This document shows, piece by piece, positions 1 to 64,000 of a DNA stretch of 64,000 bases (position 1 is its first letter; every line of letters starts with the position of its first letter). The DNA comes from Paramacrobiotus metropolitanus. Taxonomy: Eukaryota > Tardigrada > Eutardigrada > Parachela > Macrobiotidae. The stretch covers positions 806,001 through 870,000 of the forward strand of contig NW_026570238.1 in the NCBI RefSeq assembly GCF_019649055.1, read 5' to 3'. The position numbers were made by a program, and so were the translations under genes. Under the pieces are notes generated by a model that saw nothing but the letters and a program-made list of their open reading frames with translations, searched no databases and was not told the origin of the DNA.

Positions 1-214
1 GCTTTAGGCTCTCATGACCTGGTTCGTCATTTTTTCATAAATCATTTCGTTGACAGAATTAGTTTACAGTAACACTATACTTGGAGCTGATAGTATGGTA
101 ATTTGCTCATGCTGCGGGGATGATAATTCGCACCTCTTAATGAAATTACTTGAGCTTCTTTATTATGAAGTTTCACGCAGTGATTTCATAACATCTTTTT
201 TATTTGGCGTTTAG

Positions 215-751
215 GTGGTAGAGTATAGTGAAATTCTTCCGGAAACCGCACAACGTCGCCTTTCCGATGGTTCTCTGATGTTTAATGCCGGCAACATTGC
301 CAACCATTTCTTCACAACCGACTTTCTGAACGATATCTGTCGGCAGCATGATGATGATTTGCCTTACCATATCGCGAAGAAAAAAATTCCTTACGTTGAC
401 TGCCATGGCGCAACCATTAAACCTGCTAAACCCAATGGAATCAAAATGGAAAAGTTTATCTTTGACGTGTTCCAGTTTGCCAACAGGTTCGCTGTATGGG
501 AACCAATTCGTAGTGATGAATTTGCCCCACTGAAGAATGCTGATGGAGCTTCGGACGATACTCCTACCACTGCACGTAACGCAGTGTTTGATCTGCATGC
601 ACGATTCATTTCCAGGGCAGGTGGAGAATTCATTCGCAATGAAGGCGAACAAGTGGTTTGTGAGATTTCTCCTTTGGTTTCATACGGTGGAGAAGGCCTG
701 GAAGAACGCGTGCGCGGCAAAACATTCGAAAGTCCATGTATCATTGACTGA
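215..751 (+). CDS. UAP1: UDP-N-acetylglucosamine pyrophosphorylase, 3' terminal exon (partial)
   Basis: UAP1 makes UDP-GlcNAc from GlcNAc-1-phosphate and UTP in the cytosol, feeding chitin, N-glycan and GPI synthesis. The exon opens after an acceptor (tttag at 210-214) with VVEYSE and carries family signatures: [31 protein letters not shown] and [13 protein letters not shown]. It ends with [15 protein letters not shown] and stop at 749-751. All upstream exons lie left of the window, so no start is present. The tail after GLEE is somewhat shorter than I expect from vertebrate UAP1. Bases 1-214 look like the preceding intron. Antisense frames over this region are shadows. Confidence 0.9.
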
Positions 752-1094
752 TTCCCTTTGTAATAATCATTGACGATACATGGATGATCTATCCATGTAT
801 CGATTTGTAATGATCGTGAATAATTCCCTTTGTAATGCAGATTAAATTTTATTTTTATTTAAGATTTAAAATTTTTATGCAGCTGAAATTTTGCGTTTTA
901 GACATTTCATAGCATTGTGTCCGACTGGTGACCTCTATAATCTTCTGATTTTTATACCGGTAGAAGGTCGAGTTTTGATAAATGAAAAGAACCTTTGTGG
1001 GTAGTTGTGTAAAAGCGAATGTGAGTTTCCCATTAGGTGATGTGAAAAGATTATTAATGAAACGAGATGAACGTGTGGTTTGTAAAGCATGACG

Positions 1095-3168
1095 CTATTT
1101 TTGCAACATTTCACAGTCGGACTGACAGGTACAAATGCTCAGGGAAGCGAATTCTCTACAATTAAGAACATCTAGTAGAAACTGTACATCCGGTCGATAT
1201 TGGCGTTTATGATAAGCTAAGTGCACCACAGCATTTAATCGTCGATGGTATTCAAGATCCTTTTTCGAAAGGCATGATGGCGAAACCCCGGAAGCTTCTA
1301 GCAAAATCTGGATAAGTTTGCCGAAACTCCAAATATCGCTGGCGCGTGAACAACAGTCTTGTCCAATCACAGCTTTGGGTTCGATCCAGTCCAGTTGTTT
1401 TATCCAGTCCGCATCGTTATTCTACCGATAAGCGCATACAACATGAAGTACCTAGCCACACCCATTTAGTAAACAAAAGCTAGAACTAAAAAAATTATAA
1501 TACTCCCAGTTAAACAGTTCTTATATGCCAGACTGGCATTGTTGGCTGTCTTCCCTGTATGTCTTCGCATTATAAATAGTCAAAAATCAATACCTGAATA
1601 TTACTGAGCCGCGGATACGCAAGTTGTTCTACGAGTACGCAGTTTTTCTCATACTTCGCATTTGCTGTCGCTTTAGTACTTAAAGGATAAACAGAAAACG
1701 TCGACCATTGGACATTATTATTTTGTTATTACCAAACTGTATATGTACGGACGATTTTTGCGGTTTGCTTTGCTAAAGTCGATCAGGACTATTTCACGGT
1801 TTGTCAGCATGACATTGCCGGCATGTAAGTCGCCATGCGCCCATCCGGCAGAATGTAATTTGACGAGGACTCGCAAAAGCAGAATGGCTGTTCTCAGGAT
1901 CCACGCTATTGTGGGCCGTATTAATCGCTTATCAAAAACCAAATTGTACAGGGACGGTGAAATACATTTACGGTCTGAAAAACACTAACCGTAACAGTTG
2001 GAAAAATGGCCATATTGTAAGCAGTGTGCTGCACTTTTGTGAATTTATCCAATGTAGTATGACTACCGTGCAAGGAGTAAAGGAGCATGAATGTAAATTT
2101 AGAATGAAGACCACTGCGGCGCGCTGCACAAAACTGACCTTTTCAGTCATCACGGGTTTGCCATGCGATTGCTTGCCACTTACTTTCATACAGAGGCATT
2201 ATTATTGCAGGATAAGGGAAATCTTTCGGAAAACATCGGAGACGTCGTGGTACAAACCACAACAACAATTTTGAGTTCAACAATTGTTCAAACTCCATCA
2301 TTACGGCGGCTTCGGCTTCGGCCAGTTTCAAACCTGACAACTAGGCAAAATTATTGCAGTCACTTTTGTATTAGCCATTTCGTTATGAAGTATAACAATG
2401 TGTAAGTAATTACCTTTTCCAAAGTTTTGAAAACATGCAATTAAGCAATCTGGTAGATACAATCCTAGTTTTTCGGAATATTATGGCATTGGCATACAAT
2501 TATGTATTAAAGGTATGAGCGGGCGCCTTGTACGCCAGTACAAGGCGAAATATGGCTCGGTTTTAAAATTTGAATGAACGAATAAATTCCTACTTATGCT
2601 TTGAAGTTGAACAGAACTTCGTTATAATTATGTGCTTGTATTCCATATAAAGCATGCTGTAGAATGCACTTGCGGAATAAACAATCAAAGTTATAGGTTC
2701 ATAAATGTTTTAGAAATTTTGATTCTAGATTTCGAAATAATGAAAAGAATATTTTAATTTCACACCTTCGTCTTGAGCATCGAAACATTTCACAGCAACG
2801 CGATGGACTTTTCCGTCCTTTGTCGTTATCTGCCATGCCGAGACCTGACAAAATATTAATTTTCTCTTACTTTAGAGCCAAAACACGTGAAAACACGTTT
2901 AATTAAGTAAAACATAAGCTATATAAGTCCTATAACTGGCGAAGCTTACTTCACCAAAACCGCCTCTACCGATAAAACTGTTGGTGAGCCTCGCCACACT
3001 GGTAATCTCGTGTTGACCATGAGCCAAGGTTTTGGCGGAAATGGCGGTTTTATGTTCTGCGATCAGAACATCATCGCTCTCCGAACTCCTAACAACGCAA
3101 CCAATTTCCACATCCGGTTCCTGAGCACGAATGCGGTCGAGAAAAGCTTTTCGCTTCTTTATATTCAA
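1095..3168 (-). CDS. Atypical eukaryotic protein kinase (5' end not found)
   Basis: Five exons in phase: 3168-2950, 2844-2766, 2333-2184, 1974-1733, 1421-1095 (339 codons). In order I see the glycine loop FIGRGGFGEV, the ATP lysine in VAVK, a C-helix region with acidic residues, a hinge MPLYE, the catalytic loop HGDLHAGNVML, the Mg loop DFS instead of DFG, a P+1 segment WIEPKAV and helix F ASDIWSFG. It is therefore a protein kinase fold with HRD changed to HGD and DFG changed to DFS; the catalytic Asp and ATP-binding Lys remain. Closest subfamily not recognised. The first exon starts at an acceptor (tttgcag) with no Met, so an upstream exon beyond 3168 is missing. The 430 bp intron at 2334-2765 holds nothing I recognise. 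Confidence 0.75.
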
Positions 3169-3478
3169 CTGCAAATTAAGAATTTTTTTAATTTTTTTAT
3201 TTTAAGAGTCTTAGAAGTTTTAGTAATTTTACAGTTTTAAGAGTTTTAAAGGTTTTAAAGGTTTTTAGGACTTGCACCACTTTGTATTTACAGTGGAATT
3301 TTTACAACTGATAGTCCAGTTTGATTTCTTCCGGTTTCCGATGTAGTAGTAATTTAGTACAGCCGTTTAACGGTATTAATGGATTTCGACGGACGGCACT
3401 ACTGTAGTCGCAAGATTACTACTTTTTTGTTTATACGCCTGTAAAGCGGCAAGCAGCTGCTGCGAAATTTTTTTAGGT
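3169..3478. other. Non-coding stretch 5' of the kinase exons
   Basis: AT-rich sequence with short direct reiterations of a gttttaaag-like unit around 3200-3265. It should hold the missing first exon or promoter of the kinase, but I could not identify either. Confidence 0.4.
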
Positions 3479-3487
3479 TATAATTAT

Positions 3488-4010
3488 GGTGACCACTCCG
3501 TACATACCCTTTCACACCCTTTCACTCCGTACACAACCTTTTGCACTCCCTTTCATTCCGTGCACAACCTATAAGGTTGTGCACGGAATGGGTATTGTAC
3601 TTGAATACTTGTAATCTATATTAGTACAGAAAAGCAAAACTACAAAAAAAATATTACTACGTTTTTGCAAGTTTTTGCAACATCATGGGACCGTTCCGAC
3701 GAAGACGTCCTGGTGTATGGCAGCGTCGACAAATAACTCACGTGGCAAGCGAAGATTGAACATACAAGTGTTACGGAGCAGATCTTGCGGAGATTAGGGT
3801 GAAAAACGTTGCTGTTCAAAATCCAAAAAACGGTCGAGATTGCACTTTTTTTATTCCAGAAATAACTCTGCTGTGAAAAAATTAAAAAAAATTAAAAGTT
3901 GTGTACGGAATGAAAGGAAGCGCAAAAAGGTTGTGCACGGAATGAAAGGGAGTGCAAAAGGTTGTGTACGGAGTAAAAGGGTGTGAAAGGGTGTGTACGG
4001 AGTGGTCACC
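3488..4010. mobile_element. 523 bp MITE with long terminal inverted repeats and 9 bp TSD
   Basis: The left end (3488-3569) and the reverse complement of the right end (3929-4010) agree over about 82 bp with two mismatches, starting GGTGACCACTCCGTACA. It is flanked by a perfect 9 bp direct repeat, TATAATTAT, at 3479-3487 and 4011-4019. Short units such as gttgtgcacggaatg recur inside both arms, including a perfect 17 bp-arm hairpin with 3 nt loop at 3554-3590. The interior (about 3600-3895) has no coding frame, so it is non-autonomous. A 9 bp duplication and long inverted repeats fit Mutator-like elements best; this family assignment is inference. Confidence 0.85.
3554..3590. repeat. Perfect 17 bp-arm hairpin inside the MITE left arm
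   Basis: Arms 3554-3570 (cattccgtgcacaacct) and 3574-3590 are exact reverse complements around the loop ata. The arm sequence is also present in the right terminal region near 3925-3945. Confidence 0.85.
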
Positions 4011-4366
4011 TATAATTATTGTATACTGCTGACTAATATAGATATGCATATCTATATGTATCTACCATGTAAATTCTAAATAGTTTTTATGACTGAAATT
4101 TTCAGTGGACAGTTGCATTCTCTGTACGTTACACCGTATTAATTTTATTTAAAAATTAAACCTCTGTTGAAAATATGCACAAAATGCTTTAAAGTACAGT
4201 CTCCAATTTACTTTTACAAAGCGATCAAGTTTTTTTACTATCCAATCAGTCAGCCTATTAACAAAGTCTTGGTTCTTATTATAATTTTTCGCCCAATTGT
4301 TTTACCTGGCGAGTGCTTTTGCCGGTGTACAAAACACTATGATGTCGCGGGGCGCTTCTACTTTTA

Positions 4367-4728
4367 ATGTGCAGACTTCGTGAGCATGTCCGTGTGCGGC
4401 GAATCGGAAGTGCCCGGATAGGTTTCCTGCGTTTGATGTAATTTTCCTTATTTCGCGACGAGCTGGAGCGGTATTTTCGTTTTGTACACCTGCTGCGGGA
4501 CGACAGACTGCAGGATGAGTCGTTTTCGGTAAAACTGCTGAATTCGCTGGGACCAGGCGAGGTCAGTCCTTCGCGGGAATATTTTGTTGGTTGGAAATTG
4601 AATCTTCGAGGCAGACGTCGAGGACCGGAGGACGTACAAACAGTGGAAAGGTCAGAATTTTCAGAGAGCGGCATGGACTCGCACAGTATTAGTGCGCAAA
4701 TGCGAATTAACTTAATAAGTTCAAATTA
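4367..4728 (+). other. Unassigned open frame with one in-frame stop or tiny intron
   Basis: From ATG 4367 one frame reads MCRLREHVRVRRIG and on to an in-frame TAA at 4439-4441. The same frame then stays open to TAA at about 4728, with amphipathic, non-low-complexity protein (DELERYFRFVHLLRDD, then SVKLLNSLGPGE). A roughly 45 nt intron removing the stop is possible but the splice signals are weak. The opposite strand also has an open Ser/Arg-rich frame (4279-4674). I recognise neither; one is a shadow of the other or both are chance. Confidence 0.2.
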
Positions 4729-5481
4729 AAGTACGAGTACGCGATATGTTCGAATGAGTATTAAAATAAAATTCAAAATTCTGAGAACGGTTTCACACTG
4801 AAGACCCCGGAATAAGTAACGTTTCGAATTCGATGTGAGGTAAGTATAGACGTTTTCACTGTTTCTATGGACCGCCGTGCTAGCCAGAGAACAGATGTTC
4901 GTACGTACATAGGTACGTATCTTTGGCTGCGCTATGGCGCTTTTGCACGTGTACTACTACAGCACTCTTTGTATCAAGTGATCCTATTAATTTAACTTAA
5001 GGCACAAGAGACGTACTACCTTGCAGAGGATGAAATAACTTAAACGAACATTTTCTCACATCAGTTCAATATTGATTGTTATTTCCATATTTCATATGTA
5101 TTGAGACAAACTTTCTTAATACCTATCCGGTTTGAAAAAAAGCCGTAAGGCTATCTGTGAGAAACCGAAATTTGACATTATTAATGAACTGATTAATTAC
5201 TTGATGAATGAATTGCATGAACATTTTTTTATAGTGTCTTTCCTCTATACAGCAGTCGCATTAATTATACTACACAGCTCACGAACTTTTTTGTACTGTT
5301 GTTTTAAGCGGTATTGTGGCTACGTTACAAGTAATGAGCAAATTTAAGGATTCTACAAAGAGGACTCATGGTAGCATTGTACACTATGATTTCTTGTATC
5401 GTATAATCTGCATATGCACCCATCGTACACTCTAATTACTAACTTCATGCCAACAAATAGCAAAAAATTTGTGGTGAAAGG
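4729..5481. other. Intergenic, nothing recognised
   Basis: AT-rich spacer without splice-consistent coding frames. It contains the 3' flank of the minus-strand serpin gene, whose stop codon is at 5482-5484. Confidence 0.4.
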
Positions 5482-7065
5482 TTATTTAGGAGCGCTTTTT
5501 GTTGGGGCCAGCGAAGGGAATTTTCCGCCACTCAGCTGCCGACTGAAGAAATTCCGAATAGTTTCCGACGTTTTCGACGCGGAACTACTGCGCGTTGCAC
5601 TGCTACTGACGCTTGGCGCACTCGGAAAATCGGCCACCCGTCCAACAAATAAAATCAATCCAGACAAATTGTGCCGCACACTGAATATAAATGGGTGGTC
5701 AGCGTGAAACTGCACAATCTCGCTAATAGATGACACTCGATTATGTCGAATATCGTTGCTTGATTCAGGGACTTCACTTTTTTCCGAAGGCTTACGTGAA
5801 AAAGAATCGGCGGATGATCCAAACTCGTTGACCTCTGCAAAAATTACGTGCACTTTTATACATACCAAAAAGTAATGAAGTAATAACTTTCGGATGCGAG
5901 TGTTCTAAATAATGAATAGCGGCAAATCTAATACATACATTATACGAAATACAAAACTTGTATGCTTTGGTAAACATTGCGATAAAGGTGAATTTATACC
6001 CATTGAACATTTGTGAAATGCTCCGATCAGAGAAAACCCGGAATTGTCCATTACGCTGGAACCGGTGGCTGCCGATGATACGCCTTCCAGCGCAGCCATC
6101 ATACCAATTCGCTGAAAAATATCCTTCAGATCCAATGTATTATCAACCTTAAATCTGGGCATTTTGAAGTTAACTTTTCGTAATTTCTTCTTAACAGCTA
6201 TTCTTGCGAAGGTATCCGACTCAAAGTTCCTGAGCATTTCTTTGATGGTCCGGCGGCGTCCACGGTACGGTGTTGGACACATCAGACACAGTGATGCTTC
6301 GTTGTTCGCATATGGGAGTTCAATATATTTAACCCGGTGTACCGTATCCTCCGAATATACCAGATGTTTAATTCCCTGCATCATTGGCACCGCGAGCTGT
6401 TTCCCGTGGACATTGGTGAAGATACCTTCGGTTACGTCACTAAACATGAACGACTCATTCCACCGCGCCCGCATAAAGGTCACGTTCAGAAGAAACATTC
6501 TTGTCAAGTCGTCATCCACATCCTGCAAATCAATGGGGGCTAATAATTCAGCAAATTCCCCATCAGTGTTTTTCTTCACCCATTGATTGATGTTTTTTCT
6601 CAGCTCGTCCAGCGTGGTGCCGTCTTTGATGTCTTCCATTTCGGCTATATCATTGTTGAAAACGTGTTTGGCGTTATTGTAGAGTTCACTGCGGATCGCG
6701 TTACCGACACGGAAAAATACTTTACTGGCCAGTACAACTTGGAAGGCACTCTGCTTTGACTGATCATCCAGCGGAAAGTGTTGATCCGGACGCTTGGTAA
6801 TGTGGGCGACTGCTTGCCGGAAAGCAATCATAATTAGCTGTGGTGTGCAGCGGTTTTCGAAGAGCCGTTCAAAACGCATGATCCTTTTCAGTCGGTCGGC
6901 TGTGGTCCCCTCCGATCCAACATAAATCAGTGCAGCGGCTGCTGCTGCTGAAAACGCTCCCACAACAAAATTCTTGTCATCTTGCCCTCTTTCGTGCAAT
7001 AAATCCGAAGCGGCTGTGAACATATCAAAACTCAGTCGTTCCACAGGTGGACGAAGTTGGTCCAT
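5482..7065 (-). CDS. Serpin, intracellular type, with long reactive loop and C-terminal extension
   Basis: Two exons, 7065-6000 and 5834-5482, give 472 residues, against about 380-420 usual. No signal peptide: the start MDQLRPPVERLSFDMF enters helix A directly, with an in-frame stop upstream. Serpin signatures are NVTFMRARWNESF (breach/shutter), YIELPYANNEASL (s3C-s1B), KVNFKMPRFKVD, and in exon 2 EVNEFG then FHADHPFIFSVRHN and ILFVGRV. The hinge after the conserved Gly reads SSADSF rather than a small-residue Ala run. The loop from that Gly to FHADHPF spans about 37 residues, clearly longer than typical. About 50 Ser-rich residues follow the usual end of the fold. Protease inhibition by loop insertion is family knowledge; with this hinge, inhibitory activity is doubtful. 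Confidence 0.88.
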
Positions 7066-7578
7066 GGTTTAAGTGTATATTAATTGATCCAAAACAAACA
7101 CCTATATTATTTCCACTTCCTGCAGTTTAAGATGGAACCAGAAAGCCGTAATCTTGCATACTTGTACACACAGTTTATTGGAACATGCACTGGTGGGACC
7201 CGATCATAATAATCGCGAAATTCGGTACAATCATAAATGTCTGCGTCCATCGCTCACATCCATGTGATTTTATGAAATTAGCCGAAAGCTTCTTTCAACC
7301 GGTGTATTCGTTACTACAGTAGCCTTCGGGCCATCGCAAAAAGAAAACAACCGCGTAATAAGTACACGCATGTCAATCTTATCCATAACTCACAAATTTC
7401 ACAGAAGGGTATTAATAAATATCTATTTGTTCTTAGTATTCGACTTGTTCATAATTAGTAACTCATAGAGATAAAATTATCGGTTTTTATTAAATTTTGT
7501 GGGAGTCGTGACCGTCTGACGTAAGCGCTCTCCTGAGACAACAAGACAATTAACATTATTCGATAAAACGTCATGTCC
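7066..7578. other. Intergenic between serpin start and C-type lectin stop
   Basis: About 510 bp that should carry the serpin promoter and the 3' UTR of the upstream lectin gene. I see no additional gene. Confidence 0.4.
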
Positions 7579-8408
7579 TTATTCCACAATGGTAAAAAAT
7601 GCACTATCCGCTGATTGTCTTTGAGGAGTAAAAGGGCTTCTCGCACTGCGCGTATCAGTTTGCTGATTAGAAGACAGCATGGTCTGACAGACGAACTGGT
7701 TGTCGATGTGCAGGGTACAAGGTCCATCATTCCACTGGCCAATGTCCAGGAGCTCCACGCATTCATCACTAAATCCAATTAAATTTGGCCGGCCAGCCGC
7801 TGAAATTAATATTAAGGAAATTAGCTAAACGGTATAATTTGGAAACACGATAGAAGACAGCGTATTTTACGTCATGTCATTCTAAAAAATTCAGCAGCGT
7901 ACGAACCCCAATTTGTATAAGACGCTATTCGTCCCGTGGTGGCATATGATGTCTCGCGCCGTCGTGGACTGTACCGCAACCCAATCCACCATCCCCGACT
8001 AGGCGATGAGCGGTGCGCATTTTCCTGAACCGATTTAATCACTACAACATTCACCCTGGTGTGCAGCGTTCGTCAAATTTAATCCACGGAAATTAATGAA
8101 ACCTCATTACAGAAATGCTGCTGATTATCATACAGCGGAAGGTTACGAAGTAACGATACTTTTGCAGCAAACTGCTTACACAAGGACATAAGTTCCTTTT
8201 GTTCTGCAGGATTTCCGATTTCGGCCAGGTCCAGCCCCAGATCACGGCACGTTGACTGTGCAGTTGACCAACTCCTTGTGCCGCTACAACAAATGTGTTC
8301 GTTGAAAACATTGATCTGGATCTAGCTGGTCTTAAAAGTACTAGCTGGTATCATTTGCAGCGACGTTACTGCCACGGACAAAGCGGCATAAATTTTGTCA
8401 ACGGCCAT
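7579..8408 (-). CDS. C-type lectin domain protein
   Basis: Exons 8408-8160, 8024-7907 and 7799-7579. The CTLD reads HICCSGTRSWSTAQSTCRDL, then GWWIGLRY, YTNWAAGRPN, DECVELL and QWNDGPC, so the WND calcium motif is present. The other sugar-contact triplet is RPN rather than EPN (mannose) or QPD (galactose). A weak signal-like start MAVDKIYAALSVAV is in frame, but a TAG at 8324-8322 separates it from the CTLD. Either a 54 nt intron (8369-8316, gtaacg...ccag) removes it, keeping frame, or the annotated start is wrong, or the gene is damaged. A tail of about 35 residues follows the domain. The ATG lies 32 bp downstream of the LRR gene stop on the same strand. Confidence 0.8.
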
Positions 8409-8440
8409 GTGCCCTTTCTTGAAAAATGTTCTGAAAACTT

Positions 8441-10835
8441 TTACCCTGCAGAGAAAATGTAGCATTTCGTTGCTGAACATTCCACCCCAGCATCGGGCAG
8501 GCTTCTCCGCACTCTATCCGTCAGATCATAGATTTGCCGTTGAACTCCGGTATCTCGTGTTGAATTCGATCCGGCTGTTAATCTTTCGCTGGGATCGCCG
8601 ACTTGAAAGGTCACGAAGCCACCGCCACTGTTCGGGTGAGAACTGCCTGTGCCACCTGGCTGATCCGACTGCCCAAGATCGCGCAGATTAAGCTCGTTAA
8701 CCGGTAAACCGGCTAACACCCGCGGCTGACTACAAGACGGACACGGCCGCCGGCGACCATCTCGCTGGTCAGCATTGCAGACCTTGCGCGCGCCTTCAGC
8801 CGTCTGCACCCAACTGACGAAGTCGGTAACAGAACGGTCGCATAGTATTGGATTGTTTGAGAGCGTAACTGCTTGCAGAGATGGTGATCTCCAAAAGGTA
8901 ACCACAGAAGACGAGACAGTGGTAATTTGATTATCGTCCAAAAGCAAATTGGTTAGTCCTCTAATGCTAAGAGTTTCTAAAAAAATGGTGCATGTAATTA
9001 TTAAAAATACGCACAGTCGCTAACACCTACTGGAACTACTCGTAGTACAGCTGGTGTTGTTAATATTGCGGTTTTTAGGCACGTTACTGATACTAGTACA
9101 ATTTAACCACCTTAAACAGCACAATAAGGACACAATAATTCTCTAATCAAGTTATGAGTTTTGAAAGGAGATGAAAAATCGTCATTGTATCCGGTTTACC
9201 CTGTGGTACCGAGCTAAACTGGTTGCCGCTTAAATCCAAGTACTGTAGCCGACCGGACCGAGACAATATACCAACTGGCAAATCCCGAAGAAGGTTACCG
9301 GCTAGATCTAGTGTTTCTAAATTGTGCAGGTTGTCAAAGGCAGTGGGGGATAATGACTGAATCTTGTTGGAACTTAATCCAAGGAATCTCAAACGGACCA
9401 ATCGTTGGAACTCTCCGGACTCGATGGACCGAAGAAAGTTGGAAGAAAGCTCAAGCGATTCCAATCCAGAAAGAATATCCAAAGATAAGCCTCGCAGTGA
9501 AGAGATCTCGTTTTCTGGAAATATCATGCGGATGCTTGCATCTTTTCATTTAATTTTAATATTATTATCAATCAAATCATCATTTTCTTAAAATCAATTT
9601 CGTCTTACATAAAATAGTTTCATTTTCAACTGAATGCAATCCTACGACCGTTTCTACGTAGGGTTTTTCAGTTGCATACTTAAACTTAAAGGAAGTAATT
9701 ACTTGGAGTAATATGTCAGAACTTGGAAAACTCTAACAGAACTACACGGAAAGCCAGAAATAAGAGTACTCGTTCGATAAGTTCTGTGAATGGTGACAAC
9801 GATTAATAGTCATAGTAAAATTAGTTTACTGGTGAGTTGCAATCTGCAACAACACATTACAGTTTAACTATTTACTGGGAACACTACTTCCCGTAGCGAC
9901 AATAATTTCATGAGGTATTTCCAGCCACATTGTAATCCCCTTTTAACTCCCACAGGCCCTGTTCAGTTATACAGTACATAACCTTAGTTGAATAAATAAT
10001 CATTCAAATTTAACTTGGAAAAATAATGATATATAGTACTGTTTGTTTTAATTAGCCGTGATGCACCTGGCTGTGTTATAATTTATATATTATTGGTAAT
10101 TTAATGCATGAAAATTCCGTCAGTAATTAGAAGCCAAAATTTAAATTTACATGTAAAAGCATTATCAGAATCGAAGTCGCAGTTAGGATACAAATTTATG
10201 TCCAGTTTATGCACGTTATTGGACACAAAAACTTGCTCAAATCCCGTTTCGTATATTGGTTATGTACTATTCACTTGGAGTTGCTGTAGTATATGCGGCG
10301 ATGATACATTCACAAATTATTTAAGTCAGTTAGCAAAGCAAGTATGTATTCATTCACTTATGGCTTCAAAAAGGGCAATAATTTGTATACAAATAATTTA
10401 CTACATAAAATAGAAATTTTAAAAGACGCGGATAAATTCGATGAGATCGATGAACTTACGAGATACATCCAAGGCCCTCAGTTTTGATAACTGCCGTGCT
10501 GTATTAGAAGGAATGTTAGTAATTCCATTATTCCGTATAATTAATCTTTCTAAAAATGGAAAATCCAAGAATACATCGGGTAATGAAGGGCCGAATGTGT
10601 CAATTCTACCGCGTTGTCGGGGTAAAATTTCTAAAAAATGTATATCAGAATCGATATCATGAAAATTTATAACAATTCCACTGTCCGTAACTTCACAGCG
10701 AACACGTTTGTACTGCGATTCGAAATCACATCGACAACCCAATGGACACTCATGATGCCCTTGACCAGTGACCACATGCTGCAGCACCGGGAAAACAGAG
10801 AGCAATGTTGTGATTATGATGCAATCAGCACGCAT
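8441..10835 (-). CDS. Secreted leucine-rich-repeat protein
   Basis: Exons 10835-10460, 9514-9200 and 8976-8441 join in phase to 408 residues. A signal peptide (MRADCIIITTLLSVFPVLQ) is followed by an LRRNT-like cysteine cluster (CPLGCRCDF). About seven LRRs follow, for example LESLELSSNFLRSIESGEF, LRFLGLSSNKIQSLSPTAF and LETLDLAGNLLRDLPVGIL. An LRRCT-like end contains NNPILCDRSVTDFVSWVQ and further cysteines, then a Gly/Ser-rich tail. No transmembrane segment is seen, so a secreted binding protein is likely; ligand unknown. The first intron (9515-10459) contains only chance frames. A donor-like sequence overlaps the stop codon (gcagggtaaaag), but I found no in-frame way to splice it into the adjacent lectin. 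Confidence 0.85.
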
Positions 10836-11458
10836 GGCTGTGTTTATGGATGTTTACAACACTCGCATGATATTACGCGGTAATACAAAGCATGATCCAT
10901 CGAGAATGCTGCGTCGTTTCATTTTTTGCCGCACTCTATCTACGTTCAACTTGTAGTAGATGTGTTCACTTATGAAGAGAAAAATGATCCGAGTTTGTTC
11001 GGTGAAAATCGCACGATGCGAACGGAAATTTACAAGAACCAGGAAGCCCAATCGCCAGAAAGCCGGTTTGAAATGTGTAATCAGCGGTAATACAGTGCAG
11101 CCGAGCAGTGTATAACCTTGCGGCCAATTGTTCACGCGCATGGCATGGCAAACAGAGTGCAAAAAGAATAGGATTTGTAATGTATTGAGGGCGCAGTTTG
11201 TGCAATTTTAAACTGACACTATTTATTCTCTGTGTGTAAATTGAGCATTAGATTTGATAAATAATAAAGAAGCCGTTTGGCAATCTTGTTGGAAGATAAC
11301 ACTTAACTTTCCAGCCAGGTAGTAGATAAAATAATTAGTTTGTAGCACTTCGCAAATTCGAAAATTATAATTTCCCAGTATTTTAAAAGTTAATGGAGTA
11401 GTCGAGTTTGTCAGCAAGAAATTTCGTTCTGCAAGGCCATTACTCACAGCCACAGGCA
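10836..11458. other. Intergenic, LRR gene promoter and prominin 3' flank
   Basis: About 620 bp with no supportable gene. Minus-strand frames here are short and lack splice-consistent partners. Confidence 0.4.
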
Positions 11459-14400
11459 TTACTTCCCGACTTCCAGATCTCGTAAACTTTAGTTACTGTT
11501 TCTCGGACAATTAAGTGCGGCCTGCAACGTATTACTTATTAGCTTTTCGTAGAAGAACAATTTGATATTTCGTCACTTACCGAATGACGGTTGCGGCTCA
11601 GCAGCAACTTGAACAGTGATAACAGCCGGTGCCGGTCGAACTTTACGAACGTTGCTAAAAAAGCGCGAACACGCTGAGTTGAATATAAATTTGCACTTTA
11701 CGCAAAATATGTGCAGTTTACCTGAACGGATTATGCAAGACAGGCCGGTTGTTCCTTTTTGAGAGCAAAAAGAGCCAAATTAAAACGGATTTTATGCTTT
11801 TAGTACTGCAACGCAAATAAAACATTTATCGTATACTTACTCAATCTGGTTTTTGATATCGACGTCGGAGTTTGTATTTTGAGCGCGAGAATAGTACTTT
11901 GCCAGGTGACAGTTGCAAAACATTATTGGGACACAGATGAATAGTCCCAGTCCCAATGCCAGCCATAATCCGTTCTGTACAAATGTCCCACAATATCACA
12001 TACGGCGAAAATGAAAGTGCATAAGTTAACGAAGCCATTATGTAACTTAAAAGCTATGTTTTTCACGCTGAAACCTGAGCTGGAATCCAACAGATTAATT
12101 AAGCAAGTAATATGGGATTTCCGAATACCACAAGGGTTTTGGGTTACTGTACAACTGGGTCAAAATAAAGCTGCTTACCAACGATTTTATCAAATTACTG
12201 CACAACAAGTTGGCTACGGCCGTCACTGCATCGTATAAGGGCCGGCACGGACCGATCTTGTCCACTACCTTTCAGTTATCAACAACAAATGGTTTTCGTT
12301 ATAATTATGTAAGCAGATTGGAGCACTTTAAAGCACGATTACCGTAACAACGACATACGCCACAAATTCTTTTGCAATTTCATAAATCTCATCCCCAAAT
12401 TCCTGAGCGATCTGAATTCGAAGAGGTTAACAAGTACGACGACATACATTTACGGCAGGGTAAACCACGGTCGTTTTAATTATAACCGCAACATTCGTCG
12501 TACCTCGAAAACAAAGTTTGTTGCATCGTTTTCCATAAAACGCTGAGCTATCCTTGATTTTTCCAAAATATGTCTTGTTTCCTCTTGAAAATACTGAGCA
12601 GTGCTTTGAAATAAAATTATCTCGGTAGCTAAAGATGCCTACAGTAAAACAATTATTTCGAAATGATCACGCGATGGTGAACGGTGATTTTAAATTTCAC
12701 GTACGCGCAACACATCCATAGCATGCACATGAGTGTCGATTCTGTCAATCAGTATAATATTTCGGCTTATATAGTCGTTTGTTCCGGTACTTTCGCTTAA
12801 CGCTTTGCGAACAGCAGTGAGATTCCCGGCGACAAGCGATTTGTTGGTCTGTGCAAAGGTTACGCTTGACCTTGATATTGCTTTTTCATAATGAATAAGT
12901 TCTTAACTTCTTACGTTGAGTTCTTGAAGATATGAGGAAAAGTTCGCAGACAGGGCCGTCAAAAAATCATTAGCAAGCGAATCCGATTGCGGGCTGAATA
13001 TAATCACATCATGGATGGTCACTTTGAGTCCTTCCAAAACGCCGCTAATGTTGAATTTCTCCAAACGGCGCTCAACATCGTATACGTCGAACACCAGGCC
13101 CAGATTTAACAAGCCATATAGAGGCGAATTCTTCATGCATCGCATTAGCAGATTTCCTGGTCGAAGGGTTTCATTAGCAATAATTGTGATCGGTTTTCCA
13201 TCCCTGGTCGTATTTTCGATAATTTCTACAACCTAAAATTGATGCGTTCTTAATTAAACTAAATAAAGTTAAACCTAAGAAAACTAAACGTAGCGTCTAC
13301 TAAAACTGGCATATTTAGATGACATATTATATGTATTTGCATAACTGACGTAATCGTTAGTCACTGCATTTTATGAAATAAGCTAGTCTTCTTACTTGAT
13401 CAAGAAAAGTGAAATTATTACTGGTCCCTTGAAGAAGCGGGCACAGAAATGCATCCATTTGTGTCCCAATGACAAACATTATCGTGGTGATAATCATCAA
13501 AATCCATGCGATTATCAATATCGTATATACGGCGCTGCAAATACATACAATGATGCTAGATCTAAAATTCCTGTGCGAACCTGCACCGTAACGAGAGTAA
13601 CCGAAAATTTTGTTGTTTCAGTTAATTGCATATATTGTAGCTTACCACATCAGGGAACACCCTCCATAAGTGACCTTTCCCGATCTCCGTGTTGGCAAGA
13701 TTACGGGATCGAAAAAGATGCCTCCCCACAGACAACCGGCTAGAGTCACGGAAGAGATCACCAATAAGAGTATCCCGACAACAATGACTGCGGTATGCGC
13801 GGAGGATCCATAACTGTGGACAATGGTTGCGTAGCCATCTATATTGTCCGATTGATTATCGATGACTGTCAATAACGGATTCGTAAAGTTATCGACTGCA
13901 GCGAGGTAATGGTCCAGATCTTGCCCAAAATGATGCACCTTTTCCAAAGTCTCTAAAAATTAAGGAAATCCGTTTATTCAGTTTATTATTGTTATAAAAA
14001 AAATAAAATCAAGAACCTTGCGGGTTATACGAGTATTTTTTAAACACAGCACGAGGGCTGAATGGGAATGTGTAATATTTGGATGCAGCATCCAATAACA
14101 CTAGAACAATTTTTTTACTGATAATCATTCTTATGAGGTAAAAACCTGTTCGCGTCGGAGAACTTTTGTTTTGGATTATGGATGGCAAATCGAGAAGTTC
14201 AGCGTAACCTTCCTCCGTTGAGTTCTGAAATCCACCAGAAAGCATGGAGTTCAGTCTACTCATTTGGACGTCCATGTTGAACTATCGTTTAACAAGCAAG
14301 AGAAATTGGATTAGTATTAGCGCAGCGATTCAGTAAAATAAGATAAGTATGTGTTTGTCGGGCCACATTGTGCAGTGATGCTTGAACTTACAGTGGTCAA

Positions 14401-17024
14401 ATCCACATTGATCTTCAACTGACGTGCCAACGGCCCAATCTGCGAAACAATTCGGCGGGGTACAGTAATTTGTCTTAAAATCAGCATAATATGTTACGTT
14501 TTTAAAAACTCTTATTTCGTTTTATAAAGTTATTACTGACTATGGCGCAGGTATCTGGACAGTCGCTTTCCGTCAACGACTCAGTTAAATCTTCCAGTTG
14601 ACCTTCTAATTTCACCGCCTCTGAACTGAGATTCTGAATTTTGGTATTGATGTCCAAAATTAACGGCGAAACTACCACTGTGGCATCTAAAGATTTGCAG
14701 CTGTATACAGAAAGGAACAAAACTTTGAACCAGGCTAAGAATCATACTTTGAGAAAGGAGCACCATAGAGTAGATGTCATCAACAATGCCTAATTCGCGC
14801 AGTCTTGCTAGAACGAGATCTCCTATGACCGCTCCAGATTCTGTTAAAAAAGTATTCGTTACTAATATAATCAATCTGTTTTTACGTTCTTTGACAGGCT
14901 AATTGTATTTACGATTTAAATTTGTCTCTACCGCGTATTGCATTGCTGTAAATCCTTGGCGCGTGGCAAAAACAATGTGTAGCTCGGTGTCGTTGACTAA
15001 GGTTGCCAAATCGGAAAATGCGTCTTCCACCACCGGCAGCAGCTGTTCCGAAGAATTCACAAAACTGGATCCATTGATAAAAACCAGCGCCGATGCTGCC
15101 CTTTAATAGGTTAACAGAACAGAAAGTTGTGAGACACGTGTTTGAGTTATTTGCAGATATTCAACAAAAGTCTGCTATTTACTTAACAGCACATGTTGGC
15201 GCAAACGATAATATACGCTGGTTTAAGCCCTCACAAATTTTTTTAATTAAACGACTTCTTCAGGATGATTTATTTAACGTTATTTTTATTTAATGCCGGT
15301 ACTTACAGTAAAGTCGTCACCGCGAACATTAAAAGTATGCTCGTCCAGAGTCGCCCCGTAGTATGACCTTTTGGGCCGATTGGTTGAATCTCTAATGCAC
15401 CATGTATTGTCTAATTTGTGTCTTGATTTGGTTGAACCAAAGGTGAGACTTACTTTTATAGCAGAGACATCGGTAACAGCACCAAAGTAATCCTAAAACA
15501 TTTATCGTTTCTTTGTCAAAAAGTTGTATTCTTGGAAAGACATTCAGAAATCGGAATATTAATTAGTGAACTGCGTATTTCCGAGCATTTACCACGTCCG
15601 TTTTGTACTGATAATATTGCAAAGCATTTAACATAATATTACTAAACTAAATTACAGTATTTATTTATTTTATTATTACAGTATTTAGTAATATTATGCA
15701 TTTAACTAATCAATACAGTAAAGAAAAACAATTTACTTTACAGCAGAATGTGACAAAGGGCGAATATTTATATGGTGTATTAATACTTAATTACTGCGAA
15801 GAAGATTAATGATGAATCTACGAGTCCTTGTACAAACTAAGAAAACGTACTATACTTTGTACTATAAATTTGTACATCTGACCATACCCAGCAGTAGCAT
15901 TGCAACGGTGTACGCAAGTCCGACAACAGTTAATGCCAGAATTCCACCAAGTTCCTACAAGGAAATACGTATGTAATTAACGCTGCATACAAACAGCTGT
16001 AAAACTTACAGTTTAACATCATTCTAAATAAAAAATAAAACAATTTTGCAATGTACTTACGTTAAATTGTATTATTTACTTATTTACTTCTGGATGGCTC
16101 GAAATTTATTGTGCCAAAAGCGAACAGGAAGATACGGAAAACCGAATACTCACCGGACTTTTTAGCAGATCCAAAATAGAATGTGGCAAATTATCGATGA
16201 TTTCAGCACTTGTATTCTGCAGAGATGCTATGAATCCTATAATTATGAGTGTGTATTACAAATTTGCAATTATGACAGTTTTTTAAGGCGATCATAATGT
16301 AAGCACTAAATTAGTTACATTCAAACGTAAGAACACCTAAAGTATGGTGATTCCTGGAAAGCAGTAGATACATAACGGTAAGTTTGTAAGTCTCTTGACT
16401 TACAAGAATTGCGTGTTTGGATCCTTTTGAAATTAAACAACAAAGTGATCGCCTGTCATGAGAATTTAGAAAACATACAACTAAACATTTAAAAATTTTT
16501 TATGAGATATGCACAGTTTAAAACTAATAAATCAGAACACGATTTTCAACAATTACGAAAGCGGAGAATCAGTCCGTAAAAGGTGCCTTTGAGGGCTTAC
16601 TTGGATCAGGCTTTTGTGGTTGCACTGTAGCCATGAAATCAATTTCCAGAGCAATCCAAGGATCTGGCTCATAAACGGTGGAGTGATTCGGGTTCTCAAC
16701 AGGAACAGAGCAACGATAGACAGCATCAGAATGGTAAGATGGATAGGTCACGTTGGAATATGGCAACAACACCGTTTGCATCGTGCGTACACACTTGCTC
16801 TAAATACGCTCGTATAATTCAGTGATGCGACTGCCAACAGTTGCCCAAAAACCAAAACTGTCGATTGCACAAAAATCGATTAAACTGATGAAATATAAGC
16901 ATAAAAAGATTATATTAGTTCATTCTCTCTAGCCATCCAAAGAAGATCAAAATCAAGAATTTTTTCACGAAGCATTGCGCTGAGGCCGACAGTAATTAAG
17001 TAAGCTAAGGACACCGTCAGGTGC
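11459..17024 (-). CDS. Prominin (CD133-like) pentaspan membrane glycoprotein
   Basis: Many short exons. The start exon at 17024 encodes a signal peptide (MHLTVSLAYLITVGLSA). Five membrane spans can be read: TM1 ILALTVVGLAYTVAMLLL (about 15890-15955); a Cys-rich loop LLWCCYRCLCYK (about 15440-15490); TM2 WTSILLMFAVTTLL (about 15310-15340); TM3 AVIVVGILLLVISSVTLAG (about 13750-13800); TM4 TILIIAWILMIITTIMFVIG (about 13480-13560); TM5 LWLALGLGLFICVPIMF (about 11900-11965), then LAKYYSRAQ. Two large extracellular loops with cysteines and N-glycosylation sites lie between. This order is the prominin topology of plasma-membrane protrusions and photoreceptors. The joins between the start exon and about 16781 and at the last exon (DLEVGK, stop 11461-11459) are the least certain. 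Confidence 0.85.
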
Positions 17025-18740
17025 ATAGTTAGATTTAGAGGTCATGCAATTTTCTAATCCCAGTTAATATGCATACCAGTGCTGAAGTGCTGATGGATAA
17101 CGCCCGTGAGATTTGTACATTTCCAAGAATTTAATAATTATTATAAGTGCAAAAATTTCAATTTGTACGCGCATATAATTAATCCCTTTATCCAAGAATA
17201 ACAGGAAAATGGATAACGGTAATTAAATAGAGTACTCAGCTGAGTCAGCTTCGACGTTTCAAAATATTTGTAGAGCCGATATGCCGAAAACGTTGACGAA
17301 TGTGCGCGTTTATAAATTGACCAATTGTTGCACAGGCAGCTTTCCGCAAATGTTTTACATTGATGTTGACAAAAACATTGTTTATTTCAAGCTTTAGATT
17401 TTTACCTAGGGTAACTTTTCATTTTAGACGGTGATATTGTTGCTTTCCCTTTAGCATAAGATATCTTTATACACTCAAGTCAACACTTACGGTATGTAAA
17501 CAGAAGTACTGTAACCTATGCCAAACCACCGCGCGCATTGAAATCAATATAAACAGTTTACCAGATTGCAATCACCCCATGGTAACAGTAATGGTAATTA
17601 CTGCATAGACTAAAATGCTCATAACCAAATAATTATCGTAACCACCTTATTTAACTATACATAACCATACATACGCACTTAAGTATATATAAGTACAGTA
17701 AAAAATTCAGCTTGTAAAAAACTAATGTATATAGTTAGCCAGAGCCAAGGTGGAGCCAAGATGGATCCCAAGAGCCTTTTAAAGCTTGAATACTACACTT
17801 TATTTAATTTTGAAGCAAAAGAGGGAATGTACCAGCACTGGTTTCTGAAAGAGAGCTCAAAATATATTCTTTTAAATTTTGTGCTGGCATTACGTATTGA
17901 CAATTAGTGACGCATTAACTGACCGGCGCGCTTACTAGTTACTATACAGTGGATCAGTACTTCTACTGCAAGTCTATGGAAAATAAGACGATGGAAAGGA
18001 ACCAAAATGTCACGGGAATTGTGAGTATCAAAGTAAAAACTCGATACGCAATCCTGTGTGCAGTGTACATTTTACTGCTATTACACGAGTAATAAATGTG
18101 TAGCTTCTGCGAATTCTTACTCTGTCTTTGCGCGGATTCTGGCACTGTCAAATTAAAGTCTAAACACCCATCTTCACTATACCGGTATAAATAAAATTAT
18201 TTCTATTCTGAAGCATCCCCATGGTTAATGTTATTACAATACGGTATTAACTTCAGTCTGCAATTTTGTAGGGAAATTAGTCAGTTCTTTCCAAATCTGA
18301 AATGGATACAAAAGTCGCGCCAGATTGCGATGTGTTGATTCATCGTCTTAGCTTTTAATGTAAGACTGACCGATGAAATGCGTGGCAGTCATCCTATTGG
18401 AGCGGAACTGACGATAACGCAGATAAAGTGAACTTTGCATGGATTCCTGAATTCATACAGCCAGCTGACAATCGAAGAGTCATAGCTTAAGTGTTTGAAG
18501 TCTTTTATATATTTGGGACTTGATAAGATTTCCCTCAGGCACGGAACCCGCAGCCGATATGACGGAGAGATAATCAGCGTAATGTGGTTTGAGGCGTCAA
18601 ATATAAACCGCCGGCCGTCTACGAGTAGTACGAATTTTCAGCGAAGTTGTTCGTCTTTTGCTGTCGGTTCTCGCACCACCACAGTCCAGTTTTCTTTCTA
18701 GTCTATCTTGCAAGTTTCTTAACCAAAGACCAAGACCGAA
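17025..18740. other. 1.7 kb divergent intergenic region (prominin / bulb lectin)
   Basis: Separates the minus-strand prominin start from the plus-strand lectin start, so it should hold both promoters. Short frames at 17725-17907 and 17963-18151 lack homology and splice context. Nothing further recognised. Confidence 0.45.
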
Positions 18741-20426
18741 ATGGCGTACGCTGGCGGTAAGTGTTATAAAAAAATTATGCAGGTGCACAAATCTGAGTCG
18801 GATAGATCTGAAAAGTCGCGGTGCGTAGTGGGAAACAATACTTAACTAATTCAGTTTCACTGTATTCCACTTATGTTGTTATTGTTATGCCTCTTAAATT
18901 TTTTCTTGGATACCGGCATTAATATTACGCTTGCAACCTAACTCCTGTTTACCAACAAACCTTATTGTTAATGCTTTACTGATTAAACAGTCCGTGTAAG
19001 TTGTTTTGTTGTAAAGACGTGTGGCACATATTGTTTTTGAAGTGTTCATGTATGGCATGCGTAACGCAGCCAGGTTCCGAGTGTAAAGCACTAAAGCCGG
19101 TGGTTCTTTGGTTGTCAGATTGCTTACATGGGAAACACAGCCAGAAGATCCATCGCGGACAGCGGATCTATTCGCAGAATAAGGCCTTGGAATTGGTTAT
19201 GCAGGATGACGGAAATCTGGTGCTGTATAGTCGGAAAGACCTGAGACCACTCTGGGCTTCCAACACGCACGGTAAGAAATAAACACATGTGCGTCGCATC
19301 CCGCAACAGTAACAACCAGGCCGCTTAGAGTTTGTATAGAAGGATGGAAATTGTATTGGTGCTCATTAATTTATTGTTAATTATACCGAGGTTTTATTTG
19401 TACGAGTAGTTTATATTGGTTGCTGAAAAATAATAACAGTACGTTGAACGGCTCGTAGTAAAATATGGTCATGGATTTGCGTTAACGTTGCGGCTTTTTA
19501 ATTTGGACAGTGCAGTGTCCAAAGTAGAACTGTGCCTTACTTTTAGGCCGAAACGGTGTGGAAGCCGTTATGCAAAGTGATGGCAACTTTGTTGTCTACG
19601 CTCCGGGCGGACATCCGATCTGGGCTTCCAACACCCACGGAAAGCATGACTGCAAACTGGTCTTGCAGAATGACGCCAACTTGGTACGTCACGATCTGTC
19701 ATGCTGATTTGGCCCGTTTCCGGTTGGTTGACGTGTAGCGTCATTTTTAAATAGGTAATCTATGACTGCCACAACCACCCAGTCTGGGCATCGAACACCC
19801 ATGGACAGTGTCCGGAACACGAGCAAGGTCAGTGATTAGAAAGTTCAACGGTGTTACGTGAATGCCGATTTGAAGCTTTTGAAATCTACTGCTCTTCCCA
19901 GTAAACTGGTCAAGTTTACCCTTTCGTCACTTCTTTTACACACGATTTGGAAATTAATTTATTTCGTTAACAGACATTTTGCACCCGGGCGAAGAGCTTC
20001 TTCCTGGCCGTTCTATCCACTCCAAGAACGGTAAACTGGATTTGATTATGCAGACCGATGGCAACTTAGTGCTGTATCGCACTAGCGACGGCTCACCAAT
20101 TTGGGCCAGCAACACTTGCCATAAGCCTGTCCAGAAGTGCGTCATGCAGCACGACGGCAATCTGGTACTGTACGAGCACAACGGAACTCCCATTTGGGCC
20201 AGCAACACTTACGGACAAAACGGTAAGAAAACGGTTGTTGACAATTAAAAACAGAAGTAAATTCTCTCGATGTTCACAATTGTGTTTAACTATCAAAAGC
20301 AACATTCGACCAAAGTCCAACTTTTTTCCTTCAGGTGCTGAACTGAAAGTCCAGGATGATGGCAACCTGTGCATGTACAAAGGTCATCACTGTTGTTGGG
20401 CCTCCGGAACCCATGGAAGATGTTGA
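18741..20426 (+). CDS. Bulb-type (B_lectin, mannose-binding) lectin with two tandem domains
   Basis: Six exons: 18741-18756, 19119-19271, 19547-19683, 19755-19827, 19974-20222, 20335-20426. They sum to 720 nt, in phase, 239 residues. The protein is nearly all B_lectin. Six copies of the mannose-site motif QxDxNxVxY occur: QDDGNLVLY (from residue 34), QSDGNFVVY, QNDANLVIY (split by intron 3), QTDGNLVLY, QHDGNLVLY and the variant QDDGNLCMY. Each copy is followed by a WASNTHG-like turn. That makes two three-fold beta-prism domains. There is no signal peptide (MAYAGDCLHGK), so it is cytosolic or exported unconventionally. Mannose binding is known for the family; the biological target here is unknown. 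A polyadenylation signal lies at 20592. Confidence 0.9.
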
Positions 20427-20591
20427 ACTTAAAGTTGCCGTTTTTAGGGGTAGTCTTGGTGATAGTTATTCAGCTTCGTATGATTTACATATTTGATTTG
20501 GAATTCGGCCAGCATTACAACACTTGTCTTGCTTAATGGAATAAGGCTTTATTATGGTAATTTCACATCTGAGATTTCCGGCACACAATTG

Positions 20592-20597
20592 AATAAA
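20592..20597 (+). promoter_or_regulatory. Putative polyadenylation signal of the bulb lectin gene
   Basis: AATAAA about 165 nt after the lectin stop codon, before the convergent thiolase gene. Confidence 0.5.
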
Positions 20598-20890
20598 GCA
20601 TCTTATGAACAGTTCACTATATTCAGATACTAAAACAATCAAAACCAATCGTTACCGTTCTGGAGTTGATAATGCGACAAACATTGTCTGGCTGCCAAAA
20701 TTGATAAAGACAGAAGCAATCGGTTTACCAGACGACAAGCTGTCCATATTAATCGGCAACTTCGTCCAATACAACTTCGTGATACGGCAAATATGCAAAG
20801 TCCACATCCGATTACACTGCAATCCAGGTACCAGATGCAGCAAATTCAATCACGCCATTTTTCTCCACAAACTGCACTTACTTTTCAAAA

Positions 20891-23385
<2,495 letters not shown>

Positions 23386-24514
23386 TATTCGAAAACCTGT
23401 ATAGTGTCGCGGGTTACTTGCACAATAAATCAGTGGCGAATTCGGCTGGCAGAGGATGGGGTTGCAAGACGGCGGAGTACGCGTAATGCGGCACACGACT
23501 CCAAACACCCAATACAGGACCAGGCGTCCTGCTGTCCGTGTGCCTAAATTCGCCACTGACGATTCCTTGTACCTACATTTTTTTCCGTTCGCACCGAAAA
23601 GGCTCTTGCACACATTGGCGACAACTGTAAAAAGGTAACAGCATTCAATGCACGGACCCGTACGGCTAAAAATGCGTAAGGCTCGACGGTTTGCTCTCCT
23701 TAGTAAATGCAGACACGGTGCAATTTCTGTAAGTATTACACTGTCTGTACAGCGTCGACCTACCTTCACAGCTTGCGAAGAGGACCTGATTAGGAACATT
23801 TTCAACAGGCGATAGCGGATAGTGGAATTAATGTAAGGGAAGAGGCTATCTAAAGTTCTACTAGACAAATCACGACTCCGAAGGCCAGGCGAGTCAAGTT
23901 CTTTAATTTTTAGATAAGTAATTACTTTGCCACAAGAAGCAGCAAAATTCTGTAAGTGTCGAAACGCGCGATGACGTCAAGATCAGCTGTCTTACGCGAG
24001 TTTCCGGTTATGTGTGCGTAGCGAGTGTAGGCATCCAAAAACCACAGGCTGCCGCCATGTCGGTAGGGGCGTCAGCCGTCAGGGGTGGGTTATTTTTCGA
24101 CTAAATTTAGAAGATTAATAGAAATTCTTGCGAACCCAATAAAAACAACAGAAATTTCAGAACTTGGTAGTTGACCATAATTTCGTTGTTAACATATCAT
24201 ATTACCGTTACACGTGTAAATCTCGGTCTTTCTTCTGCCAGACGTACAAATTTGTAACAGACATTGGACCCTCCTCATTCTCCACAAGTTTCTGTGCAAA
24301 CCCGCACAGGAACCTATCGTGATCATTCCAGTCCATCGGTTTCCACTGCTAAATAGTGTTGTTTTGTAGTGGGTTTTACGATATCTAGATTTGCTCTCCT
24401 AATCGATCTGCGTTTTCTTTCAACACTCCATTGGAATTTTTGCTGCGGAACCAACCGGATTTGAACTATCGTGTTTTTTATTACTGTCGCTTCGCGGACC
24501 CGCAGTCAATAACC
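23386..24514. other. Divergent intergenic region, thiolase / ING3-like gene
   Basis: About 1.1 kb holding both 5' flanks and the small inverted-repeat element at 23431-23558. The long minus-strand frame 23296-23868 beyond the thiolase start reads through that element and is not supported as protein. Confidence 0.5.
23431..23558. mobile_element. Small 128 bp inverted-repeat element (MITE-like)
   Basis: Termini cagtggcgaatt (23431-23442) and aattcgccactg (23547-23558) are exact reverse complements. The CAGTGGCG end resembles hAT-type termini. I see no matching 8 bp target duplication (caataaat on the left, acgattcc on the right), so it may be old or the boundaries uncertain. It sits about 45 bp upstream of the thiolase ATG. 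Confidence 0.55.
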
Positions 24515-26290
24515 ATGTCGCTAATGTATTTGGAAGATTATCTTGAATTGGTATCCTTCCTTCCTCAGGAATTTCGTGAACGTTTGACAAAAGTTCGGGA
24601 ACTTGATCTGGAATCCAGTAATCGGCGTGACAATATCGAGAAACTTAAGAAGCAGCTGCAGAAAGCAGGACGAACTTCCAAGGCTGATCAGAACGTTCCG
24701 GAACATTCTTCGGACTCTTTGACGCCTAATGACAGAGCTAACATTGTAGCTGAAATTGAGATGGAGTATGACAAAATTGTTCAGCTTGGAGTGGAGAAAG
24801 CTAAGCTGGTGGCAGGTTTGGAGGAAATGATGATCAGGTTCGTAAGCAAAGGCTTTTTAAAAATGGATTGAACGGTGGTGAACGGAAACTCCAGTTTGGT
24901 TTAACGTTTTCTTCTACAGTATCACATTTGTTGACATGTAACCATCAGAATTTAGAATTGGATAACGGATAACCATCGCGGTTCTGATGAACAGGTACAA
25001 TAAGAGGTTGACGACCGACACGGAAAAGTTCAAATTGGAACTCGAAGCTGACAATCCTGGGATTACGGAAAGTTTAGAGGCCAAAGCTGAAGCTGAAATG
25101 AAGAATTTATACGAAGGCGGATCGAAGGTTCTCTCCACTGAAGTTCCACGCAACTTAAGCTCTCGCCGTATTGCAGGTGGGTCTTGCCATGCGAAAACCA
25201 GAATACTGCATAACATAAACATAGGGTTAGGGATGGCTAAGTGATTCCAGCTTGTGAGTTCTCGAGTTTAAAGGTAGCTTTGTGATGTTTCAAAGTTGTG
25301 GAAAAATAAGATGAAATGGCTAAGCGAAAAACGAAATGTCAGCTTGATATGGTGGAATTACGTGGAGTGTGCTCAATCTGTATCGAATTTTTAGATATGG
25401 GAACAATAGCTGCAATGCGGAAACAGGGACTGCTTCAAGGACAAGGAGGTACGTATTCACTAGTAATGTATATTAATTGCGTCCCAGTTGCCGCTTTTTT
25501 ATAGTTTAGCTTGTGTAACATAAACTACTCTAGGGATGTGGATGTTATCATATCCAGCACTAAGTCCTTAGATGTGATTTATATATCGTATGCCCGCATG
25601 TACAGATATGTATCCAGTACCCATATTTAAAATATCGACAAAATATGAGTGCAACGGGCTTGGATATTGATGTATACGTCTTGAATGGTACATTTTGGTG
25701 TTACAGTACTCGTATACTCATTTTTATATCCAGCGAATTTATTTGCATTGCACACAGGAGGAGCGGGAGTTTTGGCTCGCGCTGCTACTCAGGCTATAGC
25801 CGCCACCCAGCAGATGTCTCATGGCCGCCGAACGGCCTCTCTAAAAGCTAGCTACGAAGCTGCTGTCAGAAGTACACCAACAGGAACCAGTCGAGCGGTG
25901 TCCACGGAAGGCGAAGAAAATCCAGCCAGAGGTGGGCGAAAACGAGGGAGTCGTGCATCGCGGAAAGCCGAGGTGGACACCGAAACCGAAGATACCGGCA
26001 CAGACACCCAAGACGACGACAAGCTGACGTACTGTTTCTGCAAAAATCCCAGTTTTGGTTTTATGGTCGCCTGCGATAACCCCTCGTGTCCAATTGAATG
26101 GTTTCATGGGAGCTGCGTCAATGTTACGGCAGAGGAGGTAGAAGGCAAAAATTGGTATTGCCCAGACTGTGTGGAAGCGATGAAAAGGGAAAAGAAATAT
26201 AAGGCCGTTAGACACGAGTTATCCAAGATGGACCTGCATTCGAAGCAAGATGCATCTCACAAATCCAAAAAGAATCGGAAGCCGCAGTGA
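24515..26290 (+). CDS. ING3: ING3-like chromatin protein with PHD finger
   Basis: Exons 24515-24837, 24995-25176, 25395-25448 and 25758-26290 give 363 residues, in phase. The N-terminal ING helical domain reads LMYLEDYLELVSFLPQEFRE and later FKLELEADNPGITE, which match the ING3 branch. The middle is a basic, acidic-patched linker. The C-terminal PHD finger (about residues 277-325) reads YCFCKNPSFGFMVACDN, then CPIEWFHGSC and WYCPDC, with all zinc ligands in C4HC3 order. ING3 reads H3K4me3 within NuA4/TIP60 acetyltransferase complexes (family knowledge). The third exon is only 54 nt but preserves phase. Confidence 0.92.
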
Positions 26291-26764
26291 AACGGATGAA
26301 ATAGCACTGTTAAGTGCAAACTTAGCCGAATATATACGATGGATCTAGAAATTTTGTACTTACATTTATTTATGTTGCATGTGTGTAACTTTAATGGCGA
26401 TTTGGCGTTTAATACAGTGTGCATTACCGTGGAGCATGTGCTTTTCGGAACTGCATCTTCGCATGCTTTCTAACTTTGGAGATATTAAACTTGCTTACGT
26501 CTCTTTTTTTCCATAATCTGACTGCTGTTTAGCTTGGTGGAATTTGTAAACCATACCAAGTCGAGTGAAAGTAGTAATTAAGTGCTGATGGTGAATTTGC
26601 ACCATTTTAGTTCGTTTGATATCATCAAGTATCTGCCAAACAACAAACGTTTTCGCGTACTGCAATGGCGACCACCCATTAGGGTAGGATACTACCGCTG
26701 CACTGCAGTTCCCACTTCCCACTTGATACATGATTTTGCGAAGAAAATAGCGCTGCTTATTTTC

Positions 26765-26802
26765 TAAAGCAATATTACATAATTATATGTAATATTGCTT
26801 TA
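26765..26802. repeat. Perfect 16 bp-arm palindrome
   Basis: taaagcaatattacat (26765-26780), loop aattat, exact reverse complement (26787-26802). AT-rich; could extrude as a cruciform, or be a footprint of a small element. Confidence 0.85.
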
Positions 26803-26839
26803 AGCTATGGATCCACCTCGCGTGATATTGTAACTTGTA

Positions 26840-26970
26840 ATTTTGTAACTTAAGAAAGACAGAAATTAACTGAGAGTAGAGAGAAACTAACTTTTGTAAA
26901 CTCAGGAGAGACAGAAATGTTAACTTTTGTAACTTAGGAGAGATAGAATTGCTGTAACTGAGGACAGACA
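26840..26970. repeat. Degenerate tandem repeat, purine-rich
   Basis: Roughly 40-45 bp units built on aacttttgtaact-like and aggagagacagaaatg-like segments occur about three times with divergence. Confidence 0.5.
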
Positions 26971-27100
26971 GGGTGCAGATGCATGGGAGGAGCAGGTTAT
27001 GTGAACGGTGAAAGAATGCACTGAATTCCATGGCCAGTTGATCCAGAGTTTCAAGCGCTATTTTTGCGTTTACCCTTCCATAAAACTTGTTAACCTACAT

Positions 27101-27348
27101 CTCAGAAGAAAGAGAAAAAATTTATAAGCTTTTTGATCTCTGATTAGTAATTATTTATGGCGAACCAAGAAAGTTATGCTTGTTTTGGTTTCTCGTAGAC
27201 AATGCATAGGGTGCAAGCAACGCCCCCATCGCACGGACCCATGCTGTGTCTATGAGAAACCGAAGCGAACATAACTTCCTTGGTTCCCTATAAAAACCTA
27301 CTCTCAAGATATCAAAAAAATTCTGAAATTTTATTCTCTGTTCTGAAA
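27101..27348. repeat. Long imperfect palindrome (fold-back element)
   Basis: The left arm from about 27101 and the right arm to about 27348 pair over some 110 bp at moderate identity. The best-matched segment is gaaccaagaaagttatg (27162-27178) against its complement near 27270-27286, extended by ggtttctcgtagac against its partner around 27250. The centre is GC-rich (27210-27240). Confidence 0.65.
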
Positions 27349-27740
27349 CATTGACTGGAATGTTTCATTAGGGAGACATAGAAAAACGGAGGCTGCAAGT
27401 TTTAGAGATCAAGTGGCAGTCGCGACTTGGATCTGCTAGCCAGACTAATACATGTAAGCGCGTACGCGAGGTGGCTGCCGCAGACAAGCTCGCTAAAACG
27501 GGCCGACAGCGATGCACTCAAGGAAACTTCCCAGTAAACAAATTCCACAACAAAATTTTTTTTCGATTTTAATTATGTAATCAAACCGTCCATTTTCTTC
27601 GCAATGCGGCTACGAGCCGCGCCACGCGAGTGTTTTTCACAACTTACCCGTAAAAGTTATATTACCAAACTATAGATATCAAGTTTTGTTAGACATCATT
27701 TCGCTTAAAATCAACAATCACACTGTCGAATTTACCACTA

Positions 27741-29552
27741 CTACATTTCCACGTCTTCGCAACCTTCTTCATCGGTTTCCCAGTCCGAATCTTCACAGTT
27801 AGACTGCTCTGGACGATTGACACTATCCTCTGTTTGGACAACTTCCTCCTCGTTATCCGAATCTTCCGTCGGTGGAAGCACTTTTGCAATCGACTCGAGA
27901 TGTTCGTCGCATTGTGCAATTATATCATAACAGATTCCATGAGGCGTTGTAGCAAACTAGAGATAGCCGGAAAAGTTCGTATTCGGCCGCGCATTCATTT
28001 TAACAAAATCTCAAAGATAAGAAGGAATGTTGAGGCTCCCTTAAGCAATATTATTAGTTATACGCAACTGACCTTTTTCGCTTTCGTCAAAGCTGAACGA
28101 GCTTGTGGGTAGTAATCGTTTCCGTGCAAAAAATATGAAAATCCATTTAAATACCATAACTGCAACATTCACACACGTTAATGGGGGCCACGAACACCGT
28201 CCAAACTGCGTTGAAATGTTGCACTAACTCACCTCAGGATCAGTGGGAGAATGCGTTATGAACTCAGTAAATAAGCGGTTAGCCAGATCGTACTCCGCAC
28301 ATTCTATTAATGCTTTGGCTGTATCAATTTGTAGTGCCAAACCAGGCATGCCAGATCCCTACGAATAATGCAGTGAATAAACTGTCAATTATCAAAATTT
28401 CACCGGCGCATACGAGTAGCTTACACACCTCTTCGTAATCAACACCGACTTTCTGCTGGTTTTCAGGTGAGATTCTTTGCTCGGGTGGCAGGTGATCGGT
28501 GTACCACAGAGTCAGGCCTCCTTTTACATACTGCGCAGCCGCCTATACGAACCATGAACAATAACTGAAAAATTCTCATCTACAGATACCAGTACCTACA
28601 ATAACGTAAATAAAAAAATGCAATCTTTTTACGGCAAGCTGACACATACGTTCAGGTATAACATACCTCTTTATCGCCCTTTATAAGAAAGAAATTGGCC
28701 ATTTGTTGGAAGGCTTCTGGATTTTTTGGATCGGCCATCATAGCTTTGTCCAACGCGTACTTACACATTTCCTCTGCATTGTCATCATCACTGCCCAACA
28801 AAACCACGAACAATCGTCAAAAAATCCGGCGGATGCGACCAAACCGGCGATTTGTGCTTACCATAAATCCGTTGTGTACAGTTCTGATATGGATAAATAA
28901 GCGTTTGATATATCTCGCGCTGTAGGGATTTCGGCTGTGTCTTTCTCTGTACTGGAAGACGCAGAGGGAACATTTGGAGTTTCTACCTGGGCCGGTCCGG
29001 CTACTTCCGCCAGCTCCCTCTCCATCACTTCGATGCCCCGAGTGTACTGCAAAACGGCATTCTGTCCCTCCAGCAACTGCGCCAGGCCCAAATACTTCCT
29101 CCATCCTTTTAGTGGACTAACTGAAATTGCCTTCAAATAACAGTGCACAGAAGTTAAGGAATCCGCTTAAACATAGAAAACATGCTGCAAAAAACCCTGA
29201 GAAAAAGGATATAGTTCGCGCTTTGGTGATATTTCCGGTTTCAGTAAAACATTCAGCAGCTGCTTCCAGAACACGAGAATTTGCTGGGAATCTTTCCAGA
29301 GCACGATTTGCAAATTTCTCTGCGACGACAAACTCACAAGACTCCATGTAGGATTGCAGCTGCAGTAATAAAGAATGCAACTGTAACGCATTTTATCTAG
29401 ATAATAAAGCCTGGAAGTAGTAATACAACCTTCTCCAGCAATCCTTCGGCAGTCGTCACACTGGACAGGCTGGGTGAACTAGCTTTGGGTTCCCGCCATG
29501 CATTAGGGTTTCCGCCGTGCCGCGCCACTTTCCTACCCTTAGGTTTCCCCAT
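27741..29552 (-). CDS. TPR-repeat protein resembling Acl4-type ribosome-assembly chaperones
   Basis: The start exon (ATG 29552) encodes MGKPKGRKVARHGGNPNAW, a basic leader. TPR-like helices follow, for example FANRALERFPANSRVLEAAA (about 29260-29320) and SPLKGWRKYLGLAQLLEG (about 29060-29120). Further exons read ALDKAMMADPKNPEAFQQMA (about 28700-28760), PPEQRISPENQQKVGVDYEE (about 28440-28490) and LANRLFTEFITHSPTDPE (about 28240-28300). The final exon (about 27953-27741) has CDEHLESIAKVLPPTEDSDN, then a very acidic tail (DSDWETDEEGCEDVEM) ending at TAG 27743-27741. A basic N-terminus, TPR core and acidic C-terminus are the layout of Acl4, the dedicated chaperone of ribosomal protein uL4. The exact orthology is inference. 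Confidence 0.7.
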
Positions 29553-31053
29553 TTTCCTGTTTAGGAAACAAAACCGCTATCGTGCGACGTTAGTGAAATT
29601 TTCTGAATCAGTAAACAAACACAAAGACTCCAAAATGTGCAAGCACTTTCAAATCTATTTTCAAAACGGGACGAAAATAGGTAATGAGTAATCACAAAAA
29701 TGATTCCCTTCTCAACAGCGAGAAAATTGCATAATTCGGTTTGCTGGGTGACTGCCTGACCAGTCCGGGTGTCGCGTAATGCTCTCCTCCCTCTTCAGGA
29801 AGTTACGTGCAGCGTTTAACCTTTATCTTCGACTTCCGGTCTAAATTAAAACAGTCTTTGGGCACTGGGTAGTGGGTACCCGAAGATGCCCCGAGCAAAT
29901 CTGAAAATGCTGCAAAATCGCAGAATGGCCGACTTATTATCCTAACGAGTAAAAATTTTTCATCTGTGGGCCATGTGCCTGTAATTTTTTGTCTGAGTTA
30001 ATTTGAATCGTAACGCGAAAGCAGTATGCAGTCTTGCCACGAGATCATCAAGAGTTCAGGGTCTGCAACCTAAACAGGTATCGTACTGTAGTGTTGTGAA
30101 CTGTAAAGTCAGCAAATTAGGTACCTCCAATGCAGTTTGCATTCTCCGCGACTCCGCCTGATATTTATTTCAAGTTTTTCTGTTTACAATAATGCAGTAG
30201 TTGATTTCCTGGAGAAAGTGTACCACAGCGGGTGCTACTACAGCTTGTTGTATTCAAAACGGATCCTCTGGGGAACGAAGCGCGAAATTTTAGAAAGCAG
30301 TGACCTGATCATGGCTCCAGTGGATTTCATTCAGGTATTGTACTTTAGTTTTGAATAGCTGAGGATACTATAATTATTGAGTCTTTAAAAGGAAGCTGTA
30401 ACTAATAAGTCTTATTATAATTTCTCGTGCTGGCTTTACGCAAACGTAAAGTGATGCAGAGTTACAAACAATATTGCCAATATTACTGTTTGGTAAATTA
30501 CTGCAGTCCATTTCGATATTATCCGCTATAAAAATTTCTTTTTAATACCCTGGCGGTAAATTTAAACAGTTTTGAATGAAAACCATGTGAGTGAATTGCT
30601 TCTATCCGCTGTACACCCCACAGCGCCTGTCCGTGTAAATTGTAATTTGGTTTTTCGTAAGTAATTGGTTATCGCTATTCTCGCGGTTGTGGCAGAAACT
30701 GATATGATCTGATTGTTGGTGTCGATTACATTTTTAGAAGCCTAGAAAGGGTAGGGTAGAATTTGCTGGTGCAATTAATTGAACGCAGAATACGCGCTGC
30801 GGTGGTCATTTTCGATGTTCCATGGTTGATTGTGGGTAATAGATTCGTCTGATAAACCTGTACTTACTTCCACAGCACTACTCCACACCCGGTATTTCTA
30901 CCAATCGGAAAGAATGACACTGCATCGCTTATTAACAATTTGAAAGCAATTTGCTACGCATATAAATACGAAGTTTCAGGTTTTCTTCATTCATTTTTGT
31001 TCTAGTTCACTAACTGATAACACTGAAGCGCTTTTTATTTTCTACATTTTGCA
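29553..31053. other. 1.5 kb divergent intergenic region
   Basis: Lies between the minus-strand TPR gene start and the plus-strand phenylalanine hydroxylase start. Short frames at 29485-29691 and 30137-30358 lack support. Nothing else recognised. Confidence 0.45.
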
Positions 31054-35078
<4,025 letters not shown>

Positions 35079-36451
35079 AGGATGCTTTTGCACTCCGGGA
35101 TATCCTTTTAATGGTAGATTCGTTTGGTACATGTGGACAGGAACAGCATTCTTTTACCTTAATTTTACCGTAGTAGTAGATCCAGTTTTCTCTGTTTAGG
35201 ATGCTATAATAATATTACACGTCTTCAGTTGTCGAAGACTGGATAATTATTGTCTTATCTTTTCCCAGTAATACGACTTTATTTTTTTATGCCATTTTAT
35301 GCACTACGATACTCTCGAACGACAATTTTAGACCAGCTGTGCTTTTGAGTGTCAACTTTTTATTAATTTATACCAGACGTTCACTCAATGTTTCTAATCT
35401 GTACTTTCGCTTCAAAGCGCCAATTCTGCGAGCAGTTCTGTCCTTTTTTTATTTTTTGTCACAATTCGTGTTAATTAGTATTGTACACTGTATGCATTTG
35501 TTGGATTTCCGGTTCTAGGGAACTACGCTCGCGTGAAAAACACGGAAACAATAATATGCCAATTGGTAGTTGATACTATAAGCAAGTAGTTTGTAACCAA
35601 ATTGATCGTTTTTACTTTTAAAAGAAAGATTTCTACAGTACGAACTCGAACGAAAACTGTGCCAATATTCACTAAAAAAGTTAAGTAAAACAGAAACATA
35701 CACATACACATGAATCGACATGATGTAAATCAGAGAGTTTTACAAAAAAAAAATCCGAAAACTGATGCATACGATTTCGATGAAGTATAAACGTGTTCAT
35801 GACCATTATTTTCCCGGGATGTGTTTGTGCATCAGAGTTATCCTACTATGCCCGCTCCGACTATGAAGCCGGAAGTACTGTATCGTAGACGTGCAAGTTT
35901 AATGGGACCGGCGACAGCTGACACGGCTGTGTGATTGTGCACTGCACCCTATCAAAACTGGATGACTTGAGTCTTTGAAACGTAGTACAAGGTAACAAGT
36001 ACCGTACTTATGGTGAAACGGTAACGCGTACAGTACAGTGCCAATTAATTGAAAAGAATCGTGCATGCAATACATTTTGTTAAAAGTTAAAACTGCTGAT
36101 TTTAATTTATTTTGCAGATATTTGATGCGATTTCGAATTTCGGATAAATCCTCGCGTTTTCCTTTGCTTTCTTTCCATCGTGTGGTCAAATTTTAGACTT
36201 GATGGATTTTTGTGGGCAGCGAGCTTGTTTAAAATTCGGTTTGGATGTCGTGATTGCCTCCAAGATCTTTATGCAGTATTCTCGTATTGTGACAAAGTAT
36301 TAAAAAAAATTTAATATGTTCCGAGGCTCGAGCGATTGCTCCTATACCCCTGAATAAAGATTCTCCCCTTTTTCAATTGGAAACCTCCGTTCACTAAAAC
36401 GGACTGCTTGCAATTGCTCTTTCAAGTTTCCTTCGCGATGGTCAGCCTGAT
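35079..36451. other. Intergenic between PAH and PTEN
   Basis: About 1.4 kb, same-strand spacer holding the PAH 3' UTR and PTEN promoter. Minus-strand frames (35515-35721, 35899-36189) are not splice- or homology-supported. Confidence 0.45.
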
Positions 36452-38467
<2,016 letters not shown>

Positions 38468-39411
38468 ATGAAACTATCATGATTACTGTGCTAAGTAATT
38501 GGCTGGTATTCACATACGAGCACATAGTTTGCGAAGATATTTTCGGTTCTTATTGATCATACGGTTCATACCTATGTATTTCAGGTTTTACTGTGGTTCA
38601 CACAACCTAATGGATCACATGAGCCATTTCCTCATATCCATGAGTGACTGTTTTGCAATTCCAATTTGTGGAATTTTGATTTTATAGAAACAGAAAAATC
38701 GGAAATGTTCATGAAGTGTTCTCTTGTTCCTTTTTGTACCAGTCCAATTGTTCTCCGTTGAGTATTTCGCACACTTTAAAATTCACATTTTGCGAGATCT
38801 ACTTAATTTGGGTTTTGTTTACGAGCAACTTGGCAAGGCCTACCAAACCTACCATTAAACTGAACACAATAATTGTTTTGCTTCTTAATTTTCTTGGCCG
38901 GTTTTCTTGGTGGCCAGGTAGGCACCACCTGAGAGCCCTTTGAAAACGTGATATCGGAAAACTAGTCTCTTTGCATAATTTCGGTGAGATGTGATTATTA
39001 TTTCGTAAATTGTACTGTATTTGTCTTTGTCTTTGACAAGTGAGTTTGAATATTTAGAAGAATTTGAGAGGACGAAATTAGAAGAGGTAGTGAGGTACTG
39101 TTATCAGTGTAATGTATGTTAAATGCCGGTTCACGATATTGAGTGTGGGGAAACTTGTCAAAAATTATCATGACAAATACAAAGTGGTATTGGTACAGCA
39201 TATTGTTTTTAATTTTTAAATTCAAAACGTATTATTTCGCATTATTATTTGGAAGTTATACAACCACTTTAGACAGTACAACTGAACAGAGTACAATACA
39301 TAACTAACATAAGTACAGTACTAAAACAGTGAGTAAAACTGCCAGTTAATATTTATTTGAATATTCTAGTTTGAAACTTCAAGCGTTAAAACGAAGCAAT
39401 GTATCGAACAA
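38468..39411. other. Spacer between PTEN and tRNA-Ser
   Basis: About 940 bp, AT-rich, no supportable coding frame. If PTEN has an unrecognised tail exon it should be here; I saw none in phase with homology. Confidence 0.4.
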
Positions 39412-39493
39412 GTCGCGATGTCCGAGTGGTTAAGGAGATTGACTAGAAATCAATTGGGCTCTGCCCGCACAGGTTCGAGTCCTGTTCGCGACG
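39412..39493 (+). tRNA. tRNA-Ser (anticodon AGA)
   Basis: 82 nt type II tRNA without intron. The acceptor stem is gtcgcga / tcgcgac with discriminator G. The D arm region is tgtccgagtggttaagga, and the anticodon loop ctagaaa gives AGA. The extra arm is long (class II, ttgggctctgcccgca) and the T arm is caggttcgagtcctg. The internal promoter A and B boxes are intact. Confidence 0.95.
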
Positions 39494-39495
39494 AA

Positions 39496-39501
39496 TTTTT
39501 T
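39496..39501 (+). terminator. RNA polymerase III terminator of tRNA-Ser
   Basis: Run of six T immediately after the tRNA 3' end (two bases later). Confidence 0.85.
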
Positions 39502-40096
39502 GTAAGTCGTACCTATGTAAACACAACGGGATTTTCAGATCAGAAATGATCTTTTTTATTTGTAACATTTTACTTGATTGTTTGCTATAGAAAAGAAAAG
39601 ATTAAAAAATTATAATCGTTTCTTCGTGGTTTCGGGCCACAGCTCATGTATCCTACAGAACAGGCTGAACAGCCTACGCTAAGAACCAATCGCATTCACA
39701 GAATCACAATGTATTGCTGCTCTTAATCTTAAACTTCAATAATCTTACGCCGAACATAGGTTTGTTACAAGTTCTGACCTAGCTAAAAAATCTGATAGTA
39801 CCACGCCGAACAGAATCATACTGTACATAAAAAAGCCAAAGCGCATGGAATTCAGGAATATTCGATAAACATGAGATCACAACGTTACGACGAAAAAATT
39901 AAGTATCCGCTGTTTCTGCAGTACGGCATTTCGTGTCACTCCACTTCAGTATGCTGCGTGGCCTGCTGCCAAGCTTTTGCAAATCCTTCCGTGGAACCTG
40001 CAAAGGATAAGAGAGTAGTACACATTCACAATCGTCTGATTTCTGGGCAACAATCAGTCAATTTCTCATTAAAATTAACAACACGGTTTAAACCGG
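39502..40096. other. Spacer between tRNA-Ser and PAXX-like gene 3' end
   Basis: About 600 bp. The plus-strand frame 39871-40230 runs antisense to the last PAXX-like exon and is judged a shadow. Confidence 0.4.
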
Positions 40097-41092
40097 CTAC
40101 TGGCTATCAAATTCATCAACCATGTTTTTATTATCACAACCTCCAAGCTCCCGATTGCGGCGCTTTGCTTCGTTCAAAATCTCAACAGTCTGCAACGAAA
40201 CGACATGAAGAAAGCCACAAATGGAGGTAGAACTGAGGTGATTAGAACCAAGCTAAAATGAACGGAAAGTCCATACCCGTTCAGTAATCTGCTGTGAAAT
40301 ATCCGGCATTGTCCGCAGCTCGCTCCATCTATTCTCTGCTTCGATCAACTCGTGTAATTCTTTTTCCAACTGAGTAGTCTGATATTCCCATATACTTGCA
40401 CTTGATAACGCAGACTGTATAAAACGAAAATTGATTTCCGACGAATTGGATGATTTAAACAACAAAGCTTGTCCAATCAGCTGGGATACGCCACCTTGCC
40501 GTAATCTCCACTTAACCTCTAACTCTTCTCCGTTTTTTATAACTTTGGCTTCGATGAGGTATTCGAACTGCGCAGCGGGATCTTTGGTCTGGTTGAACGC
40601 ATTAACTGTGTGAGAACGGAACGTTTCAAAAGAACCCAAACGACATCCATTCACAAGATTCTCGAAGTCAGCATCACGCACTGAAGAAACACAACATGCC
40701 TGTCAGAGAATTTTCGCTCTTGGTGAAGTTTAATATAAAAAGAAACACTTATGATTAACTGTGTGAAAGGAAACAGACAAAGTCAGTGACTGTTCACTTC
40801 AAATTCCCCAATAAACGTAGCGGAACTCTACAGGGGCAAATTAAATATTTATACTGTACTACGTAGTCGTAGTCCCTAATGAATCATGTCACCAGAACGT
40901 ACCCAAAGCAATCCATGCGCAAACCCCGTTTGTGACAGCCAGAAATAAAGCATCTTCTTTTCCCGTCCCAAGCGTCCGGAACTCCGCATTCAGACAGAAA
41001 CCGACTCGCTCGTCATCCCCACTTTTCCCTTTGGTTTTGGGTAAAGGATTGTGAAACTGGCAGAACATCGTTTCCCTTAAATTCAAGGCCAT
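40097..41092 (-). CDS. PAXX-like / XRCC4-superfamily NHEJ protein
   Basis: Exons 41092-40903, 40680-40277 and 40189-40097 give 228 residues, in phase. The N-terminal beta-rich head begins MALNLRETMFCQFHN, with FCLNAEFRTLGTG and LFLAVTNGVCAW, then KVIKNGEELEVKWRL. A helical stalk follows (TTQLEKELHELIEAENRWSE, QITERTVEILNEAKRRNREL). The protein ends with a short acidic-aromatic peptide, NMVDEFDSQ. Head plus coiled-coil stalk plus terminal Ku-binding-like peptide is the layout of PAXX in the XRCC4/XLF family, which scaffolds Ku-bound DNA ends. Similarity is by pattern only, so XRCC4 or an unrelated coiled-coil protein remains possible. Confidence 0.55.
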
Positions 41093-41573
41093 ATTTTTTT
41101 GTCAAAGAAGTTTCAAAAAACGTCAATTCCCAATTTCTATCGGTTTAGCTATGAGTCTATGACGTTTACTTTGAAAGTCAAAAAACGTTTTATTTGCACA
41201 TACTGACATATACTAATAAGTATGTATGTGCAAAAACCCTGAAAAAAATAAACGGTAAAAATAAAATGTAAATAAAAAGAATACATTTTGGTTTTGCGGT
41301 AGAGCAGTGCGGTAGAGCTGTAATATTTTGACTGCAGTCTGCAGCCTTAGAGAGGTAGGTAGGAGCGTTATACGGTAACCTCATGCATAGGGCAGTCACA
41401 TGAGCTATCAGTGGATTAATTTTTCTCATTTATCATGATTTTTGTCATATTTTTTGTTTTGTGAAAATAATAGGAATCCAAAATAATAAAAGAATTTCGT
41501 TTCCGAAATTTTTCGGTTACTACGAAGTACGAGTAGCAGTAAACAAGTAAACATTAGTTAAACTGTTCTGACC
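41093..41573. other. Divergent 480 bp intergenic region (PAXX-like / TRAPPC6)
   Basis: Head-to-head promoter region; no coding frame supported. Confidence 0.45.
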
Positions 41574-42149
41574 ATGGATATGTCTTCTGGGCCTTCCTTC
41601 CTTTACCATCTTCTGGCGAATGAATTATCCGTTCTATTAATGGGGGAACTGGATCAGGCTGTGGAGAACATGGCTCCTCTGCCTGTTCCCAGTAAGCGAA
41701 AAAAAATTCCTGACCCTCCCACTGTTCCTGTTCCCACTGTCCATGTCGATCGCGATGCTGTATTTTCCAAATTAGAAGCTATAGGCTTCCAAGTGGGCCT
41801 CCGTCTAGTGGAGCGATTGACCAAGGATCATCCACGCTTCAAAGATGAACTGGACGTGATGAAATTCATCTGTACAGATCTGTGGAAATATATCTACGAG
41901 AAACAAGTGGATACGCTGCGAACCAACAACCAGGGCACCTTCGTGTTAACGGATAACAGCTTCCGACCTTTGAGCTTTTTTGGCGTTGAAGGGATTGATC
42001 AGTATTATCCTGCAAGTGCGCGATTTATTGCATATCCATGTGGAATTATCCGTGGTGCATTGTCTGCATTAGGCACAAAGTGCACTGTGTCTGCCAAAGC
42101 GATGTCTATGGTCTGCTGTGTTTTCGAAGTCATCGTCGACAGAAGTTAA
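41574..42149 (+). CDS. TRAPPC6: TRAPP complex subunit 6
   Basis: Intronless, 191 residues, TAA 42147-42149. This is a Bet3-family subunit of TRAPP, the Rab GEF and tether of ER-Golgi traffic. Family blocks are FLYHLLANELSVLLMGE, FSKLEAIGFQVGLRLVERLT, ELDVMKFICTDLWKYIYEKQ, DTLRTNNQGTFVLTDNSFRP, PCGIIRGALSALGTKCTVSA and VCCVFEVIV. A Pro-rich insert (residues about 35-55, with KRKKIPDPP) sits between helices 1 and 2. The ATG 41574 start is followed almost at once by conserved sequence. Vertebrate paralogue (6A or 6B) cannot be decided. Confidence 0.93.
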   Translation: MDMSSGPSFLYHLLANELSVLLMGELDQAVENMAPLPVPSKRKKIPDPPTVPVPTVHVDRDAVFSKLEAIGFQVGLRLVERLTKDHPRFKDELDVMKFICTDLWKYIYEKQVDTLRTNNQGTFVLTDNSFRPLSFFGVEGIDQYYPASARFIAYPCGIIRGALSALGTKCTVSAKAMSMVCCVFEVIVDRS

Positions 42150-42694
42150 ATTTGTTACTTGTAAAATTGTTAACCACCAACATGTCCCGATTCCGATGTA
42201 TGAAGGAAATAATTCGATTGATAAAAATGACTTTGATGAATCGAGTTGCGGCTTTAATTTTTCTATTAATAATTTGAAGATTACACATTGAAATTTTTTC
42301 AATTTGTGTACTGCAAGTGGCAAAAACTCCCAAAAATCCAAAAGTGGAATTTTATTTTACCTTACTTAATTGTTTCACGCTCTCGGAGTCTCGAGTCCTA
42401 GTTAAATATACTGCGGCAAACGAGAAACCACAAGAAATTTTAGCACCACACTAGAACATACAGTAACAAACTCAAACTAAACTGCAAACAGTCAAACACA
42501 CCTGCCGGTTGCGAAAAACCTGCGCCTTTCTTCAAACTTTTGCATCAAATGGCCGGTTGCAGACAGTATTGTATATACAATGACAAAGGCTCCCGTATCG
42601 ATGCATTAGGCATCGCACTGAATTTAAGCAGTTCTTTATGTCAGTTCTTTCGGGTGAGCAGCCCAGCAGAAATCCAAGACACCTTTAGGGATCC
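42150..42694. other. Convergent 3' flanks of TRAPPC6 and NDUFC2
   Basis: About 545 bp with no coding frame supported on either strand. Confidence 0.4.
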
Positions 42695-43187
42695 TCACTT
42701 GATGTGGTAGTCCTTGTCAAACGGAGTCCAGCTCTCACGTTTTGGTGCCCAAGGATACAACACGTACCTAAGTAAGAAACGAACTGCTGCAAATAAAAAA
42801 CAACCGTTTTAATAATGGGGCTCCCTACTTCAATTTTGGTGCAGCCTCCTCGACGAAATCCTCAGGGTGCAGGTTGATATAGTGGTGCATCATAGCATCC
42901 CGTTCAGAATATCCTTTAGTGGATATATGATCCGTCATTCCTGCAATCCAGTAAGCACCCGTACAACACCCAATAAGTCGCCAAATTCTCGCAAAGGGAG
43001 GTAACCCCTGCCAGCCATTCCAAGCAAAAACCCCCCACGCAGCCCCCAAAGCTGACGCTATGGGCCAAAAACTGCCTGAACGCCCTTGTCTGAACACCTG
43101 AGAGAAGAAATCATTCTTCGGTTCAGGCAAAACTGGAACGTCTTCCAGATTCCGGAAAATATAAAGGTTTGAATTATTATCAGTCAT
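42695..43187 (-). CDS. NDUFC2: Mitochondrial complex I subunit NDUFC2 (B14.5b)
   Basis: Exons 43187-42829 and 42767-42695 give 143 residues. The 61 nt intron has a donor in gtaggg and an acceptor in cttag, and the join reads APKLKYVLYPWAPKR in phase. Without splicing, a stop follows APKLK directly. An N-terminal soluble part is followed by two hydrophobic segments (FWPIASALGAAWGVFAW, WRLIGCCTGAYWIAGM) and the signature YINLHPEDF. NDUFC2 is a small accessory subunit of the inner-membrane arm of NADH:ubiquinone oxidoreductase. The identity rests on the HPEDF block, size and two-span topology. Confidence 0.8.
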
Positions 43188-44246
43188 TCTGGCGAATGAA
43201 ATGAGTATTCATAAAGATTTCTCAAAATTATAACCCCATAGTGCACTTTAAACGGAAATAAAATTAATTTATTAATATCGAAAATATACTAGCCAACTAG
43301 CAGCAAAAACCGAAACTTATGTACGGTACGCCGTACGGTACCTATCACCAGTGACAGTGTCATGCCCATGGTCTACGACATAATATTATTAAGTACAGTA
43401 TAGTGCAAGCAGCTCTTACGCGCGGGCGGGAGAATTACCATGGCCAGATTTCAACAACCGCCCAGAGAATTTAACTGCTGTTCCTGTTTTGCGCCATGGA
43501 TTCCCAAGAATCAAGATTAAACTTTAAACAGTATTATGCCGTCTTATGAATATCAAAATTCCATAATTAATTTTTTTACAATTAGGGGAATTTTCCGAGT
43601 AGCAAATCAACCTATTGCATACTCCAGTACAGATGTTCGAATGTCGAAGATCAGTCAGGCATTCGTACATCCTTATGAGTTATAGATCATGCTCGTGACC
43701 GGCATGGCCAGCGCTTCCTCCTAGACACGCCCAAGTCCCAACCTCTATTACATTCCACAGGAAATCGATTCAGTAGTGATTTCAGGCCATAGCACATGTC
43801 TACCGCTGTGCAAGCAGCAAATGTTGCAGATTTCCGTGGCTGTGGGAGCTTGTTGGAGCTAATCCGTAACGACAAGATCATTCAGATCCGCACCATCTGC
43901 TCTGCAGTCTGCAGAGCCAATACTGAACACCAGCCTCATTCTAGACACATACGAGTACACATGGAGGCTGATGGAGCATGACTGGGAACTTATAAGAGTT
44001 TGAATCTGTTATTTGACTATTTGTAAATATTACTAGTATCAGAAACCTATCATACGTGGATGAGTTTTATATTAATTTTATGAAGAAAATAAAATTATGG
44101 ATTTCCTTGACTGTAAAAATTTAATTATGGATTTAATGGTATCTTTCATGAGCGAAACAACGTCGGTCTAGATAAAATCTTTGAAGGGTTATCTATGTCC
44201 GTATGTTTTCTTTTTCTTAGATTATCAAAACTTGAACTCTTGAAGT
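43188..44246. other. Divergent intergenic region
   Basis: About 1.06 kb between NDUFC2 (-) and the unrecognised coiled-coil gene (+). Short overlapping frames near 43687-43981 on both strands are unsupported. Confidence 0.45.
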
Positions 44247-46608
44247 ATGGTGTCTACATCCGTATCTGGAACTCAGTCATCATCGGTCCAGTTGTCCGAT
44301 CAGTTTGCTCTTACGAGCAGTACTCGCGACCGGACCAGTGGAGCAGATCGAAGTGACCAACAAACTCAGTCTGCCACTGTTGGCATTGCTTCCCGTCTTG
44401 TTAACCAGGAACAAAACCAAACATACCCTCTTCGCTTCCACGTAAGAAAGTTTATCATAAAATACTTAATTTCGTTCCATACTTCTGACGATCCTACATC
44501 ATTATGCGGAGGCCGTGTTAAATTCTGTAACTTTTACTAGTGTTATTATTGTTATACTTTCTACTTAATCGTAAAATGCAAAAATCTACGAGTAAACACT
44601 GGGACGGGTCACCTGTCAATGTATCCAAATTTTTATTGCACAGGTATTCACAGAATAGTCATTCCTTACGTACGTGAATGGTTTTAGGATACTCTTTCTG
44701 GACCTCGCATTCTGTTAGCACCTCACCAGTTCGGACACATACCGCTGGGCTACACCGTGATTCCGCAGCCATGTGCGCCCTTTCTTCCGACAGGTATTGC
44801 TGCACAGGCCTTGCCGGTCTTTCCTGGCATTTCCAGCGTCAGCGGTATTCGGCCTGCTCATATTTCAGCCTTTGAGACTGCGTCCATCTTCGCACCTTAC
44901 TTCGCTCATGCAGCGCCCATGCATTCGGATGCAATGGGAATCTCCGGGGCCGAAAGTGGCTTTCAGTATCCTCTGCACCATCTGACCGGGGCTGTTGGTG
45001 GATTTGGCAGTCTCGGTACGACACATAACATGGTACCGGCATTTCGCGTGCGTGCAAAAGAAAAATCCACGGTCATTTTGAGCGCAGAGAATATTGAGCA
45101 CGGTGTTAGTAGCAGGTACGGAAAAATTCAGCGCTTTTTGGGCGACACTTATTTTTATTAACTGTCATGGAAAGCTTCGGGAAATTATAAAAAATGTAGC
45201 CAGTAAGTAGTATGCTGAATATTGTGGAAGCAACAAACGTTTCTGCAGCTTAGCGGCTACAGTACTACACTTACATAAAAAAAAACTTTAAAACATCGCA
45301 AATATTTCTCCTAATCGTCCAGACCACGAATACACTCTGCAGATCCCATTATTATTAAACAACAAGAAAGATAACAAGAAATAAATATGATGAGAAAGCA
45401 ATAAATATTAATATCTGATCAATCATTAGGGAAATTACTAATTTATTATTAGTATTTCCCAAAAAAGTTTAGTCCGTACGACTGTGTAGATACAGGTACG
45501 TCTTAAAGCACTGGTCTATTTAGTTTCTGTTCCTGAATGTTTTCCTTTGCCGCAATTACCAGTTAAATTTTCTTTTCATTGATATAGTTCGATGACTGCG
45601 GAGTCCTCCCACGCGCGAGCGACACATTTCGACGCCACAGAAGAAATAGCTTCAGAAGGAAAAGTTTTGCCGGTACACATTTTCGACACTGATACGGACG
45701 CACCGGTGTATTCGCCAGAGGAAGCATCAAATAATCCAGCGAACACCAGCAGCGATGCGCGACTGCAATTACGCACACCAAAAAGACCTGCGATACCCAA
45801 CAAAGCCGGCGCTAAACGTCATAGGGAATCGAGAAGGATGCGCAGCAGTGGGCAGTCGACGGGAACACATAATGCTAGTCCCATAGTTTCTATATTACAA
45901 GTTTCGAAAAACACTGAGACCGAAATGCAGCGGGCAGCAAAAGAATGGTCTGCAGATTCCAACCACAAGGAACCGGATTGTTGGGACTTTTTACAACGTT
46001 TTAAGGAAAATCAGAGGAAAATGGACACTTTGTACGTGGAAACGAGATCAGTCATTTCGAGTTTGTCCGCTGAGCAACGAAATGAAATCAACTTTCCTAT
46101 TCCGAGCAGTGTCCCAAAACATGTTTTACAATCGGTCAGTATAAAAAACAAAGATCAGCCTAAAGTAGACGCTTTTGAGACAATCATCGAATCTGCGACT
46201 GTCGATACCGAGGAACTACGCCAGTTTGCAAAAACTCTAACACAGACCTTTACCTTGGACATTGGTCCTCAGAACATCGACGAAGAGATGGCGATACTCA
46301 GCGCAGTTGGACTGGCTGAAAAGACCAGCGCCGGTAATACCCCAAAGGTCACCAAAGCGATCAAGGTCATGAACAAGATGCGCAATAAGCATACTGAAAC
46401 TCGGAAACGCTTTCGATCAGACTCTTCAGCCCGACAGAATGTGAGAAGAGAACTGGACGAAGCTTTGGCGCAGTTGACGAGCCAGCTGGCTTCACTGAAG
46501 CGGAAAGTGAATGCGGTAAAAAGGCTGATGAAAGACGAAATTCACCTCAGTGATACGGAAATTCCTAATATATCCAAAGAATTACAGCGAGCACTTTCTG
46601 CGGAGTAA
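44247..46608 (+). CDS. Unrecognised protein with C-terminal coiled coil
   Basis: Three exons 44247-44441, 44688-45115 and 45588-46608 total 1644 nt, in phase, 547 residues. I do not recognise it. The first 65 residues are Ser/Thr/Gln-rich. The second exon is hydrophobic, Pro/Gly/Ala/His-rich (HQFGHIPLGYTVIPQP, ALPVFPGISSVSGIRPAHIS), without a clear membrane helix. The third has a basic patch (RHRESRRMRSS, nuclear-signal-like), a segment EPDCWDFLQRFKENQRKMD, and C-terminal heptad-like helices ending DEALAQLTSQLASLKRKVNA. A nuclear, kinetochore or cytoskeletal scaffold is possible but speculative. Confidence 0.75.
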
Positions 46609-47592
46609 ATTTTAAAACCGGGAATTGAAATGGACGTCACAATAATCCGCGACAGCGTTCTAGTCTGTGCCGAATGTTTGTACAAATTTTTCGTTATTTA
46701 TGGCATTTCGGCTATGTGGCTGTCGGGTTTGGATGGAAAGCATTGTGTTGCCACACCGAACTGGAATTTACTTTGTAAAATTATCACTGGGTGGTAGAAC
46801 TGTGCTGTATGGCAAATTGTGGTGTTTTCTGCTCATGTTAACCAAATAGGTAATAAAACTTATTTAATTGTGATGTTGTTGTTTGGGATCGCGTTGTGAA
46901 TTTTTGAATTTTGATAAACTTTCATTTTTATTAAAAAATTACAAGCAGTTTACTTTTTAGCATAGTTACTACGCATAGACTATGTATGCTTTTTATTTTG
47001 TCACATTTTTTTGTGGCACTTGCTATTTTATTGCAGCTTCCACATTTTATTTTTTTGTCCTTCCCTTCTTCGGAATGGCTTTATTTGCCTGCTTTCGATC
47101 CAGTGAGCACTAATAACGTATGGTACCGAGTGCACGACTTTGCTCGTTGATGGAATTTACCGGTGTTGCCCTAGCTTTCTTTGTTCATCAGTGTGCGGGA
47201 TCACATCTGGACGCGACGAGAAAAGAGAAAGGCTCGACAAAAATGGACACTGACCGATTATGAAGGCTAGCAGGCAGCAGAGCGATGCGCAAGCATTACG
47301 CATTTTATGTAACACAAATTAGATCTTTCGATTCTCTTTTGCCCTAACTTGTAGAGACAACTGGACCATTCTTGAGAGAGAGAACACGAACAATGGATTA
47401 GCGAAAGGTTGTCTTGTCTCTTTATCTTTTGTTGGCAGCCAGAGATGAGAGAAGTCCAGCAGTGCACGCTTTGCTTTTGGCCAAACTTCACCATTTGCGT
47501 AACCGTTGGGCGAAATCACGATTTCAGTAGTAGTAGCGAAATAAAGAAGTCACTTCGGTATTTTTTTAAGAGTTTACTTTCTGGTTAGCAAA
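46609..47592. other. Intergenic, nothing recognised
   Basis: About 980 bp same-strand spacer. Frames at 46667-46849 (+) and 47267-47519 (-) lack context. Confidence 0.4.
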
Positions 47593-50538
47593 ATGTTTTT
47601 TCCAGTTTTATTTGTTTTCTTTTGCTCGGCTTCGGCCTACCACTGGACCCTTCCGAACAGTCAAGGTAAATAAATGGTAAAATTATGAACACTGACTGGT
47701 ACAAGCTGCTAAAATTATATAATACATGTTGACGTTGCAGTACATACGTGATTCCCCAGATCAGAATTTGACCTTCTGTACTGGTTTGCAGAACTCTTTC
47801 GCACATTATTGACTAACATCACCCAGTGTACGTACACGACGGAAGAATTTACACGCGATCCCTTTTTCAATGGACAGCAACCAACGTTTGGCACAACTGG
47901 AAAGGTCACCAATACCTACTATGGCATTTGTGCCCCAACGGTCGAGGCCTGCGTCCACCTGGGCACCACTCCCCATCCAGTAACTGATGAATTCCGGGGT
48001 CCAGGTTGTGAAGTGTGCTGCGCTCGACGAACGTGCGGATCGTATCCCATCAACGGCAACGTCCAATATGGCTTCTGCATGCTGCCGGAGCTGATGCCCT
48101 TTAACGATACCGATGGTGCGTTTATGACCACGCCAGCGACAACGTTCACCAACACCTTCGGTACCTTCAGCACGGGACAGTTTACTGATCCAGGATTTGA
48201 CACGGAAGACCAAATGTGCTTGGGATTCGGTGGACAGATTGCCCAAGTCACCAGCTCAAACTGGAGCATCTGGTTAGTGTGTAGGTTAAAAAAACAGCAT
48301 TTCATGATATTTTTCGAAGACTGTAAATGGATCCAGTACAATTTATTTGAGAGAAAACATCCAGCAACATGATAGCTAATCCTAACCTTGACAATGTTTT
48401 ATAGGTGGGATTCTCAGTGCCCGATGAGTGGACGTTGCTGTTTGTTCCCACAACCCAGTCGCTGCGAAACCTGTGGACAGAAATATGGTCGAATGTTTAA
48501 CTTTAAGTAAGCGAATAGTTACTGTGAAGTATTCTGGTGATTTTGAATTCCGTTCTGCCTTACCATTCTTTTTCTACAAGCACATAATAACAGTGATTAT
48601 AAGTTCGACACTCGACATTAAATAGTTCATAGTAAGCTACCATTTATATACATGCAATTAATAACATCTGATTCTATAATATGATATTCTATAATATATG
48701 TAGGCAAGTGTGTATCTTAATATTCCATAGGTAATTAATAATTATGTGTTCGTTACACAAATCCGTGAGAGTAGAGTTTGACTGCCCATGATTTGCGCGT
48801 ATCAGTTGTTTACCCAAAAATGTATTATCATGTTCCTCTTGTAGTGGTACCGCGACTGGACGATCAGGTGGAGACGATGAAACATTGGCATGGAAAACCG
48901 CTGTGCACCAAATGGCCGGTACTGGCTGGAATTTAGGTGAGACTTTCCATACTGTTTTTGTTAGCATTTAAAAAGCGTATGAGTAGCATAGTTGAACAGG
49001 TAGACAGACAAATGCTTCCAGTAATAACAAATACGTATCAAAATAACATACCTATTCAGAAAATCTAAATTTGGATTGCAGGCATGCAACCAGCATTTTC
49101 TCCGTATGGTGACCAATATAGCCAAACTCCCCCCAACTACGAAACATTGCTGTCGCCGCAAATGTGGAATAACGGCTTAAACTTCCTGTACAAGAACAAA
49201 GGTGCTTTAAATATCTCCCTTAAGTCAGAGCAATTTCTGCTCCTTTGTATGTACAAATAATTTTTATATATCGCCGGCACCATTTTGTGTACAGAAACAG
49301 AAACGAAAAAAGGCGATGATGATGATGACGACGACGAAGATGATTACCGTGGATGGTGCTGGCAGGCCGCGATTATGAACAAAATGGGGACCGGAAACGT
49401 GCGATGTGGTGGTGCCCTCATCGGAGAACGTTATGTCTTGACCACTGCCGCTTGTGCTAACTTCACTACGTAAGACCACGTAATTATACTTGTGTAATCT
49501 TATTACAAAGTTCATTACATTACGGTATCATAATGACCATTTTTCTAGTGAAAATAAATTAGTAATTATCATTTACAGGGGAACGTTTGCCGATTACAAA
49601 ATTCGATTTGGAGCGACAGATATCCGGAAGGCTCAGGAGACCAACGCGGTTGATTACGACATCGCCAATGTCTACATGCATCCGGATTACGACACAGACA
49701 CTCTGGATAACAACATTGCCATCATGGAACTCCAGACCCCGGTCACCTGCAACGGCAAATACATCTGCACCATCTGCCTGCCATCGCCGTTTATCATGTA
49801 CTTCAGCAACTTCTCCATGGGCGACAACCACGAACAATGGATTCGCGATGACGTGCGACAGTGTGTAGCAACTGGATGGGGCCGACGAACCTCGAGTACG
49901 TATTGCGCACTTTCATCGAGCTGTATCCTTGACCTTTACTGAACATGAATAAATACTACCATGAAAAACCAGCTTTAAATTTGCCGTTGGGATAAGCAGA
50001 ATTATTTATTTGTTTTACAAATTTTAAATGCTGGTTTGCTGTACACTCTAGCTGGTCCACAAGCCTACATCAAGGAGATGCCGTACATTCCAATCTACAA
50101 TAACGACACCATGTGCGAGACTAACATTCGCAACATGAAGGGTGTGCCGACTACCTACACTCTGCCCAACAACTCCTTCTGTGCAGCTCCGCAACCGACT
50201 ACCCGTGGCAAGATGTTCTCTACATGCCAGGGAGATGCAGGTAAATTTTAATGCGACGCTCAGAAGGCCAGAATCTATTAAAATTTAAAACTAATGTGAC
50301 GTTGGGAATTGAATTAGGTGGGCCGTTGGCCTGCTGGTATGGCGGTCGGTTCTATCTCACGGGTCTGCTGTCCAGTTTCAATACGCAGCGGTGTGACACG
50401 GGCAAGACGGGAACCATGGTCTCCAAGATGCTGCAGCCCAACCGCGGTATGGACACACAGTCCTTGGTTCTGGACGTCTTCACCGACATCGCCCAGTTCA
50501 TTCCGTGGATCAATCGTATTATGTACGGGTTCTTTTGA
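47593..50538 (+). CDS. Secreted catalytically dead serine-protease homologue
   Basis: Nine exons (47593-47665, 47792-48272, 48405-48506, 48845-48936, 49082-49201, 49295-49469, 49579-49895, 50052-50240, 50318-50538) give 589 residues, in phase. There is a signal peptide (MFFPVLFVFFCSASA), then a Cys-rich N-terminal region (CEVCCARRTCGSYPINGN; CPMSGRCCLFPQPSRCETCG), then an Asp/Glu run before the protease domain. The trypsin fold reads CGGALIGERYVLTTAACA (His position Ala), DNNIAIMELQ (Asp position Asn), CVATGWGRR, and GDAGGPLACW (Ser position Ala). All three catalytic residues are therefore replaced. Such homologues act as cofactors or binding proteins in arthropod immunity; the function here is inferred. 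Confidence 0.9.
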
Positions 50539-51014
50539 GCGCAAAGGAAACGAACGATAACCGCCGAAATGCTAATGCTGTCATTGCAGTGAATGCTGCT
50601 GATTAACATTTGTTTTTTGTTGTTGTTGTAAATAATTCATTTTTTCGCTTGCGTTTTCCCACAGTCGTGTAATAATGTGGTGACAGGTGATGGCCTAATC
50701 TTGTTTTGAGAAATCATCTGGTTAACTTTTCCAGCAGTTAAAACATCAATGCTGCAAAAATTCATTCTGGCTGATGCAGTTATTTACGATTTCATGCGAG
50801 GGATCCAGAAGTTCATAAAACAGCTAAACGGTTTGCACCGACTCAGTTTGCAACGTTGCACTCTGCACATTACTAAAATTTTTTTGCACCAAGTTAAAAA
50901 CACTTGCATCGACTAGGTCGAATGGTGTAAACGTACATATTAATCATTAGTCATTTAATACATATTAGTGATATTACTGATTACATATTACGTACGTATT
51001 GTCAGTGTCATACA
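50539..51014. other. Intergenic, 3' flank of the protease homologue
   Basis: About 475 bp, AT-rich, no gene seen. Confidence 0.4.
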
Positions 51015-51407
51015 ATGTCAAACTCTCTCAAATGCTACTCTCAGTTGAAATACCAAGCTGCTGCCCGTGACCTTTTTCAAGAGGGTAAGGAGAATGCTAC
51101 TGTTACACAGATCTCATCGATCAAAATACGGTTTTCATGCGACTCTGATACATATGTGTGGTTAAAGTACTGTTTGGGCATTGAACTGTCTGGAAATCTT
51201 ATCTACGCAACGTTGTATGATTTGGAGCAGACAGCTGTTGGCATAACATCTGGCTGTTTTGGCATTGTAGCCGATCTAACAAAATTACGAGCAGAAGTGC
51301 GTTGTATCAATGTTTACATGCCACATAATAATATTATCCGCATGATCGACTTCTTTATAGGTGATGGTTTTCATACTGTTTTGCTAATTATAAGTACGAT
51401 GCAGTAA
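51015..51407 (+). CDS. Small orphan open frame, hypothetical
   Basis: Intronless 130-codon frame beginning MSNSLKCYSQLKYQAAARDL. It has mixed polar/hydrophobic composition (IELSGNLIYATLYDLEQTAV, INVYMPHNNIIRMIDFF) and no signal peptide. I recognise no family. It lies in a gap between two secreted-protein genes on the same strand. It could be a young gene, a retro-copy or a chance frame. Confidence 0.35.
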   Translation: MSNSLKCYSQLKYQAAARDLFQEGKENATVTQISSIKIRFSCDSDTYVWLKYCLGIELSGNLIYATLYDLEQTAVGITSGCFGIVADLTKLRAEVRCINVYMPHNNIIRMIDFFIGDGFHTVLLIISTMQ

Positions 51408-51602
51408 ACAAATTGTAATTATGTCGAACATGAATACGTATTAATGTCCGATGCTGTTAGCTGACTTTCTTTATTACTGTACTTTATAATATTTTCCTTT
51501 AACTTTTGCTACGGATGCGTTATTCTGTGGCCATCGCATGATCCTATATTTCTCATGGTGACAGGCTCCATAGAACGCTGTCAGAATTAGTACTGAGCAA
51601 AA

Positions 51603-54600
51603 ATGAAATCTGGTGCTTTTACTGTTTTCTTGTGTAAATGCGTTGCAACAATGACGCTTGTTGCTTGTTCGCAAGCGATTGTAATACCATCCCGGACCGC
51701 CGAACAAAACCTTCTAGATCTAGTTTCCGGATTTGATGGCGAGGATCCTGCGGAGGTATACAATACATACATATAGACATTGTACAGTACATTTTCATTC
51801 TGTATACAAATGCAAAATATTCAAAGAACTTCTAAAAAAATATTAATGGTAGTAAGTATTGTATTACAGTAATTCCAAATTACGAAAAAGGCAGGTTTTC
51901 CCTCATTTGCAGAACACGCCGAAAAGCAATCGGTCTTTCGTGGTTGGCAAGTACTGCTTTTTAAAAGATGGGCAACCATTTCGTTACGCTTCAGGTAAAT
52001 CTAATAATAATTGCAGCTGATCGTAAAGCAAGCAAAACATATATCGCTACACTCTTGAAAATAAAAATATCGTATAATTACGACTTTTTTATTACATTTT
52101 AGGAAGCTTCCATTATTGGTAAGTATATTGCAGTATGCTAAAGCATATTGCAGCATGCTTTGGAATTTTGTGGGGGACAATTTCGAATAAAAAATGAGCA
52201 TCTGAAGACAATAAGAATAAACAACATTAATAATTGACATTTTCCCAGGCGACAGCCACAGGAATATTGGGAGCAAACTTTTCTCACTATGAGAGCTGCT
52301 GGATTAAACGCTATTCAGACGTAGGTAACTGAAAATCGATGGATTCGGAAAAAAATTACTGTTCATATTCAATATCCTTGTTGTCAGTGCATGGCTAATA
52401 CGAAATTACGGAAAGTTTTGTAGCTATCTGAACTGGGCACTGCACGAGCCGGAACCCGGCGAATACCGCTTTAGTGGTCAGCTGGATATACTGAGATTTG
52501 TCAAGTTGGCACAAAAGCAGAATCTTTTGGTAATTTTACGCCCTGGACCGTTCATCGATGCCGAGGTTGATATGGTAATTAGCCGTCCTTGCTTCATTGA
52601 TTTTAAAGCTTACGGTCACCCACTCAAATGAAATAAATTAAAGTCTATTAATGTCTAGGGCGGATTTCCGTACTGGCTGTTGCGGGAAAACCCTGGCATG
52701 CAGTTACGATCCAGTGACCCGACGTATATGAAATTTGTCCAGCGTTGGTATAGCGTAGTTCTTCCAATGTTACGTAGCATGACTTATGCAAATGGAGGTC
52801 CTATCATTTCCGCTCAAGTAAGTTCAAACGCGATTACCATCATTAGATTTTTCAAATTATTATTTAATTCAGATATAGATAACATTTCAAATATCCTGCA
52901 GTGTATTGTCATACAGATTGAAAACGAATACGGGGCCACTGGGATTAATGACGCCAAGTACAAGCAGGCTCTAAAAAATTGGACACAAACTTTCTTAGGC
53001 CCGGACATTGTTTTATTCACCACAGACAACAATCTTGACTGGACAGTCAAGAATGGGCAAATCGACGGTGCTCTGGCAACGGTGGATTTTGGAGCCGGAT
53101 CGGACGTCAACGATGCGTTCCGTATCGAACGGTTATACAATATTGACGGCCCTCTAGTTAATAGTGAATATTATCCCGGTTGGTTAGACCACTGGGCGGA
53201 ACCATTTGCATACGTGGATTACAAAAAAGTTGTCAAGACAATGGAAGAAATGCTGTTGATGAACGCTTCATTCAACGTATACATGTTCTATGGTGGAACC
53301 AACTTTGGTTTCTCGGCTGGAGCGAACGCACAAGATTTCAATTTTCAGCCCATAACAACATCCTATGACTACGATGCCCCGATTTCCGAAGCCGGTGATG
53401 CGGGCAGCGAAAAATTTATGGTCAGTAATGACTAAGTAATAAGTTTTGTATAGATTATTCTCGTTCCTTGCATAGCCATGTTAATATAAATATTGATCTT
53501 TTCAGGCTATACGCCAGCTGCTGGCAAAGGTCAGTCAGATGTTTTGATTCTTAAATTTTGTGCACACAAAATTCCACGTTGTTATTTTGACGATCGCAGT
53601 ATATGCCAGACCCACCTGGACCAATTCCGCCGCCGCGAGAAAAGGCAGCGTACGGCAAACTTCAAATGGAATACAAAGGGTCACTTTACCATAATCTGGA
53701 ATATTTGGTGCCGAATGGACCGGTTAGCGCCGCTTTGCCACTGGCATTCGAAGATCTCCGGCAGCCATACGGCTTTGTTCTCTACAGAACAACCATAACT
53801 TCAGCCTTCCGTGATCCAGCGCTGCTTTTAATTAATGAATTACACGATCGCGCCATAATATTTATAGACAAAGTATGCTTTATGACTTCGACAATCAGTT
53901 TACCGTCTACATATATCATTTTGATTAGCAGTAGGATACTTGTTTTTTTTCAATCGTAGAATCCAGTCGGTGTAATGAGTCGCAGTATTAATATTAATTT
54001 CCTACCGATCACCTTACGCCCGGGCTCCGTGTTGGATATTTTAGTGCACAACGAAGGGCGGGTATGCGTTGGACCATCCATGAATTACGAGCGAAAGGGC
54101 ATCATTGGCAATGCTACTCTGGATGGTCACATCCTGACCCCCTGGAAAATGTTTCCTTTGCAATTACCTTCATTTCCAGTCACATCTCCAAAGTCTTTAA
54201 AGCTGAAAGACGACAGTGAAGTCCGCTTGCCGAGGCATGACGGGGGTTTTACACTGCCGAGTTTTTTCAGTACACATTTTGTGATCGACGAAGCCAAAGA
54301 CACATTTCTGGACATGACCGGTTGGCGTAGTGTAAGTCACCTTTGAAGTAATTTGGGCATTCCGAGCTTTGGTTACGTTACACAGCGCATGCGGCGAAAC
54401 AGTCATGTTTCATCGTGTTGTACTTCAGGGTTACGCATTTATAAACGGACGAAATCTTGGCCGGTACTGGCCAGTCCAGGGTCCTCAGGTACAAAAACAT
54501 AATTTGACATATCATTTCGCGTCAAAAATGTACGCTTGAAGTTCTCATGCAAACCGGTATACACAACATTTGTGCAGCGGCCTTCTGAACTTCTTTCTTA

Positions 54601-54793
54601 GATAACGTTATATGTGCCTGGGGTATACCTCAATGCGAATGCAAAAAATACTCTGGATATTTTCGAGTTGGACGGAGCACCTTGCAGCGAAGGAAGTGGC
54701 ACCTGTGCCGTCAATTTTGTCACTGCCCCAATTTTAAACGGAACAGTGCCGAATTTTCGTAGAAGGAAATTGGTTTTAAGAAGAAAAGATTAA
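51603..54793 (+). CDS. GH35 beta-galactosidase-like glycosidase, copy 1
   Basis: A signal peptide (MKSGAFTVFLCKCVATMTL) is followed by GH35 blocks: FLKDGQPFRYASGSFHYW, MRAAGLNAIQTYLNWALHEP, LVILRPGPFIDAEVDMGGFP, then the acid/base Glu in IENEYG and the nucleophile Glu in VNSEYYPGWLDHW. NVYMFYGGTNFGF and SYDYDAPISEAGD follow. C-terminal beta domains contain RPGSVLDILVHNEGR, KGIIGNATLDG and GYAFINGRNLGRYWPVQGPQ. It ends RRRKLVLRRKD, TAA 54791-54793. A 16 nt microexon lies at 52103-52118. Both catalytic Glu are present, so removal of terminal beta-galactose, secreted or lysosomal, is expected. Polyadenylation signal AATAAA at 54981. Confidence 0.92.
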
Positions 54794-56318
54794 GCCAGAT
54801 TGTGATCGACGACATTTTTGCAACTTATCGCTGACGGTTCTTTATGTTAGATTATTGTGTGTTTGACAAGATCAGCTCTTAATTCACGTAGAGACGTAGT
54901 ATCAGTAAAGACCTGCATTGGGTTCGGGAGTATGGTATATTTGAGCAATATTCTCAAATTAACTGTAGCGTATTTTATGTAATAAACATGAAAGTTCGTT
55001 TTTTTATGCTTCACTAATTATTGCTCCTCATGGCAGTTGTAGAAGAATTATTGAAGTAGCCACAGAAAGTCAGACATTTGGTCTTCTGTAATATGCGTTA
55101 CTCATCGAGTTAAATTCGTAGGGTACTACGGTCCCTACTGTTTTGAATAAGTATACGAGGATAATTAATACACTTCCTTTAACGTTGCTCTCGTAATTTC
55201 CTTCGACGCGGTCACAACATTCCTTCGACGGGCCTGTTGTCACGTACACACGATTGTTGGGTACTCTGCTCTAGTACAAAGTTTTACTTAAATATTCAGT
55301 TTGAATATGGTCGCACATTCTAAAAGCTACCACCACTACTTGCCACGAGTTGTGGCACTTGAAAAGAAGCAATGCAAGGCACAAATTATGATTAGGTCTA
55401 TTGGAATACTATTGGAATACGCTTCCGCTAAAAGAGCTAATGCATGAATATTTCCAGATATCCAATATTTTGCTTAAGTTTTGCTTAAGTTTGAAAAGTA
55501 CGCTTTCGTATAAAGAATTCCGCTGCTAAATCGAGTTTAATTCATTTACTGCGACAAGTAATTTAGCGTGATATGCATTTTTTATTTTAACGCCCTGGTA
55601 TAAATCGAGTTTTTGCAATTTCCGGTACGAGTACCGGCATACCATTGCCCCGGTATACTCGTACTAGCAATAGTGACAGATCTAGATTTAAAAACCACAA
55701 TAAGCAGTATTGTGTCCATTGTAAAATCAAACAGTGCAGAAATTATTAATACTACTATAACAATTTCAATTAGTACTAATACACCTATCTTCAAAGCATA
55801 ACTTGTTTACGTGGCTTTTTTATCTTTGAACCAGCGGAAATTAAATAAGTAATGCATTTGTAAGCATATGCTGGTAGGTGGCTTTATCATAGTTCATTGA
55901 CACTTTGATTGGAAGTTTGCTGATTTGCAGTTTGCTCGAAATCATTCGTCTATCAGTATTATTTTATCCAGTGTTATAGAACTATTTATGTCACTCTATC
56001 TCTTTACAAAATCCTTTTGGAGATTAGATGTTTGTATATTTAGTATAGAAGTATGGTCAATAACTTACAAAGTATCGCACTTATGTTATTATTGCAAATA
56101 TTGCAGCTAAAGAGCAGATAGTCTGTGCTGCAAAACTTTGACTCGGAGTAAGCAAAAGCGATGTGTTTGTTAAACTTTGTTTCGTGCTACCAACGGATGC
56201 ATTTGTTGTCGTTTTTACATTTTGATTTACTCCTTCGCAATTCGCTCTAGTGATTAGCTTGTAATTTGGTAGCTGCGAATCTGTCGCTGGCAGTTCTTGG
56301 ATTCATCGCGGCTCAAAA
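54794..56318. other. Spacer between the two GH35 genes
   Basis: About 1.5 kb with the copy 1 3' UTR (AATAAA at 54981-54986) and the copy 2 promoter. The 55582-55801 frames on both strands are AT-rich chance openings. Confidence 0.5.
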
Positions 56319-59300
56319 ATGCGGTGGTTTCTTGGTTGTGGAATTCTCCTGATGGCCTGCATGATGGTAAACAGGATTACAGGAATGCTGCAACCGTCTT
56401 CTGTTTGCTGCATTCGATGTTCGTTGATTGTCCATTTGCTTAGGTCGACGCGGACAGATCGTTTACTGTGGGCAAAGGAGTTTTTCTCAAAGACGGACAG
56501 CCATTTCGTTACATTTCGGGTATGGCAATGTTTAACGCATTTCTAGTACACACTTCGGATCTCTTTACAGTACGAGTCGGAGTATACTGCTATAAATATT
56601 GCCTGATGTTGCAGGGACCATACATTACTGGAGACAGCTGCCGCAATACTGGGAAGACACGTTTAATAAAATGCGAGCGGCTGGACTTAACACTTTATCA
56701 ACGTAAGCATCAAATTTTAAAGTATTTCGAAGTCTAGAATTCAAGTTTACTCTTGTAACTAATAATAAGAGTGCACGCTGTCCACATTTAATTTATGAAA
56801 TGAACTTGAGACTGTGACTATGCTACAAATCGACATTTAAGGTTTTTTTGTCAAATGCATTTGCATGTAGTTTCAAAGACAGAAGTTGTATTTTGAATTT
56901 GGATACTTAGAATTTTTTGTCTAGGTATCTTTCGGCATTTTTCGCATGTTGATTGTGTATGAAATTCGCGTTGCCACAATTATGCGTTTCACAGAATGTG
57001 GCTAACCGGTGTTTTAGATATATAAATTGGAATCTTCACGAACCAGAACCGCTGCAATACACTTTTGACGGTGGACTGGACATTCGTAAATATTTCCAGT
57101 TAGCACAAAAGTACGGACTTTTAGTTGTGCTCCGACCCGGGCCCTTCATAGACGCTGAAGTTGATATGGTATGCAAAAATTATACGTGTATTTTACTTGT
57201 AATTTCTTGTATGATGTTAATTATGATTTATGTATCGCATTTCTTTTGCTCTACAGGGTGGCCTCCCTTACTGGCTGTTGAGATTTAATTCCACCATGAA
57301 GTTACGAACCAGTGATCCATCATACTTGCAGTATGTGGAGCGTTGGTATCGGAAAGTGCTCCCGATGTTGAAAGATCTCACTTATGCCAATGGAGGCCCA
57401 ATCATTACCGTTCAGGTAAAAGCAGCTGAGCGGAATACGTAAGGCTTACAAGTGAGCCGACAAATTTCTTTTAATTAGTGCTATCACTATTTTATTTGTT
57501 TTTCAGTTTTTGCAGCATTGCGTTTCTCATCTAGAGTTTGCTGTTACTTAACTATTTTTACTGGAAATTGTTGTATTTGGTTGCTCTCTTTTTGTAGTAA
57601 AATCTTTTTGCATGCCGGCTGGCTTTTTGTGCTTGAATGCTACAGATCAGTAACAACCAGTTATGGAACATATTATCGTGTTCATACGTATTGTACGCAT
57701 GCCTGGCTAGGTTCTGTGACTGTTTTTAGATCGAGAATGAGTATGGAAGCTACCCTGCGTGCGACAAGGTATATCAGAACTTTTTGAAAAAGTTGGTTTT
57801 GGAGATAATGGGCCCAAATATCGTGCTGTATACCACGGACGGACCACTGGATTACATGTTATCATGTGGACGGGTAGACGGCACTTTGACGACATGCGAT
57901 TTTGGAGCTGGCGATAATGCCACTAACGAGTTTGCGGAATTGAGAAAGTTCAATATAGATGGACCGCTTGTTAATAGTGAGTTTTATCCTGGCTGGATTG
58001 ACCATTGGGGCGAAGCATGGAACACAGTCAGCACAGCCGATGGTATAACGGTCCTTTAGTTTTCTTTTTTGAGTGTTCAACTATCAATTTTTGAAACATT
58101 TCCAGTGCTTGCGACCGCTGAGCAGATGTTACAAATGAACGCATCCTTTAATGTTTATCCCATTCGAGGCGGCTCGAATTTCGGTTTTTCGGTTGGATCT
58201 AATATGGGAAGCGAATTCCAACCGGTGACCACAAGCTATGATTTCGATGCGCCCCTGAGCGAAGCCGGTGACCCCCGGGATAAATATTACCAATTCCGTC
58301 AGCTTGTTGGCAAAGTGCGTGAAAGACATAAGAAGTTTTATAACAATTTCAAAGAAAGAAAGTCTTAAGTATTTTTTACCATAAAATAGTAGAGATACGG
58401 CTACATCGATGTGAAAAGTACAGTATACTTTCCATAAGAGCCGATACTTCCGAAAACACGTTTTAATGCACCATCCCATGAGTTGTTGTCTGACAAATTC
58501 TTACTGTTAATAATTTTTAATGTTTTGCAGTATTCGCCGTTACCACCCGGTCCAGTCCCGCAACCATCTCCAAAAGCAGCTTATGGCAAAGTTCAGATGA
58601 GTTTTGCGGGCACAGTTTTCGACAATCTGAAGCAGTTGTGCCCCGATGGACCAGTTGTTTCGCCCACTCCTTTGTCGTTTGAACTGTTGGAGCATGGATA
58701 CGGTTTTGTGTTATATCGGACAGTTGTGAAAGAGCGACACAGAGATCCAGCTATTTTAAATGTTCCCAATCTGGCGGACCGCGCTATTGTTTTTGTGGAT
58801 CAGGTGAGACTTAGGTTCTTATCGCCGCCAGCTTTAAATAAATAATGCATACATGTAATTTTGCTGTGCAGTGGCCTGTGTCATGTGACATCATGTTTAA
58901 ATCAGTTTGAACTGACGAATGCTTTGCATTTTAGAAACCTGTTGGAATTCTGAGCCGCTCAGCAAATATTTTTACGATCGCGATTTACGTTCAACCTGGC
59001 CAAACTTTAGATATTCTAGTACATAACGAAGGTTAGCAGCGTTAGCTATTTGGTTTAGTTATCAAGCGCGATATTGACACGCGTGGGATAATTGTTTTGC
59101 CACATTTTTTGTAATCTTAGAATAAAGTTTCATTTCAAATTTTGATCCAAGTTTTCGTTACGCTTTTTTCGCTGGCTGGGTACACTCTTCCTAATCGTGC
59201 CGTACTTGTTGTACATGTCTGGCTAATAACGGGATCAAACAGTATCTGCTTTAACAAACTTTAATAAACAACGAAAGTACATCACAAAATGTTTGGTAAG

Positions 59301-60302
59301 TTCAGAGATGAAATAAGAACTGAAAACTTTTCTGTGGAAATTTTAAAAAGCTGACTGACCCACTCTCTCTGTGGTTGCTGCTTATATATTGTGAAAATGT
59401 CGGTATCTTCGTAAAATACTGTAATACAGTACGTGTTTTATTTGTTTGTTGAATGCTTTGATGTAACTGGATTATGATCTATGATTAGGGCGAATATGTT
59501 ACGGAACTGGAATCAACGATATGAAAGGAATTTTGGGCAACGTTACGATTGACAAAACTGTCTTGACTGATTGGGAAATGTTTCCGTTGGATTTGCCCAA
59601 TTATCCATCGTCAGAACTTGTTCCGCTTGGTTTTGAGCAAAAGGAATTGTATTCGAAGTCGCACACTCGCATTTCCGGATTTTACTCTGGATCTTTCTTG
59701 GTTGACCAGATACTCGATACATTTCTGAATATGGACGGGTGGACCAATGTAATGGAACTTCTTTTGCTTGCTGATCGATGTTTAAAATTGTTGTGTTTCT
59801 AACTTTCTAGGGCTACGCATTCGTCAATGGTTTCAATCTGGGCCGATATTGGCCGGTACAAGGACCTCAGGTATCGCTAAGCGGTTATTTTCATTTCTTT
59901 AGTGATCAGAAAGATGAATGTTTGCGCTCGGAAATATTTTGCGTGTCATGGCAATTTGCAGTACAAGGAACTGCTTCGAACTTTTGTAATCGTTTATGAA
60001 TATTGTTACTTCATGTATCGCGATCTTGGTCAGGTGTTTTGTGGTGTCTGGGAAAATTAAGACACCGACACAGGGCTGAAATATCAGTTTTGCAGATAAC
60101 TCTGTATGTTCCCGGAGCGATTCTGAAACAAGGGGTTAATGTCGTGGAAATATTCGAACTGGAACATGCGCCATGTGTTTTGGATTTCCAGTGCCACATA
60201 GAATTTGTTGATACAGCAGTTCTCAACGGAACCGTCCCAGTCCAACCGAAAAAAGTGAAATCTTCGCCTAAACCTTGGGGATTGAAAAGAAAATGGATGT
60301 GA
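56319..60302 (+). CDS. GH35 beta-galactosidase-like glycosidase, copy 2
   Basis: Tandem paralogue of the gene upstream. The first exon encodes MRWFLGCGILLMACMM (signal peptide). Then come VGKGVFLKDGQPFRYISGTI, HYWRQLPQYWEDTFNKM, INWNLHEPEP, VVLRPGPFIDAEVDMGGLP, IENEYGSYPACD (acid/base) and VNSEFYPGWIDHWGEAW (nucleophile). Where copy 1 has MFYGGTNFG this copy has YPIRGGSNFGF, a change in the substrate-pocket segment. The C-terminal domains carry LDILVHNEG, MKGILGNVTID and GYAFVNGFNLGRYWPVQGPQ. The basic end is PKPWGLKRKWM, stop at 60302. It has an extra intron after HNEG (about 59033-59488) and lacks the microexon introns of copy 1. Polyadenylation signal AATAAA at 60533. Confidence 0.9.
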
Positions 60303-61322
60303 AGCGAATTCACATGGCATCCATACTGGTTTTTGTGGTATTGATTGCTTTTTCGGTGATATAAATTGAAAAATTGTTTATCCATACGGTTTTCTACAAT
60401 TCGTTTTGTATTTTTACATTTTTTTACCTTTTCTATATTGTTATTTTGTTAGTGCTATTGAATGATTGTTCACTGTTGTTGTTACAGATGTACGTAAGTA
60501 CTACAGCAAGTACGAGAGTGTCGTGTTGAAAGAATAAACTATTACGATATTATTACTGAATACTGACGAAGAATATGATGATTGAGGGACTGAGGGAAAA
60601 ACTGCAACTGATTGCATAGAGGTTTGTCGTTCCAGAAATTTCTTTTGAAGGATAGCGCTTATGGAATCAGCCGCAAATTAAACCGAATAAATTGCATCAA
60701 CCTAAAATTTTGTGTTTTATGTAATATAAAAGTATGCCTAACGTTTAACGGTTTAAAAGATAGCATCCAAAAAATCTCGAAAAAAGAATGCCAGCAACAA
60801 CCGGAAGTCCTTACGACGAAATCAGCGATAAATCCGCCGACTCGGTATGCCCATTGCCCACGCGCGGCTGACGTGTGGAAAATTGCGTTGTAGCCTGCTC
60901 TACGGCTGGCGGCTACGTGGTAAAGAGACGGCTACGTTGGAGCTGCAGTAAGACGATGTGGTTCTGGTGGTAAAAGCAAAATATTTTCAGGGAAATATTA
61001 TATCAGAACGCCAGCAGGAGTTTATAAAATTTATAGAAAGTACGTGTTTTAAGTGAGTCTTTGTTCGATCTAGTCCGTGTTTCTGCAGTTTTCCAAAAGT
61101 CGTTTAGCAGCTTTGCTTTATCGCGTGCTTTTAAGGCTTTTAAACTCTTTATATCCCAGAATGGGATCCTCGTCCGATAGCCAAAAGGCACTGAGCGTAC
61201 AAGAAGGTCCGTGACTATCGATGCTTTCAGAATGCATACTTGATGATACTTCTACTTAATAACGTGGAAGTATTATCTCTGTTCTCTTGTACATTCCATA
61301 TATACCTTGCCAGTTCTCCACT
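60303..61322. other. Spacer between GH35 copy 2 and the LRAT gene
   Basis: About 1 kb. Plus-strand frame 60612-60893 and minus-strand 61003-61191 lack support; nothing else recognised. Confidence 0.45.
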
Positions 61323-62914
61323 ATGTTAGTTACAGATCGTGAGAAAACTATTTCCGACTGGGTATCTCCGGAACTGTGGACCAAAAGCCAGGAACAATTC
61401 CGGATCGGTGATTTGGTGGAGTTTTATCGCGAAGGGAAACTGTTCCAGCATTGGGGACTATATTTGGGAGAAGGTCTAGTGGTGCACGTGTCCTCTTTCG
61501 ATTTGTGGAATCCGTCTGCAGCCTTAACGGAACGGCTGAGCGGCATATCGCAGGCATCCAGTCGTGCGACAGTGGACGCGATGACAGGAATTAGCACTCT
61601 GCCTGGTGCCAAGGCCGATGAAATGGTGGAATTGGTGCAGTTGCCCGTGGGAGGACCGGACGCTTCCAACCCGGCCAACAATGCTCCGGTGCAGGAGAAC
61701 GCCCATCCGGTGCCGTGCGTCCAGTGTGGAGAAATTACTATCGAGCATTCGCCGTTGGATTTGGGTTTCGGTATGGAAGACCGGACCAAGTGGTTCATTA
61801 AAGTGGAAGACATCTGTCGGATAGCAGGTATGGAAATGAAACTATGCAGATGAAACAATCAAAGCAAACTGGTCGCTTTCTTGTGTGCCTCGAAAACGGT
61901 GGCTTTGCACGCAGTTTTAAATATTGTTTATTGCTATAATGAAGCATAGCGAAATTTTTGTTTTCTGTTTTTAATAATACCGGATTATTGCCCATAACGA
62001 TACATTCAATTCTGCAGTCAGTGATATATAATCTCAAATCTGCTGCCACCTGGCACAGCATTGGTCGGTGTTTAGCTTCGTACATGATTTGATTATATTA
62101 TAGTAGTGATTATGAGGTCCGACATCGTCGATATGTGAAATTTCTGACCGCAGAAAGTTTGTTTTGAGCATGGCTACTTGCAGGTCGAGATAAATTTCGG
62201 GTGAACAACGTGGCGACGCGGAAACCAAACCGGCTAGCTCGAACACCACAAGAAATCTTTACCCTTGTGCGACATTTTAAGGATCAAGAGGTTGACTATT
62301 CCCTAGTTTCCTCCAACTGTGAGCATTTTGCCACTAGTTTAAAATACAAGCAGGACGGAAAAACCAACGAAGAACCCGAAGTTGTCCCAGTTGTGGTGCA
62401 TGCAGGCGGGACCAGTTCCCAGGTACGGAGTGCGCAAACTGGTCTCTGCAGCGCATTTGTGTTATATCTGCTTAATTTCATTTTGAAAGCTTAAAAATAA
62501 TTTCTTATTGCTTGTGTTGCTTTTGTCCGTGCGAAGCTTTCAGAATTTTCTGATAGCAGTTAATTATTAAGTAAGGTATTTGTGGTATTAGGGATCTTGC
62601 TTGCGTGCTTTTCGTAATACAAGCACATTTTGTTTCAGACTAGTTTGTTTTCAAACCTATTTTATACTGATCTTTTCAAAATTTTTTATTCAAGTTCAGT
62701 GTTGACTGTTTTTACTTTTGGATAGGTGAGGCGTGTGGTGCAATTGATAAGTATCGGGATGGTCGCAGTTGCGGGATTATTGGGAGCGGCCGTCGGAAGC
62801 CTTATGTTCGGCGGTAGAACCGCTGCTGCCAGCGATGTTGTTGACAGCTCCGGACCGGTGACCAAAAAAGTCAAAGCAGAGGAAAAAAGAAACACTACAG
62901 AAGGGGCCAGCTAA
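61323..62914 (+). CDS. LRAT/PLAAT-domain protein with C-terminal membrane anchor
   Basis: Exons 61323-61827, 62184-62422 and 62726-62914 give 310 residues, in phase. The LRAT (NlpC/P60-like thiol acyltransferase) domain shows FRIGDLVEFYREGKLFQHWG with catalytic-type His about residue 43, GLVVHVSSF, and SSNCEHFATSLKY with the nucleophile Cys about 214. The His-Cys gap (about 170) is nearly twice that of PLAAT enzymes (about 90). The extra part includes an Asn/Pro-rich stretch and a CVQC pair. The last exon has a hydrophobic segment (IGMVAVAGLLGAAVGSLMFG) that can anchor it with the domain in the cytosol. The family acts as phospholipase A or N-acyltransferase. Polyadenylation signal at 62993. 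Confidence 0.88.
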
Positions 62915-63846
62915 AGGGTTAGGAACAACGATGTACCCGCTGTCTACCATTGCAGTATATGCGGTAGCATATGCTTTTGAAAAAGTTTGTGAAATAAATG
63001 GTGCTGAATTTGGGCTTTCGGATAAAAGATTTTATTGGTTTGTCTGCATTTTGTGTATGTGGTGATGGGTTTTGCAATCTGAGTTTGGGTTTTGCAAAAC
63101 GTCGCAGTCGAAGTTGAAATTGCCGTCCGAATAATCCGATGTATGTTTTGACTCACGAGTGTTTTGTCGTGCTGTAAGGTGTTCTGCGTCTGCCATATCG
63201 GCTCTGATTTGTTTGTGCTTTCGCTTAAACCATACAGCGATCAACATTTTGTGTAGTTCTCAGTTTTATCATTTTTTATGTGTAATAAACGGAATTTTTC
63301 TTGTGATATTGTGTAGAAGCTCTGTTGCAGTGCAAATAGTCCTGGAAAAAGCGTATTTTAGTCATTGTTATGGTGCATTATTGTTGGGAAATCATAAAGT
63401 TTGCTAAGTTGTTAGCCCCGTAAACTAAAACTGTATCTGTACTCGCACTTTTACGGCTGTGCCCGGTAATGTCGCAGCTTATGTCCGTGATCTGTTCGTA
63501 CCTACAGTAGTTACGCAAAAGAACGTCTGTGTGCTGTGGTTTCTAAAACATTGTTCAGAAATCGCATTTGGATGGCTGTCGTTTATACTCGTAGTGCAAT
63601 TTGTAATATTTGTAATTAGTAAGTTGGCATCGAAATTTTTGTCGCACTCTAAATCATCATGACCATTCTACACTTGTCGGTGTCATCAGACTGCCTGTAC
63701 AGATTACTTATTTGAACTACGACAGTACGACTGGACACTGTATTGTAGTTTAATAATATTTTCATTGTCCATCGAGATTCTAACAGGTTAGCGGCAAACA
63801 ATACTGTGAGTTGTCGCTATTGAAATTCGGATTCTTTTTGTTTTGT
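62915..63846. other. Intergenic, 3' flank of the LRAT gene
   Basis: About 930 bp with AATAAA at 62993-62998. Frames at 63032-63662 are unsupported. Confidence 0.45.
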
Positions 63847-63990
63847 ATGAAAAGGTCGGTGGCCTTATTATCAATGTTATTATATGCCAGCGCCGCGGGT
63901 GTAACGGTACAAGTTCGACTCGACTACACTCAAAAATTGCCACGGATTGTGTGTTGTATAACTGCCGTCGTCTACCTTGGCATATTGTAG
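63847..63990 (+). CDS. Possible first exon of a secreted protein (cut by window edge)
   Basis: ATG 63847 opens MKRSVALLSMLLYASAAG, a good signal peptide, then VTVQVRLDYTQK. The frame meets a stop at 63988, so the exon would have to splice earlier. Too short to identify. Confidence 0.25.
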   Translation: MKRSVALLSMLLYASAAGVTVQVRLDYTQKLPRIVCCITAVVYLGIL

Positions 63991-64000
63991 CAAAAAACTG

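Follow-up and report, generated by a model that had tools for sequence, protein, structure and literature searches.

On the forward strand of the window, i.e., the whole 64-kb stretch of DNA that was analyzed, a lectin gene was identified at positions 18741-20426. It is predicted to consist of six exons, which are joined by splicing to an uninterrupted reading frame coding for a protein of 239 amino acids. The short exon 1 (18741-18756) contains the start codon and codes for MAYAG plus one further nucleotide, and an in-frame stop codon is located 21 nt upstream of the ATG. It is followed by the phase-1 intron 1 (18757-19118), which lies at the start of the N-terminal lectin domain (N domain). 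This domain is encoded by exon 2 (19119-19271) with sugar site 1 (QDDGNLVLY), exon 3 (19547-19683) with site 2 (QSDGNFVVY) and the first part of site 3, and exon 4 (19755-19827), which comprises the end of site 3 (QNDANLVIY), the end of the domain and the linker. Intron 4 (19828-19973), also of phase 1, lies at the start of the C-terminal domain (C domain), whose sites 4 and 5 (QTDGNLVLY and QHDGNLVLY) are located in exon 5 (19974-20222) and whose variant site 6 (QDDGNLCMY) is located in exon 6 (20335-20426) together with the stop codon.

Introns 1 to 5 have lengths of 362, 275, 71, 146, and 112 nt and the phases 1, 1, 0, 1, and 1. Site 3 is split by intron 3 and its motif is present only after splicing. 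Since this site is restored solely by the splice, it is a good internal check on the exon model. The frame unbroken over all 239 codons and the GT-AG borders of all five introns bear out the six-exon structure which had been proposed in the earlier note. By pattern match, a TATA-box-like sequence was found upstream of the gene at 18602-18607 (forward strand), being one of two such matches (the other at 18506), as well as an AATAAA resembling a polyadenylation signal at 20592-20597 (forward strand). A tblastn search of the 64-kb window for other copies of the lectin gave nothing better than E 0.5 outside 18741-20426.

The protein consists of two B_lectin domains and a short linker, and it ends with the second domain at amino acid 239. 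It matches the Pfam family B_lectin (PF01453) with 68.9 bits (cut-off 32.4, E 6.3e-19). Mannose is held by residues of the QxDxNxVxY stretch in this kind of protein (PMC6359319). The three sites of the N domain, starting at amino acids 34, 66, and 97, all follow this canonical motif, and so do two of the three in the C domain, which start at amino acids 153, 185, and 216, the last one being the variant. Translated in six frames without splicing, the window contains four canonical motifs, all within the lectin locus; 50 sequences of the same length (64 kb), generated with a first-order Markov model, contained a mean of 0.02. The Pfam match and the located motifs agree with the previous description of a tandem B_lectin protein with five canonical sites and one variant.

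A signal peptide was not found in the first 38 residues by a hydropathy scan, which is not a trained predictor (best 9-residue mean 0.38). Between 16001 and 19100, two candidates for alternative first exons with the right phase were identified, neither of them signal-like in the same type of scan (best stretches 0.6 and -0.13). The lack of a signal peptide, which had been noted before, was therefore found again for the N-terminus as well as for both alternative first exons.

Of the 20 neighboring ORFs chosen from the ORF lists of the window, 13 match a Pfam family with E <= 0.001, and the remaining seven are without any match. The families comprise serpin, leucine-rich repeats, ING, PHD, dual-specificity phosphatase, TRAPP, NDUFC2, trypsin, LRAT, thiolase, syntaxin, and a family 35 glycosidase in two pieces, which is a usual set for an animal chromosome; the syntaxin match, counted among the 13, stayed below its cut-off. 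For the phosphatase ORF, the best solved structure is 5bug, a phosphatidylinositol 3,4,5-trisphosphate 3-phosphatase (PTEN; E 2.4e-47), and for the glycosidase ORF it is the beta-galactosidase 3thc (E 1e-53), which we take to be the human lysosomal enzyme. One tRNA-Ser gene is the sole Rfam match in the window at gathering scores. Because so many neighboring ORFs belong to families usual in animal genomes, contamination is unlikely, and together with the coherent intron-exon model this upholds the earlier view of the lectin as a gene of the animal itself.

Three further structures were observed in the window. At 3488-4010, two arms of 83 nt in opposite orientation are 98% complementary and separated by 357 nt; they overlap tandem arrays of a roughly 31-nt unit, and the element resembles a small non-autonomous DNA transposon whose ends are repeated. 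On the forward strand at 52659-58842, pieces of family 35 beta-galactosidase-like ORFs apparently form two sets in series, which are probably a tandem gene pair. Here the pieces at 52659-53432 and 53591-53956 have a Pfam match, and those at 56953-57285 and 58438-58842 are similar to them by eye only. Finally, at 47752-49939 (forward strand) a cysteine-rich ORF is located upstream of a trypsin-like ORF; the Pfam match is confined to the trypsin part, and by eye the arrangement is reminiscent of a clip-type protease region. Such a cysteine-rich stretch beside a trypsin-like ORF, together with the gene density, brought tardigrades to mind, an impression which no other result confirmed.

Relatives of the window lectin were identified in prokaryotes, viruses, and solved structures. 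In prokaryote genomes, 34 stretches matched a search pattern and 23 of them encode a relative, all bacterial by title. These bacterial proteins align nearly over the full length of the window lectin (up to 41% identity over amino acids 14-236), and several of the best ones sit in longer open frames of 486-707 amino acids. In viral contigs, a relative is encoded in all 18 stretches, and one viral locus (L025) adjoins a Pseudomonas row in the tree. A family scan gave a match in three of four genomes with such loci versus none of 14 control genomes. Among solved chains, 36 match the window lectin, with 4oit at the top (E 4.8e-24), followed by the pyocins L2 and L1 and then the plant tandem lectin 1dlp. 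In the structure records, 4oit is named a LysM domain protein, 8a9m and 1npl are named agglutinin, and 1xd5 is named antifungal protein GAFP-1. We take 4oit to be a protein of Mycobacterium smegmatis and 8a9m and 1npl to be daffodil proteins, and 1xd5 presumably originates from gastrodia.

For the alignment and the tree, domains were accepted at E < 1e-8 and a coverage of 75% of the model. By this rule, 24 of the 45 loci yielded 43 domains, of which three identical ones were removed and 40 kept, and the remaining 21 loci, being without an accepted domain, were left out. The resulting 50 rows are composed of these 40 domains, eight reference stretches, and the two window domains. Plants are represented by five rows from four chains, two of them partial.

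When only rows with 75 or more aligned columns are considered, the N domain has its best identity to the C domain (48%), with a margin of one point. The C domain has its highest identity to the plant agglutinin chain 8a9m (50% over 103 columns), followed by the N domain. In the free tree, the N domain is placed beside 4oit (85/88, not starred) and the C domain beside domains of Kitasatospora (92/43). Forcing both window domains into one clade costs 12.1 log units and is not rejected (p 0.26). The bootstrap is unsettled, 27 of the 47 inner branches are open, and both window rows depart in letter composition, so that the tree cannot place the window domains.

Introns 1 and 4 hit aligned codons, amino acids 6 and 127, both encoding the Asp of the D-x-L-H start of a domain, and both introns are of phase 1. 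The simplest account of this match is the doubling of a module which carried its own intron: the ancestral gene would have had one domain, preceded by a phase-1 intron, and its duplication would have taken place in the genome of a eukaryote. The internal introns (amino acids 57 and 103 in the N domain, 210 in the C domain) have no counterpart in the other domain and would have been gained or lost after the doubling. Thus, the intron positions suggest, with medium strength, that lectin module and intron were duplicated jointly in a eukaryote. Against such a doubling, the C domain is closer to 8a9m than to the N domain (50 versus 48%), and the free tree splits the two. The sequences of introns 1 and 4 have no similarity to each other beyond 7-base matches, so that either the doubling is old or the match in position is due to chance; two phase-1 introns could come to lie at matching places by chance. 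That the tandem form arose in this animal lineage via an intron-flanked module, with the tandem mannose lectins of bacteria (LlpA), of plants (SCAfet), and of this animal being independent inventions of one two-prism design, is a tentative reading to which we give slightly less than even odds.

That a bacterial B_lectin gene was acquired horizontally and received its introns later seems rather unlikely. Such an origin is consistent with the top solved match being the presumably mycobacterial 4oit, with the place of the N domain beside this chain in the tree, and with the nearly full-length alignment of the bacterial proteins. In addition, the lectin coding sequence has a raised third-position GC (0.617 versus 0.462-0.565 in seven neighboring ORFs; 0.378 is the GC of the lectin introns), which could reflect a foreign past or high expression. 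However, the matching phase-1 introns at the domain starts point to a doubling in an intron-bearing genome, the tree does not resolve the placement, and B_lectins are listed for sponges and fish as well, so that vertical descent with loss is possible (PMC3585409, PMC6240691).

The designation plant-bulb-type in the earlier note is not supported as a statement of kinship. A pair of cysteines, one in site 1 and one before site 2, is present in all five plant rows, in neither of the two window domains, and in none of the 43 other rows; we take it to form the plant disulphide. In the tree, the plant rows group together with support (95/92) and leave the window domains outside, and the window lectin is about equally close to bacterial and to plant domains. 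The identity of the C domain to 8a9m counts against this judgment, as this chain has the highest identity to it also outside the motifs (33%, the top value among 14 rows listed). Outside the motifs, the N domain reaches 18-21% to three plant rows listed versus 35% to 4oit, and 30% to the C domain. Judged from these sequences, the cysteine pair would outweigh the identity of the C domain, and the gene was probably not borrowed from a plant. A horizontal gain from a monocot bulb lectin is therefore highly improbable, even if single clades of the window domains with the plants (p 0.36) or of the C domain with the plants (p 0.50) are not rejected and the C domain is nearest to 8a9m, given the missing cysteine pair, the plant clade without the window domains and the low plant identity of the N domain.

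Regarding its function, the protein is best read as a free-standing tandem GNA-fold protein of the animal, acting as a multivalent mannose-binding defense agglutinin, for which we estimate a probability of roughly 0.6. The two beta-prisms would act as one multivalent unit on mannose of microbe or parasite surfaces, and the bound microbes or parasites would be clumped or coated. The lectin would be released by non-classical secretion, as has been proposed for the fish pufflectin. This protein is present in skin mucus and agglutinates, and its non-classical secretion was suggested because it is unglycosylated (PMC6100423). The absence of a signal peptide is not without parallel: an example is the fish lily-type lectin OppLTL, for which a signal peptide is not predicted either and which haemagglutinates (PMC9549603). 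Microbes may not be the target, since pufflectin bound a trematode and none of several bacteria tested (PMC6100423), and since a paper from 2013 states that antibacterial activity had not been assigned to eukaryotic proteins of the B_lectin kind (PMC3585409). Parasites and microbes alike are conceivable targets of the agglutinin.

The main rival to a secreted agglutinin is a purely cytosolic role, in which the protein would remain in the cell and, as a sensor of glycans or a linker similar to comitin, bind to mannose glycans of vesicles or of compartments that have been damaged or invaded. This role, which we regard as doubtful, agrees with the missing signal peptide. Furthermore, OppLTL was mainly cytoplasmic in HEK293T cells and inhibited NF-kB signaling there (PMC9549603), and the slime-mould comitin is described as an actin-binding, vesicle-associated and mannose-specific protein in a title cited in PMC3585409. 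On the other hand, apart from its domains and the short linker, the window lectin has no tail that would be capable of binding actin, and pufflectin occurs in skin mucus and agglutinates (PMC6100423). The secreted agglutinin remains the preferred reading.

The B_lectin domain is recorded in monocots, fungi, slime moulds, sponges, fishes, and bacteria (PMC3585409, PMC6240691). An invertebrate B_lectin was not found in the titles and abstract openings searched, and absence there does not mean absence from print; the terms bulb, GNA, PF01453, and B-lectin do not occur in a rotifer lectin paper (PMC8878817). In the main text of the tardigrade genome paper PMC5531438, the word lectin is absent, and the two papers listed on mannose-binding lectin and tardigrades do not, judged by their titles, deal with B_lectins. 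Compared with known systems, the monocot GNA-type lectins share the fold and the QxDxNxVxY sites with the window lectin, and SCAfet (1dlp) is a tandem protein too (PMC6240691), but their cysteine pair is absent from it. Two B_lectin domains in series are also present in the LlpA and pyocin L bacteriocins and in the bacterial tandem proteins. LlpA differs in its C-terminal hairpin extension (PMC6240691), whereas the window lectin stops at the second domain. The chain 4oit has 47% identity to the N domain, 35% outside the motifs, and all three sites, but is a single domain. The animal and slime-mould proteins were compared by description. The fish lily-type lectins pufflectin and OppLTL share the B_lectin domain and an animal host with the window lectin, and OppLTL also shares the missing signal peptide prediction, but it consists of one domain with 117 amino acids and a non-conserved third site (PMC9549603), compared to two domains and 239 amino acids here. 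Comitin and the mannose-binding lectin of the sponge Lubomirskia are listed as further eukaryotic proteins with the domain (PMC3585409). Comitin is set apart by the actin binding ascribed to it (PMC3585409), and the sponge protein by its size of 13 kDa and its connection to spicule formation (PMC4557014); its classification conflicts, as it is C-type in the sponge review (PMC4557014) and B_lectin in PMC3585409.

This kind of lectin is already known, and it is the two-domain form and the intron map which are unusual beside the animal cases described in these sources. To the B_lectins mentioned for sponges and fish in these papers, the window lectin contributes a case with introns and two domains, and it corrects the habit of taking a B_lectin domain as a sign of plant ancestry. 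For an animal tandem B_lectin, the intron map provides a simple test between doubling at home and import from bacteria.
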